Source: an uncultured Clostridia bacterium
GTDB lineage: Bacteria > Bacillota > Clostridia > Oscillospirales > Oscillospiraceae
Assembly (NCBI GenBank): GCA_947572235.1
Contig: CANPBB010000008.1
Span: forward strand, 1-45,457
Length of the DNA stretch: 45,457 nt
Direction of reading: 5' to 3'
A model generated the notes under the pieces. It saw nothing but the letters and a program-made list of their open reading frames with translations, ran no database searches and was not told where the DNA came from. Both the position numbers and the translations under genes were made by a program. This document shows positions 1-45,457 of the stretch, in pieces (the stretch's first letter is position 1; every line of letters begins with the position of its first letter).

Positions 1-73
1 TAAAAATCCTTTCTTGGCCCCCTCTGTAGAGAATACTTTCATGCGTTTGTCGTGTCAAAACGCCACTCCTGTC

Positions 74-102
74 TTGATAATATGCAGGGCGGTTGGTATA
101 AT
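74..102 (+). promoter_or_regulatory. Sigma-A promoter of the first gene
   Basis: TTGATA (74-79) and a perfect TATAAT (97-102) are separated by 17 bp. The predicted start is near 109, about 47 bp before the ATG at 156. Confidence 0.7.
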
Positions 103-155
103 AGAATTTTATATGGGATCAGAGAGAAGCGGATCGACAAAGGGGGTGGAGGGAT

Positions 156-722
156 ATGACTGGCAGCTCTATGGACTATCTGCCGACTCCCTGCGGAGCT
201 ATCGCGGTGACGGATGAGACGGGGCGGCGGGTTTCCTTCTCCCTGCGGGAGAACCCCTACAGTCCGGTATACTCCCTTTTCTATGGCACTATACAGGAGG
301 AGGCGCTTCGGCCGGACGCCAACTATTTGCTCTGCGTCCCCACCAGTACGCTGGCGATTGGGCACACCTACAGTATACGCCTTTTGGGCACTCCCCTGCA
401 CTTCGGAGGCAGTGATGAGCACACAGAGGCTGTCTCAGGGACCCTCTGCGGGTACAGTATCGCCATTGGGGCCTACGATCCCAACGATGAGGAGAAAATC
501 CGGCAGGCCGTCCGAAGGCTGGCGGCTGGGGAGGCCGCTGAGCCCTGCGACGAAAGCGGCTTTACGGGGTACACTTTGGAGCGTCTGGCGGACTGCGGGG
601 GCTTCTCCTTCCGCCTGCTGGATCGGTCAATGGCGGAGATTTTATTCGCTATTGCCTACGTTCAAAACGGGCGGGCTGCCCCGTTGGAGTATGAGGCGGC
701 GGTGGAGTTTTGGACGACGTAG
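156..722 (+). CDS. Hypothetical protein, 188 aa
   Basis: I do not recognise this protein. It is soluble, with no signal peptide or membrane segment, and it is rich in acidic residues and in G/Y/L-rich stretches that suggest a compact alpha/beta fold. No catalytic motif stands out. The ATG at 156 follows a purine-rich GGGGGTGGAGGG tract and a good promoter at 74-102; a second in-frame ATG at 171 is less well placed. Codon use is GC-rich like the housekeeping genes, unlike the AT-rich island that starts after its stop codon. It converges on rpsR, and both genes appear to have once shared a terminator (see 725-739). Confidence 0.75.
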   Translation: MTGSSMDYLPTPCGAIAVTDETGRRVSFSLRENPYSPVYSLFYGTIQEEALRPDANYLLCVPTSTLAIGHTYSIRLLGTPLHFGGSDEHTEAVSGTLCGYSIAIGAYDPNDEEKIRQAVRRLAAGEAAEPCDESGFTGYTLERLADCGGFSFRLLDRSMAEILFAIAYVQNGRAAPLEYEAAVEFWTT

Positions 723-724
723 CA

Positions 725-739
725 AAAAATAGACCGCCC
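725..739. repeat. Left arm of a split bidirectional terminator
   Basis: An A-tract followed by TAGACCGCCC starts two bases after the stop codon of the 156-722 gene. Its exact 15-base reverse complement lies at 2976-2990, two bases from the rpsR stop codon. Together the arms would form a GC stem flanked by A and T tracts, the usual form of a bidirectional intrinsic terminator between convergent genes. About 2.2 kb of AT-rich DNA now separates them. Confidence 0.65.
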
Positions 740-916
740 CAGTAGTAGTTATTCATAAAATAGTATCACAACAAGCCGATCAGGGTGGTTGTGATACAGG
801 AGCACAAATGGAGGCAGTACATGTTTGTGAATTTTCATGCGCTGTTTCGATTTGTTTCGACAATATAATATTTTTGTGGTATTATTATGGTAACAACTAA
901 CAAGGAGGGGCATTTG

Positions 917-1891
917 ATGTTTAATCTCAGTTTGACCGCTTGCAGTTTCCATTTGCGAAAAACCAATTCAAGAGGGAATACAAAAATCTTTAATTTAAAT
1001 ATGCCTCTTGCCATGCAAAAAGAAGATGGAACAGAGTGCAATTTTCAGGACTTATCAGAAATATTTGTTCAATTTTTTAAGACCTATGAGAGTCTTGTAA
1101 AAGATGATAATAAACAACAATCGTTTAGATGTGAATATAATGAAGATATTATTGAAACTGACGACTTCCGTATGTTCTACACAAGAATTTATTCGGGCGT
1201 ATATGGTAGTTCGTCTGATATTATTGATGGAAATACGCAAAAAGTCAAATATAAAAAGAAGTCATCGGATATAGACACAAGACCATTTTACTTAATGGTT
1301 GTTTTCCCAAAGGACAGCGAACGTGTGGTAGTTCAAAAGGGATTGTTCATCTTTCAAAATGTTGGTCAATTTGGTGTAAAAACAATAACTACCACTTTGA
1401 TGCAAGAATTCTTCTCGAATGAGTTTCATATCACACTTAAATGCAACACCATCTCACCCGATTTATTTGTTAAAAAAATAATACGGCAAGACAATATAAA
1501 AAAATTAGTGATGGTCAAAAATATTAAATCAAGTGATAACTCGGATAATGTAAGTAAGGGATATGGCTCAGAGATTCGGGAAATTGGTAATCTTTATTTT
1601 ACTGAAAAAATGTGGAGTCGTATGATGGATAAAATTCGATATGTGGCAGGTAGCCGTTACAATTTATTTGAATTTGAACAGACAGAATATGACAACTTAA
1701 AAGTAATCGTTGACATTGGCGGACGTACTCGAAAAATAAATTTACATAATATAGAAAACCTAAGTATTATCGAAGCTATACCAGATAAAATAAAAATGGC
1801 TGATGGACACCCTAATTTGACAATGCTAATTGAGCATTTTACAAAGGTCGCAACAGAATATTTAGATGAAATGGTGCTGAACATCGGTTAA
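917..1891 (+). CDS. Unrecognised 324-aa protein of a two-gene AT-rich cassette
   Basis: I do not recognise the family. The protein is soluble, with many K, N, D and I residues, as expected from AT-rich DNA. The central part (about residues 120-160) reads as a beta-rich segment ending in the pattern GLFIFQNVGQFGVKT, followed by a mixed helical region and an IVDIGGRTRKI-type strand near the C-terminus. I see no nuclease, kinase or NTPase signature. The start is the ATG at 917, because AAGGAGGGG (902-910) sits 6 bases upstream; a longer in-frame ATG at 887 lacks a ribosome site. The membrane-protein gene follows after 16 bp, so the two are probably co-transcribed. A soluble protein paired with a small multi-helix membrane protein on an island resembles some anti-phage systems, but that is only inference. 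Confidence 0.8.
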   Translation: MFNLSLTACSFHLRKTNSRGNTKIFNLNMPLAMQKEDGTECNFQDLSEIFVQFFKTYESLVKDDNKQQSFRCEYNEDIIETDDFRMFYTRIYSGVYGSSSDIIDGNTQKVKYKKKSSDIDTRPFYLMVVFPKDSERVVVQKGLFIFQNVGQFGVKTITTTLMQEFFSNEFHITLKCNTISPDLFVKKIIRQDNIKKLVMVKNIKSSDNSDNVSKGYGSEIREIGNLYFTEKMWSRMMDKIRYVAGSRYNLFEFEQTEYDNLKVIVDIGGRTRKINLHNIENLSIIEAIPDKIKMADGHPNLTMLIEHFTKVATEYLDEMVLNIG

Positions 1892-1907
1892 ACAGGAGGG
1901 GGGAGTT

Positions 1908-2447
1908 GTGAATAATGCATCTATTATTTTATTTATAGTTGGAATGGTTGTTTCAATTTTTAGTTTTTGCCTGAAAATGAGTAATTTTCTTGATGTGCGC
2001 TCAATATTTTTTGAACACTTCAGAGTATTTAAAGGTAATCCGTTGCAGCTTGTAAGTATTTTTTTTGTTCCTGTGTTATTTTCTATCAGTATCTTAAATG
2101 TACATTGTGTAAATAACGAAATATTGAATAATCTCAACATAGTTTTATCAATTCTCATAGCTATGTTTTTTTCCACACTTAGCATTTTATGTGCATTTGC
2201 AGATAGAGACAATAAGAATTCAAGCTATAAGAAACTTTTAAAAGAGACATTTAATGCAACAATTTTTGAGGCACTTATCTGTCTGCTATTGCTTTTTATT
2301 TCATTTGTTACTCTATTTATTGGAGAATTTAAGCAGTCGTTGTATTTAGAAATAATTAGTGGAATTATATACTATTTGGCGATTGTAGCTGTGCTGAATA
2401 TTTTGGTGATTATAAAACGACTTAAAGTTCTTTTTGAGAACAAATAG
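1908..2447 (+). CDS. Five-helix membrane protein, second gene of the cassette
   Basis: This 179-aa protein is mostly hydrophobic, with five likely membrane helices at about residues 5-22, 47-65, 76-97, 118-138 and 146-170. A charged loop (about 98-117, with Lys/Asp/Asn/Arg) lies between helices 3 and 4, and the tail is basic. It starts with GTG at 1908 behind AGGAGGGGGG (1894-1904), only 16 bp after the stop of the upstream gene, so translation is probably coupled. I do not recognise the family. In defence-type pairs such membrane proteins are often effectors or anchors for the soluble partner; the Kiwa pair KwaA/KwaB is one example of similar layout, though the gene order here is reversed and I see no sequence match. 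Confidence 0.8.
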   Translation: MNNASIILFIVGMVVSIFSFCLKMSNFLDVRSIFFEHFRVFKGNPLQLVSIFFVPVLFSISILNVHCVNNEILNNLNIVLSILIAMFFSTLSILCAFADRDNKNSSYKKLLKETFNATIFEALICLLLLFISFVTLFIGEFKQSLYLEIISGIIYYLAIVAVLNILVIIKRLKVLFENK

Positions 2448-2698
2448 GAAATAACGATGTTATGCAGTAAAACGCCATTTTGAGTGGTACGAGTATAAAT
2501 CCCTTGTCTACCCTCATTATGCCTTTACAATGCCGCATAGATACAGGCTTTCCCGACCTCTATTACGTGACACAAAACCCCATAGTTTAGAGAGGGTGCA
2601 ACCGGATAGACCGCTTGCGCCCTCTTGACTGCCCCATAGCAAGGACATGAAAAACCGTTAAGAGCAGCACAGCGTTCATCTTGACCCTTGACGGCTTT
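2448..2698. other. Non-coding debris of the island
   Basis: No reading frame of useful length is present. The text (for example the runs around 2570-2700) resembles intergenic sequence of conjugative or mobilizable elements of Firmicutes, in decayed form. Confidence 0.35.
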
Positions 2699-2764
2699 TC
2701 ATAACTTTGCTACTTGCTTGGCGGTATCGTCTGTGATTGCCCTTTTAATCACTTCTACGAACAG
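2699..2764 (-). pseudogene. C-terminal fragment of an element-encoded protein
   Basis: On the minus strand this reads as about 21 residues ending VIKRAITDDTAKQVAKL, followed by a stop. It has the look of a genuine C-terminus from a mobile-element protein but is cut off upstream, next to the recombinase remnant on the other strand. The family is not identified. Confidence 0.25.
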
Positions 2765-2916
2765 GGGCAGGAAGAACCGCGGGAAAAGCGGTATATGTCT
2801 ATGATCCCGACAAGTCAAGCGGACATAGGGAACGGCAGATTGACATTTCCTATGACCTTGTGAGGATACTTCCCATTTCCTTGCTTAATGTCCTGTCAAA
2901 CGAGGAAACGGCATAG
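2761..2916 (+). pseudogene. C-terminal remnant of a large serine recombinase
   Basis: The plus strand is open for about 51 codons and includes VYVYDPDKSSGHRERQIDI, followed by a stop at 2914-2916. The DPDKSSGHR-QID pattern matches the C-terminus (DUF4368 region) of TndX-type site-specific recombinases of Clostridia. The catalytic resolvase domain and the long middle domain are absent, so this is a dead fragment. It supports the view that the island arrived on a serine-recombinase element. A small hairpin (2910-2929, GGCATAGC with a CAAA loop) overlaps the stop. Confidence 0.5.
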
Positions 2917-2975
2917 CCAAAGCTATGCCATTTCCCAAAAACAATCTTATGCTGTTTTATGAGTGGTACCCAAAT

Positions 2976-2990
2976 GGGCGGTCTATTTTT
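2976..2990. repeat. Right arm of the split bidirectional terminator
   Basis: GGGCGGTCTA followed by a T-tract; exact reverse complement of 725-739. On the minus strand it directly follows the rpsR stop codon. Confidence 0.65.
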
Positions 2991-2992
2991 CT

Positions 2993-3244
2993 TTACTCTG
3001 TCACGTAGGGCAGCAGGGCGATCTGACGGGCGCGCTTGATGGCCTCGGTCAGCTGGCGCTGGTGCATGGCGCAGGTGCCGGTGGTCCGGCGGGGCAGGAT
3101 CTTGGAGCGCTCGGAGATGAAGCGGCGCAGCTTGGCGGCGTCCTTATAGTCGATGTGCTCGCACTTGTCCACGCAGAACTGGCAGACCTTTTTGCGCTTG
3201 CGGTTCATGGGACGGGCGGGTCTATTTTCGCGTTCCATAGCCAT
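2993..3244 (-). CDS. rpsR: 30S ribosomal protein S18
   Basis: S18 binds the platform of the small ribosomal subunit beside S6. The 83-aa product has the family core: the conserved [22 protein letters not shown] segment and the basic [21 protein letters not shown]-terminus. It also has a Cys-rich N-terminal part (CQFC and a further Cys) typical of the zinc-binding form of S18. The first ATG (3242-3244) has TCCTCC on the plus strand at 3252-3257, giving a 7-base spacing; a second ATG two codons in is too far. It is the last gene of the rpsF-ssb-rpsR operon, the usual Firmicutes order. Its ancestral terminator appears to have been split by the island (2976-2990). Confidence 0.97.
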
Positions 3245-3272
3245 GGAAGGTTCCTCCTATTCAAAGTTTGGT

Positions 3273-3734
3273 TCAGAACGGCAGCTCGCCGTCCTGATCA
3301 TCCAGCTCCGCAAAGCCGGAGGGCGCGGCGCTGTAGCCGCTGTTGGGGGCACTGTAGGCAGGGGCGGAGCCGTAGGCAGGGGGAGCATCGTAACCCCCCG
3401 GCGCGCTGTCGCGCCTGGAGTCACCGAAGTACACATTGTCGGCGTAAACCTCGGCGCTGCGGCGCTTGTTCCCCTCCCGGTCGGTCCAGTCGCGGATCTG
3501 CAGGCGGCCCTCCACCACGGCCATGCGGCCTTTGGCGAAGTACTTGCAGACGAACTCCGCCGTCTGGCGCCAAGCCACAATGTCGATGAAATCCGTCTCC
3601 TTCTCGCCGTTCTGGCTCTTAAAGTCCCGGTCTACGGCCAAGGAGAAGGAGGTTACAGGGATATTGCTCTGGGTGTGGCGCAGCTCAGGGTCACGGGTCA
3701 GGCGGCCCATGAGGATGATGCGGTTGAGCGACAT
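3273..3734 (-). CDS. ssb: Single-stranded DNA-binding protein
   Basis: SSB coats single-stranded DNA in replication, repair and recombination. The 153-aa protein has the N-terminal OB fold (MSLNRIILMGRLTRDPELR through the EGRLQIRDWTDREGN region, about residues 1-105). A flexible Gly/Pro/Tyr/Ala-rich linker (about 106-142) follows, and the acidic tail ends DDQDGELPF, the tip that recruits partner proteins. It lies between rpsF and rpsR, 13 bp after the rpsF stop, with GGGGAGG as ribosome site. Confidence 0.97.
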   Translation of the reverse strand: MSLNRIILMGRLTRDPELRHTQSNIPVTSFSLAVDRDFKSQNGEKETDFIDIVAWRQTAEFVCKYFAKGRMAVVEGRLQIRDWTDREGNKRRSAEVYADNVYFGDSRRDSAPGGYDAPPAYGSAPAYSAPNSGYSAAPSGFAELDDQDGELPF

Positions 3735-3747
3735 AGTGTGCCTCCCC

Positions 3748-4044
3748 TTACAGGTCCTTGCAGACGATCATGGAACGCAGGATACCGTCGGTAATCCCTA
3801 AGACACGGTCCAGTTCTCTGGGGAAGTTGGGCTCGCTGGTGAAGGACATGAGGACATAGTGGCCCTCGGTCTTGTAGTTGATGGCGTAGGCCAAGCGGCG
3901 CTTGCCCCACTCCTCAACCTCAACAGCGGTAGCGTTCTGCTCAGCGAGGGTCTTGAACTTCTCCACCGTGGCGGCCACGGCCTCCTCGCCTTGGGCGGGG
4001 TCGATGATATAGACGACCTCATAATTCGCGGATACTTTTGCCAT
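3748..4044 (-). CDS. rpsF: 30S ribosomal protein S6
   Basis: S6 pairs with S18 on the small-subunit platform. The 98-aa protein shows the family pattern: YEVVYIIDP near the N-terminus, EWGKRRLAYAINYKTEGHYVLM in the middle and FPRELDRVLGITDGILRSMIV at the end. The ATG at 4042-4044 has AGGAGGTGC just upstream; a longer open frame reaches further but lacks a ribosome site. First gene of the rpsF-ssb-rpsR operon, driven by the promoter at 4127-4154. Confidence 0.97.
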   Translation of the reverse strand: MAKVSANYEVVYIIDPAQGEEAVAATVEKFKTLAEQNATAVEVEEWGKRRLAYAINYKTEGHYVLMSFTSEPNFPRELDRVLGITDGILRSMIVCKDL

Positions 4045-4126
4045 TGTTGTTGCACCTCCTTTTGGACGGATGGCCCCCGCTCGACGGCGGGAGCAAGGAT
4101 ATTGCCTGCGGAACGCAAGCTTTATT

Positions 4127-4154
4127 ATTATATAGGAATCTTTGGGAAAGTCAA
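4127..4154 (-). promoter_or_regulatory. Sigma-A promoter of rpsF-ssb-rpsR
   Basis: On the minus strand TTGACT (4149-4154) and TATAAT (4127-4132) are 16 bp apart. The leader to the rpsF ATG is about 75 nt. Confidence 0.8.
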
Positions 4155-4162
4155 TAGGATTT

Positions 4163-4196
4163 TGCAAAAAAGCCGGGGAATTGTGCAAAAAAGCCG
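4163..4196. repeat. Direct repeat upstream of the rpsF promoter
   Basis: TGCAAAAAAGCCG occurs at 4163-4175 and again at 4184-4196. The copies are 21 bp apart, about two helical turns, just upstream of the rpsF -35 box. This could be an A-tract UP-like element or a protein site. Confidence 0.35.
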
Positions 4197-4319
4197 AGGA
4201 GGCTGGGATGGAAGGGGGACAGACCCCGGTTGGAGGGGGCTCCGGGCCCTTCCGGTCGGTTTAAGAGAGGCGTTCAGCGCATTTGAAACAGAGATTGAAA
4301 AATATATTTTGGAAACCTA

Positions 4320-4348
4320 TTGACAAATGGCGAAATTTTGGGTATCAT
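4320..4348 (+). promoter_or_regulatory. Promoter of the tRNA pair
   Basis: TTGACA (4320-4325), a 17-bp spacer and TATCAT (4343-4348) lie about 30 bp before the mature 5' end of tRNA-Met. Confidence 0.8.
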
Positions 4349-4377
4349 AATTCCTGCCCGTTCGGGAGACAATCTAT

Positions 4378-4454
4378 GGCGGCGTAGCTCAGTTGGCTAG
4401 AGCATTCGGTTCATACCCGAAGTGTCACCGGTTCAAATCCAGTCGCCGCTACCA
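4378..4454 (+). tRNA. tRNA-Met(CAT), elongator type
   Basis: A 77-nt cloverleaf with encoded CCA. The acceptor stem GGCGGCG pairs with CGCCGCT through one G-U pair. The anticodon stem TTCGG/CCGAA holds the loop TTCATAC, and the T loop is GGTTCAAATCC. There is no initiator-type GGG/CCC anticodon stem or 1-72 mismatch, so this is an elongator. A tRNA-Ile2 read as CAT with lysidine cannot be fully excluded but the body looks like Met. Confidence 0.93.
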
Positions 4455-4458
4455 GTAC

Positions 4459-4486
4459 TGTAAACCTGCCGTATGGCAGGTTTACA
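4459..4486 (+). other. Perfect 12-bp hairpin between two tRNAs
   Basis: TGTAAACCTGCC, loop GTAT and its exact complement fill the spacer between the two tRNAs. No T-run follows, so it is more likely a processing signal or spacer structure than a terminator. Confidence 0.6.
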
Positions 4487-4491
4487 TATAT

Positions 4492-4566
4492 GGCCCGTTG
4501 GTCAAGTGGTTAAGACACCGCCCTTTCACGGCGGTAACACGAGTTCGAGTCTCGTACGGGTCACCA
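4492..4566 (+). tRNA. tRNA-Glu(TTC)
   Basis: A 75-nt cloverleaf with encoded CCA. The acceptor stem is GGCCCGT/ACGGGTC. The anticodon stem CCGCC/GGCGG holds the loop CTTTCAC with anticodon TTC, and the T arm contains GTTCGAGTC. It lies 37 bp after tRNA-Met in the same transcript. Confidence 0.95.
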
Positions 4567-4571
4567 GAAAA

Positions 4572-4598
4572 GGCGCGCCGCTCTGCGGTGCGCCTTTT
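4572..4598 (+). terminator. Intrinsic terminator after the tRNAs
   Basis: GGCGCGCCGC and GCGGTGCGCC pair around a TCT loop and are followed by TTTT. A wider 14-bp perfect stem (4563-4576 with 4590-4603) would also pair the encoded ACCA end. Confidence 0.75.
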
Positions 4599-4646
4599 CT
4601 GGTGGCTTGGCAGGCGGCCATTCAGGCGATTTAGGCGGACAGGCGC

Positions 4647-4675
4647 TTGACAAGGGGGCGGGACACCGCTATAAT
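4647..4675 (+). promoter_or_regulatory. Perfect consensus promoter of the antisense RNA
   Basis: TTGACA (4647-4652), exactly 17 bp, TATAAT (4670-4675). No gene follows on this strand; the transcript would run toward the 3' end of the toxin gene. Confidence 0.85.
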
Positions 4676-4681
4676 AAAAGC

Positions 4682-4768
4682 AGAAGGGCGGCTGCGACAA
4701 GCGGTTAGTCCCTATTGTAGTGTCAAGGAATGACCGCTACCGTGGACTGGGGGCGGTCATTTCCTTTT
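4682..4768 (+). ncRNA. Putative antitoxin antisense RNA
   Basis: Predicted from the perfect promoter at 4647-4675 to a hairpin-plus-T-run (arms 4725-4737 and 4753-4766, T4 at 4765-4768), so about 87 nt. Its 3' end overlaps the last codons of the small toxin gene on the other strand, so it is complementary to the toxin mRNA 3' region. It also carries GCGGTTAGTCCC (4701-4712), a 12-mer present in the same sense in the toxin mRNA leader. A convergent RNA pair with overlapping 3' ends is typical of Firmicutes type I toxin-antitoxin loci such as txpA/ratA. RNA data are absent. Confidence 0.6.
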
Positions 4769-4843
4769 GCATATCTGGAGGACCAGAGACGCAAAGCTGA
4801 TTAGCATGATGGTGTAAGCAATAAGCTCGCCATATGTAACCAT
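4757..4843 (-). CDS. Small hydrophobic type I toxin-like peptide (Hol_Tox-like)
   Basis: The 28-residue product begins MVTYGELIAYTIML, runs through one membrane helix (about residues 6-23) and ends in a basic ICKRK tail. This matches the pattern of the putative holin-like toxin family (MVTY-x-x-L at the start, CK-rich end), whose members are small membrane toxins neutralised by antisense RNAs. The ATG at 4843 has AAGGGGGG 6 bases upstream; another ATG two codons earlier (4849) abuts that ribosome site and is unlikely. The gene has its own perfect promoter (4935-4963) and a leader of about 85 nt with a stem (4861-4868 with 4874-4881) near the ribosome site. Confidence 0.75.
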   Translation of the reverse strand: MVTYGELIAYTIMLISFASLVLQICKRK

Positions 4844-4888
4844 AGCCATCCCCCCTTTCCGGGGGATGAGGTGCATCCCCCTAAATGG

Positions 4889-4900
4889 GGGACTAACCGC
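4889..4900 (-). repeat. 12-mer shared by toxin leader and antisense RNA
   Basis: On the minus strand this reads GCGGTTAGTCCC, identical to 4701-4712 on the plus strand, with further similarity on both sides. Because the two RNAs are transcribed in opposite directions, both carry the same sense sequence. Confidence 0.6.
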
Positions 4901-4934
4901 CTGCCGTTTGTGCAGCGTCCTGCTGCTGGAAGGT

Positions 4935-4963
4935 ATTATATCGGTACTGTCGCTTCTTGTCAA
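4935..4963 (-). promoter_or_regulatory. Perfect consensus promoter of the toxin gene
   Basis: On the minus strand TTGACA (4958-4963), 17 bp and TATAAT (4935-4940). It directs transcription toward the Hol_Tox-like gene. Confidence 0.85.
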
Positions 4964-4969
4964 ATGGAG

Positions 4970-5004
4970 CAGCTCTGGAGTATATGCTCCAAAGCTGTTT
5001 TTTT
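4970..5004 (+). terminator. Intrinsic terminator
   Basis: CAGCTCTGGAG, loop TATATG, CTCCAAAGCTG (one mismatch) followed by seven T. It insulates the toxin locus from the downstream regulators. Confidence 0.75.
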
Positions 5005-5033
5005 ATACTTTTCATCTCTATGTTTCCTCCGCT

Positions 5034-5076
5034 TTAACCTGATATAGGTTGGAATAACAAACCTATATCAGGTTAA
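5034..5076. promoter_or_regulatory. Large inverted repeat, likely operator
   Basis: Two exact 17-bp arms (5034-5050 and 5060-5076) flank a 9-bp spacer. Each arm contains AACCT-N5-AGGTT, itself a palindrome, so two dimer sites lie side by side before the first XRE gene. Autoregulation by that protein is the simplest reading. A second palindrome (5081-5104) covers the ribosome site. Confidence 0.65.
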
Positions 5077-5105
5077 GATATACTCCTCACCGAGGTGAGA
5101 AGTAT

Positions 5106-5330
5106 ATGTATCCAATGCTCCGCGCTATGCGGGAAGATCATGACTGGAACCAGACCGAACTGGCGCAAAAGTTAGGTATGTCCCAGACGGGCTATTCCAA
5201 ATATGAGATCGGCGAAAATGACGTGCCAACAGCAATTTTGATTCAACTGGCGGAAATTTACCGGACCAGCGTCGACTACCTCTTAGGTCTCGCCGATGAC
5301 CCGTGGCCCTATCCGCGAAAGAGACAATAA
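5106..5330 (+). CDS. Small XRE-family regulator (first of a tandem pair)
   Basis: This 74-aa protein is almost entirely one helix-turn-helix domain: LRAMREDHDWNQTELAQKLGMSQTGYSKYEIGEN (residues about 5-38) is the XRE core with the recognition helix near SQTGYSKYE. The dimerisation helix segment AILIQLAEIYRTSVDYLLGL and a short DDPWPYPR tail follow. The ATG at 5106 lies behind GAGGTGAG. A strong inverted repeat (5034-5076) directly upstream suggests autoregulation. The next gene encodes a paralogue with the same DYLLGL-x-DDP-x-PYPR ending, so the pair probably arose by duplication. Confidence 0.88.
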   Translation: MYPMLRAMREDHDWNQTELAQKLGMSQTGYSKYEIGENDVPTAILIQLAEIYRTSVDYLLGLADDPWPYPRKRQ

Positions 5331-5378
5331 CTCCCTTCCAACCAAGGGTGAACTTGGCTCAAATGCGGATTTCCATAC

Positions 5379-5430
5379 ATAAATGTCAGAATTCCTGTCA
5401 TAATATGATGTCGGGATTTCTGACATTTAT
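5379..5430. promoter_or_regulatory. Inverted repeat before the second XRE gene
   Basis: ATAAATGTCAGAA (5379-5391) and its exact complement (5418-5430) flank a partly symmetric centre around 5396-5413. The sequence differs from the operator of the first gene, implying that the paralogues diverged in specificity. Confidence 0.6.
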
Positions 5431-5454
5431 ACTCTTTGCCATGGAGGTGATCCC

Positions 5455-5688
5455 ATGGCAAGATATCCGAACATCCGCAATCTGCGGGAAGACCACGACT
5501 TGCGGCAGCAACAGATGGCAGAGCTGCTCCATATCAGCCGAACCTCCTACTGTGCACATGAGAATGGGGTCAGCGAGTTTTCGCCGGAGCAGCTGATTCA
5601 ACTGGCAGAGTTCTACCAGACCAGTGTCGACTACCTCTTGGGTCTCACCGATGACCCGCGGCCCTATCCGCGGAGGAAGCGGAGATGA
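5455..5688 (+). CDS. Small XRE-family regulator (second of a tandem pair)
   Basis: This 77-aa helix-turn-helix protein is a paralogue of its upstream neighbour. The HTH (about residues 7-40) contains REDHDLRQQQMAELLHISR and the recognition helix region TSYCAHENG, followed by QLIQLAEFYQTSVDYLLGL and a DDPRPYPRRKRR tail. The ribosome site GGAGGTGAT precedes the ATG at 5455. Its stop overlaps the comF start as ATGA, so comF may be translationally coupled and share its regulation. The target is unknown; the inverted repeat at 5379-5430 is the obvious candidate. Confidence 0.88.
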   Translation: MARYPNIRNLREDHDLRQQQMAELLHISRTSYCAHENGVSEFSPEQLIQLAEFYQTSVDYLLGLTDDPRPYPRRKRR

Positions 5689-6419
5689 TCGGCTTTTTGC
5701 TGGACCTCCTCTTTCCGCCCAAGTGCGCCTGCTGCGGCCGGGTGCTGGAGCGGCGGAAGGTCAATCCCTGTCCCGCCTGCGCGGAGGGCCTGCCCCTTCT
5801 GTCCGATGATCAGATCCTCCGCACGGGACCTTACGGCCTCTGCGCGGTGGCCTTTCGCTACGAGGGAGGCGTCCGCGACGCCATCCGCGCCTGCAAATTC
5901 CACGGGCGGCAAAGTGCCCTCAGGGCTTTGGCGCCCTATCTGGTCCAAGCCGCCTCCGAGCATCTCTCCGGCCAGTTCGATGCTGTCACCTATGTCCCCG
6001 TCAGCCCCAAGCGGCTGCGGGAGCGGGGCTACGACCAAGCCCGGCTCCTCGCCGACGCCATGGCGCGGCACTGGGACACCCGGGTGGAGACCACCCTGCG
6101 GAAGGCACGCCACACCAAGGCCCAGTCCAGCCTGAAGGACGCGGCGGCACGGCGGCAGAACATCAGCGGGGCCTATACGGTGCTGTCAGCGGAGAGGGCT
6201 GCCGGACGCCGGTTTTTGCTGGTGGACGACGTAGTCACCACTGGCAGTACCATGGCCGCCGCGGCGGAGGCCCTGCGCTCCGCCGGGGCTGTGTCGGTGG
6301 TCTGCGCCGCCTTGGCCGCGCCTGATTTAGGAGGCGAACCAGAGGAATCACGCCGTCCAATGGGGGAAATTTTAAAAACAAACCGTGAATTGCAATTATT
6401 TTCTTGCAAAATCAAATAG
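5685..6419 (+). CDS. comF: ComF family phosphoribosyltransferase-like protein
   Basis: ComF/GntX proteins act in DNA uptake or DNA handling and consist of a zinc finger plus a PRTase fold. The 244-aa product has the N-terminal Cys cluster (CACC at 14-17 and CPAC at 29-32), the family segments VPVSPKRLRERGYDQA (104-119) and RKARHTKAQSSLKDAAARRQNI (139-160), and the PRPP loop LLVDDVVTTGSTM (178-190). The C-terminal 30 residues (from about 213) are less conserved and basic. The start overlaps the upstream XRE stop by 4 bases. The mreB promoter sits in its last codons. Confidence 0.9.
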   Translation: MIGFLLDLLFPPKCACCGRVLERRKVNPCPACAEGLPLLSDDQILRTGPYGLCAVAFRYEGGVRDAIRACKFHGRQSALRALAPYLVQAASEHLSGQFDAVTYVPVSPKRLRERGYDQARLLADAMARHWDTRVETTLRKARHTKAQSSLKDAAARRQNISGAYTVLSAERAAGRRFLLVDDVVTTGSTMAAAAEALRSAGAVSVVCAALAAPDLGGEPEESRRPMGEILKTNRELQLFSCKIK

Positions 6420-6432
6420 GTATGTTTATAAT
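6404..6432 (+). promoter_or_regulatory. Promoter of mreB
   Basis: TTGCAA (6404-6409), 17 bp, perfect TATAAT (6427-6432). It overlaps the end of comF. Confidence 0.75.
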
Positions 6433-6501
6433 GGATTCTTAGGAGTATAAGCAGGCATTTTTGCTTACAATAGAAAGAGATTATACAGCGAGGTGGACAG
6501 T

Positions 6502-7530
6502 ATGTGCGCATTGGCGAAGGATATCGGTATCGACTTGGGTACCGCTTCTGTTTTAGTCTATATCAAGGGCAAGGGGGTCATTTTGAATGAGCCCTCTGTG
6601 GTGGCCATGGATAAGAACACCGGGAAGCTCCTGAAGGTGGGCGAGGACGCCCGGCAGATGCTGGGCCGTACACCGGGGAACATCGTGGCTATCCGCCCCC
6701 TGCGGGAGGGGGTCATCTCCGACTACGACATGACCGAGCGGATGCTCCGGGAGTTTATCCGTAAGGTCAGCGGCTTCATGCTCTTCAAACCCCGGGTGAT
6801 CATCTGTGTCCCCTCGGGCATCACCGAGGTGGAGGAGCGCGCCGTTATCGACGCGGGAATCCAAGCTGGGGCCAGGAAGGTATACCTTATTGAGGAGCCT
6901 GTGGCGGCGGCTATCGGCGCGGGCATCGACATCAGCAAGCCCGACGGCCACATGGTGGTGGACATCGGCGGCGGCACCAGCGACATTGCGGTGATCTCCC
7001 TCTCCGGCGTAGTGGAGTCCGCCTCCATCAAGGTGGCCGGGGACCAGTTCAACGAGTATGTGGTGAAGTACATGCGCCGCAAGCACAACATCCTCTTGGG
7101 CGAGCGCACCGCCGAGGAGATGAAGATGACCATCGGCTGCGTCTACCCCAAGGAGGAGGAGAACTCTATGGAGATCAAGGGCCGTTGCCTTCTGACGGGC
7201 CTGCCCAAGACCATCACCGTCACCTCCTCGGAGATGCTGGAGGCCTTTGAGGAGCCCACCGAGCGGATCTTGGAGGCTATCCACTCCGTGCTGGAGCGGA
7301 CGCCCCCGGAGCTGGTGGCGGATATCTCCACCAACGGCATTGTCATGACCGGCGGCGGCAGTCTGGTGGACGGCTTTGACCGTCTGGTGGAGTCCCGGAC
7401 GGGCATCCATACGCAGGTGGCGGAGAATGCCATCCAGTGCGTGGCTATCGGCACCGGCAAGAGCTTGGACTCGGTGAGCTCCATGCAGGACGGCACCATG
7501 AACCTGTCAAGAAGAAAGCAGATGAACTGA
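6502..7530 (+). CDS. mreB: Rod-shape determining protein MreB/Mbl
   Basis: A bacterial actin that forms membrane-associated filaments and guides lateral wall synthesis. The 342-aa protein shows the actin-fold motifs: phosphate-1 DIGIDLGTASVLVYIKG near the N-terminus, the VCVPSG-type segment IICVPSGITEVEERA, phosphate-2 MVVDIGGGTSDIAVISL and the adenosine motif GIVMTGGGSLVDG near the C-terminus. The ATG at 6502 follows AGGTGG by 5 bases; an in-frame GTG at 6493 overlaps that site and is not used here. No mreC or mreD follows, so this is a solitary MreB/Mbl-type copy, as often found beside unrelated genes in Clostridia. Confidence 0.93.
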   Translation: MCALAKDIGIDLGTASVLVYIKGKGVILNEPSVVAMDKNTGKLLKVGEDARQMLGRTPGNIVAIRPLREGVISDYDMTERMLREFIRKVSGFMLFKPRVIICVPSGITEVEERAVIDAGIQAGARKVYLIEEPVAAAIGAGIDISKPDGHMVVDIGGGTSDIAVISLSGVVESASIKVAGDQFNEYVVKYMRRKHNILLGERTAEEMKMTIGCVYPKEEENSMEIKGRCLLTGLPKTITVTSSEMLEAFEEPTERILEAIHSVLERTPPELVADISTNGIVMTGGGSLVDGFDRLVESRTGIHTQVAENAIQCVAIGTGKSLDSVSSMQDGTMNLSRRKQMN

Positions 7531-7543
7531 GCAGGAGTACCGC

Positions 7544-7570
7544 GGGGGAGGCGAAGGCCTTCCCCGTTTT
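7544..7570 (+). terminator. Terminator of mreB
   Basis: GGGGGAGGC, loop GAAG, GCCTTCCCC (one G-T pair), then G and TTTT. Confidence 0.8.
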
Positions 7571-7656
7571 ACTGTCTGCGATGTGATTCCCCCTTTACAG
7601 ACGGGCCGATTTTGGATATAATAGGCTAAATTATTGTGTATTGGAGAAAAACCACT

Positions 7657-8781
7657 ATGCCCATCATTGAATATGACACCTATAAGCAGAAGCTCTCCGC
7701 CATGGAACCGGAACTTCAGAAGCTCTCTGCCGCCCTGAACTTGGACAGTGCCCGCCACGAGATCGCCCGTTTAGAGGCGGAGGCCGCGGTGGACGGCTTC
7801 TGGAATGACCGGGAGAACAGCCAGAAGGTCCTCCAGCGCACCAAGCAGCTGCAAAATAAGGTCACCAAGTACGACCGCTTAGTCGGCCAGTGGGAGGATC
7901 TGACCACCTTGGTGGAGATGGCCATCGAGGAGGAGGACGACTCCCTCTTGGAGGAGGTCACAGAGAGCTATACCGCCTTGGAGGCCGCGGTGGAGGAGGC
8001 GAATTTGGCCACCCTCCTATCCGGGGAGTACGACGCCAACAACGCCATATTGACCTTCCACGCCGGAGCCGGCGGCACCGAGGCCCAGGACTGGTGCCAG
8101 ATGCTCTATCGGATGTACACCCGCTGGGCCGAGCGCCACGGCTTTACCTACCAGATCATGGACTATGAGGACGGCGACGAGGCGGGAATCAAGTCCGCCT
8201 CCATCTCCATTGAGGGGGAGAATGCCTACGGCTATCTGAAGAGCGAGAACGGTGTCCACCGCTTGGTCCGGGTCTCCCCCTTCGACGCCAACGCCCGGCG
8301 GCAGACTTCCTTCGCCGCGCTGGAGGTGATGCCGGATCTGCCCGACGACAACTCCATCGAGATCCGGCCGGAGGAGATTGAGATGCAGGTCTTTCGCTCC
8401 TCCGGCGCCGGCGGCCAGCACGTAAACAAAACCTCCTCGGCGGTGCGCCTCATCCACCTGCCCACAGGTGTGGTAGTCTCCTGCCAGACGGAGCGGAGCC
8501 AGTTCCAGAACCGGGACAACTGCATGCGTATGCTCCGGGCCAAGCTGATGGAGATGAAGGCCCAGCAGCACGCGGAGAAGATCAGCGACATCAAGGGTGT
8601 TCAGATGAAGATCGAGTGGGGCAGTCAGATCCGCTCCTATGTGTTCATGCCCTATCAGCTGGTAAAGGACACCCGCACCGGGTATGAGACCAGCAACGTG
8701 AACGGCGTCATGGACGGGGATTTAGATGGCTTTATTACCGCGTATCTGACGGCAAACGCAGTGGGAGAGCTGAAGAAATAA
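7657..8781 (+). CDS. prfB: Peptide chain release factor 2
   Basis: RF2 recognises UGA and UAA and triggers peptide release. The 374-aa protein has the N-terminal helical domain (about 1-110), the anticodon-mimic tripeptide SPF in VSPFDANARRQTSF, and the catalytic GGQ in SSGAGGQHVNKTSSAVRL. The ATG at 7657 follows GGAGAAA; an in-frame GTG at 7636 has no ribosome site. The reading frame is continuous: the internal UGA and +1 programmed frameshift found near codon 25 in many bacteria are absent, so RF2 is not autoregulated that way here. Confidence 0.96.
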   Translation: MPIIEYDTYKQKLSAMEPELQKLSAALNLDSARHEIARLEAEAAVDGFWNDRENSQKVLQRTKQLQNKVTKYDRLVGQWEDLTTLVEMAIEEEDDSLLEEVTESYTALEAAVEEANLATLLSGEYDANNAILTFHAGAGGTEAQDWCQMLYRMYTRWAERHGFTYQIMDYEDGDEAGIKSASISIEGENAYGYLKSENGVHRLVRVSPFDANARRQTSFAALEVMPDLPDDNSIEIRPEEIEMQVFRSSGAGGQHVNKTSSAVRLIHLPTGVVVSCQTERSQFQNRDNCMRMLRAKLMEMKAQQHAEKISDIKGVQMKIEWGSQIRSYVFMPYQLVKDTRTGYETSNVNGVMDGDLDGFITAYLTANAVGELKK

Positions 8782-8790
8782 TCAAAACCG

Positions 8791-8828
8791 GAACAGCAGG
8801 GGCCTTCTGAGAAGGATCCCTGCTGTTC
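8791..8828 (+). terminator. Terminator-like hairpin after prfB
   Basis: GAACAGCAGGG pairs perfectly with CCCTGCTGTTC over 11 bp, with a small internal hairpin (CCTTCTGAGAAGG). The T-run is weak, so termination may be partial. Confidence 0.6.
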
Positions 8829-8829
8829 T

Positions 8830-9420
8830 ATTGGAGAGTATCGGCAGAGGATAGTATGTTCGGTTTATTCGGACATTCCGGCAGGCGGGGGACGGCGCGC
8901 CGAGGTCGCCGCGCCCTGCGGAGGCCGGGTCATCGGACATGGTTCGCAAAAACAGGCGCAGGGACGGATATGCTCCGCCCGCCGCCGGTACAGCGGGTAT
9001 CGGGAGAACGGGCGCACACTGTGCGCTTTTACAGAGGTTGGCACAGCGCAGTGGAGTGCCGAGCTGCCAAAGTGCGTTGCCGGCAAGTACGGCGTTTGCC
9101 GCCGCCACATCCAAAGCCGCGCCCTGCCCCCTCGCACCGGTCTATCGGGGGGCACACGTCTTGGGGTTCTTAGGGGAGCCGCGGGTAAGGGCTGTGCCCC
9201 TCAGGGGGGCTAAAGCCCGCCGAGCGGTTCCCCTGAGCAGCCTTTTGCTGACTTTTGGGCTGTACCAAAAGTCAGCCGCCTTAGGGGGCGGCACAAAAAA
9301 AGGAGCCGCTGTGAGGCAAACCCCTCATCAGCGGCCCAAGCGGGTGGGATATTGGAAAGCTTCCGATAAGTATAATACTAAACTTGTCCCCCTTTGTAAA
9401 TAGGAAGTTTTGCAGGTTTT
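8830..9420. other. Structured GC-rich non-coding region
   Basis: About 590 bp without a credible gene; the open frames here lack ribosome sites and family features. It holds a series of strong stems: a perfect 12-bp hairpin at 9247-9276, GCCGCTG...CAGCGGC at 9305-9335 with a seven-A tract before it (a minus-strand terminator form), and a CCGCC-TTAG-GGGCGG mini-hairpin near 9275-9291. Several GGGGC/GCCCC-rich inverted segments lie at 9160-9240. The style resembles a dispersed intergenic repeat rather than a known RNA; I found no tmRNA, RNase P, SRP or 6S signatures. Confidence 0.4.
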
Positions 9421-9501
9421 TGCGGAAAAAACCATACTTTTGTCGTCTCCCGGTCAAAAACAGAAAAATTGTTTATTTTTGCTAACATAGAAAAGTTTTA
9501 C

Positions 9502-9530
9502 TGGACGAATGCTTGTATATATGCTACAAT
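9502..9530 (+). promoter_or_regulatory. Possible promoter of hpf
   Basis: A TACAAT -10 box (9525-9530) with a weak TGGACG at -35 (9502-9507) and a 17-bp spacer lies 40 bp before the hpf ATG. Confidence 0.4.
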
Positions 9531-9570
9531 GCAAATACCCACTATCCAGAAATGGAAAGGAGCGACACCA

Positions 9571-10113
9571 ATGAAATTTACATTTACCTGCAAGAAAGTT
9601 AACCTCAACGATTCCATCAAGGCCTACGCTGAAAAGAAGATCGGCAAGCTGGATCGCTACTTCCAAGACGAGGCCGACGCCGCTGTCACCTTCCTTGTGG
9701 AGAAAGACCACCGCTGCGTGGTGGAGATCACCATCCGCAGCGGCAGCACCCTCTTCCGCGCGCAGGAGGAGTCCAAGGACGGCGACATGCGCGGCGCCAT
9801 CGACGCGGCCTGCACCACCATTGACCGGCAGATCCGCAAAAACAAGACCCGTCTCTCCAAGCGCCTGCGCCAGGACGCCTTCGTCCCCGACATCCCCGCC
9901 GAATTCGATGTCAGCGAGGAGAAGGAGTTTGAGGTGGTCCGCACCAAACACATCGCTGTCAAGCCCATGAGCATTGAGGAGGCCATTATGCAGATGAACC
10001 TTCTGGACCACGATTTCTTCGTGTTCCGCAACATGGAGGACGTGATCTGCATTGTCTACCAGCGCAAGAGCGGCGGCTATGGCCTGATTGAAACAAACGG
10101 GGATCTCGTTTGA
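9571..10113 (+). CDS. hpf: Ribosome hibernation promoting factor, long form
   Basis: Long HPF dimerises 70S ribosomes into inactive 100S particles in stationary phase. The 180-aa protein has the N-terminal S30AE domain (about 1-100: FTCKKVNLNDSIKAYAEKKIGKLDRYF, then VEITIRSGSTLFRAQEESKDG and AIDAACTTIDRQIRK). After a charged linker comes the C-terminal dimerisation domain (about 122-180: VVRTKHIAVKPMSIEEAIMQMNLLDHDFFVFRN). The ATG at 9571 follows GGAAAGGAG. A strong terminator follows at 10164-10195. Confidence 0.95.
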   Translation: MKFTFTCKKVNLNDSIKAYAEKKIGKLDRYFQDEADAAVTFLVEKDHRCVVEITIRSGSTLFRAQEESKDGDMRGAIDAACTTIDRQIRKNKTRLSKRLRQDAFVPDIPAEFDVSEEKEFEVVRTKHIAVKPMSIEEAIMQMNLLDHDFFVFRNMEDVICIVYQRKSGGYGLIETNGDLV

Positions 10114-10163
10114 GAGTTTGCCTGCGCACCGCTTGGTACGAAGTATGATTGGCGAATACTTTT

Positions 10164-10195
10164 GGGCGCTCCTTTCGGGGAGCGCCCGATTTTTT
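10164..10195 (+). terminator. Terminator of hpf
   Basis: GGGCGCTCC and GGAGCGCCC (9 bp) around a TTTCGG loop, followed by a T6 run. Confidence 0.9.
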
Positions 10196-10305
10196 ATATA
10201 ACCGCAGATATGCCGTATAAAAATTTCCTCCGCTGGTGAAACTACCGGTGGAGGAAATTCCTTATTTCGGCGTGCCGTATGCCGGAAAGCGGCTTGGGAG
10301 CGAGT

Positions 10306-11022
10306 ATGGAACGTGGAAAACATCAGGCCTCCATCTTCGGCGGCGCGGGCTTCTACATAGCCCTGCTGCTATGTGTGCTGGCCGCCGGTGTAGGCGGGTA
10401 CTTCTGGCTGTTTGCCGGGAACGAGGCCGCAGACCCGGCCAGTGATCCTCCGCCTGTGACGGAGGTGGAAAATCCTGTGACCGCTAAGCCGCCGGTGGAG
10501 GTGGTCAATCCGGAGCCGCCGGCCAAGGAGGTCGAGAAGCCGGTAACTGTGGTGATGCCTGAGCGGGAAACCCCGCCGGTCATGGCCACGCCGCCGGTGG
10601 AGCCGGAGCCGCCGGCATTGATTGTGTCCCCCTTGGCTGGGGAGACAGTAGGCGCCTTCTCCGCGGATATGCCAGTGTACAACGAGACCACCAGGGATTG
10701 GCGCACCCATGAGGGCGTGGATATCAGCGCCCCCGCCGGCACCACTGTGGTGGCCGCCGCCGCCGGTACGGTGCAGTCCGTGGCTGTGGATGACCGGCTG
10801 GGCACCACTGTGGTGATTGCCCACAAGGACGGGTATGTGACCACCTACGCGGGCCTTCAGGAGGAGGTGTCCGTGACCGAGGGAGACAGCGTTTCCGCCG
10901 GAGCCCAAGTGGGCACCGTGGGCAACACCACCCTCACCGAGTCCGCCCTGGGGGCGCACCTGCACTTCGCCGTGACCAAGGACGATGTCCCTGTGGATCC
11001 GGCAGACTACTTGGGACAGTAA
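10306..11022 (+). CDS. SpoIIQ-like membrane-anchored LytM/M23 protein
   Basis: The 238-aa protein has one N-terminal membrane helix (FYIALLLCVLAAGVGGYFWLF, about residues 17-37), a long Pro/Val/Glu-rich linker (about 45-110) and a C-terminal LytM domain. The domain shows RTHEGVDISAPAGT and GAHLHFAV, carrying the H-x3-D and HxH zinc ligands of M23 endopeptidases. The DWRTHEGVDIS segment and layout fit SpoIIQ, the forespore half of the engulfment channel, whose clostridial versions keep the zinc site. The ATG at 10306 has GGGAG 5 bases upstream; an earlier ATG at 10279 is too far from any ribosome site. A generic M23 peptidase is the alternative. Confidence 0.75.
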   Translation: MERGKHQASIFGGAGFYIALLLCVLAAGVGGYFWLFAGNEAADPASDPPPVTEVENPVTAKPPVEVVNPEPPAKEVEKPVTVVMPERETPPVMATPPVEPEPPALIVSPLAGETVGAFSADMPVYNETTRDWRTHEGVDISAPAGTTVVAAAAGTVQSVAVDDRLGTTVVIAHKDGYVTTYAGLQEEVSVTEGDSVSAGAQVGTVGNTTLTESALGAHLHFAVTKDDVPVDPADYLGQ

Positions 11023-11037
11023 ACAAAATGGGAGCAG

Positions 11038-11084
11038 ACAGCACCCCTGTCCGGGCCGCGGGCCTTGGACGGGGGTGCTGTTTT
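11038..11084 (+). terminator. Terminator of the SpoIIQ-like gene
   Basis: A 15-base arm beginning ACAGCACCCC (11038-11052) pairs with 11067-11081, one mismatch, then TTTT. Confidence 0.85.
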
Positions 11085-11106
11085 GGCGGTTTCCCAGCGG
11101 AGGAAT

Positions 11107-11685
11107 TTAATGGAGGGGCATTTTGTCCACGAGCCACAAGGCAAGCCATCGGGGAAAAGTACGGCGGGGCTCGCGGGGCGCGATTCCCACATCTGTGAAC
11201 TGCCAGATTTCTACCGCGCAGGCCCCGTGCCATATGCGATGAAATTTTTTCCCACAGCCGCCGCGCAGCAGACAGATATTGCCAAGGTGGGCGGGATACA
11301 GAAGCTCCTCCATCCGCGTGTTCTACGCCTCGCCGCTCTCACCCGGCATAGGGTTGGTCTCCTGATGTTCCCAGGCCCAAGCGTCTGCGCAGGGAAAAGG
11401 CTCACGGAGCAGGCGGGTGCCTTGGCCGGTAGATAGAGACTTCATCTTAGGCCAAAGTGCGCATCTGACAACCTGCTTCTCCCAGCCATCCCCTATTTGT
11501 GTGAAAAACGGTACATATTCTTCGGGAAGTCCTATTCCAAGCTGTCTCTCCAACGCCCGGATTTTTTTCAACGGCACGGCGGGCCTTATCTTGGCGCCAC
11601 ATGTTTGGATCCTTGCGCTTACATCCAAAAATCCATTTTCAGCCTCCGAAAAAGGGATAATAGAGGGTCCTCCTCGGTTCTGCAA
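11107..11685 (-). pseudogene. Broken SUKH (SMI1/KNR4) immunity-type gene
   Basis: Two overlapping minus-strand frames together resemble one SMI1/KNR4 protein. The first (to 11323) contains [29 protein letters not shown], the classic SUKH pattern of LPxxY and GDGW. It then continues through FPCADAWAWEHQETN before a stop. The second frame (11107-11313) continues with LGNICLLRGGCGKKFHRIWHG and VEIWQFTDVGIAP, the usual C-terminal half. A frameshift near 11310-11330 therefore breaks the gene. SUKH proteins are mostly immunity partners of secreted toxins; no toxin gene is seen nearby, so this is probably an orphan remnant. Confidence 0.65.
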
Positions 11686-11718
11686 GTTCCGGCGTGGGAA
11701 GGACGGCCAAAGATTTCC

Positions 11719-11747
11719 TTGCGTCCGGGGCGGCGACCTGCTACAAT
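11719..11747 (+). promoter_or_regulatory. Promoter of udp
   Basis: TTGCGT (11719-11724), 17 bp, TACAAT (11742-11747), about 22 bp before the udp ATG, hence a very short leader. Confidence 0.5.
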
Positions 11748-11769
11748 AGCCATAAAAGGAGGTATCGCC

Positions 11770-12534
11770 ATGCAGGAATTAGAGAGAGAGTTTCACATCA
11801 ACTGCCGAAGCGGCGACGTGGGCCGCTACTGCATCCTCCCCGGGGATCCGGGGCGCTGCGCGTCCATTGCGGCGCTGTTTGACGGCGCGGAGCTGGTGGC
11901 CCAGAACCGGGAGTACACCGTCTACTCCGGCACCCTCTTGGGGGAGAAGGTCTCTGTCTGCTCTACCGGCATCGGCGGACCTTCTGCTGCCATTGCCTTG
12001 GAGGAGCTTACGAATATCGGCGCGGACACCTTTATCCGGGTGGGCACCTGCGGCGGCATTGCCCTCTCCGTCCAGTCCGGAGACATTGTGGTGGCCACAG
12101 GGGCCGTGCGGCAGGAGGGTACCAGCCGGGAGTACGCCCCCATCGAGTACCCCGCCGTGCCGGATTTTACCCTCACCGCCGCCCTCATCGACGCCGCCAA
12201 GGCCTTGGGCAAGACCTGCCACGCCGGGGTGGTCCAGTGCAAGGACAGCTTCTACGGCCAGCACAGCCCCGGCAGAATGCCCGTCAGCGGAGAGCTTTTG
12301 GCGAAGTGGGAGGCTTGGAAGCGCCTTGGTGTGAAGGCCAGCGAGATGGAGTCCGCGGCGCTGTTCACCGTGGCCGCTGCTCGAGGCGTCCGCTGCGGCT
12401 CCTGCTTCCATGTGATTTGGAATCAGGAGCGGGAGGCCGCCGGTCTGGACCAAGCGATGAGCAAGGACACCACTGCCGCTGTCCGGGTGGGGGTGGAGGC
12501 CCTGAAGCGGGTCATCGCCGCCGACCGGGGATGA
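11770..12534 (+). CDS. udp: Uridine phosphorylase / nucleoside phosphorylase
   Basis: Family enzymes split nucleosides with phosphate to give base and (deoxy)ribose-1-phosphate. The 254-aa length and motifs fit the NP-I family: ILPGDPGRC at the N-terminus (phosphate site), [10 protein letters not shown], and the base-site segment [23 protein letters not shown] near residue 190 contains the ribose-binding Glu-Met-Glu. The HSPGRMP and SFYGQ features favour uridine over purine nucleosides. The ATG at 11770 follows AAAGGAGGT. Confidence 0.85.
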
Positions 12535-12564
12535 CAAGGGGCCGTTAAGGCTGCCTTTGGATAG

Positions 12565-12593
12565 TTGACAAGAGCGGCTCTCTGGCATATCAT
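12565..12593 (+). promoter_or_regulatory. Promoter of the riboswitch-oadB transcript
   Basis: TTGACA (12565-12570), 17 bp, TATCAT (12588-12593). The expected start (near 12600) lies right at the 5' edge of the aptamer closing stem. Confidence 0.7.
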
Positions 12594-12597
12594 GGGC

Positions 12598-12723
12598 CAA
12601 AAGGGAGTAGTCGGCGTCCCTATGGGGCGCGGCAAAGCGCGTCAGTACGGCCGCAGGCCCGGCTTTGTCTGAAATGATGAGACTTTTGCAGTGCGCAACA
12701 GCGCTGTAAAAGTCTCTCTTTTT
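12598..12723 (+). promoter_or_regulatory. yybP-ykoY (Mn2+) riboswitch with terminator
   Basis: The leader has the conserved landmarks of the yybP-ykoY aptamer in order: AAGGGAGTAG (12601-12610), CAAAGCGCGTCAGTACGG around 12633-12650, CCCGGCTTTGTCTG around 12658-12671, then GACTTTTGC. A closing stem can form between CAAAAG (12598-12603) and CTTTTG (12683-12688). The same CTTTTG is the 5' side of a strong terminator hairpin, so aptamer closure and termination exclude each other. In characterised members Mn2+ binding stabilises the aptamer and turns expression on. The regulated gene is an OadB homologue, not a classical Mn exporter. Confidence 0.8.
12679..12723 (+). terminator. Riboswitch expression-platform terminator
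   Basis: GAGACTTTTGCAGTGCG and the near-complementary AGCGCTGTAAAAGTCTC form a long stem followed by a T-rich run (12719-12723). It ends 7 bp before the oadB ribosome site. Confidence 0.85.
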
Positions 12724-12742
12724 ATTTTTAGGAGGTTTTGCT

Positions 12743-13843
12743 ATGGAACATACCGTATTTTCCAATCTTCTCGCCTTCACGCCCCAACAGGGGGCCATGA
12801 TTCTCATCGGCCTGACACTGATCTATCTGGCGGTCAGGCGGGGGATGGAGCCGGCGCTGCTGCTGCCTATGGGCTTTGGCGCTATTCTGGTGAATCTGCC
12901 CCTGTCGGAGGCACCGGCGCTGGAAACGCTGTTTGAAGCGGGGATTGCCAGCGAGCTGTTTCCGCTGCTGCTGTTCATCGGGGTGGGGGCTATGATCGAC
13001 TTCGGCCCCCTCCTCAGCGACCCCAAACTGCTGCTCTTCGGTGCGGCGGCCCAGCTGGGGGTGTTTCTCACACTGTCGGCAGCGGTGCTGCTGGGCTTTG
13101 ATCTGCGGGATGCCGCCTCTATCGGCATCATCGGCGCAGCGGACGGCCCCACCAGCATCTATGTGGCCAACTACTTCCAAAGCCGGTATCAGGGGGCCAT
13201 TATGGTGGCGGCCTACAGCTACATGGCGCTGGTACCTATTGTCCAGCCGCCGGTGATCCGTCTTTTAACCACAGCGGAAGAGCGGAGAATCCGCATGGAG
13301 TACACCCCCAAAAGCGTGTCCAGAGCCACCAGAATCTTGTTCCCCATTCTGGTGACGGTGCTGGCCGGGGCGGCGGCGCCTAAGAGCGCGGAGCTCATCG
13401 GGTTTTTGATGTTCGGCAACCTGATTCGGGAATGCGGTGTGCTGGAGAGCCTGAGCCAGAGCGCCCAGCACGAGCTGGCCAACCTCATCACGCTGCTGCT
13501 GGGGCTGACAGTGGCGTTCCAGATGCGCGCGGAGCTGTTTGTCACTTGGGAGACGCTGATGATCCTATGGCTGGGCCTGCTGGCCTTCCTGCTGGACACC
13601 GCCGGCGGGGTGCTGTTTGCCAAGGTGCTGAATCTGTTCTGCAAAAGGAAGGTAAATCCCATGATCGGCGCGGCGGGGATCTCCGCCTTTCCCATGGCCT
13701 CCCGCACGGTGCACAGGATGGGCCTGCAGGAGGACCCCTACAACTTCCTTTTGATGCAGGCGGCGGGAGCAAACGTCGGCGGACAGATCGCCTCGGTGAT
13801 CGCCGGAGGGATGATCCTCTCTTTAGTCGCGCCGCTGGTATGA
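12743..13843 (+). CDS. oadB: Sodium-pump decarboxylase beta subunit (OadB/GcdB/MmdB)
   Basis: Beta subunits of biotin-dependent sodium pumps decarboxylate carboxybiotin and export Na+. The 366-aa product is strongly hydrophobic with many membrane helices. It carries the two hallmark sites, IGAADGPTSIYVAN with Asp134 and VNPMIGAAGISAFPMASR with Asn305, both implicated in Na+ binding. The start follows AGGAGG (12730-12735). A 37-aa gamma-like gene follows, but no alpha carboxyltransferase or biotin carrier is seen in the window. It is controlled by a Mn2+-type riboswitch, which is unusual for a decarboxylase. The substrate (oxaloacetate, methylmalonyl-CoA or glutaconyl-CoA) cannot be set from this subunit; some other ion role is possible. 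Confidence 0.88.
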   Translation: MEHTVFSNLLAFTPQQGAMILIGLTLIYLAVRRGMEPALLLPMGFGAILVNLPLSEAPALETLFEAGIASELFPLLLFIGVGAMIDFGPLLSDPKLLLFGAAAQLGVFLTLSAAVLLGFDLRDAASIGIIGAADGPTSIYVANYFQSRYQGAIMVAAYSYMALVPIVQPPVIRLLTTAEERRIRMEYTPKSVSRATRILFPILVTVLAGAAAPKSAELIGFLMFGNLIRECGVLESLSQSAQHELANLITLLLGLTVAFQMRAELFVTWETLMILWLGLLAFLLDTAGGVLFAKVLNLFCKRKVNPMIGAAGISAFPMASRTVHRMGLQEDPYNFLLMQAAGANVGGQIASVIAGGMILSLVAPLV

Positions 13844-13884
13844 GATGGGCTTTCCGATATGATTTGAGATAGGAGCAATGGGAT

Positions 13885-13998
13885 ATGACAGAGTTTGTTG
13901 TGACACTCAGGATTTTGGCCGAGGGGATGGCAGGTGTGTTCGGTGTGGTGGCGATGATCTGGGCTGGAGCCATATTGCTGCGGCGGATTGGAGAATAA
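13885..13998 (+). CDS. Small gamma-like subunit of the sodium pump (37 aa)
   Basis: A short protein, MTEFVVTLRILAEGMAGVF at its start, with one membrane helix (about residues 14-32) and a basic end LLRRIGE. The GM-x-GVFGVV pattern before the helix resembles OAD_gamma membrane subunits, which anchor the catalytic subunit, but this one lacks the usual long C-terminal tail. GATAGGAG precedes the ATG by about 7 bases, and the gene lies 41 bp after oadB, so the two are probably co-transcribed. Confidence 0.65.
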   Translation: MTEFVVTLRILAEGMAGVFGVVAMIWAGAILLRRIGE

Positions 13999-14060
13999 AA
14001 CAGGAGAACGCCATTTTTAGCGGCGGATCATAGGCCCCCCTGCACACACGATAAAAAGAA

Positions 14061-14089
14061 TTGCATTTCCCCAAATTGTATTATATAAT
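14061..14089 (+). promoter_or_regulatory. Promoter of the citDEF-fum operon
   Basis: TTGCAT (14061-14066), 17 bp, TATAAT (14084-14089). The -10 box lies inside the 12-bp palindrome TATTATATAATA (14079-14090), a possible regulator site. Confidence 0.7.
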
Positions 14090-14146
14090 ATCACCACATT
14101 GTTACAGCAACTTTCCAAAATAAAACGAAAAGGAGGCGGTCAAACA

Positions 14147-14416
14147 ATGGACAGCCTGCGCCCGGCGTCTGCGGGAACACTGGAATCCAGCGACGCCTAT
14201 GTGGAGATCGAACCCAGTGAGGGGGGGATTCAGATCCACTTGGAGTCCGTCGTCTTGGAGCGCTTTGGTGAGGCCATCCGGGAGACGGTCCAAGAGGTGC
14301 TGGAGGAGCTGCATGTGGCGGATGCCTGTGTCCGCGTGGTGGACCGCGGGGCCTTGGACTGCGTGATCCGGGCCCGTGTGGAGACCGCCGTCCGCCGAGG
14401 AAGGGGGGAGTGCTGA
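14147..14416 (+). CDS. citD: Citramalate/citrate lyase acyl carrier protein (gamma)
   Basis: CitD carries the phosphoribosyl-dephospho-CoA arm on which the acetyl group swings during lyase turnover. The 89-aa protein has the attachment motif AGTLESSDAYVEIEP, with Ser14 at the known modified position, and the family segment SVVLERFGEAIRETVQEVLEEL. The ATG at 14147 follows AAAGGAGG (about 14129-14136); the open frame extends upstream without a ribosome site. It opens the citDEF operon and overlaps citE by one base. Given the complete methylaspartate pathway here, the lyase most likely acts on citramalate. Confidence 0.92.
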   Translation: MDSLRPASAGTLESSDAYVEIEPSEGGIQIHLESVVLERFGEAIRETVQEVLEELHVADACVRVVDRGALDCVIRARVETAVRRGRGEC

Positions 14417-15294
14417 TGCGCAGAAGCATGCTGTTTTTGCCGGGGAACAACCCCAATATGCTGATCAACGGGAGCTGTCTGGGGGCCGACGCGGTGATCT
14501 TCGATTTGGAGGACGCGGTATCCCCGGCGGAGAAGGACGCCGCCCGGATTTTGGTGCGCAACACCATGCGGTATATGGACTTCCGGGGCTGTGAGCGCAT
14601 TGTTCGGGTCAATGCCGTGGACACGCCCTACTTTGCCGCGGATCTGGAGGCCATTCTGCCGGAGGGGCCGGATATGCTTCTCCTGCCCAAGGCCGGCACA
14701 GCGGCGGAGGTACAGGCGGCGGATGCGGCCATGACACAGGCGGAGGAGCGGCTGGGGCTTCAAAAGCGGGCCGCGCTGATGCCCCTCATCGAGACAGCCT
14801 TGGGCGTGGAGAACGCCTTCGCCATCGCCGCCTGCTGTCCGAGGGTGGAGGCGCTGTTTTTGGGGGCGGAGGATTTGACCGCCGATTTGCAATGCAAACG
14901 CACCAAGGGGGGGCGGGAGATCGAGTATGCCAGGACCCGGCTGGTGATGGCTGCCCGGGCCGCCGGGACGGAGGTCTACGACACTCCCTTCACCGATGTG
15001 AACGACGACGAGGGGATCGAGGCCGACGCCGCTTTGGCCAAGGCGCTGGGATTCTCCGGAAAGTCCTCCATCTCCCCCCGGCACGTGGAGGTGATCAACC
15101 GGGTATTCAGCCCATCGCCGGAGGAGATCCGGTACGCCTATGAGGTGATGGATGCCATCGCCGAAGCCAAGGCGCAGGGCAAGGGGGCCATCGCCCTCCA
15201 CGGCAAGATGGTGGACGCTCCCATTGTCTCCCGGGCTCAGCGGACCATCGCCATGGCGCAGGCGCTGGGGATTTCGAGGGAGGTGACGGCATGA
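14416..15294 (+). CDS. citE: Citramalate/citrate lyase beta subunit
   Basis: CitE cleaves the acyl-thioester form of (citra)malate into pyruvate (or oxaloacetate) plus the acetyl-carrier. The 292-aa TIM-barrel protein starts MRRSMLFLPGNNPNML, has the Mg-binding FDLEDAV (Asp30, Glu32, Asp33), the VRVN strand motif, LLLPKAG and LGAEDLTADL. The ATG at 14416 overlaps the citD stop (TGATG) and sits behind AAGGGGGGAG. It overlaps citF as ATGA. Confidence 0.93.
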   Translation: MRRSMLFLPGNNPNMLINGSCLGADAVIFDLEDAVSPAEKDAARILVRNTMRYMDFRGCERIVRVNAVDTPYFAADLEAILPEGPDMLLLPKAGTAAEVQAADAAMTQAEERLGLQKRAALMPLIETALGVENAFAIAACCPRVEALFLGAEDLTADLQCKRTKGGREIEYARTRLVMAARAAGTEVYDTPFTDVNDDEGIEADAALAKALGFSGKSSISPRHVEVINRVFSPSPEEIRYAYEVMDAIAEAKAQGKGAIALHGKMVDAPIVSRAQRTIAMAQALGISREVTA

Positions 15295-16703
15295 GCAAGG
15301 TTGTAAAGAGCCTCCGGGAGGCCATCGCGCTGGCGGGGCTGCGGGACGGGATGACCGTCTCCTTCCACCATCACCTGCGCAATGGGGATTTCGTTTTGAA
15401 TTTCGTGATGGACGAGATTGCCGGGATGGGGATTCGGGATCTGACTGTGAACGCCAGCGCCCTCTTCGATGTCCACACCCCTCTGATAGGGCATACGGAG
15501 AGCCGCGTGGTCACTCATCTTGCGGCCAACTATATCTCCGCCGGTTTAGGGCGGGCCATCTCACGGGGGGCGCTGGAGGCGCCGGTGGAGTTTCGCACAC
15601 ACGGGGGACGGCCTAAGGACATCGCTCTGGGACGGACGCCCATTGACGTGGCCTTTATCGCCGCCCCCGCCGCGGACCCCATGGGCAACTGTACCGGCAG
15701 GATCGGCAAGTCCACCTGCGGCAGCCTAGGCTACGCCTTTGCCGACGCCATGTACGCCAAGCGGGTGGTGGTGATCACCGACAATATAGTGCCCTATCCT
15801 CTGCAGGGGTGGTCCATCCCGGAGAGCTATGTGGACTATGTGGTCACGGTGGACGCCATCGGCGACCCCAAGGGCATCGTTTCCGGCACCACACAGGTGA
15901 CACGGGACCCGGTGGGACTGGTGATGGCCGCACAGGCGGCCAAGGTCATTCAAGCCTCCGGGCTCCTGAAGGAGGGCTTCTCCTTCCAGACCGGGGCCGG
16001 CGGGGCCTCCTTGGCGGCGGCCCGGTTTTTGAAGGACATCATGCTGCGGGAGGGAATTCAGGGCAGCTTCGCCTCCGGCGGCATCACCGGCTATCTGGTG
16101 GATATGCTCCGGGAGGGGTGCTTCCGCTCGCTGATGGATGTTCAGTGCTTCGATCTCAAGGCGGTGGAGTCCCTGCGGGAGGATCCCCGGCACCAAGAGA
16201 TCTCCGCCATGCAGTACGCCGCCCCCGGCGAGCGGGGCGCGGTGGTGGACAGCTTGGATGTGGTGATCTTGGGGGCCACGGAGATTGACACGGACTTCCA
16301 TGTCAATGTCCACACCGACTCCAACGGCTCCATCATGGGCGGCTCCGGCGGGCATAGTGACACCGCCGCCGGAAGTAAGCTGGCCATGATCATTGCCCCG
16401 CTGTTTCGGGCCCGGATGCCCATTGTCACTGACCGTGTGACCTGCATCTCCACACCCGGCCAAGACATCGACGTGCTGGTGACACAGGCCGGCGTGGCGG
16501 TGAACCCACGGCAGGCGGAGCTGCGGGAGCGTCTGGAGCAGGCCGGTCTGCCGGTGGTGGACATCCACGAGCTGAAGGAGCGGGCGGAGGCCATCACCGG
16601 AAAGCCGAAGGCCCTCCCCAAGGGGGATCGAGTCGCGGCCAAGGTCATCAGCCGGGAGGGGGAGCTGCTGGACACCATCTATACCCTTCCCGAAGGTCGT
16701 TAA
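15291..16703 (+). CDS. citF: Citramalate/citrate lyase alpha subunit
   Basis: CitF is the transferase that swaps the acetyl group on the carrier for citramalate (or citrate). The 470-aa product belongs to the CoA-transferase-like CitF family: SFHHHLRNGDFVLN near the N-terminus, DVAFIAAPAADPMGNCTG, FSFQTGAGGASLAAARFL and GATEIDTDFHVNVHTDSNGSIMGGSGGHSD are all characteristic. The length is slightly shorter than the usual 500 or so. It overlaps citE by four bases; two hairpins separate it from the hydratase genes. Confidence 0.93.
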   Translation: MSKVVKSLREAIALAGLRDGMTVSFHHHLRNGDFVLNFVMDEIAGMGIRDLTVNASALFDVHTPLIGHTESRVVTHLAANYISAGLGRAISRGALEAPVEFRTHGGRPKDIALGRTPIDVAFIAAPAADPMGNCTGRIGKSTCGSLGYAFADAMYAKRVVVITDNIVPYPLQGWSIPESYVDYVVTVDAIGDPKGIVSGTTQVTRDPVGLVMAAQAAKVIQASGLLKEGFSFQTGAGGASLAAARFLKDIMLREGIQGSFASGGITGYLVDMLREGCFRSLMDVQCFDLKAVESLREDPRHQEISAMQYAAPGERGAVVDSLDVVILGATEIDTDFHVNVHTDSNGSIMGGSGGHSDTAAGSKLAMIIAPLFRARMPIVTDRVTCISTPGQDIDVLVTQAGVAVNPRQAELRERLEQAGLPVVDIHELKERAEAITGKPKALPKGDRVAAKVISREGELLDTIYTLPEGR

Positions 16704-16748
16704 AATATTACCTCCGAACGGAAAGGCAGGAAGTCATGTGTGCCTTGC

Positions 16749-16866
16749 GCTCGCCGCTGTAAACAGCGGCGAGCAAAACAGCTCAAATCAAATATATGAT
16801 TTCCGGATGTTTCATTCGAAAATCATAAAACGGCCCTGAAGGGACAGACGTTGTCCGTCCCTTCAG
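16749..16866 (+). other. Two hairpins between citF and the hydratase genes
   Basis: Perfect 11-bp stem GCTCGCCGCTG/CAGCGGCGAGC (16749-16774) and 10-bp stem CTGAAGGGAC/GTCCCTTCAG (16836-16866). Neither has a T-run, so they probably tune mRNA stability or processing rather than end the transcript. Confidence 0.5.
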
Positions 16867-16902
16867 AGTGATAAAAGCATAAAAACAGAAGGAGGAGCAG
16901 CT

Positions 16903-17742
16903 ATGCGAGAGATCAGCGCGCAGCAGATTACCGAGGCGGTAAAGCGGCTGTGCATCCACACCAACTGCCACCTGAGCGGGGACATCAAGTCCCGCATTGC
17001 CCAGTGCCGGGAGCAGGAGACTTGGCCTCAGGCCAAGGAGATTTTAGAGCGGATCATAGAGAACTACCAGATCGCCGATGAACAGGACCAGCCCGTCTGT
17101 CAGGACACCGGCGCGGCCTGCGTGTTTTTGAAAATCGGTCAGGAGGTCCATGTCACCGGCGATATCACCGACGCTGTCAATGAGGGCGTCCGCCAAGGCT
17201 ACAGCGAGGGGTATCTGCGCAAGAGCGTGGTGAGAGACCCCCTGCGCCGGGTAAACACCGGGGACAACACCCCCGCCTTTATCTACTACGACTTGGTCCC
17301 CGGCGATCAGATCGAGATCACCTTGGCCCCCAAGGGCTTTGGCAGCGAGAATATGAGCCAGATCAAGATGCTCCGTCCCTCCGACGGCCTTCAGGGGGTA
17401 AAGGACTTTGTCCTTCAGGCAGTGGAGGATGCGGGTCCCAACCCCTGCCCACCCATTGTGGTGGGTGTGGGCATCGGCGGCACCTTTGACAAGGCGGCGT
17501 ACCTATCCAAGCGGGCGCTGCTGCGCAGTGTGGAGGAGCGAAACGCCGACCCCTTCTATGCGGAGCTGGAGGAAGAGCTGCTCTCCGCCATCAATGCCTT
17601 GGGTATCGGGCCGCAGGGCTTCGGCGGCCGGACCACGGCCTTGGCCGTGAATATCGAGACTTTGCCCACCCACATTGCCGGCCTTCCCGTGGCGGTGAAC
17701 ATCAACTGCCATGTGACCAGACACAAGACGGAGGTGCTTTAA
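16903..17742 (+). CDS. Fumarase-type hydratase alpha subunit, probable mesaconase
   Basis: This is the catalytic half of a two-subunit, oxygen-sensitive 4Fe-4S class I hydratase (TtdA/FumA N-terminal type). The three cluster cysteines are visible: Cys66 in QPVCQDTGA, Cys182 in GPNPCPPIVVGVGIGG and Cys269 in NINCHV. The 279-aa length is normal. The ATG follows AGAAGGAGGAG. Its position between the citramalate lyase and glutamate mutase genes argues that it hydrates mesaconate to citramalate (2-methylmalate), as the clostridial methylaspartate pathway requires. Plain fumarase or tartrate dehydratase activity is the alternative. Confidence 0.88.
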   Translation: MREISAQQITEAVKRLCIHTNCHLSGDIKSRIAQCREQETWPQAKEILERIIENYQIADEQDQPVCQDTGAACVFLKIGQEVHVTGDITDAVNEGVRQGYSEGYLRKSVVRDPLRRVNTGDNTPAFIYYDLVPGDQIEITLAPKGFGSENMSQIKMLRPSDGLQGVKDFVLQAVEDAGPNPCPPIVVGVGIGGTFDKAAYLSKRALLRSVEERNADPFYAELEEELLSAINALGIGPQGFGGRTTALAVNIETLPTHIAGLPVAVNINCHVTRHKTEVL

Positions 17743-17743
17743 G

Positions 17744-18325
17744 ATGCCGAACATTCAGATTCAAACGCCTTTCACCCCGGAGGACGCCCGCCGCCTGCGC
17801 TCGGGGGACAGCTGCCTCATCTCCGGCGTGATCTACACCGCCCGGGACGCCGCTCACAAGCGCCTGTGCGAGCTGCTGGAGAAGGGGGAGCCCCTTCCCA
17901 TCGACCTGAAGGACAGCATCATCTACTTCGTGGGTCCCACCCCGGCCAAGCCCGGCCAAGCCATCGGCTCCGCCGGCCCCACCACCTCCTACCGCATGGA
18001 CGCCTACAGCCCCCTGCTCATCGCCCAGGGCCTCACCGGCATGATCGGCAAGGGCAAGAGGAACGAGGAGGTGGTCAGCGCCATGCGGGAGCATGGCGCG
18101 GTGTACTTCGGCGCCATCGGCGGCTGCGGCGCGCTGCTCAGCAAGTGCATCAAGAAGGCGGAGGTGGTGGCCTACGAGGACTTAGGCGCCGAGGCCATCC
18201 GCCGTTTGGAGGTGGAGGACTTCCCCGCCATCGTGGTCATCGACAGCGCGGGCGGCAACCTCTACCAAACCGGGCGGGCGGCGTACCTTGCGGAGACGCG
18301 GGAATCAGGAATGAACGCAATATGA
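17744..18325 (+). CDS. Fumarase-type hydratase beta subunit, probable mesaconase
   Basis: This is the second subunit of the class I hydratase (TtdB/FumA C-terminal type, 193 aa). It shows the SGVIYTARDAAHKRL start region, YFVGPTPAKPGQAIGSAGPTTSYRMDAY, the GKGKRNEEVVSAM helix and GAVYFGAIGGCGALLSKCIKKAEVVAYEDLGAEAIRRLEVEDFP near the end. The start lies two bases after the alpha stop, so the pair is translated together in equal amounts. Substrate argument as for the alpha subunit. Confidence 0.88.
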   Translation: MPNIQIQTPFTPEDARRLRSGDSCLISGVIYTARDAAHKRLCELLEKGEPLPIDLKDSIIYFVGPTPAKPGQAIGSAGPTTSYRMDAYSPLLIAQGLTGMIGKGKRNEEVVSAMREHGAVYFGAIGGCGALLSKCIKKAEVVAYEDLGAEAIRRLEVEDFPAIVVIDSAGGNLYQTGRAAYLAETRESGMNAI

Positions 18326-18431
18326 CAGACTTTTGTTCGATATAAACAGAAGCGCTATGGGGACATGAGGACAGCCTCCCAAGGGGTCAATTCCTCATTC
18401 CTAATCCCTCATTGAAGAAAGTGGTGTTTGC

Positions 18432-19400
18432 ATGGAACTTTCAATTCACATCAACCCTGAGCTGGATGTTCCCATCTATCGGCAGCTCTCTGATGCCATT
18501 GGTACAGCGATTCGGAAGGGGGAGCTGACGGCGGGGCAGCAGCTGCCTACTGTGCAGGAGGTAACGGAGAGCCTATGTGTGGCCCGGGGAACTATTAAGC
18601 GGGCCTATGATGAGCTGGAGCGGGGCGGGCTGGTGGAGAAGGTTCAGGGGCGGGGCACCTTTGTGCGCTATCAGCCCGCCAGTTCCGGCAGCCGGAAGGA
18701 GCAGGCTATGCAGGCCATTGATGCCATGCTGGACCGGCTGGAGGGGATGGGGCTCAGTATGGCCGAGATCAGTATCTTTCTCAACTTGAAGCTGCGGGAG
18801 CGGGCGGATCAGGAGGCCAGCGTCAAGGTGGCGGTGGTGGAGTGCAATCCGGAAAACCTCTCCCAAATGTCCGCCCAGCTCCGGCGGAAGGAGGGCGTCG
18901 ATCTGTACGCCTACCCAGTGGAGAATGTTCGGGCCTACCCCTATCAGCTGGAGGACTTTGATCTCATTGTCACCACCGCCGCCCACGCCGGGTTTTTGGA
19001 GGGCACACTCTCCGCTAAAAGGCGCATTGCACAGGTGGCCCTGCGCCCCAGCCCCGCCTGCCTCTCCCGGATCATCAAGCTCCGCAGCGGCACCCGCCTG
19101 GGCATCATCGGCTACAGCCTCCGCTTTGCCCAGCTCCTCCACGCCACCTGCCAATCCTACGCCGAGGGGGTGGTGCTGGGCCGCCCCATCACCGGGGAGG
19201 AGGGCATTGACGACTATCTTCAGGACATGGATGCCGTACTGGTGCCCGAGTCCTGTGAGCGCTACTTCGCCAGCTCCACCATGGACGCCCTCCGCCGCTT
19301 TTCGGGGGAGCGGATTAACTGCCGCTATGAAATGGACGAGGGGTCCCTGCTATATTTGGAGGCTAAAATCCAGCGCATACGGGAAGAAAAGACAATTTAG
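18432..19400 (+). CDS. GntR-family regulator of the glutamate pathway
   Basis: The 322-aa protein has an N-terminal winged helix of the GntR type (about residues 10-78: PIYRQLSDAIGTAIRKGELTAGQQLPTVQEV, then ARGTIKRAYDELERGGLVEKVQGRGTFV). A long C-terminal domain follows (about 110-322) that is not a standard aminotransferase, FCD or UTRA domain that I can recognise. That domain has Rossmann-like stretches (VKVAVVECNPENL, FDLIVTTAAHA, LGIIGYSLRFAQ), so it may sense a pathway metabolite. It sits between the hydratase genes and the glutamate mutase genes. The near-perfect palindrome at 19494-19514 is its likely site. Confidence 0.85.
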   Translation: MELSIHINPELDVPIYRQLSDAIGTAIRKGELTAGQQLPTVQEVTESLCVARGTIKRAYDELERGGLVEKVQGRGTFVRYQPASSGSRKEQAMQAIDAMLDRLEGMGLSMAEISIFLNLKLRERADQEASVKVAVVECNPENLSQMSAQLRRKEGVDLYAYPVENVRAYPYQLEDFDLIVTTAAHAGFLEGTLSAKRRIAQVALRPSPACLSRIIKLRSGTRLGIIGYSLRFAQLLHATCQSYAEGVVLGRPITGEEGIDDYLQDMDAVLVPESCERYFASSTMDALRRFSGERINCRYEMDEGSLLYLEAKIQRIREEKTI

Positions 19401-19482
19401 CGGTTTTTGTCCCCATTAAACGGACAGCCAGGGCGTATTCCGGCAGAGCTGGGAAAAAATGTGGAGAGGGCCGCTTTGGTTC

Positions 19483-19514
19483 TTGACATATGGTATAGAC
19501 TATTATAGTATATA
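19483..19514 (+). promoter_or_regulatory. glmS promoter with overlapping palindromic operator
   Basis: TTGACA (19483-19488), 17 bp and TAGTAT (19506-19511). A 21-bp palindrome centred on 19504 (ten-base arms 19494-19503 and 19505-19514, 9 of 10 paired) fills the space from the spacer through the -10 box. A bound regulator would block polymerase. The divergent-free layout right after the gntR gene makes that protein the first candidate. Confidence 0.65.
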
Positions 19515-19566
19515 GGTACAGAACAATCCGTGGAGAGCCTGCAAATTTATGGAACGAGGTGCTGAG

Positions 19567-20001
19567 ATGGAGCAGCGAGAAAAAAAGGTCATCGTCATCG
19601 GCGTCATTGGGGCCGATGTACATGCCGTGGGAAACAAGATCCTCTACCACGCTTTCACAGAGGCGGGGTTCGAGGTGGTAAACTTGGGTGTGATGGTCTC
19701 TCAAGAGGAGTACATCGCGGCGGCCATCGAGTCTGACGCGGACGCCATTGTAGTCTCCTCCCTGTACGGCCAGGGGGAGCTGGACTGCCGGGGCCTGCGG
19801 GAGAAGTGCGATGAGGCGGGCTTAAAGGGTATCCCCCTGCTGGTGGGGGGCAACATTGTCATCGGCAAGCAGCGGTTTGAGGATGTGGAGCCCCGGTTCA
19901 AAGCCATGGGCTTTGACCGGGCCTTTCCCCCGGGCACCACGCCGGAGACCACTATCGAGGCGCTGCGGGAGCTGCTGCATATGGACGGTGGGGACGCATG
20001 A
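19567..20001 (+). CDS. glmS: Glutamate mutase sigma (cobalamin-binding) subunit
   Basis: Binds adenosylcobalamin and, with GlmE, converts L-glutamate to (2S,3S)-3-methylaspartate. The 144-aa protein has the B12 fold with the base-off motif DVHAVG (Asp17, His19, Gly22), the [13 protein letters not shown] loop, [14 protein letters not shown] and [10 protein letters not shown]. The ATG at 19567 follows GAGGTG by 6 bases; an earlier ATG at 19549 lacks a ribosome site. Its stop overlaps glmL as ATGA. Confidence 0.95.
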
Positions 20002-21389
20002 GGGCGGTTCTGCTCATCGACTTTGGCAGTACTTACACCAAGCTCACCGCTGTGGATGTGGAGGCGGAGATCCTGCTGGGCACCGCCGCGGCCTACACCA
20101 CAGTAGAGACCGACATCGGTGACGGCCTGACGGAGGCCCGGCGGCTCTTGGAGGCCCAGACCGGGCCGGTGGACTATGAGGCGTGCTACGCCTGCTCCTC
20201 CGCCGCCGGGGGGCTGCGGATGGTCACCAGCGGCTTGGTGCCGGAGCTCACCGGGGAGGCGGCCAAGCTGGCCAGCTTGGGGGCCGGGGCCAAGGTGGCC
20301 GGGGTCTACGCCTTCCAGCTGACAGAGGACGACATCGAGGATATCCGGGCCATGCGACCGGACATCTTCCTTCTGGTGGGAGGCACCGATGGGGGGAACA
20401 CCGAGTGTATCCTCCATAACGCGGCTATGCTCGCCAAGCTCCCCCCGGACTTTCCGGTGATTGTGGCGGGAAATCGGACCGCCGCCCGGCAGTGCCAGAG
20501 GCTCTTGGAGGGCTTTGAGGTCCATATCTGCCCCAATGTGATGCCCAAGTTCGGCGTGCTGAATATAGAGCCCACACAGAGCAAAATCCGGGAGATTTTC
20601 CTCCGCAGAATCATCCAGGCCAAGGGCCTGAGCCGGGCAGCGGAGCTGCTCTCAGACATTATGATGCCCACCCCCTCGGCGGTGCTCCTCGCGATGGAGC
20701 TGCTCGCCAAGGGCTGCGAGGGGGAGAGCGGGATCGGGGAGCTTCTGGCTGTGGACGTAGGCGGGGCCACCACTGATGTCTACTCCATCGCCGACGGGAT
20801 GCCCCAGCAGATAAACACCGTGTACAAGGGCCTCCCCGAGCCCTACGCCAAGCGGACGGTGGAGGGGGATATCGGGATGCGCTACAGCGCGCAGGGCATC
20901 GTGGATGCCGCAGGACTCCCCCGTCTCAGCGCGCTCTCCGGTCTCAGCGAGGAGCGCCTCATCGCCCTGACAGCAGAGATCCGTGCCCACCCGGACATGG
21001 TCCCGGAGGAGGGCGGGGAGCTGGAGCAGCTGGACTTCGCCTTGGCTTCCTGCGCTATTGAGGAGGCGGTGCGCCGCCACGCCGGCACTATCACCGAGAC
21101 CTACACCATGATGGGTCAGACCTTCATCCAAGAGGGGAAGAATCTCACAAATGTGGGACAGGTGGTGGTCACTGGCGGCAGTCTGATCCACACAAGGCGC
21201 ACCGGTGAGATCGCTGCCCATGCCATGTATGATCCGGCTGCCCCCGCCTCCCTGCGGCCCAAGGCGGCGGAGATCCGGGTGGACCGGCGGTATATCCTCT
21301 CCGCCATGGGCCTCCTCTCCGCCCACTATCCACAAACCGCCCTGCGAATCATGAAAAAGGAGCTTGCATATCATGGATATTCAGAATAA
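19998..21389 (+). CDS. glmL: Glutamate mutase associated protein MutL/GlmL
   Basis: GlmL is an ASKHA-type ATPase encoded between the mutase subunits, thought to repair or reload the cobalamin of the mutase. The 463-aa protein begins [16 protein letters not shown] (phosphate-1), has [42 protein letters not shown] (phosphate-2) and [10 protein letters not shown] (adenosine). It overlaps glmS by four bases and glmE by 17 bases, so the three are one translational unit. Confidence 0.95.
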
Positions 21390-22821
21390 ACGCCTCTCCG
21401 ACGGCGAGTTTGCCCAGCTGCGCCAAGAGGTTTTGAAGCAGTGGCCCACGGGCAAGGACGTGGACTTGGAGGAGGCCGCCGCCTACCACAAGGCCATGCC
21501 CTCCTCCCGGAACTTTTCCCAGAAGCTCCTGAACGCCAAGCGGGACGGACGGACCTTGGTCCAGCCCCGGGCCGGCGTGCCGGTGATCGAGGAGCATATC
21601 AAGCTGATGCAGTATCTGGAGAAGGAGGGCGAGGCGGACCTGCTGCCCTCCACCATCGACAGCTACACCCGGCAGAACCGGTATGAGGAGGCGGAGAACG
21701 GCATCGCCGAGTCCATCCGCTTAGGCCGGGCTATGCTCAACGGCTTCCCGGCGGTGAACCACGGCGTCATGAACTGCCGCCGGGTGGTGGAGAGCGTCCG
21801 TGTCCCCATGCAGGTCCGCCACGGCACCCCCGATGCCCGGCTTTTAACCGAGATCACCTACGCCGGCGGCTTCACCAGCTACGAGGGCGGCGGCATCTCC
21901 TACAACCTGCCCTACTGCAAGAACATCCCCATGGAGCGGACCATCCGGGACTGGCAGTACGTGGACCGGCTCACCGGCCTTTACGAGGAGATGGGCGTCT
22001 CCATCAACCGGGAGCCCTACGGCCCCCTCACCGGCACGTTGGTGCCCCCCTGCATCTCCCACGCCGCCGCCATCATTGAGGCGCTGCTGGCCGCGGAGCA
22101 GGGGGTGAAGAACATCACCGTGGGCTACGGTCAGTGCGGCAATCTGATTCAGGACGTGGCTGCTATCCGCACTCTCCAGTCCCTCACCGACGAGTATTTA
22201 GAGAAGTACGGGTACAGCGGCGTGGCAGTGACCACGGTACTCCACCAGTGGATGGGCGGCTTCCCCGCCGACGAGGCCAAGGCCTTTGGCGTTATCTCCT
22301 CGGGCAGCCTCACCGCCTCTCTGGCCAAGGCCACCAAGGTCATTGTCAAAACTCCCCATGAGGCGGTGGGCATCCCCACCATGGAGGCCAACGCCGAGGG
22401 TCTCCGGTGCACCAAGCAGGTGGTGAACATGTTCGCCGACCAGCCCTTTCACGACGCCCATGTGGCGGAGGAGGAGCGGATCATCCGCTTGGAGACCATG
22501 GCCATTGTGGACAAGTGCTTTGAGTTAGGCGAGGGTGACATCGCCGTGGGCGTGTGCCGCGGCGTGGAGGCCGGTGTGCTGGACGTGCCCTTTGCCCCCT
22601 GCCGGTTCAACGCCGGACTAATGCTCCCCTGCCGGGACAACAACGGCGCGGTGCGGATTTTGAATCCGGGCCACCTGCCCTTTGATCAGGAGCTGAAGGA
22701 CTTCCACCGCGCCAAGGTGGAGGAGCGGGCCGCCGCCGAGAAGCGCAAGGCCTCCTTCCAGATGGTCATTGACGATGTGTACGCCATCGGCAAGGGCCGC
22801 TTAGTTGGCAGACCCCGCTGA
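21373..22821 (+). CDS. glmE: Glutamate mutase epsilon (catalytic) subunit
   Basis: The TIM-barrel subunit holds glutamate and the adenosyl radical. The 482-aa sequence has the family patterns [61 protein letters not shown] and [19 protein letters not shown], with the normal length of about 480. The ATG at 21373 lies 11 bases after AAAGGAG; an in-frame TTG at 21364 is too close. It overlaps the glmL end by 17 bp. Confidence 0.96.
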
Positions 22822-22985
22822 AATTTCGTTTGAAAGCCGAGCGCGGCTTACAAAGGGTTTTTCCGATGTACACACCGCGGAAAAACGGATTTGAATTGAT
22901 TTGCGCCGTAGACGCAAACTCCTGCGGAAGGCTTTGGAATATTTCTATGAATGTAGATTCTTAAAATGTCGTTTGGAGGTTAATA

Positions 22986-23222
22986 ATGGAATTTAGTAGA
23001 AACTGGCTTAGTTCTGCTTCAGATGAAGAGCTTAAAGTCGAGGGAGAAAGAATTAGACAGGAGTATTGTGCTTCTGGTGACGACTTTGATAAGGGCTGTG
23101 AATTACAAGAAATTTTGTTTGAGATCGGTGATGAGCTAAACAAAAGAGCTTGGGGAGATGAAGAGCCACATGGCCCAAGTTTTCATCGTGAACATGGTTG
23201 GTATTTATCGGATGACGATTAG
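22986..23222 (+). CDS. Small acidic hypothetical protein, AT-rich
   Basis: A 78-aa acidic protein of unknown function lies between glmE and mal. It begins EFSRNWLSSASDEELKVEGER, is mainly helical, and ends in an HREHGWYLSDDD tail that I have seen in small clostridial proteins without assigned roles. Its AT-rich codon use contrasts with the GC-rich genes on both sides and suggests later insertion. TTGGAGGT precedes the ATG. It keeps the direction of the operon and leaves 38 bp to mal, so it should be co-transcribed. Confidence 0.7.
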   Translation: MEFSRNWLSSASDEELKVEGERIRQEYCASGDDFDKGCELQEILFEIGDELNKRAWGDEEPHGPSFHREHGWYLSDDD

Positions 23223-23260
23223 TTTACTTATGTACTTATGATGGGGAAAAGGAGAAGATT

Positions 23261-24517
23261 ATGAAGATTACCGATGTCGTATGCTCCGCGGGGCGGACCG
23301 GGTTCTACTTTGACGACCAGCGGGCCATCAAGCGGGGTGCCGGTCACAATGGCCTGTTCTATGTGGGAGCGCCTGTCACCGAGGGGTTCAAGGCCATCCG
23401 GCAGGCCGGGGAGTCCATCTCCGTAATGCTCGTGCTGGAGGATGGGCAGATCGCCTACGGCGACTGCGCCGCCGTGCAGTACTCCGGGGCCGGCGGGCGG
23501 GACCCGCTGTTTCTGGCGGAGGACTTCATCCCCATCATCGACCAGTACATCAAGCCGGAACTGGTGGGCAAGGAGGCCAACGACTTCCGGGGCCTCTGCG
23601 CCATGATGGAGGCTATTGAGGTGGAGGGCAGGCGCCTCCACACCGCCATCCGCTACGGCGTCAGTCAGGCGATTTTGGACGCCGTGGCCAAGGCCACCGG
23701 CCGGCTCATGTGCGAGGTGGTGGCTGACGAGTACGGCTGCACCGTCTCCGACAGACCGGTGCCCATCTTCACCCAGTCCGGCGATGACCGGTACAACAAC
23801 GCGGACAAGATGATCCTCAAGGGGGCTCAGGTACTGCCCCACGCCCTCATCAACCACGTGGAGACCAAGCTGGGTCCCAAGGGGGAGAAGCTGGCGGAGT
23901 ATGTGGCTTGGCTGCGGGACCGGATCCTTCAGAACCGCCCGGATGAGAGTTATATGCCCGTGATGCACATGGATGTCTACGGCACCATCGGCGCCGCCTT
24001 CGGCAACAACAACTACGCCGCTATGGCCGACTACATTGAGGAGCTGGGGAGAATCGCCAAGCCCTTCCACCTGCGCATCGAGGGTCCCATGGACTGCGAC
24101 AGCGACCGGGAGACACAGCTCACCGCGCTGGCGGGCCTCACCGCCGAGCTGGATAAGCGGGGCTGCGATGTGGAGCTGGTGGCCGATGAGTGGTGCAACA
24201 CGCTGGAGGACATCAAGCTCTTTGCCGACCACAAGGCGGGGCACATGGTGCAGATCAAGACCCCGGATTTGGGCGGCATCAACAACACCATTGAGGCGGT
24301 GCTCTACTGCAAAGCCAAGGGCATTGGCGCCTATCAGGGCGGCACCTGCAACGAGACTGACCGCAGCGCCCAAGTCTGCGTCCACTGCGCCATGGCCACC
24401 CAGCCGGACCAGATCTTAGCCAAGCCCGGCATGGGTGTGGACGAGGGCTTCATGATCGTCTACAACGAGATGAACCGCATTTTGGCCATGCGCAAGGCGA
24501 AGAAGGGCGGGAAGTAA
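23261..24517 (+). CDS. mal: Methylaspartate ammonia-lyase
   Basis: It removes ammonia from 3-methylaspartate to give mesaconate. The 418-aa enolase-superfamily enzyme keeps the catalytic set: His194 in VLPHALINHV, Mg ligands Asp238 (HMDVYG), Glu274 (IEGPMD) and Asp309 (VADEWCN), and the base Lys333 in QIKTPDLGGINN. QGGTCNETDRSA near the C-terminus completes the active site. It is the third enzyme needed by the pathway and closes the plus-strand operon before a perfect terminator. AAAAGGAG precedes the ATG. Confidence 0.96.
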   Translation: MKITDVVCSAGRTGFYFDDQRAIKRGAGHNGLFYVGAPVTEGFKAIRQAGESISVMLVLEDGQIAYGDCAAVQYSGAGGRDPLFLAEDFIPIIDQYIKPELVGKEANDFRGLCAMMEAIEVEGRRLHTAIRYGVSQAILDAVAKATGRLMCEVVADEYGCTVSDRPVPIFTQSGDDRYNNADKMILKGAQVLPHALINHVETKLGPKGEKLAEYVAWLRDRILQNRPDESYMPVMHMDVYGTIGAAFGNNNYAAMADYIEELGRIAKPFHLRIEGPMDCDSDRETQLTALAGLTAELDKRGCDVELVADEWCNTLEDIKLFADHKAGHMVQIKTPDLGGINNTIEAVLYCKAKGIGAYQGGTCNETDRSAQVCVHCAMATQPDQILAKPGMGVDEGFMIVYNEMNRILAMRKAKKGGK

Positions 24518-24533
24518 GCCCCTCAAACAGGAT

Positions 24534-24571
24534 AAAAAGGATGGAGTATGGCACCATACTCCATCCTTTTT
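24534..24571. terminator. Perfect bidirectional terminator after mal
   Basis: An 18-bp perfect stem around a CA loop, with A5 on one side and T5 on the other. It serves mal on the plus strand and the convergent secreted-protein gene on the minus strand. Confidence 0.95.
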
Positions 24572-24640
24572 AGGTTGTCCCAATTCGCTTTTGTGTTTCC
24601 CACAGGAGAAAATCCAATTCGGTTTGTGTATTTAGAGGAA

Positions 24641-25819
24641 TTATTCGGTGTAGGGCTTGTTGCTCTCCACAAAGACGCCCTGCTCACGGGTCCAGCCGGT
24701 GTTGAAGCCCAAGACCTTGCCTAAATCCCGGAGCTTGAAGTAGGTGTAGCCGCCACCGGCATCGTCGGTGAGAGTGATGGCGGTCATCTCCACTGCCTCG
24801 CCGTCTACCGTGACGCTCTTAGCGCCGCCGGTGTAGGAGCGGTCGCCGGAGAAGGGGGTCTGCATCTCCGAGCCGTTGGGGGTGTATGCCTCGCCGGTAG
24901 TAACGGAGATGGCCTTGGCGGCGTTGTCATAGCCCACGGCGAACTGGGCCTCGGTGCCGCTGAGGATTTGGGCCAGGTCCCGGAGCTTGATGTAGTTGGT
25001 AGGATTGCCCTTCTCGTCCTTTAAGGCGTACATCTGGAACTCCACCGCCTTGCCGTCCACCGTCACCGTCTGGGTGGAGGCGTAGGAGGTGCCGCTGGCG
25101 GGGATGGCCGCCGCCGGGGTATCAGGGATATCGGGAGTGTTGGGGGTATCGGGCTTGGCGTCCTCCCCTTCGGGAATGATAATATAGGCGATGCAGCCGC
25201 CCTCCATTGCCTCGTAGTAAGCGGAGACGCAGTAGGTGCCGGGCTCTGTCAGCGTGGCCTTGGCGCCCTTATGGACACAGGGGATGCTGCTGAGCCTATC
25301 CCAGATATCCGGGGTCTCATTGAACTCCTTCAGGGACATGGTTTTCTCTGTCCCGTCAATCTCACAGTTGATTTTTCCGTCAAAATAGAGGGCCTGCTCC
25401 TTGAGTGTAACGGCGCTTTTTTGCGCGGCATCATAGGTCACAGTATCAATCCCCACACTTGCTATGGCAAGGCGTACCCAGACATCGCCGTCCTCATCAA
25501 CGCCGCCCATGGCCTCGTCATCCTCATAGCCCTCGGTCAGGAGGACTTCCACAGCTCCCTTGGCCGTATAGACCGGGCAGGTGTAGATCTCTGTCGAGTC
25601 GCTGAAACCGCGCAGCTCCACCTCACCGGTCTGTGTCAGATCACCTGTCAGGCTCAGCTGGCTGTTTTCAGCATCCACTTCTTGGACCTTGGAATTGACC
25701 GGATTGTTGGCGCTGTTGTAGCCGTCCAAGTAGATGGTTTTCTCTGCCGCCAGAACCGGGACGGCCAAGGATAGGCACAGTATCAGTGCCAGTGTTAGGG
25801 ACAGTGCTCTCTTTTTCAT
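24641..25819 (-). CDS. Secreted protein with C-terminal stalk domains
   Basis: A 392-aa exported protein. It has a classical signal peptide (MKKRALSLTLALILCLSLAVPVLA, split here as KKRA basic start and a hydrophobic core ending VLA-AE). An acidic N-terminal domain (about 25-225) is followed by a Pro/Asp/Thr linker (PDTPNTPDIPDTP) and two repeats that read as copper-amine-oxidase-N-like stalk domains (VTVDGKAVEFQMYAL...YIKLRDLAQIL and VTVDGEAVEMTAITL...YFKLRDLGKVLGF). Such domains are common in clostridial surface proteins. The ATG at 25819 follows GAGAGGAAC. Function is unknown; it may bind the wall. Confidence 0.8.
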   Translation of the reverse strand: MKKRALSLTLALILCLSLAVPVLAAEKTIYLDGYNSANNPVNSKVQEVDAENSQLSLTGDLTQTGEVELRGFSDSTEIYTCPVYTAKGAVEVLLTEGYEDDEAMGGVDEDGDVWVRLAIASVGIDTVTYDAAQKSAVTLKEQALYFDGKINCEIDGTEKTMSLKEFNETPDIWDRLSSIPCVHKGAKATLTEPGTYCVSAYYEAMEGGCIAYIIIPEGEDAKPDTPNTPDIPDTPAAAIPASGTSYASTQTVTVDGKAVEFQMYALKDEKGNPTNYIKLRDLAQILSGTEAQFAVGYDNAAKAISVTTGEAYTPNGSEMQTPFSGDRSYTGGAKSVTVDGEAVEMTAITLTDDAGGGYTYFKLRDLGKVLGFNTGWTREQGVFVESNKPYTE

Positions 25820-25910
25820 GTTTGTTCCTCTCTTTCTATTATTGGGTTCCAACAGGACTGCGGGGTGTCACCGGTACTTCGCGGCCTGCCGCATCTATGT
25901 TTCCATGTCC

Positions 25911-25939
25911 ATTTTAGATGATTGTCAGTTAAATTGCAA
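25911..25939 (-). promoter_or_regulatory. Promoter of the secreted stalk protein
   Basis: On the minus strand TTGCAA (25934-25939), 17 bp, TAAAAT (25911-25916). Confidence 0.55.
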
Positions 25940-26009
25940 GGGCCGCCATTCGGCAAAAGTTTAGAACGCGGTGCATCCTCTCCGCAGAAAACAGAGAACG
26001 CTCTGTGCC

Positions 26010-27269
26010 TTAAAAAAGCATCCCCGGCTCCATCCGCTCTTTAAGCTCTTGAAGGAACAGCGCCAGTGCCAGCAGGTCAGCACTGCCGCCGGGACTGAGG
26101 TTCCGGCGGATCAACTCGTTGTCTAAGGACCGCGCCAAGGCCTCCCGGGCCTCCGGCGGGGCCGTTAGGATCTTTGCGGCCTCCCCCCGGACGTAGGCCG
26201 CCCCAGCCTCGCCTCCCCGGTGATACAGATTGGTGTCCTCCAAGTGGGCCATGCTCCACAGCAGGGCGGTCAACGGTCCCTCCCGCTCCAGCACGGCACA
26301 GCACTGGCGCAGGGTGGGGAAACCCGCCGCCGCCTCCCCCCGGACGCCCCGCAGGCCGTACCGGGCCCGGACGGCGCTGCCGTGGGTACCCTTGGCCGGC
26401 GGCAGCGCCTGCGCACAGGCGGCGGCTGTAGAGAGCACCGGCAATCCTCGAAAGAAGGAGGCCCCCGCCGCCCAGAGGAGGAGGGACAGGGAGTACACCG
26501 CCCCCTTGTGGGTGTTCACGCCGCCGGTAACAGCAAACATATCCGCCTCCGTTGCCAACCCCGCTCTTTGGAGCTTTTTCGGGGAGGCCCCGGCCAGCCC
26601 TAAGGCCGCGAACTGCCGCAGGTGAGGCCTCAGAACCTCCGCACTCCGCCGGAACAGGGACAGGTCCATATCCTGGTGAGCTCCGCTGTTCCGCCCGTCC
26701 ACCAAGCCCGGCTTGGGTGTAAAAGCCGCCTCTTGGAGCAGCGCCTCCGCCGCCAGATGTCCTAAGTGGTCCCCGGCGAAGGCCCGCAGCAGCTCTATCG
26801 TCCGCCCCTCTAAGGCCGGGAGACCGTGGGCGCGGCTGCGGGCGCAGGGACCCGCCGGTCCGCCGCAGAGCAGGCAGGTCCGCTCCTGTAATCGGGAGAG
26901 CTTTTTCCCGTCTGCCTCAATCACGTCCATATCATAGAGCCGCCCGATCTCATCCACCTCCTCGATGGCAAGGCAGAGGGCTTTCAGCTCCGCCGCCGGA
27001 CGGTCACAGACCAGCAGGGCGGCGGGGCCGGCGCGCAGAAAGACGATCTCCTTGTACACCGGCTCCCCCAGAGCCTCCCGAAGGCGGCAGAGGCCAGCGC
27101 GGAAGGCAAAGCGAACCAAGGGGGCATCCTTTATCGGGCCGGGTATGTTCATGGTGAAGGAGATCAGGGGCCGGCCGAACCGATCCAGCAGGGTCCTCTG
27201 CTTTGCCGCCCGGTCCTCCCGGGCCTGTAAAACCTCCTGTAGGGAGGCCGCCGCCTCTCCTAAGGGCAT
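26010..27269 (-). CDS. citXG: CitX-CitG fusion, lyase prosthetic-group synthesis
   Basis: This protein makes and attaches the prosthetic group of the lyase. The N-terminal part (about 1-150) is CitX-like: RTLLDRFGRPLISFTMNIPGP is the hallmark of the holo-ACP synthase that transfers the nucleotide to CitD. The C-terminal part (about 175-419) is CitG-like triphosphoribosyl-dephospho-CoA synthase: EALLQEAAFTPKPGLVDGRNSGAHQDMDL, VTGGVNTHKGAVYSL and MAHLEDTNLYHRGG are characteristic. A CXXC pair (LLCGGPAGPC) lies between. The ATG at 27269 is preferred; a GTG at 27293 would overlap the upstream gene. It lies 5 bp after that gene and forms one unit with it. Confidence 0.9.
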   Translation of the reverse strand: MPLGEAAASLQEVLQAREDRAAKQRTLLDRFGRPLISFTMNIPGPIKDAPLVRFAFRAGLCRLREALGEPVYKEIVFLRAGPAALLVCDRPAAELKALCLAIEEVDEIGRLYDMDVIEADGKKLSRLQERTCLLCGGPAGPCARSRAHGLPALEGRTIELLRAFAGDHLGHLAAEALLQEAAFTPKPGLVDGRNSGAHQDMDLSLFRRSAEVLRPHLRQFAALGLAGASPKKLQRAGLATEADMFAVTGGVNTHKGAVYSLSLLLWAAGASFFRGLPVLSTAAACAQALPPAKGTHGSAVRARYGLRGVRGEAAAGFPTLRQCCAVLEREGPLTALLWSMAHLEDTNLYHRGGEAGAAYVRGEAAKILTAPPEAREALARSLDNELIRRNLSPGGSADLLALALFLQELKERMEPGMLF

Positions 27270-27274
27270 GGCGC

Positions 27275-28216
27275 TCACTCCGCCAAATCCCACTGCTTCT
27301 GCTGCTGGGCGTCCAGCTTTTGCAGGTTCTCCTCGGCACCCTCACCCACACAGCCCACCAGCAGGTAGCGGTGGCCGAAGCGGTCATAGATAAAGTGGTG
27401 GAGGAGGTGGAAGTCGTAGATCTGGCCGGTGCTGGCCACGTGGATGCGGGGCCCGGTGCAGGGGTGGGAATGGCCGTCAATGGACACATGGCGGGGGTCG
27501 ATGTAGGCGATGGGCAGATCGGCGCGGATCATGTCGTTGACCTTTTGCTCCAACTCTTGGATGTCAAAGTTCGGGGCCTTGTCCGGGAAGGTGATCACAA
27601 AGCCGTGCCGCACATCGTCATGGCCGCAGCGGGCCAGATCCTCCGGCGACATGCAGAATTCGCACAGGTCCTCAGCGGTGTGGGCCATCAGGCGGTAGCT
27701 GAGGGACTCGTAGGCCGCGTCCCGAATATCCTGAGGCTCCGGACCAAAGAGGGTGGGCCGGGCGATTGTCACCTGCTCACCCACGCTGATGAGCAGGTTG
27801 GCGTTGTAGCCTAAGAGGGGGTAGACCAAGTCGAAGTGCTCCACAATCACCCGCTTTCCGCTGTGCAGGGCGTGGTCGATGGCCTCGGCCAAGGTGCTCA
27901 TCTGGGTGAAGCCATTCTCAAAGCGGATATCCACATGGTAGGTGTAGGGGGTGAAGTAGCTCCTCTGGTCGTCAATATCCAGCAGCGGCAGAGGGCGGAC
28001 GTAGACGCCGTCGTCATCGTTGGTCAGCTCCAGACCGGGGAACATCCCTCGGATCAGGGCGCTTTTGCCCGACCCGGCCTCGCCAATGATTCCAATCAGC
28101 TTGTCAAAGGGAGAGAGGTACAGCTGGGCCAGCTGCATCCCCAAAGTGTACATCCGCGTCCGTCCCCGAGGGGCAAAATAGGTGCTCAGAATATGGCTCT
28201 CTTGCCGTTCTTTCAT
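27275..28216 (-). CDS. P-loop protein with AlaRS second-additional-domain-like region
   Basis: A 313-aa cytosolic protein between citC and citXG. The N-terminal half has a Walker A motif GIIGEAGSGKSALIRG (about 42-57) and an AAA-like or kinase-like core, with VIVEHFDLVYPLLG as a possible Walker B strand. The C-terminal half has CGHDDVRHGFVITF and a DGHSHPCTGPRIHVASTG segment, the histidine-rich pattern of the second additional (editing-like) domain of alanyl-tRNA synthetase. I recall similar proteins near citramalate lyase genes of glutamate fermenters, but no function is established. Co-translation with citXG suggests a role in lyase maturation or repair. Confidence 0.6.
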   Translation of the reverse strand: MKERQESHILSTYFAPRGRTRMYTLGMQLAQLYLSPFDKLIGIIGEAGSGKSALIRGMFPGLELTNDDDGVYVRPLPLLDIDDQRSYFTPYTYHVDIRFENGFTQMSTLAEAIDHALHSGKRVIVEHFDLVYPLLGYNANLLISVGEQVTIARPTLFGPEPQDIRDAAYESLSYRLMAHTAEDLCEFCMSPEDLARCGHDDVRHGFVITFPDKAPNFDIQELEQKVNDMIRADLPIAYIDPRHVSIDGHSHPCTGPRIHVASTGQIYDFHLLHHFIYDRFGHRYLLVGCVGEGAEENLQKLDAQQQKQWDLAE

Positions 28217-28290
28217 CGTCTATTCCTCTCTTTTCTCAAAAATGCAGGAAAACATATGCCATTTGGGGGATTTTTCCGCCAACTTCTCCG

Positions 28291-29277
28291 TCAGATTTGG
28301 CCCCTCAGATACTGGAAAGTGCTATGAGGGACCAGCTTTTGTATGGTCTTTAGGTCCTTCCGCTCCAAGGCGGCGCGGACGGCGCTGGCGCTGACAGGGC
28401 AGTCACCGCGCCTCAGGCGGGGGATCAGGCGGACCTCCACACCACGGCTGGGAAGGGAGGCGAGGAGGGCGGCATTGTACTGGTCTGTCATGGGGGACAG
28501 GGGCTCCGTTCCCACGTATCGGCAGGTGATGGCAAAGCGGGGGACGAAATAGCGGAGAAAGATCTCAATATCTATTTGGCACTGGACCTCCCCCGCCCTG
28601 TCCCGGTCCTTGAGGAAGTAGGTGGGAAAGGTGGCCTGTGAGATCAGATAGGGTCCTGTGGGCAGCACGTGAACATTGGGGAGATCCGCCGTACCCCGAC
28701 GCACCAGCTCGATCCGGTCCTTGGCGGGAAAGCACCCCCGGTCCTCGGAGAGGACGAAGATATAGACCTGACGGCACTCCGCCGCCGCCGTGGCAATCAG
28801 GTGCTGGTGTCCTATGGTGAAGGGGTCGCAGTTCATCACCGCCGCCCCCACCCGGTCCTCCGGTTGGACGGGCTGAACCGGCAGCTCCTCCAAAAAGCGG
28901 CGGATGCCCTCCCGCCGGTCCTCCATCAGCAGCACGCGGCTTGTTCGGGCTATGCTGTAAAAGAGGAGCGGGATAAAAAGGGCCTCGTTCTCCGGCTTGG
29001 TGTAGAGAAAGAGGTGGCGAATCCCGGCGCGGAAGGCCCCCTGCCGCAGGGGCGTCAGCACAGCGGAGAGCAGCCCCTCCCCCTGCCGTTCCGGGGCCAC
29101 AGCGATGCACTTGAGCAGCCCCCCCTGCCGGGAGGCGGTGGCAGTCAGTGTCCCGCCGTCCCAGAGGAGAGCCGTCTCTTCCACCGCGCTGTCCGCCTCC
29201 AGTCCGGCACGGGCCAGAAGGGCGCGCCAGAGTTCCCCCTTTGCCCCGCCGGGGGTGGAGAGTACCTCTACATCCAT
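28291..29277 (-). CDS. citC: [Citrate/citramalate lyase] ligase
   Basis: CitC acetylates the thiol of the prosthetic group with ATP and acetate, switching the lyase on. The 328-aa protein has an N-terminal GNAT-like domain (about 1-125: LLKCIAVAPERQGEGLLSAVL) and a C-terminal nucleotidyltransferase domain with MNCDPFTIGHQHLI (the HxGH-type site) and CPVSASAVRAAL (the second nucleotide motif). The length is normal. It is the first gene of the minus-strand accessory unit citC, P-loop gene, citXG, with its own promoter (29330-29357). Confidence 0.92.
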   Translation of the reverse strand: MDVEVLSTPGGAKGELWRALLARAGLEADSAVEETALLWDGGTLTATASRQGGLLKCIAVAPERQGEGLLSAVLTPLRQGAFRAGIRHLFLYTKPENEALFIPLLFYSIARTSRVLLMEDRREGIRRFLEELPVQPVQPEDRVGAAVMNCDPFTIGHQHLIATAAAECRQVYIFVLSEDRGCFPAKDRIELVRRGTADLPNVHVLPTGPYLISQATFPTYFLKDRDRAGEVQCQIDIEIFLRYFVPRFAITCRYVGTEPLSPMTDQYNAALLASLPSRGVEVRLIPRLRRGDCPVSASAVRAALERKDLKTIQKLVPHSTFQYLRGQI

Positions 29278-29329
29278 GGCGATACACCGTCCTTTCCATT
29301 ATGCGGCGCCTGTTGACTGCTATATGGGT

Positions 29330-29357
29330 ATTATACAGCATTTGAAGGAATTTACAA
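29330..29357 (-). promoter_or_regulatory. Promoter of citC operon
   Basis: On the minus strand TTGTAA (29352-29357), 16 bp, perfect TATAAT (29330-29335). Confidence 0.6.
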
Positions 29358-29408
29358 AGGAAAAATCGGCTTTTCCAAAGGAATTGCCGGGTTGCCGGAG
29401 GGTACGGC

Positions 29409-29451
29409 AAAAGGGGAAGGGGCCCGACGACGTCGGGCCCCTTCCCCTTTT
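29409..29451. terminator. Strong terminator of the transport operon
   Basis: A 21-bp perfect palindromic stem around 29430 with A4 and T4 tails. It separates the minus-strand transport operon from the citC operon. Confidence 0.95.
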
Positions 29452-29479
29452 GAGAGGGTTGGTATAAAGAACTATATCC

Positions 29480-30136
29480 TCATCTGAGGAGTTCTTTGAC
29501 TTTTTCCGCCACCACAGGGCCCAGTTTGGCGTGATCCGCCCGGCTGTAGTGGAGTCCGTCCAAGGTGTTGATCTCAAAGTGCAGGTCCGCGCAGTCAATG
29601 AAGCCGCAGCCGTGCTGCGCCGCAATATCACGGTAGAGTGGTCCTAAGGCCACACTCTTCTCGTAGGCCAGCGGGCCGTAGCTGAAGCCGAAGATCATAT
29701 CCGCGATATCTTTTTTTACCGGGGCGGGGGCGATCAGCAACACCTTGGGGGCGGGATAGCCGTAGTAGGGCTGCTGGGCCGCGGCTACCAGTTTCTCCAT
29801 GCCGAAGGCGATCATGCCAGCGGTGAGGTTGAACATATGTTTTAGCTCGTTAACACCCATCTGAAGAATCACCAAGTCCAAGGGGGCTTGGGCGTCCAAG
29901 GCGGCTTCCAAGGCGTGGAGGCCGTGGCGGTGGGGAAAGTAGGGATCCTCCACCATGTTGGTCCGGGCGTTCAGCGCATCCTCGATGACGCGGTACTCCC
30001 CACCCAAGAGGTTCTGCACGATACCTGGCCAGCGCACGTTGAAGGGCATCCGCTGTCCGGAGCCTATGGCCGGGTCGTAGGTGGTAAAGTCGTAGCCCCA
30101 AGTGTTGGAATCGCCGAAGCAGAGAATGTGTTTCAT
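29480..30136 (-). CDS. SGNH/GDSL-family hydrolase
   Basis: A 218-aa cytosolic esterase-type protein of the SGNH superfamily. Block I is FGDSNTWGYD with the Ser nucleophile (residue 9), the oxyanion and block III region reads LQMGVNELK (Asn), and the catalytic Asp/His pair is DGLHYS near residue 195. No signal peptide. It is the last gene of the operon and could deacylate a sugar or another imported ester. The start follows AGGAAGG. Confidence 0.85.
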   Translation of the reverse strand: MKHILCFGDSNTWGYDFTTYDPAIGSGQRMPFNVRWPGIVQNLLGGEYRVIEDALNARTNMVEDPYFPHRHGLHALEAALDAQAPLDLVILQMGVNELKHMFNLTAGMIAFGMEKLVAAAQQPYYGYPAPKVLLIAPAPVKKDIADMIFGFSYGPLAYEKSVALGPLYRDIAAQHGCGFIDCADLHFEINTLDGLHYSRADHAKLGPVVAEKVKELLR

Positions 30137-30160
30137 GGGGTAAACTCCTTCCTTTCTTGG

Positions 30161-30535
30161 CTATGCCGCGCCATAGCTGCGGATTAAGCGCAGCAGTTCG
30201 ATCAGTGTTTCGTCCGCCTCCCCCAGCTCTTGGAGGTCAATGGCCCCCTCCTTGGCCAAGGTCAGCAGCTCGGTTCCGTAGTGTGCGATTTTCTCCCCGG
30301 CCGTTGTCTCCCCCGACACCTCCGCTTTGCAGCAGAGGACCTTTAAAAGGTAGATCAGGTCCTTTGGGGCCTTGGAGGCAACGTAGGTCTCCTCCGCCGC
30401 CTCCGCCGACACCTCGGAGAGGTGGGCGAAGGGGAATGGGGTCCCCTGCCGCCGGATCTGGCCGGCGAATACCGCCGCAGTCATGCACAAGAGCACGGTG
30501 ACCAGGGAGAGAATCAGGCCCCGCCGACGGGCCAT
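30161..30535 (-). CDS. Small membrane-anchored hypothetical protein
   Basis: A 124-aa protein with an N-terminal membrane helix or signal anchor (LILSLVTVLLCMTAAVFA, about 7-24), followed by a helical soluble domain with the pattern KAPKDLIYLLKVLCCKAEVSGE. The start chosen (30535) is an ATG behind GGAGGGAG; a longer frame to 30589 has no ribosome site. I do not recognise the family. It lies 24 bp upstream of the SGNH gene, so the two may act together. Confidence 0.6.
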   Translation of the reverse strand: MARRRGLILSLVTVLLCMTAAVFAGQIRRQGTPFPFAHLSEVSAEAAEETYVASKAPKDLIYLLKVLCCKAEVSGETTAGEKIAHYGTELLTLAKEGAIDLQELGEADETLIELLRLIRSYGAA

Positions 30536-30650
30536 CTCAGGCTCCCTCCGCGCCAAGCCAGGCCGCGGGGACAACAGGGGCGTCGGCACAGACAGATGCG
30601 CGCTGTTTTACATCCATAGAAGCTCCTTATCTCCAGCGCCCGCCGGACGG

Positions 30651-31406
30651 TTACTCCTTCCAAGAGATGATCTTTTTCTGGGCAAAGGAGATCAAACCGT
30701 ACATGATGAGGCCAATGATAGTCACATAGAAAATACAGGCGAAGGACTGGGTTGTTTTTAGGTACTGGGAGTATTTGATAATCTGGGATCCAAGGCCGGT
30801 GTTGCCGGCGTTGTACTCCACACTGATACAGGTGGTGGTAGCAAAAATGGCCGCAAGACGCACACCGGTGAAAATGTCCGATGCCGCCGAGGGCAGGGTC
30901 ATCTTCAGATAGGTCTTGATGGGATCAGCCCCCATGGACTGCATCAGCTCCCGCCGGATGGTGGGGACATTGTTGAAGCCGGTGCAGGCATTCATATTGA
31001 TGACGGCGAAGGACTGGATCACCACGGTGGTAATGCGCATATTCAGACCGAAGCCCATCATCAGCATCAAAAGGGGGATCAGGGAGATCAGAGGCGTGGT
31101 CACAAGGAAAGTGATGTAGGGGCTCAGCGCCGCGTTGACCAGAGGGAAACTGGTAACAAGGGAGGCTAAGAGCAGCCCCACAGGGATGGCGATGAGGAAG
31201 CCCATCAGCACCACCTCGAAGGTTACTAAGATGTGGGGCCAGAACTCCGGAAAATCCACCACCATGGAGCGGAAAATCTCCGTGGGCTTGGGGAGAAACC
31301 AAGTGGGAACCTCGTTGACCGTACAGGCGATCTCCCACAGGGAAAAGATCAGCAGAAAGGAGACAACGGGGGCGAGGAAGCTGATCAGTTTGTTCTTCTT
31401 TTTCAT
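30651..31406 (-). CDS. ABC importer permease A (SsuC/TauC type)
   Basis: A 251-aa membrane protein of the BPD_transp_1 family with about six helices. The N-terminal helix (LISFLAPVVSFLLIFSLWEIA) and the EAA loop MQSMGADPIKTYLKMTLPSAASDIFTGVRLA fit permeases that work with NMT1/SsuA-type binding proteins. It is encoded after an intact ATPase gene (31420-32223), 13 bp apart. The cluster has two permeases and two ATPases, suggesting a heteromeric importer. Confidence 0.88.
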   Translation of the reverse strand: MKKKNKLISFLAPVVSFLLIFSLWEIACTVNEVPTWFLPKPTEIFRSMVVDFPEFWPHILVTFEVVLMGFLIAIPVGLLLASLVTSFPLVNAALSPYITFLVTTPLISLIPLLMLMMGFGLNMRITTVVIQSFAVINMNACTGFNNVPTIRRELMQSMGADPIKTYLKMTLPSAASDIFTGVRLAAIFATTTCISVEYNAGNTGLGSQIIKYSQYLKTTQSFACIFYVTIIGLIMYGLISFAQKKIISWKE

Positions 31407-31419
31407 GCCGTTTTCCTCC

Positions 31420-32223
31420 TCACTTGATCTTGCTCAAATCAATCTCACCGATACAGCCCTCCAGCTTCTCCCGGTACTGGATGAACTTGGGCTGGGTGAT
31501 CATGGAAAGCGTTCGGGGCCGGGGGAGATCTAAATCTACGATCTCCACTAAACGGCCAGGGTGGGTGCCCATCACATAGACCCGAGAGGAGAGGAGCACC
31601 GCCTCCTCGATATTGTGGGTGATGAAGATGATGGTCTTTTTTGTCCGGGTCCAGATGTCCAAGAGCTCCATATTCATCTGCTCACGGGTCAGCTCGTCCA
31701 AGGCGCCGAATGGCTCGTCCATCAGGAGGATCTCCGGGTCGTGGACCATCGCCCGGATCACGCCGGCCCTCTGGAGCATCCCGCCGGAGATCTCCGCTGG
31801 GTAGGCTTTGGCGTACTCCGTGAGACCCACCAGCTCCAAGAGCTCATCCACCCGCTTTTCCCACTCGGGCCCCTTCAGGTCAAAAACACGAAGAGGCAGG
31901 GCGATATTCTCCCGGACGGTGAACCAAGGGAGCATGTTGGGCTGCTGGAAGATAAAGCCCATCTTACGAAGGATAGACTGGGGCATCTTCTTTTTGGCGT
32001 AGTTGACCTTCTGCCCGTCAATGAAGATATCCCCCTCGGTGGTGTCGATGATGCCGTCCAGCATGCGGATCAGCGTGGATTTGCCGCAACCGGAGGGCCC
32101 TAAAATAGAGACGAACTCCCCCGCCGCGATCTCCATGGAGTAGTCCTTCACCGCCAGAATAGACTGGCTGCGGGTCTGGAATACCTTGGTGACATGGTCA
32201 AATTTGATCTTGGGTTCCTGCAC
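31420..32223 (-). CDS. ABC importer ATPase, catalytically intact
   Basis: A 267-aa nucleotide-binding subunit of the nitrate/sulfonate/taurine class. Motifs: Walker A GPSGCGKST (42-50), Q-loop FQQPNMLPW, signature ISGGMLQR (with Ile in place of the usual Leu), Walker B LLMDEPFGALD with Glu170, and switch ITHNIEEA with His203. Every catalytic residue is present, in contrast to the paralogue at 33043-33831. Confidence 0.93.
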   Translation of the reverse strand: MQEPKIKFDHVTKVFQTRSQSILAVKDYSMEIAAGEFVSILGPSGCGKSTLIRMLDGIIDTTEGDIFIDGQKVNYAKKKMPQSILRKMGFIFQQPNMLPWFTVRENIALPLRVFDLKGPEWEKRVDELLELVGLTEYAKAYPAEISGGMLQRAGVIRAMVHDPEILLMDEPFGALDELTREQMNMELLDIWTRTKKTIIFITHNIEEAVLLSSRVYVMGTHPGRLVEIVDLDLPRPRTLSMITQPKFIQYREKLEGCIGEIDLSKIK

Positions 32224-32235
32224 GCTTCCGCCTCC

Positions 32236-33024
32236 TTATTTCTTCCACAGCACGATGCGCTTCTCAATCTTCTCCGCCACGGTGTACAGGGAGATGCCGA
32301 TGATCGCAATCAGGATAATGCAGCCGTAGCTCTGCTCAAAGTTGCTGTACTTCAAAAACTTGATGATCCGGTCGCCCAAACCTTGGCCGCGGCTGACAAA
32401 GTCGGCGGACACGGCGCCGATGGTGGAAAAGATGCACCCCAGCTTGATGCCGGTGAACACCTGCGGCAGGGCATTCATAAAGGTGATGTGGACAAAGGTC
32501 TGGAGCTTGGTGGCCCCGATGGACTTGGCCAGCTCCAGCTTCTCCTGCTCCACATGGATAAAGCCATTGAGGGTGTTCATACAGATGATAGGGGTGGCTT
32601 GGATGATTACGATGATCACCCGCAGGTTGGGGTCTGTCCCCAGCCACAGCGTCATCAGGGGGATCAGGGTGATCATGGGGGTAATCACCAGCCAGATAAC
32701 CACCGGCTGCATGGCCTTGACCACAATGTCAAACTGGGAAAACAGCGCCGCCAGCAGAATTCCCGCAGGGATGGCCACGCAGAAGCCGATGCAAATGATC
32801 TTCAGCGTGAAGAGGAAGTCCGGCAGGATGATGGCAAAACTCTTAATGGTTCCCTGAATGATGTGAGTGGGGGTGGGCATGACGTAGGCCGCCACATGGA
32901 AGGCCCGCAGGCCGATCTCAAGGCCTATGTAGATGATAGCCAGCACCACCAGCGGGGCGATGATGCCTTTGGGGTCCCGCTTCTCCTTCTTCTTCCGGGC
33001 GGTAATCGCTTCGTTCTTCGCCAT
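32236..33024 (-). CDS. ABC importer permease B (SsuC/TauC type)
   Basis: A 262-aa permease with about six helices. A basic N-terminal stretch (TARKKKEKRDPKG) precedes the first helix, and the EAA loop reads LAKSIGATKLQTFVHITFMNALPQVFTGIKLG. It is clearly different in sequence from permease A, so the two probably form a heterodimer. It lies between the two ATPase genes. Confidence 0.88.
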   Translation of the reverse strand: MAKNEAITARKKKEKRDPKGIIAPLVVLAIIYIGLEIGLRAFHVAAYVMPTPTHIIQGTIKSFAIILPDFLFTLKIICIGFCVAIPAGILLAALFSQFDIVVKAMQPVVIWLVITPMITLIPLMTLWLGTDPNLRVIIVIIQATPIICMNTLNGFIHVEQEKLELAKSIGATKLQTFVHITFMNALPQVFTGIKLGCIFSTIGAVSADFVSRGQGLGDRIIKFLKYSNFEQSYGCIILIAIIGISLYTVAEKIEKRIVLWKK

Positions 33025-33042
33025 AGTCTTGACCTCCTCTGC

Positions 33043-33831
33043 TTACATGGCGGCGCGGACGATCTCGTTGATCTCCTCGCGCAGCTGGTTGTACCGCGTG
33101 TTCTGGCCGATCTGATGGTTCCGCTCCTCCACTGGGATGTCCACTTTGATCTCGTGTGTGATCACGGCGGGCTTGTTGGAGAAGACAAAGATCCGGCTGG
33201 CAAGCAGAATCGCCTCGTCCACGTTGTTTGTAACCATGATGATGGTCTTTTGGGTCTTCTTCCAGATGTTCAAAATTTCATAGGAGAGCATCTTTCGGGT
33301 GATGGCGTCCAGCGCACCTAATGGCTGGTCCAGTATCAAAATGTCCGGGTCGTGGACCAAGGCGCGGGCAATACCTACCCGTTGCTTCATGCCGCCGGAG
33401 AGCTCGTGGGGGTAGACGCTCTTATAGTCCAAAAGGCCCACGATGTCCAACATCTCGTCAATACGCTTGTTCCACTGCTCCCCCTTGAGCTTCATGATCT
33501 GGAGCATGAGCTTCAGATTCCCCTCGGCGGTGCGCCAAGGCAGCAGGTTGTTGCTCTGGAACACAAAGCCAAAGCGGCGCAGCTCCTCCGGGGGGATGGC
33601 GGTGCCGATGTCCCGGCCGTTTAAAACCATGGACCCGGCGGTGGCCGGCTCGATGCCCCCTAAAATCTTCAAAAAGGTGGACTTGCCGCAGCCGGAGTTG
33701 CCCAAGATGACAATAAACTCCTTCTCCGCAATGTCCATACTGACGTCATGGATGACCTCCATGTAGTTCCCGTCCTTCTCACTTCCAAAGGACTTGGCAA
33801 TGCTTTTTACGCTGAAAACCTGATTTCCCAT
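33043..33831 (-). CDS. ABC importer ATPase with degenerate catalytic residues
   Basis: A 262-aa nucleotide-binding subunit, paralogous to the one at 31420-32223. Walker A is intact (GNSGCGKST, 44-52), and so are the Q-loop (FQSNNLLPW) and signature (LSGGMKQR). Two catalytic positions are changed: Walker B reads LILDQPLGALD, with Gln169 (codon 33325-33327) for the catalytic Glu, and the switch region reads VTNNVDEA, with Asn202 (codon 33226-33228) for the conserved His. Both changes are known to cripple hydrolysis in model ABC proteins. The protein can probably bind ATP but not hydrolyse it well, acting as the asymmetric partner of the intact ATPase. Confidence 0.92.
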   Translation of the reverse strand: MGNQVFSVKSIAKSFGSEKDGNYMEVIHDVSMDIAEKEFIVILGNSGCGKSTFLKILGGIEPATAGSMVLNGRDIGTAIPPEELRRFGFVFQSNNLLPWRTAEGNLKLMLQIMKLKGEQWNKRIDEMLDIVGLLDYKSVYPHELSGGMKQRVGIARALVHDPDILILDQPLGALDAITRKMLSYEILNIWKKTQKTIIMVTNNVDEAILLASRIFVFSNKPAVITHEIKVDIPVEERNHQIGQNTRYNQLREEINEIVRAAM

Positions 33832-34010
33832 ACTTTTCTATGTCCTCCACATCCGCTGCCACGCACAGCGTCACGTCCGGGTCGATTCCCTGCCGGTCCG
33901 GGATACTGGTAAAAAGGAGTCTATGAACAGATGAAGAGCAGGTTCCACGCTCCGCTCTCCCGGCGAGTTCTTTTGTCCATAGGGCTCCTCGGGGCGATGT
34001 TCCGCCGGGT

Positions 34011-34910
34011 TCATACCGTCTTCCGGCGCAGGATACAGTCCATGGCAGCGGAGGCGTTGTAGACGATCTGGTCGGTGTAAAGGCGGTAGTTGGGACACAT
34101 CTCGGCGCTGGCCCAGCCCTCGTAGCCGATAGCATCGAAAGCGTCAATGACCTTCACCCAGTCCACATCCCCAGCCAGCAGATCCACAAAGCCCGCCAGC
34201 CCCTTGGCATCCCGACGGAAGTCCTTGAAGTGGACCTTTTTGATTCGCTGCCCCAAGATCTTGATCCAGTGCTCTGGGTAGCCGAAGAGCACCATGTTGC
34301 CTACATCAAGGAATGCACCTACATAGTCAGAGCCGATCTCGTCTAAGAAGTTTCGAAACTCCAAGGGGCTTAAAAGGAACTTGTTCCAGATGTTCTCAAT
34401 ACCGATGACAACCCCCTTCTCCTCAGCGTAGGGGGCCAGCTCTTTCAGGGCGCTCTGGGATCGCTCATAGGCCACATCGTAGTCAATGATCTCGCTGCCG
34501 GCGAAGAAGGATACATTGTCTGTATCGGGGACCACGTCCTCCGGGCGGAAGTCCACACCCACGGTGCCGGGGCAGACCAGAATACAGTCCACACCCAAGA
34601 CGGCGGCGGTGTCAAGCTGGCGGCGGACCACCTCCTTGGCCTTCTCCCGAATGGCTGGGTCGTTGGCGGTAAGGGAGTACTCCCAGTAGAGCCCGGTGGC
34701 CAAAGAGCAGATGGTGATGCCGATCTCCTCCGCCTTTGCACGGATAGCGCGCAGCTCCGCCTCGGTGCTCTCTAAGCTTAGGGGACCGGTCTTGGACAGA
34801 GCCAGCTCAATTCCCTCAAACCCGGCGTCTTTAGCGGTGCTCATGCACTGCTCGATGGAGTTGTCCTGATGGAAGGACCAGATATTCACGCCCTTTTTGA
34901 TCTTACTCAT
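34011..34910 (-). CDS. Sugar-phosphate isomerase/epimerase-like TIM barrel
   Basis: A 299-aa AP-endonuclease-2/xylose-isomerase-like TIM barrel of the UlaE/SgbU/IolE type. Likely metal ligands are seen in order: Glu in IGIENIWN, Asp in FLDVGN, His in KVHFKD and Glu in SAEMCP. The N-terminus GVNIWSFHQDNSIEQCMSTAKDAGFEGIELAL is typical. The start ATG at 34910 follows GAGGAGGTCACC. With the FGGY kinase and DeoR regulator it points to a phosphorylated sugar or polyol substrate, perhaps a ketopentose phosphate. Confidence 0.85.
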   Translation of the reverse strand: MSKIKKGVNIWSFHQDNSIEQCMSTAKDAGFEGIELALSKTGPLSLESTEAELRAIRAKAEEIGITICSLATGLYWEYSLTANDPAIREKAKEVVRRQLDTAAVLGVDCILVCPGTVGVDFRPEDVVPDTDNVSFFAGSEIIDYDVAYERSQSALKELAPYAEEKGVVIGIENIWNKFLLSPLEFRNFLDEIGSDYVGAFLDVGNMVLFGYPEHWIKILGQRIKKVHFKDFRRDAKGLAGFVDLLAGDVDWVKVIDAFDAIGYEGWASAEMCPNYRLYTDQIVYNASAAMDCILRRKTV

Positions 34911-34955
34911 GTGGTGACCTCCTCTATACAATAGAACCTGTGTGCATTCATACTC

Positions 34956-35738
34956 TCAGATCTCAGCGTCCTCGCTGCTGGCTAAAATCACGTCCAGCCC
35001 GCTCTCCCGCAGACACTCCACCTTGGCAGGGTCGGTCTCGGCATTGGTGATGATGGTCTGCACAGCGCCAAGGGGGCAGACGGTGACTAAGGCGGACTTC
35101 TCAAACTTCGTGATGTCGCACATCATGACGCAGTGCCGGGCGCTGCTGAGGACCAATCGCTTGAGGCTCACCTCGTCGATGCCAAAATCCATAAAGCCCT
35201 TCTCCACGTCCACCGCGTCCACCACCATAAAGGCTGTCTCCACACGGAACTCCTTGAGCATCAGCTCGGAGAAGAAGCCGTAGAGCGTGCTGCTGGAGCG
35301 CTTGAGCTGTCCGCCGATGACGATGAGGGCATTATCTGTGCAGGAGACCTCCTTGGCCACGTCAATGTCGTTGGTAACTACAGTGAGGTCGTGGAACCGG
35401 CCCAGCTGGGCAGCCAAAGCCCGGCCTGTGGTGCCGGCGCCAATATAGATGGTGGCCCCCTCCTGAATCAGGCGCACCGCTTGGGCGGCTACCCGCTCCT
35501 TCTCCTCCTTCTGCATATGGATGCGCAGGTAGATGGGCACCTCAGCGGTGAGGGTCTTGTCGTACTTGGTGGCGCCGCCGTGGGTCCGCTGGAGCATCCG
35601 ATCCTCCCCAAGGTGGAGCAGATCCCGGCGGATGGTGGCCTTGGAGACATTCAGCTCCGCCGCCAGCTCCTCCACGGTGGCACTCCCCCGCTGGTTCACC
35701 ATCTGGACAATTTTTTCATACCGCTCAGGCTTCAGCAT
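34956..35738 (-). CDS. DeoR-family transcriptional repressor
   Basis: A 260-aa sugar-operon regulator. The N-terminal HTH is LKPERYEKIVQMVNQRGSATVEELAAELNVSKATIRRDLLHLGEDRMLQRTHGGA (residues 2-56), and the C-terminal sugar-isomerase-like sensor (about 75-255) includes TIYIGAGTTGRALA and VVTNDIDVA. Such regulators respond to phosphorylated sugars. The ATG at 35738 follows AAGGGAGG. Candidate operators are the tandem 10-bp repeats at 41901-41930 and the inverted repeat at 37304-37351. Confidence 0.92.
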   Translation of the reverse strand: MLKPERYEKIVQMVNQRGSATVEELAAELNVSKATIRRDLLHLGEDRMLQRTHGGATKYDKTLTAEVPIYLRIHMQKEEKERVAAQAVRLIQEGATIYIGAGTTGRALAAQLGRFHDLTVVTNDIDVAKEVSCTDNALIVIGGQLKRSSSTLYGFFSELMLKEFRVETAFMVVDAVDVEKGFMDFGIDEVSLKRLVLSSARHCVMMCDITKFEKSALVTVCPLGAVQTIITNAETDPAKVECLRESGLDVILASSEDAEI

Positions 35739-35765
35739 AGGGGCCTCCCTTCTTTCCAATGGGGC

Positions 35766-37277
35766 TTAAAATTGGTGCATAATCTCCTTCGTGCTCTGGT
35801 ACAGCGCGTCATAGCGCCGGCGAAGAGGGGCGTAGGCGGCGTGGGCGGCGGTGCTTGGGTCAATCTGGCGGCTGATGTGGATCTGGGCGGATAGCTCTCT
35901 GGAGTCCTTATAGTGTCCAACAGCCAAGGCCGCGATCAGAGCGTCGCCGTAGGCCGCACCGGTCTCCACCGCCGCCACATGCTGGCGCTTGCCGCTGATG
36001 TCAGAGACAATCTGGAGCCACAGGGGATTCTTGGTGCCGCCCCCTACGGCCATGACCTTCCGGGTGCCCATCTTCCGCTCATCAAAGATGTCAAAGTGCT
36101 GGCTGATGCCGTAGCCCACCCCCTCTAAGAGGGCTTTGTAGATATGGGCACGGGTATGCTGAAGGTTCAGGCCGAAGAGCATCCCCTTGGCCCGAGGGTC
36201 ATTGATGGGAGTTCGCTCACCGGAGAAGTAGGGCAGGGCGATCAACCCCTCGCTGCCGGGAGCGATGCCCTCAGCGGCGTGCATCATCTCTTCATAGAGA
36301 TTGGCTCCGCTTTTATAGGCCTTCTCCACCATGTCAATGGCAAAGTTGTCCTTGTACCACCGGGTCAGCGTACCCGCGCAGCTCATGCCAGCGGCCACAG
36401 AATAGGTGCCGGGGAAGAGGTAGGGGCCCGCCCACAGACGCCGGTCCACGGTGAGCTTCTCCACTACATGGATAATGAAGATGGAGGAACCATACATCAG
36501 CATCATGTCCCCCGGGTCCAGCACACCCACACTCAACGCCTCGGCGGAGGCGTCGGCGGTACCGGTGGTAACTATGGTGCCAGGGGCCAAACCGGTCTCC
36601 TTTGCCGCTGCCTCGGTGACGGTTCCCACCGTCTCGTGGGTCCAGCGGCACTCCGCCAGCTGATCACGGCGGCAGAACAATGATACATCCTCTTCCCAGT
36701 TCAGACGCTCCATACTGTAGATGGGCACCCAAGTGGCGGCAGTGTAGTGGTCGATGACAAATTTTCCGGTGAGTTTGGCCACCAGATAGGTACTGCCGGT
36801 GACAAACTTGGCAGCTCTGGCGTAGATCTCCGGCTCGTTGTTCTTGATCCAGAGGATCTTAGCCGCCGCCGACTGGGTGGTCAGGGGCGTACCGCACCGT
36901 TGAAAGATGTTCTCTGCGCCGCAGCTGTTCTCCAAGTACGCGATTTCCGCCGCCGCCCGACAGTCGATGCCGTAGAGGATAGCCTTGCGCAGGGGGCGAA
37001 GCTCCTCATCTACCGGCAGGCAGCAGGGGGCAATAGTGCTGCACCCCACGCCCCTGATATCCGCGGGGTCCACCCCGGAGCCGGCAATTAGGGCGCGGCT
37101 GATGGTGCAAAAATCTCCCCACCAAGTGTTCTCCGCATCGTGCTCGGCATATCCCGGCTGCGGCACCTCCATCTCATGGGGGCAGGCGTGGTAGGCCACA
37201 ATTTTGGCGTTCTCATCCACTAGTGTCCCTTTGCTCTCATAGGTACCGATGTCGATGCCCATGAAGTATGTGCTCAT
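35766..37277 (-). CDS. FGGY-family carbohydrate kinase
   Basis: A 503-aa kinase with the two-domain actin-like fold. Seen in order: GIDIGTYESKGTLVDE (phosphate loop), the QPGYAEHDAENTWW segment, TTGTADASAEALSVGV with the likely catalytic Asp242, YGSS, GLIALPYFSGERTPINDPRAKG and the ATP-binding VMAVGGGTKNPLWLQIVSD. Length and motifs fit xylulokinase/erythritol-kinase-like members, but the substrate cannot be set. It is the first gene of the kinase, DeoR, epimerase, transporter run. A large inverted repeat lies upstream. Confidence 0.9.
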   Translation of the reverse strand: MSTYFMGIDIGTYESKGTLVDENAKIVAYHACPHEMEVPQPGYAEHDAENTWWGDFCTISRALIAGSGVDPADIRGVGCSTIAPCCLPVDEELRPLRKAILYGIDCRAAAEIAYLENSCGAENIFQRCGTPLTTQSAAAKILWIKNNEPEIYARAAKFVTGSTYLVAKLTGKFVIDHYTAATWVPIYSMERLNWEEDVSLFCRRDQLAECRWTHETVGTVTEAAAKETGLAPGTIVTTGTADASAEALSVGVLDPGDMMLMYGSSIFIIHVVEKLTVDRRLWAGPYLFPGTYSVAAGMSCAGTLTRWYKDNFAIDMVEKAYKSGANLYEEMMHAAEGIAPGSEGLIALPYFSGERTPINDPRAKGMLFGLNLQHTRAHIYKALLEGVGYGISQHFDIFDERKMGTRKVMAVGGGTKNPLWLQIVSDISGKRQHVAAVETGAAYGDALIAALAVGHYKDSRELSAQIHISRQIDPSTAAHAAYAPLRRRYDALYQSTKEIMHQF

Positions 37278-37303
37278 AGTCCATCCTCCTTTGCGGATAG
37301 GAT

Positions 37304-37351
37304 ATATATGTTCCCCGCTGCGGGCTGCTGATCATTTTGAGGAACATATAT
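37304..37351. promoter_or_regulatory. Inverted repeat upstream of the FGGY kinase
   Basis: ATATATGTTCC (37304-37314) and its exact complement (37341-37351) are separated by 26 bp, in the 130-bp gap between the M42 peptidase and kinase genes. It is either an operator or a long stem in the leader RNA. Confidence 0.45.
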
Positions 37352-37409
37352 TCTATTCCTGAGAATCTGTGCCCTTTGGAAAAATATCCCTTGTCCTCTG
37401 TCTCAGACG

Positions 37410-38498
37410 TTAAAACCGTCCCACAGGAAAGTTTTCATCAATCCGCCGCATCATGCCCGCGCACAGGGCCGCCAGAGCGTCGATGTCCCCCACGTCGCAG
37501 ACCTCCACTGGGGTGTGGGTATATCGGGCGGGAAAGCCCATGTCCAAGCAGGCCACGCCCTCCCCCTCCAGCTGGATGTAGGAGGCGTCGGTGAGAATGC
37601 CCAAGGCCGCAAATCGCTGAAGGGGGCTGTTGGTCTCCTTTGCGGTGCGCTTGGCCAGACGGAACAGCGGCTCATGGGGCAGGGTACCGTTGAGAGTGCC
37701 CCGGCCGTGGAAGCTGTATAGCCCCACGCAGGGCCCTTGGCCCATCACATCCTCAAACTTGGAGGAGAGATCCCTTGTGTCGGCGGCCAAGGTCACGTCC
37801 AAGGAGAGGGCCAAATCCGGCTTCACCGTCCGCGCGGCCATCATGGCCCCCCGGAGGTTGAACTCCTCCCAGACAGTACCCACCAAATACACGTCGCAGG
37901 CAGGGGGTGCCTCTTGGAACAGACGGGCGATCTCCACCAAACAGGCGCAGGCCCCCCGGTTGTCCACCGCCGTACCCGTGACACGGTTCCCGCACAGCTC
38001 CTCAAAGGCGGGACGATAGATCACCGGACAACCGGGGTAGATACCCAAGGCGTGAACCTCATCCGCGCTTTTTGCCCCAATATCCACGAAGAGAGAGGTG
38101 ACAAGATCCACCTTGTACTTCTCCTCCGCCGGTGTGGCATGGTGGGCCTTATTGCCAAAGACGCCAAGGTGCCACTTCCCGTCCTCGCTGCGCAGCAGCA
38201 GCTGCAGGCCGGGGAGGACTTTCTCCGGGATGCCGCCCAAGCGATCCACTTGGATAAAGCCGTCGCTCTCCACACGGCGTACAATAAAGCCCAGCTGGTC
38301 CATATGGCCGAAGATCATGGCCCGGGGCAGAGCCGGGTTGGTGCCGGGGACCTTGGCAATCACATTGCCTAAGCGGTCCAAATGGACCTCCTCACAGAGG
38401 GGCTCTAAATGGGCCTTGAGCTTACAGGCCATCTCACTCTCATAGCCGCTGGGGGCGGGGGTCAACATGAACTCTTTCAAAATTTCCTTGGTAGACAT
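37410..38498 (-). CDS. M42-family peptidase (FrvX/SgcX-like)
   Basis: A 362-aa metallo-aminopeptidase-type protein. The two-metal site is complete: His65 in IFGHMDQLGF, bridging Asp179 in GTAVDNRGA, the Glu pair 211-212 in VWEEFNLRGA, Asp234 in LSLDVTLAAD and His328 in ARYTHTPVEV. The EEFNLRGA motif deviates slightly from the usual EEVGLRGA. In E. coli the M42 homologues FrvX and SgcX are also encoded in sugar operons, so a role on a modified sugar or conjugate is possible. Confidence 0.88.
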   Translation of the reverse strand: MSTKEILKEFMLTPAPSGYESEMACKLKAHLEPLCEEVHLDRLGNVIAKVPGTNPALPRAMIFGHMDQLGFIVRRVESDGFIQVDRLGGIPEKVLPGLQLLLRSEDGKWHLGVFGNKAHHATPAEEKYKVDLVTSLFVDIGAKSADEVHALGIYPGCPVIYRPAFEELCGNRVTGTAVDNRGACACLVEIARLFQEAPPACDVYLVGTVWEEFNLRGAMMAARTVKPDLALSLDVTLAADTRDLSSKFEDVMGQGPCVGLYSFHGRGTLNGTLPHEPLFRLAKRTAKETNSPLQRFAALGILTDASYIQLEGEGVACLDMGFPARYTHTPVEVCDVGDIDALAALCAGMMRRIDENFPVGRF

Positions 38499-38501
38499 TG
38501 A

Positions 38502-39149
38502 TCACATCTCCATTTTTTCTAAAATCGAGAGAAGGGTCTCCTCCATCTCCCGGTGGTTGTACACATCGTAGTCAGCGCCTATAGCATCCCGTGCACCCAA
38601 GTCGTTCTGCATGGCCACGGTGACACAGCCGTTGGCCCTGCCAGAGCGCACGTCCTCCTCCCGATCCCCCACCATGACGGCCCGCTCTGCGTCTATGATC
38701 CGCATGATCTCTGGAATGGCACGGGTCTTGTCGTAGCCCGGTGTGGCGTGCCAGATATAGGAGAAGCAGTCCTGCACACCGAAAGCGCTCAAAAGAGAGG
38801 TAAGGTAGCTCTCCTCCGCATTGGAGCAAATCGCCAAAGGGACCCTCTGGGAGAGGGTACGAAGCATATGAACGCAGTCCGGCTCCATATGGGCGTGCTC
38901 CGCAATGGCCTTGGGGGCGTAACGGAAGATGCCGTCAAAGAGGGTCTGCACCAATTCCGGGTCATCGGACTCCAAAATGCGGCGGCAGGCATCGGGAATC
39001 TTGTCCCCCACAGTGGTGTTGGCTATCTCCATAGAAATGGGTGGCCGGCCCATGTCGCCGAGGGCCATGTTGATGGCATAGTAGTTGATCTCCGTAGTGC
39101 CGAAAAACAGCGTGCCGTCGAAATCAAAAAGAACCGCGGTTTTGCTCAT
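38502..39149 (-). CDS. HAD-family phosphatase (PGP/PpaX-like)
   Basis: A 215-aa haloacid-dehalogenase hydrolase. Motif I is FDFDGTLF (Asp9, Asp11), motif II ICSNAEE, motif III Lys in PGYDKTRAI and motif IV MVGDREEDVRSG. The cap between motifs I and II is helical. The ATG at 39149 follows AAGGAGGTTCT; a longer frame upstream has no ribosome site. It lies 3 bp from the M42 gene, so they are translated together. It may clear a dead-end sugar phosphate of the pathway. Confidence 0.88.
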   Translation of the reverse strand: MSKTAVLFDFDGTLFFGTTEINYYAINMALGDMGRPPISMEIANTTVGDKIPDACRRILESDDPELVQTLFDGIFRYAPKAIAEHAHMEPDCVHMLRTLSQRVPLAICSNAEESYLTSLLSAFGVQDCFSYIWHATPGYDKTRAIPEIMRIIDAERAVMVGDREEDVRSGRANGCVTVAMQNDLGARDAIGADYDVYNHREMEETLLSILEKMEM

Positions 39150-39198
39150 AGAACCTCCTTCCGCCTGCCGCAGGCGGCTGGGTGAATTTATATCTGAG

Positions 39199-40413
39199 TT
39201 ACATATAGGAGAGGAGCGTTTGGTCCACAGTGACCTCCGCCTCCTGCCGCCAGCGGTTCTGAGCCTCACTCCACGCGGCGGCGCACCGTTGGTCCTGTAT
39301 GATCTCGCGGATAGTCCCCTCCACCTCCCGCAAGGGGATTGGGCCAGGGCTGAGCGTGTCCGCCCAACAGAGAAGAAGTCCTCCGCTGTCCTGCTCTACC
39401 AGCTCCCAAGCGATCTCGCCGGGCTGCTGGAGGGAGAGGGCGATGTCCCGGTAGCGGTTGGAGAAGCGGGTAGTAGCCTCTGAGAAGTAGTTCACCCGCC
39501 CGCCGTATTCGGCCAAGAGATCCGCGAGGGGGGTACCCGCCTCCGCCTTCGCCCGGATCTCCCCGGCCCGCTGGCTCAGGAGGGCATGCTCATTGTCCAT
39601 CATGGTCTCATAGGTGTTATCGTCCTCTGTGTCGTACTCCTTTAGCTGGGCAAGGAGAGAGCGGACGTCATCATCAAAGCGCAGCTCCAGCTCATAGAGC
39701 ACCCGATAGGTATGTGGTATGTAAACGACTGCCGCTTTGCCCAGCATCGCGCTCTCAAAAGCGGCGGCGTCAGCGTCGAATTGAGGTTGCTGCTCTGTGA
39801 GCAGCTGGTGGTAGTATGCCTCCACGGCACTCTCCGTGACAGCGGGCAGCTCCGCGGTAAGCATCGTCTTTAGCTTTTCAAGAAGCATCTGCTGCCGGGT
39901 GCTCTGCACCACGGTCTCCTTCTGAAGGCTGCTGCCCTCAATGGCGATCTGTACCAAAGCCTCCAGATCCTCCCCACTGTAGTCAGGGTAGCTATGCGCC
40001 ACAGATTCGGCAATCTTGTCCTGCACTGCGGTCCAAGCGGCCTGCGCCTCCAGCTCCTCCTCCTCGGTGAGGGTGAGGCTGTACTCCCCAATCTTCTGAC
40101 GGAGGATCGTCTCCTGAATCAGCGTCTCCAGAACGTTTTCCGCCTCACTTTGGAGCTTCTCTTTGATCTCCGCCTCGCTGAGCGTGCCGGAGAGGGAGTT
40201 GTACAGGGCCTCCACTGTGACCATTCGCTCGACAAAGACGCTGTAGGGGATATCCTCCCCATTAACAACGGCGAGGACTGGGTCCTCCGCCGGAGCAGGG
40301 GTGTCATGGCCCTCCCCTGCTCCGGCACAGCCGCCAAGGAGCAGGCTGAGGGCCAGCATCAGGGAAAGCCAGCATTTTCGTGCGTTTTTTGCGCATTGGG
40401 ATCGGCTTTTCAT
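39199..40413 (-). CDS. PpiC/SurA-like foldase lipoprotein
   Basis: A 404-aa exported lipoprotein: a basic start, a hydrophobic core and the lipobox LLLGGC (Cys about residue 29). The SurA N-terminal-like domain contains LAVVNGEDIPYSVFVERM and ETLIQETILRQKIGEY. A parvulin-like part follows with GTPLADLLAEYG and the F-S-E-A-T-T-R region; it ends PIPLREVEGTIREIIQDQ. This is the layout of PrsA-type foldases. Its place inside a sugar operon, next to the binding-protein gene, is unusual. Confidence 0.8.
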   Translation of the reverse strand: MKSRSQCAKNARKCWLSLMLALSLLLGGCAGAGEGHDTPAPAEDPVLAVVNGEDIPYSVFVERMVTVEALYNSLSGTLSEAEIKEKLQSEAENVLETLIQETILRQKIGEYSLTLTEEEELEAQAAWTAVQDKIAESVAHSYPDYSGEDLEALVQIAIEGSSLQKETVVQSTRQQMLLEKLKTMLTAELPAVTESAVEAYYHQLLTEQQPQFDADAAAFESAMLGKAAVVYIPHTYRVLYELELRFDDDVRSLLAQLKEYDTEDDNTYETMMDNEHALLSQRAGEIRAKAEAGTPLADLLAEYGGRVNYFSEATTRFSNRYRDIALSLQQPGEIAWELVEQDSGGLLLCWADTLSPGPIPLREVEGTIREIIQDQRCAAAWSEAQNRWRQEAEVTVDQTLLSYM

Positions 40414-40493
40414 GCTCTCACCTTTTAATAAACTCGGGGGCCTCCCGCCCCCGAGTTCTTCTTGCCGCAGCACCTGCCACGGCGTACCATATG

Positions 40494-41675
40494 TTACTCC
40501 GCGGGATATTTGGCAGCAATGGTCTGCCAGTCATAGGCATCGGCGTCAGCCTCAACAGCGGCTTTGTCCCAAGTCAGATCCACAAAGTCGTTGGTGAAGA
40601 TGTCGGAGAGGGGGATCTCCTTGGTGATCACGCCGGAATCCAGCATGGTCTGAACGTTCAGCTGCCACTTGTCATCCCAAGAGACGCCAACATTCTCCAG
40701 CAGCTGCTTCTCCGTGTCGCTGCCGGGTTTGCCGAACATCTGATAATTCCGGCCTTCCTGCACGTACACGGCAGTTTTCCAAGTCACGTCGATGTTGGGC
40801 CACTGGCCGCAGGACACCGCTGCCGCGGCCTCGGGATTGTACTTGGTGAAGTAGATACCCTTGCACAACGCCCGCACAAAGCCGCGAACCACCTCGGGCT
40901 CCTTCTCAATCAGCTCCGTGCTGGTGATGATGGCGTTGGAGCAGGTCTGGAGCACCTCGTTGCCGTCGATGTAGTTGAAGTCGTAGTTTTGGCCGATCAG
41001 CTGATAGGCCTCACCGGGCCAAGAGAACAGGATGTCTAAGGCGCCATCGGCCACTTGGATATAGCGGTTGTCGCCAGCCACCACGAACTCCAAGTCAGCG
41101 GCGGGGTCGATGCCCGCGGCCACCAGAGTGGGGGTCACCAAGGACTCCCAAGAGGCGTCGCCCAGAGCCACGGTGAGCTTGCGGCCATACTTGTCCACAG
41201 CGCCCTTGATGTCCTCAAAGGTCTGGTAGGGGCTGTCCTTAAGTACACACAGGCCCCAGATGTTGATGGCGTCATAGGCGCAGACCACCTTGATGGGCAG
41301 CCCCTCCTCAATGCACTGGAGAATCAGAGAGGGACCAGGGACGGCGAAATCGGACTGGCCGGTGGCCACCATGCGGCAGTCGGTGGTACCGAAGGCCTCC
41401 AGCATGTTCAGCTTCAGGCCCTCCTCCGCGAAGTAACCTAGGTTCTCAGCCACCCAGAAGGGGGTGTCCTCCAGCACCTCGGCAGTGCGGGCTAGGCACA
41501 TGTTCACCTGACGCAGCTCATCGCTGGGCTGATTTGCGTCATTGCCTTGGTTGCCGCCGGTCTGGCTTGTGTCCTGGTTACCGCCGCCGGTCTGGTTGTT
41601 GCCGCCCTTGTCGCCGCAGGCTACCAGACTCAGGAGCATCATCACGGCGAGGAGCAGAGACAATACCTTTTTCAC
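40494..41675 (-). CDS. ABC substrate-binding lipoprotein (NMT1/SsuA type)
   Basis: A 393-aa binding protein. The signal peptide ends in the lipobox LLSLVAC (Cys20), followed by a long Gly/Asn/Gln/Thr linker to about residue 50. The domain then shows TPFWVAENLGYFAEEGLKLNML, VATGQSDFAVPGPSLI and VAAGIDPAADLEFVV, the typical NMT1/SsuA pattern. It is the only binding protein for the two-permease, two-ATPase importer downstream. The family usually binds sulfonates, pyrimidine precursors or aromatic acids rather than sugars, at odds with the sugar-type enzymes of the cluster. It has a strong promoter (41784-41812). Confidence 0.9.
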   Translation of the reverse strand: MKKVLSLLLAVMMLLSLVACGDKGGNNQTGGGNQDTSQTGGNQGNDANQPSDELRQVNMCLARTAEVLEDTPFWVAENLGYFAEEGLKLNMLEAFGTTDCRMVATGQSDFAVPGPSLILQCIEEGLPIKVVCAYDAINIWGLCVLKDSPYQTFEDIKGAVDKYGRKLTVALGDASWESLVTPTLVAAGIDPAADLEFVVAGDNRYIQVADGALDILFSWPGEAYQLIGQNYDFNYIDGNEVLQTCSNAIITSTELIEKEPEVVRGFVRALCKGIYFTKYNPEAAAAVSCGQWPNIDVTWKTAVYVQEGRNYQMFGKPGSDTEKQLLENVGVSWDDKWQLNVQTMLDSGVITKEIPLSDIFTNDFVDLTWDKAAVEADADAYDWQTIAAKYPAE

Positions 41676-41783
41676 GTGTTTTTCCTCCTATTCACTATAG
41701 ATGTTGTTTTCTTTCAGCTGGTGAGGATTGCCAAAAGATCTGACAAAGAAGCTGCCAAAGTAGACATCTTTGCCAATACTGTT

Positions 41784-41812
41784 ATTTTAACGGTTTTTCT
41801 ACCCGGCGTCAA
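41784..41812 (-). promoter_or_regulatory. Promoter of the binding-protein operon
   Basis: On the minus strand TTGACG (41807-41812), 17 bp, TAAAAT (41784-41789). Confidence 0.75.
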
Positions 41813-41820
41813 GAAAAAAT

Positions 41821-41930
41821 GATTGATTTTGATTGATTCAAAAAATCTTTCCCATTTTGCACAATTTTTGCCCGTTATTTTTATGCTATATTACAATAAA
41901 TTCAAAAACAATCAAAAAAGATCAAAACAG
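41821..41930. promoter_or_regulatory. TTTTGAT/ATCAAAA box cluster between divergent operons
   Basis: Three direct 10-bp repeats, TTCAAAAACA, ATCAAAAAAG, ATCAAAACAG (41901-41930), abut the plus-strand promoter. On the other side TTTTGAT (41827-41833), within a GATT-rich run from 41821, lies beside the minus-strand promoter. A-rich TTTTGAT-type boxes are plausible targets of the DeoR repressor encoded at 34956-35738. Confidence 0.5.
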
Positions 41931-41931
41931 A

Positions 41932-41960
41932 TTGACAAACGCGCAGGTTTTGTGTTAGTC
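41932..41960 (+). promoter_or_regulatory. Promoter of the btpA-HAD unit
   Basis: TTGACA (41932-41937) with a weak -10 (TTAGTC 41955-41960 or TAGTCT one base later) and a TGTG extension. Confidence 0.5.
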
Positions 41961-42067
41961 TGTATTCAATGTACGGCAGCCCCGCGTCCGGCGTGTCTTA
42001 CCAGTAAAAAGCGCGGCATCAGCGCATGGCCGCGCAGCGGATCAACGATTTGAGGAGGAATCGGAAA

Positions 42068-42871
42068 ATGGAGTGGATTCAGGATACATTTAAGACCAGA
42101 AAGCCCATCATCGCCATGTGCCATGTCCGGGCCCTGCCCGGCGACCCCTACTTTGACGCCGACGGCGGTATGGAGAAGGTGGTGGATATGGCACGGACTG
42201 AGTTTCTGGCATTACAGGAGGGCGGCGTGGACGCAGTAATGTTCTCCAACGAGTTCAGCCTGCCCTATCTGACTAAGGTGGAGGCGGTATCCACCGCCTG
42301 CATGGCCCGTGTCATCGGTGAGCTGAAAAGCGAGATCAAGATCCCCTTTGGCGTAAACATGCTGTGGGACCCCTACGCCTCTCTGGACTTGGCTGCGGCC
42401 ACTGGGGCGGTCTTTATCCGGGAGATCATGTCCGGCGTATACGCCTCGGACTACGGCTTGTGGGATACCGATCCCGGTGCAGTGGTCCGCCATCAGATGC
42501 GGCTGGGGCTTAAACAGGTGAAGCTGCTGTGGAACATCGTCCCCGAGGCCGCCAAATACTTAGCTGACCGTCCTATTGAGCAGATCGCCAAGACTACCGT
42601 TTTTAACAACCGCCCCGATGTGATCTGTGTCTCCGGCATCACCGCCGGGGCTGCAACGGATACCGATGTGCTGGCCCGCGTGAAGGAGGCCATTCCCGAA
42701 ACGGCGGTGTTTGCCAACACCGGCTGCAAAGTCAGCACCATTGAGAAGATCCTGGCCATTGCCGACGGTGCGGTAGTGGGAACCACCTTCAAGAAGGACG
42801 GCCAGTTTAATAACCATGTGGAGCCGGACCGGGTGAAGGAGTTTATGGACAAGGTACGCAGCATCCGCTGA
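42068..42871 (+). CDS. BtpA/SgcQ family protein
   Basis: A 267-aa TIM-barrel protein of the BtpA family. MCHVRALPGDPYFDADGGMEKVVDMA at the N-terminus, VMFSNEFSLPYL, PFGVNMLWDPYASLDLAAATGAVFIREIMSGVYASDYGLWD and FANTGCKVSTIEKILAIADGAVVGTTFKKDG near the C-terminus are family signatures. BtpA is needed for photosystem I stability in cyanobacteria; the E. coli homologue SgcQ is in a sugar operon and has no proven reaction. The ATG follows GAGGAGG. It is transcribed away from the binding-protein operon across a shared control region. Confidence 0.88.
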   Translation: MEWIQDTFKTRKPIIAMCHVRALPGDPYFDADGGMEKVVDMARTEFLALQEGGVDAVMFSNEFSLPYLTKVEAVSTACMARVIGELKSEIKIPFGVNMLWDPYASLDLAAATGAVFIREIMSGVYASDYGLWDTDPGAVVRHQMRLGLKQVKLLWNIVPEAAKYLADRPIEQIAKTTVFNNRPDVICVSGITAGAATDTDVLARVKEAIPETAVFANTGCKVSTIEKILAIADGAVVGTTFKKDGQFNNHVEPDRVKEFMDKVRSIR

Positions 42872-42897
42872 TATCGCGGAGCTATTTGGAGGGAGAG

Positions 42898-42929
42898 CAG
42901 GAGGCGGCGCTTCTCAGCGCCGCCTCCTG
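42898..42929 (+). other. 14-bp perfect hairpin between btpA and HAD genes
   Basis: CAGGAGGCGGCGCT, loop TCTC and its exact complement, without a T-run. It would set the ratio of the two proteins or protect the upstream mRNA. Confidence 0.6.
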
Positions 42930-42963
42930 TCATGCAGTATTTTACGAAAGGGACGAACGCCCT

Positions 42964-43761
42964 ATGAACAGCTTGTTCCTATGTGATATAGATGGCACCC
43001 TGCTCTGTCGAGACGCCCCTCTGGGCGCGGAGGTAATCAACGCCGCACGTGATTTTACAGCTGCCGGAGGGCTCCTGTCCCTGTGTACCGGCCGGTCCGT
43101 ACCGGCAGCTGCCGCCGTGGCGGCGGCGCTGGGGGTAAATCTCCCCTGTATCCTTTATGGCGGCGCGGCCCTTTATGACTTTGCTGCCCAGAAGTTTCTC
43201 TATGTCCATCCCTTCCCCTCCGGGGTACTCCAAGGGGCAACGGCAGTGCTCCAAGGTCATCCGGCGGTAAGTATGCAGGTATTCACCGCCCAAGATGCCT
43301 ATGTCCTCCGTCGGAACACACGCCTAAACACCCGGGGGGTGCGGGAGGAAAACACCGCGCCGTTGAGCTCCCTATGCGACGTAGAGGGAGCGATAATCAA
43401 GCTGGTGATGTGCGGTGACAATATCGCAGAGCTGGCATACTGCCGCCGCTACTTCCCAACGGAGAGCTGCGACTTTGCCTTTGCCAGCCGGAACTTTGTA
43501 GACGTGGTGGCCAGAGGATGCAGCAAGGCGGACGCCATGAAGGAGCTGTCCCAGCGTCTTAGCCTGCCCTTTTCCTGTTTTATAGCCGCTGGCGACGCCA
43601 TGACAGACCTGCCCATGCTGCGCTTGGCGGGGAAGTCCTTTGCCCCGGCCAACGCCTGCGAGGCGGTTCGGGAGGCAGCGGGGCATGTGGTCCCCGATGT
43701 GCGTGAGGGAGGCATGGCGGAGGCTTTCCATATGGCTGCCCGATGGCTGCAAGATACCTGA
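42964..43761 (+). CDS. HAD-superfamily IIB (Cof-type) phosphatase
   Basis: A 265-aa Cof-like sugar phosphatase. Motif I is LCDIDGTLL (Asp8, Asp10), motif II LCTGRS, the C2 cap lies at about residues 85-190, motif III Lys is in CSKADAMKEL and motif IV AAGDAMTDLPML. The ATG at 42964 is chosen because the longer frame starts before the hairpin and lacks a ribosome site. It is co-transcribed with btpA. It probably dephosphorylates a sugar phosphate. Confidence 0.87.
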   Translation: MNSLFLCDIDGTLLCRDAPLGAEVINAARDFTAAGGLLSLCTGRSVPAAAAVAAALGVNLPCILYGGAALYDFAAQKFLYVHPFPSGVLQGATAVLQGHPAVSMQVFTAQDAYVLRRNTRLNTRGVREENTAPLSSLCDVEGAIIKLVMCGDNIAELAYCRRYFPTESCDFAFASRNFVDVVARGCSKADAMKELSQRLSLPFSCFIAAGDAMTDLPMLRLAGKSFAPANACEAVREAAGHVVPDVREGGMAEAFHMAARWLQDT

Positions 43762-43797
43762 GCGGCAAAAAAGAAGCTGATTTGACAGAATATCCCC

Positions 43798-44286
43798 ATG
43801 TTAAAATAGATTACCATCGAGAAGCCCACCTCTCCCAACCCCTTCGCTCTGCTTACCGCAGGCCGCCCTGACGGCAGGGTCAATGTGATGGCAGTGTCCT
43901 TGGTGGACTTACACCTCTAACCATCCCCCTGTACTGGCGGTGTGTCCGAGCGGGAAGAGGGACTCCGGCGGCTGCATCCAGCGGGAGGGGACCTTCGCCC
44001 TCTCCGTGGTAGGGGAAGCGCTGCGGAACCAAACCTTCCGCTGCGATACCTGCTCCTGCCGGGATGTGGACAAGACCGCCTATATGTTTATCCCCCGGCG
44101 GCGGATTTTCCCACCCCCTGCATCTCTGGCAGCCGCGCGAGCTTCGCCCGCAAGCTCCAAGGCGGATACAAGGCCAGAGACCATGTGATGTACTTTGGTG
44201 GGGTGGCAAAGATCCTCGGCGGCGCCTCCATGCGGGAGCTTTACGCCATGGCCGGCTGCAGCCGCTTGGGTATCGCGAGGGAGTGA
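43798..44286 (+). pseudogene. Decayed flavin-reductase-like (FMN split barrel) gene
   Basis: Pieces in different plus-strand frames together resemble a flavin reductase-like protein: ITIEKPTSPNPFALLTAGRPDGRVNVMAVS (43810 onward), SNHPPVLAVC near 43916, GGCIQREGTFALSVVGEALRNQTFRC, and GGYKARDHVMYFGGVAKILGGASMRELYAMAGCSRLG to the stop at 44284-44286. A nonsense codon (TAG, fourth codon after the ATG at 43798) and at least two frameshifts, plus a shortened middle, show that it is dead. Confidence 0.7.
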
Positions 44287-44301
44287 GCAGGGCTTCCACA
44301 T

Positions 44302-44348
44302 CAACAAAACAGCGGAGACCGTCGAAAAAATCGGCAGTCTTCGCTGTT
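44302..44348 (-). terminator. Terminator of the XRE-desulfoferrodoxin gene
   Basis: AACAGCGGAGAC-type arm (44308-44323) and its imperfect complement (to 44348), followed on the minus strand by TTTTGTT. Confidence 0.6.
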
Positions 44349-44351
44349 TCG

Positions 44352-44936
44352 CTATATTTTTTGCTGAAACAGTCCGTGGCGGTTGCAGTACCAGAGCAGC
44401 ACCCCCTGACCTCGGCAGTGAAGGCGGGCCTCCGCGCCCCCCTCTGGGTAGAGCTTGACCAGCTCCAAGCGGTCTCCGGTACGCCAAGCGGCGAAAGAGA
44501 GAAAGTGGTCCTTGCTCATCGGGTGGCGGAAGGAGATGTAGTACTCATCCTCCACCGGTTCGACGAGGGCGGCATGGTCCGTATCGGGCTTCTCCGCCTC
44601 CAAGGGCGGCAGCCGGACGCCGCAGCAGGAGATCAGGGCAGGGCCGGAGGTATGAAGGATGTTGCCGCAGAGGGGACAGACGTAAAAACGGGCTCGGAGC
44701 AGGTTCGCAGAGCGATTGGTGTTGATCACCTGCTCCCCGGAGAGCAGTTCTGGCAGGGAGACACCCAAGGCAGCGGCGAGCGGCTCCAGCAGGGAGACAT
44801 CGGGCAGCCCCCGGCCGGTCTCCCACTTAGAGATGGTCTTGGCGCTGACAGAGAGCCTGTCAGCTATCTGGGACTGGGTGAGGCGGCGGCGCTCCCGCAG
44901 GCTCTTGATGGCAGCGCCGGTGATATAGGTGTCCAT
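44352..44936 (-). CDS. XRE regulator fused to a desulfoferrodoxin/SOR-like domain
   Basis: A 194-aa two-domain protein. Residues 8-65 are an XRE helix-turn-helix (IKSLRERRRLTQSQIADRLSVSAKTISKWETGRGLPD). Residues 83-194 resemble desulfoferrodoxin. A desulforedoxin-type iron site reads FYVCPLCGN (Cys87, Cys90) with CCG (Cys104, Cys105). The superoxide-reductase iron ligands follow: His121, His138 in RHPM, His144 in KDHF, Cys184 and His187 in YCNRHGLF. The 138/144 and 184/187 spacings equal those of true desulfoferrodoxins. The likely role is a redox- or superoxide-sensing repressor. It is transcribed alone on the minus strand, with AGAAAGGAGGTG before the ATG. Confidence 0.85.
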   Translation of the reverse strand: MDTYITGAAIKSLRERRRLTQSQIADRLSVSAKTISKWETGRGLPDVSLLEPLAAALGVSLPELLSGEQVINTNRSANLLRARFYVCPLCGNILHTSGPALISCCGVRLPPLEAEKPDTDHAALVEPVEDEYYISFRHPMSKDHFLSFAAWRTGDRLELVKLYPEGGAEARLHCRGQGVLLWYCNRHGLFQQKI

Positions 44937-45222
44937 AAGGCACCTCCTTTCTGAGAAAGAGCATAACAGGTTCCGACGCCATTGACAACCTACGATGCGT
45001 AGAGGCCGGCGCTGCTTGTATCGCCTCGGCGGAGCGCTCCAAATAAGCCCTCACCCCTTCTTTGCAAATCCAAGTATAAAAAATGGCATACATAATGCTT
45101 CTATAGTAGAAGCATTATTCGCAAATTTGTTAATATTTCACCCGCTATTGTGAGCTACCAAATGCTTTAGTACCACAATGGTGTGAAAGCTGCAACCGCA
45201 TGTTCCGCCACAGATCCCAGCT
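44937..45222. other. Intergenic region with a 12-bp palindrome
   Basis: No gene is seen. ATAATGCTTCTA (45092-45103) and its exact complement (45107-45118) flank TAG. It may be an operator or hairpin; AT-rich sequence follows to 45180. Confidence 0.45.
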
Positions 45223-45340
45223 TTATCCTCGCGCCTTCTGTATCAATGCCGAAGCCTCATCTTTTTTCAGCACCTTGCCATAGGATACCACTTTACCATC
45301 CACAACCAAAGCTGGAGTGGCCATTACCCCATAGGCACCG
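45223..45340 (-). pseudogene. 3' remnant of a small thioredoxin-like protein
   Basis: On the minus strand the last 38 codons read AYGVMATPALVVDGKVVSYG, then KVLKKDEASALIQKARG and a stop (45223-45225). This matches the C-terminal half of TM0996/MTH895-type thioredoxin-family proteins, including the cis-Pro motif ATPAL. The N-terminal CxxC half is not found upstream in frame; the sequence beyond about 45340 is unrelated. So it is a truncated remnant. Its 5' boundary is uncertain. Confidence 0.6.
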
Positions 45341-45457
45341 CCCGCTCCCCGCAAGGACAGGGAAGGGCCTTCCCATGAGGGGCGGTAGGCTTCGGGCCAA
45401 GCTGATATGCTCCCTATAAGACAGACAGCGAAACAATAAAAACGAGAACGAGGGGAG
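45341..45457. other. Right end of window, no clear feature
   Basis: No convincing gene start or stop is seen. GAGGGGAG at the very end could be a ribosome site for a plus-strand gene beyond the window. Confidence 0.2.

Follow-up and report, generated by a model that had tools for sequence, protein, structure and literature searches.

A yybP-ykoY-type leader recurs before stand-alone OAD_beta genes of Clostridia and suggests a role for them in manganese handling

Why the gene of an OadB homologue stands alone behind what looks like a metal-sensing leader is the question raised by a locus of an uncultured Clostridia bacterium (Oscillospiraceae; assembly GCA_947572235.1, contig CANPBB010000008.1). 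The window, i.e., the whole stretch of DNA that was analysed, covers positions 1 to 45,457 of the forward strand (45,457 nt). A preliminary description had read the 178 nt at 12565..12742 as a Mn2+-type yybP-ykoY riboswitch controlling a sodium-pump decarboxylase beta subunit. The reading favoured here, which is considered probable, is a transcriptional ON switch of the yybP-ykoY class placed before a stand-alone OAD_beta cation transporter that would relieve Mn2+ excess. The RNA itself is a typical representative of a class already described. New, as far as searched, are (i) the recurrence of this class before a stand-alone OAD_beta clade, (ii) the residue pattern of that clade, and (iii) a link between L3 subtype and gene family. 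No report of a yybP-ykoY RNA with OAD_beta or OadB was found in open-access searches, with the gene tables of the founding papers lying outside them, and in the accessible portion of a Na+ riboswitch study (PMC9337991) yybP-ykoY appears only in the reference list.

The leader fills the gap between a phosphorylase gene and the OAD_beta gene (Table 1). The predicted folding energy of the 178 nt is -74.7 kcal/mol, with a z-score of -4.0 relative to shuffles. With the terminator removed, 12598-12689 folds alone into P1.1, a 6/4 L1 loop (GGAGUA/GAGA), P1.2, P2, and a P3 that carries the 7/0 one-sided L3 loop UCAGUAC. The landmarks of the class were said to occur in the right order, and sequence and fold both agree with this (GGAGUA, UCAGUAC, GAGA). 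The promoter was likewise correctly placed right at the stem, as its -10 box ends four bases 5' of P1.1. Promoters with at least 9 of 12 matches precede 27 of 36 OAD_beta leaders, 2-24 nt 5' of the modelled start; the distance is 5-8 nt in 19 of these 27 and 2 nt in the window. Since the window promoter is closer than that of most leaders, the transcript may begin inside the P1.1 stem and leave P1.1 slightly short. By itself the promoter is weak evidence, because a scan at a lower threshold lists one such site in the region with 0.9 expected in its shuffles.

Table 1. Features of the leader and adjoining genes, in window coordinates
Feature	Position	Strand	Description
Phosphorylase gene (PNP_UDP_1)	11497-12534		ORF on the other side of the leader gap; Pfam name
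Promoter, sigma-70-type	12565..12593	+	-35/-10, TTGACA-17-TATCAT; 11/12 consensus matches; -35 from 12565, -10 at 12588-12593
yybP-ykoY-type aptamer without P4	12598..12688	+	fold, alignment, covariation, R1 model
P1.1	12598-12603/12683-12688	+	six pairs
L1 5' strand GGAGUA	12604..12609	+	invariant in 32/32 aligned OAD_beta leaders
P1.2	12610-12612/12676-12678	+	aptamer helix
P2	12614-12618/12626-12630	+	aptamer helix
P3	12631-12641/12660-12669	+	aptamer helix
L3 UCAGUAC	12642..12648	+	holds A12644, equivalent of the published Mn2+ discriminators A41 (L. lactis) and A48 (X. oryzae)
P3.1	12649-12652/12656-12659	+	aptamer helix
L1 3' strand GAGA	12679..12682	+	AGA invariant in 32/32 aligned OAD_beta leaders
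Intrinsic terminator	12679..12726	+	16 pairs (12679-12716), then a U-rich tail; 5' arm includes the P1.1 3' strand
Ribosome-binding site AGGAGG	12730..12735	+	read off the sequence
OAD_beta gene (P0001)	12743..13843	+	stand-alone, 366 aa; PF03977 489 bits, TIGR01109 408 bits
Candidate small partner of OAD_beta	13885..13998	+	37-aa one-helix ORF; recurrence after clade members

Relatives of the gene were sampled as the best 80 of the protein matches listed together with 30 loci from near genomes. A regular expression of the landmarks matches upstream of OAD_beta at 36 of 112 loci (the window and one sister-genome gene each being counted twice), compared to 2 hits in 2,240 shuffles and 3 in 1,070 stretches taken at random from the minus strand. 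An alignment of 32 of these leaders (A1) omits two copies (L006, L089), a leader with a long insert (L062) and one missed by a tighter expression (L097); two others (L032, L074) were found after A1 was made. On A1, a 26-pair structure is paired in 91.4% of cells and has two-sided changes at 19 of its 26 pairs. Its covariation score is 0.546, against 0.238 for shuffled and 0.094-0.124 for slid controls, the latter comparison being biased in its favour as the structure was set by hand on A1 itself. Every one of the 32 rows pairs at P1.2, where each pair has 11 to 13 two-sided changes, and RNAalifold, unaided, finds P1.1, P1.2, P2 and the upper part of P3. The enrichment over controls and the covariation of the helices thus argue that the leader is not a product of chance. 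A survey for OadB genes behind the same riboswitch, as had been suggested, reveals it on 36 of the 91 clade members in the sample (best 80 matches listed plus near genomes). It was not detected at the other 55, which include one weak match (L040), and this is counted against the favoured explanation. Placed on the protein tree, the riboswitch needs 19 changes, 7 of which are forced by well-supported branches. Other riboswitch classes were considered for the switch-less members and rejected, as Rfam at gathering score gives four matches in 44 of these 55 loci, none of them adjoining the OAD_beta gene.

The standing of the leader with respect to Rfam is less direct. The preliminary description had treated a sub-threshold covariance score as decisive against it, and with the yybP-ykoY model RF00080 the score is, literally, below threshold: neither RF00080 in the window nor any other Rfam family in the leader is matched at gathering score, RF00080 has no match in the leader at E ≤ 10, and its four weak matches across the whole genome do not include the window site. 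RF00080 exceeds its cut-off, however, in 0 of 60 relatives and 0 of 245 Clostridia genomes. The miss is thus not counted against the class; it is judged to reflect a lack of sensitivity and not a defining feature of the class, and RF00080 was set aside as the deciding test. At E ≤ 0.001, and with the tighter filters applied to large searches (in those of more than 40 genomes, part of the candidates were scored), the model matches in 18 of the 245 genomes. One of the 18 (L134, in G254) is the L061 leader of an OAD_beta gene, at 24.1 bits and E 1.1e-4, below the cut-off.

A covariance model built only from the 32 OAD_beta leaders of A1 (R1) recovers all 21 loci that RF00080 finds weakly (L118-L138). 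L134 is a training sequence of R1; the other 20 loci lie outside the training set and are matched at E 1.6e-10 to 0.0035. The window belongs to the training set too and has a score of 82.5 bits. At E ≤ 0.01, R1 has matches in 197 of 391 Clostridia genomes, with part of the candidates scored. Next to the 0 of 245 for RF00080, this makes the Rfam model seem too strict for Clostridia, where it appears to overlook many members of its class. In the window RNA, P1.1 and P1.2 enclose an L1 loop of the form GGAGUA/(G,A)AGA, L3 is asymmetric and holds the invariable adenosine, the P1/P2/P3 arrangement is backed by covariation, and there is homology to accepted members (RF00080 loci through R1, and leaders of MntP genes). 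The four-way junction with P4 is absent from the window, in which the junction linker is 6 nt. Linkers of at most 9 nt occur in 49 of 58 OAD_beta and 21 of 21 MntP leaders, as collected with a model trained mostly on P4-less RNAs. As the MntP leaders are also short-linkered, P4 is not taken as deciding membership.

The predicted direction of the switch follows from the position of the terminator. Competition between the closing stem and a terminator was part of the preliminary description and is borne out, with the 3' strand of P1.1 lying inside the terminator stem (Table 1). A terminator starts in this strand in 33 of 36 OAD_beta leaders (exceptions L018, L060 and L116). The same competition is described for L. 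lactis, where Mn2+ holds P1.1 and blocks termination (PMC11087558, as excerpted). Given this shared strand, which parallels the L. lactis arrangement, the window leader is predicted to be a Mn2+-ON transcriptional switch. Without ligand, the 3' strand of P1.1 would join the terminator and RNA polymerase would stop before the gene; Mn2+ would dock L1 against L3 and hold P1.1, such that the terminator could not form and OAD_beta would be transcribed. The L. lactis RNA (RF00080) also shares with the window a GGAGUA-type L1 and a 7-nt UCANNNC L3 with the discriminator adenosine. By contrast, the window RNA has no P4, has the short linker, controls OAD_beta and goes unscored by RF00080. At odds with the ON behaviour of L. 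lactis, and counted against the favoured explanation, is a review of C. difficile riboswitches that, in the portion consulted, labels the Mn2+ class as 'OFF' switches, which bind Co2+, Cd2+ and Ni2+ as well (PMC11477304).

The protein is an OadB homologue, as had been stated (Table 1), and it is also correct that no alpha subunit is encoded nearby; a complete OAD operon (gamma, biotin carrier, beta, alpha) is located elsewhere in the genome (G000:C22). P0001 is about 50% identical to the beta subunit of that operon over residues 61-362. In a tree of 109 proteins, 91 relatives of P0001 split from 18 complex-type betas with an SH-aLRT of 100. At least one partner gene is in the flank of 15 of the 18 complex-type betas. 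Near the 37 riboswitch loci, no alpha, gamma or biotin carrier gene was found (0/37; tblastn at E ≤ 1e-6 over flanks of at most 5 kb, or less where a contig ends), a set that counts the window as L088 and one gene under both L008 and L089. Two switch-less clade members (L079, L086) have a biotin carrier gene nearby.

A sequence match to 6iva settles the fold family of the protein. Residues of the clade were mapped onto OadB of S. typhimurium (6iva/6iww), with roles as given in the available text of PMC7274780. Equivalents of the Na+-site residues Asp203, Ser382 and Asn412 are kept in the clade, including P0001, as is Glu40 in all 115 clade proteins that have a letter at this position. In other respects the clade departs from OadB: apart from standing alone, with partner genes not found near its riboswitch loci, it has Ala for Gly201 in 116 of 116 rows (0 of 18 complex-type betas), Gln for Val416, and Ile for Thr148 in 111 of 116. 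Arg304 is kept in 11 of 116 clade rows, being lost or gapped in 105, and Asn311 in 46 of 116, compared to 18 of 18 complex-type betas for each; in P0001 these residues are Ser and His, respectively. Changes to Arg304 or Asn311 of OadB are described as inhibiting decarboxylation only moderately, and Glu40 as critical for it (PMC7274780). The pattern, read from sequence, tends to favour a cation transporter no longer tied to decarboxylation. The conservation of Glu40 counts against full uncoupling, since this residue is critical in OadB, and the conserved Na+ site would also fit a plain Na+ transporter. OAD_beta retains the cation-binding core of OadB and is probably uncoupled from carboxybiotin decarboxylation. 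The name 'sodium-pump decarboxylase beta subunit' is doubtful: the protein sits in a stand-alone clade of its own, even though the critical Glu40 is retained.

The rival that survives best, though unlikely, takes that name at face value. OAD_beta would still be a Na+ pump subunit that borrows its alpha subunit in trans, and Mn2+ would only signal a need for a Na+ gradient, e.g., for Na+-driven exchangers. The full OAD operon of the genome and the retained Na+-site residues and Glu40 agree with this account, as do the Na/Ca exchangers that share the switch class, the Na+-I riboswitches that elsewhere control oxaloacetate decarboxylase genes (PMC9337991, in part), and the citrate lyase-like genes and fumarase downstream. 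It is weakened by the loss of Arg304, even if changing this residue in OadB costs decarboxylation only moderately (PMC7274780), and by the failure to find alpha and gamma genes near any of the 37 riboswitch loci. In addition, the sister genome is the only other place where the citrate neighbourhood turned up, and no Na+ riboswitch reaches gathering score in the 44 of 55 switch-less clade loci searched (the presence of the family in the library being assumed).

The neighbourhood in question lies 3' of OAD_beta, at 14410-17742 of the window, and comprises a citE-like gene (14410), citF (15291) and a fumarase gene (16903). Its presence would suit oxaloacetate metabolism and is counted against the favoured explanation. 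Membership of OAD_beta in an operon for citrate fermentation was considered and rejected, as the arrangement recurs only in L008/L089 of the sister genome. By eye, TATATAAT before the first citrate gene looks like a separate promoter; a promoter scan of it listed none.

OAD_beta probably works with a tiny one-helix partner, for which the 37-aa ORF that follows it is a candidate without a family name. A similar small ORF, defined by a motif chosen after the downstream ORFs were inspected, follows 29 of the 34 clade members with the riboswitch and 39 of the 55 others; it follows 0 of 17 complex-type betas and is found in 15 of 1,060 random stretches. Pfam has no match for the window's own ORF. 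In 6 of 8 small ORFs tested, OAD_gamma is seen below its cut-off (E 0.0012 to 0.12), and unrelated families score about equally. The 37-aa ORF was considered as a gamma subunit and found to lack support, a profile comparison with the genome's own gamma giving a probability of 0.3%.

Mn2+ as the ligand and a metal-linked role of OAD_beta are inferred. Both were proposals of the preliminary description and are now stronger, because MntP genes of the same genus carry the same leader class: an R1 match is present at all four MntP loci fetched from the window's genus (G001, G002, G008, G009), and a fifth fetched locus, from another family, has none. According to the part of PMC6754395 consulted, Mn2+ contacts N7 of the invariable L3 adenosine, with docking through L1, and L3 is UCA41AU43UC in L. 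lactis and ACA48U49ACU52 in X. oryzae. All 169 aligned leaders, which come from all gene groups, have the CA of L3; GGAGUA is retained in 168 of them, and the 3' strand of L1 is GAGA, AAGA or CAGA in all 169, in counts that include some genes twice (e.g., L061 and L148).

Behind 129 R1 sites, the first gene encodes a P-type ATPase in 38 cases, a Na/Ca exchanger (Na_Ca_ex) in 35, OAD_beta in 22 and MntP in 21; the rest are SPFH (3), ABC (2), one each of a Na/Pi cotransporter, TerC, CitMHS and Kup, and 4 without an assigned family. Names are from Pfam for some representatives, with ABC and Kup assigned by eye. The 129 comprise 100 R1 places from the upper part of the ranking, 28 of the 30 loci L139-L168, and L170; outside this set are L145 (the window), L149 (not oriented by the regular expression), the lower-ranked places and a few sites at contig ends or already covered. 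As the R1 ranking favours OAD_beta-like leaders, these shares are not population estimates.

Unexpectedly, the first base of L3 varies with the gene family. It is A in 21 of 21 MntP leaders (the ACA form) and U in 54 of the 58 leaders before OAD_beta, in 31 of 36 before exchangers and in 22 of 39 before ATPases. The difference between UCA before OAD_beta and ACA before MntP is evidence that the ion might not be Mn2+ alone. A second rival, held to be unlikely as well and ranked after the first, is accordingly a yybP-ykoY variant tuned to another divalent ion (e.g., Ca2+) or to several, with the L3 subtype marking the shift and with OAD_beta, the exchangers and many ATPases answering that ion. 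One genome (G002) holds both forms, ACAUACU before MntP (L278) and UCAGUCC before OAD_beta (L096); yybP variants of altered specificity are expected by PMC7266159, and a pneumococcal mgtA switch is called Mn/Ca-sensing in PMC11434433, each as far as the excerpts go. Against this variant, the L. lactis crystal structure with bound Mn2+ has the U form UCAAUUC (PMC6754395), the discriminator adenosine is common to all 169 leaders, an OAD_beta leader of G001 (L116) starts its L3 with A, and the correlation of L3 with gene family is inflated by related sequences. Since the L. lactis RNA crystallised with Mn2+ is of the U form, Mn2+ for both forms is the simplest reading. The link between L3 subtype and gene family offers a direct test of whether some yybP-ykoY RNAs sense other ions.

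If Mn2+ is the signal, the transporter would ease Mn2+ excess either by exporting Mn2+ itself or through an ion exchange that aids export, and OAD_beta is perhaps a Mn2+ exporter in a Mn2+ regulon. Taken together, the orphan protein is suggested to help in manganese handling, and not in acid decarboxylation, in many gut Clostridia. A bolder proposal, regarded as somewhat doubtful, is that stand-alone OAD_beta and its one-helix partner form a decarboxylation-independent family of Mn2+ (or divalent ion) exporters on Mn2+ riboswitches across Clostridia. Such a family may stand in for MntP in the window genome and its sister: MntP was not found in either (87% complete for the window genome, 93% for G010) but is present in the remaining 9 of the 11 genomes searched in the genus. 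This absence is only suggestive, amounting to one event at most, as the two genomes are close relatives. Metal riboswitches can reveal the substrates of ambiguous transporters: the yybP ligand was itself traced through a Mn2+ exporter gene of E. coli (PMC7266159, in excerpt), and by similar reasoning attention turns here to a clade whose annotation is that of a Na+ pump subunit. If true, bacterial Mn2+ homeostasis would gain a new transporter family and many annotations in gut Clostridia would be corrected.

Very improbable is a different RNA class that merely resembles yybP-ykoY, or an ordinary attenuator: no Rfam family reaches gathering score in the leader, the best weak match by E-value being SSRC10 (E 0.16, 20.5 bits), but R1 recovers the RF00080 loci, mostly from outside its training set, and the SSRC10 consensus itself has the yybP-ykoY landmarks. 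The Na+-I riboswitch (DUF1646 motif), which can precede oxaloacetate decarboxylase genes, was also considered as the identity of the leader and rejected. It goes unmatched in the leader even at E ≤ 10, neither the window nor 15 relatives match it at gathering score (its presence in the searched library being assumed), and it is described as having two extended stems (PMC9337991, in part), unlike the window aptamer.

Two further yybP-ykoY-type R1 sites occur in the window genome, one (G000:C5:30273-30371; L169, L179) before a Na/Pi-cotransporter-PhoU homologue and the other (G000:C21:5323-5434; L170) before a Band_7/flotillin-type protein. In other genomes, such leaders are paired within one locus, about 1.1 kb apart in L147 (G361:C83) and about 0.4 kb apart in L135 (G168:C199). 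SSRC10 (RF02617) is filed as a streptococcal sRNA and belongs to no clan. Like the window RNA, its consensus combines the landmarks with a P4-less junction and a terminator; the window differs in scoring well short of the SSRC10 cut-off of 56 bits. Judged by its consensus, SSRC10 may be an unrecognised member of the yybP-ykoY class.
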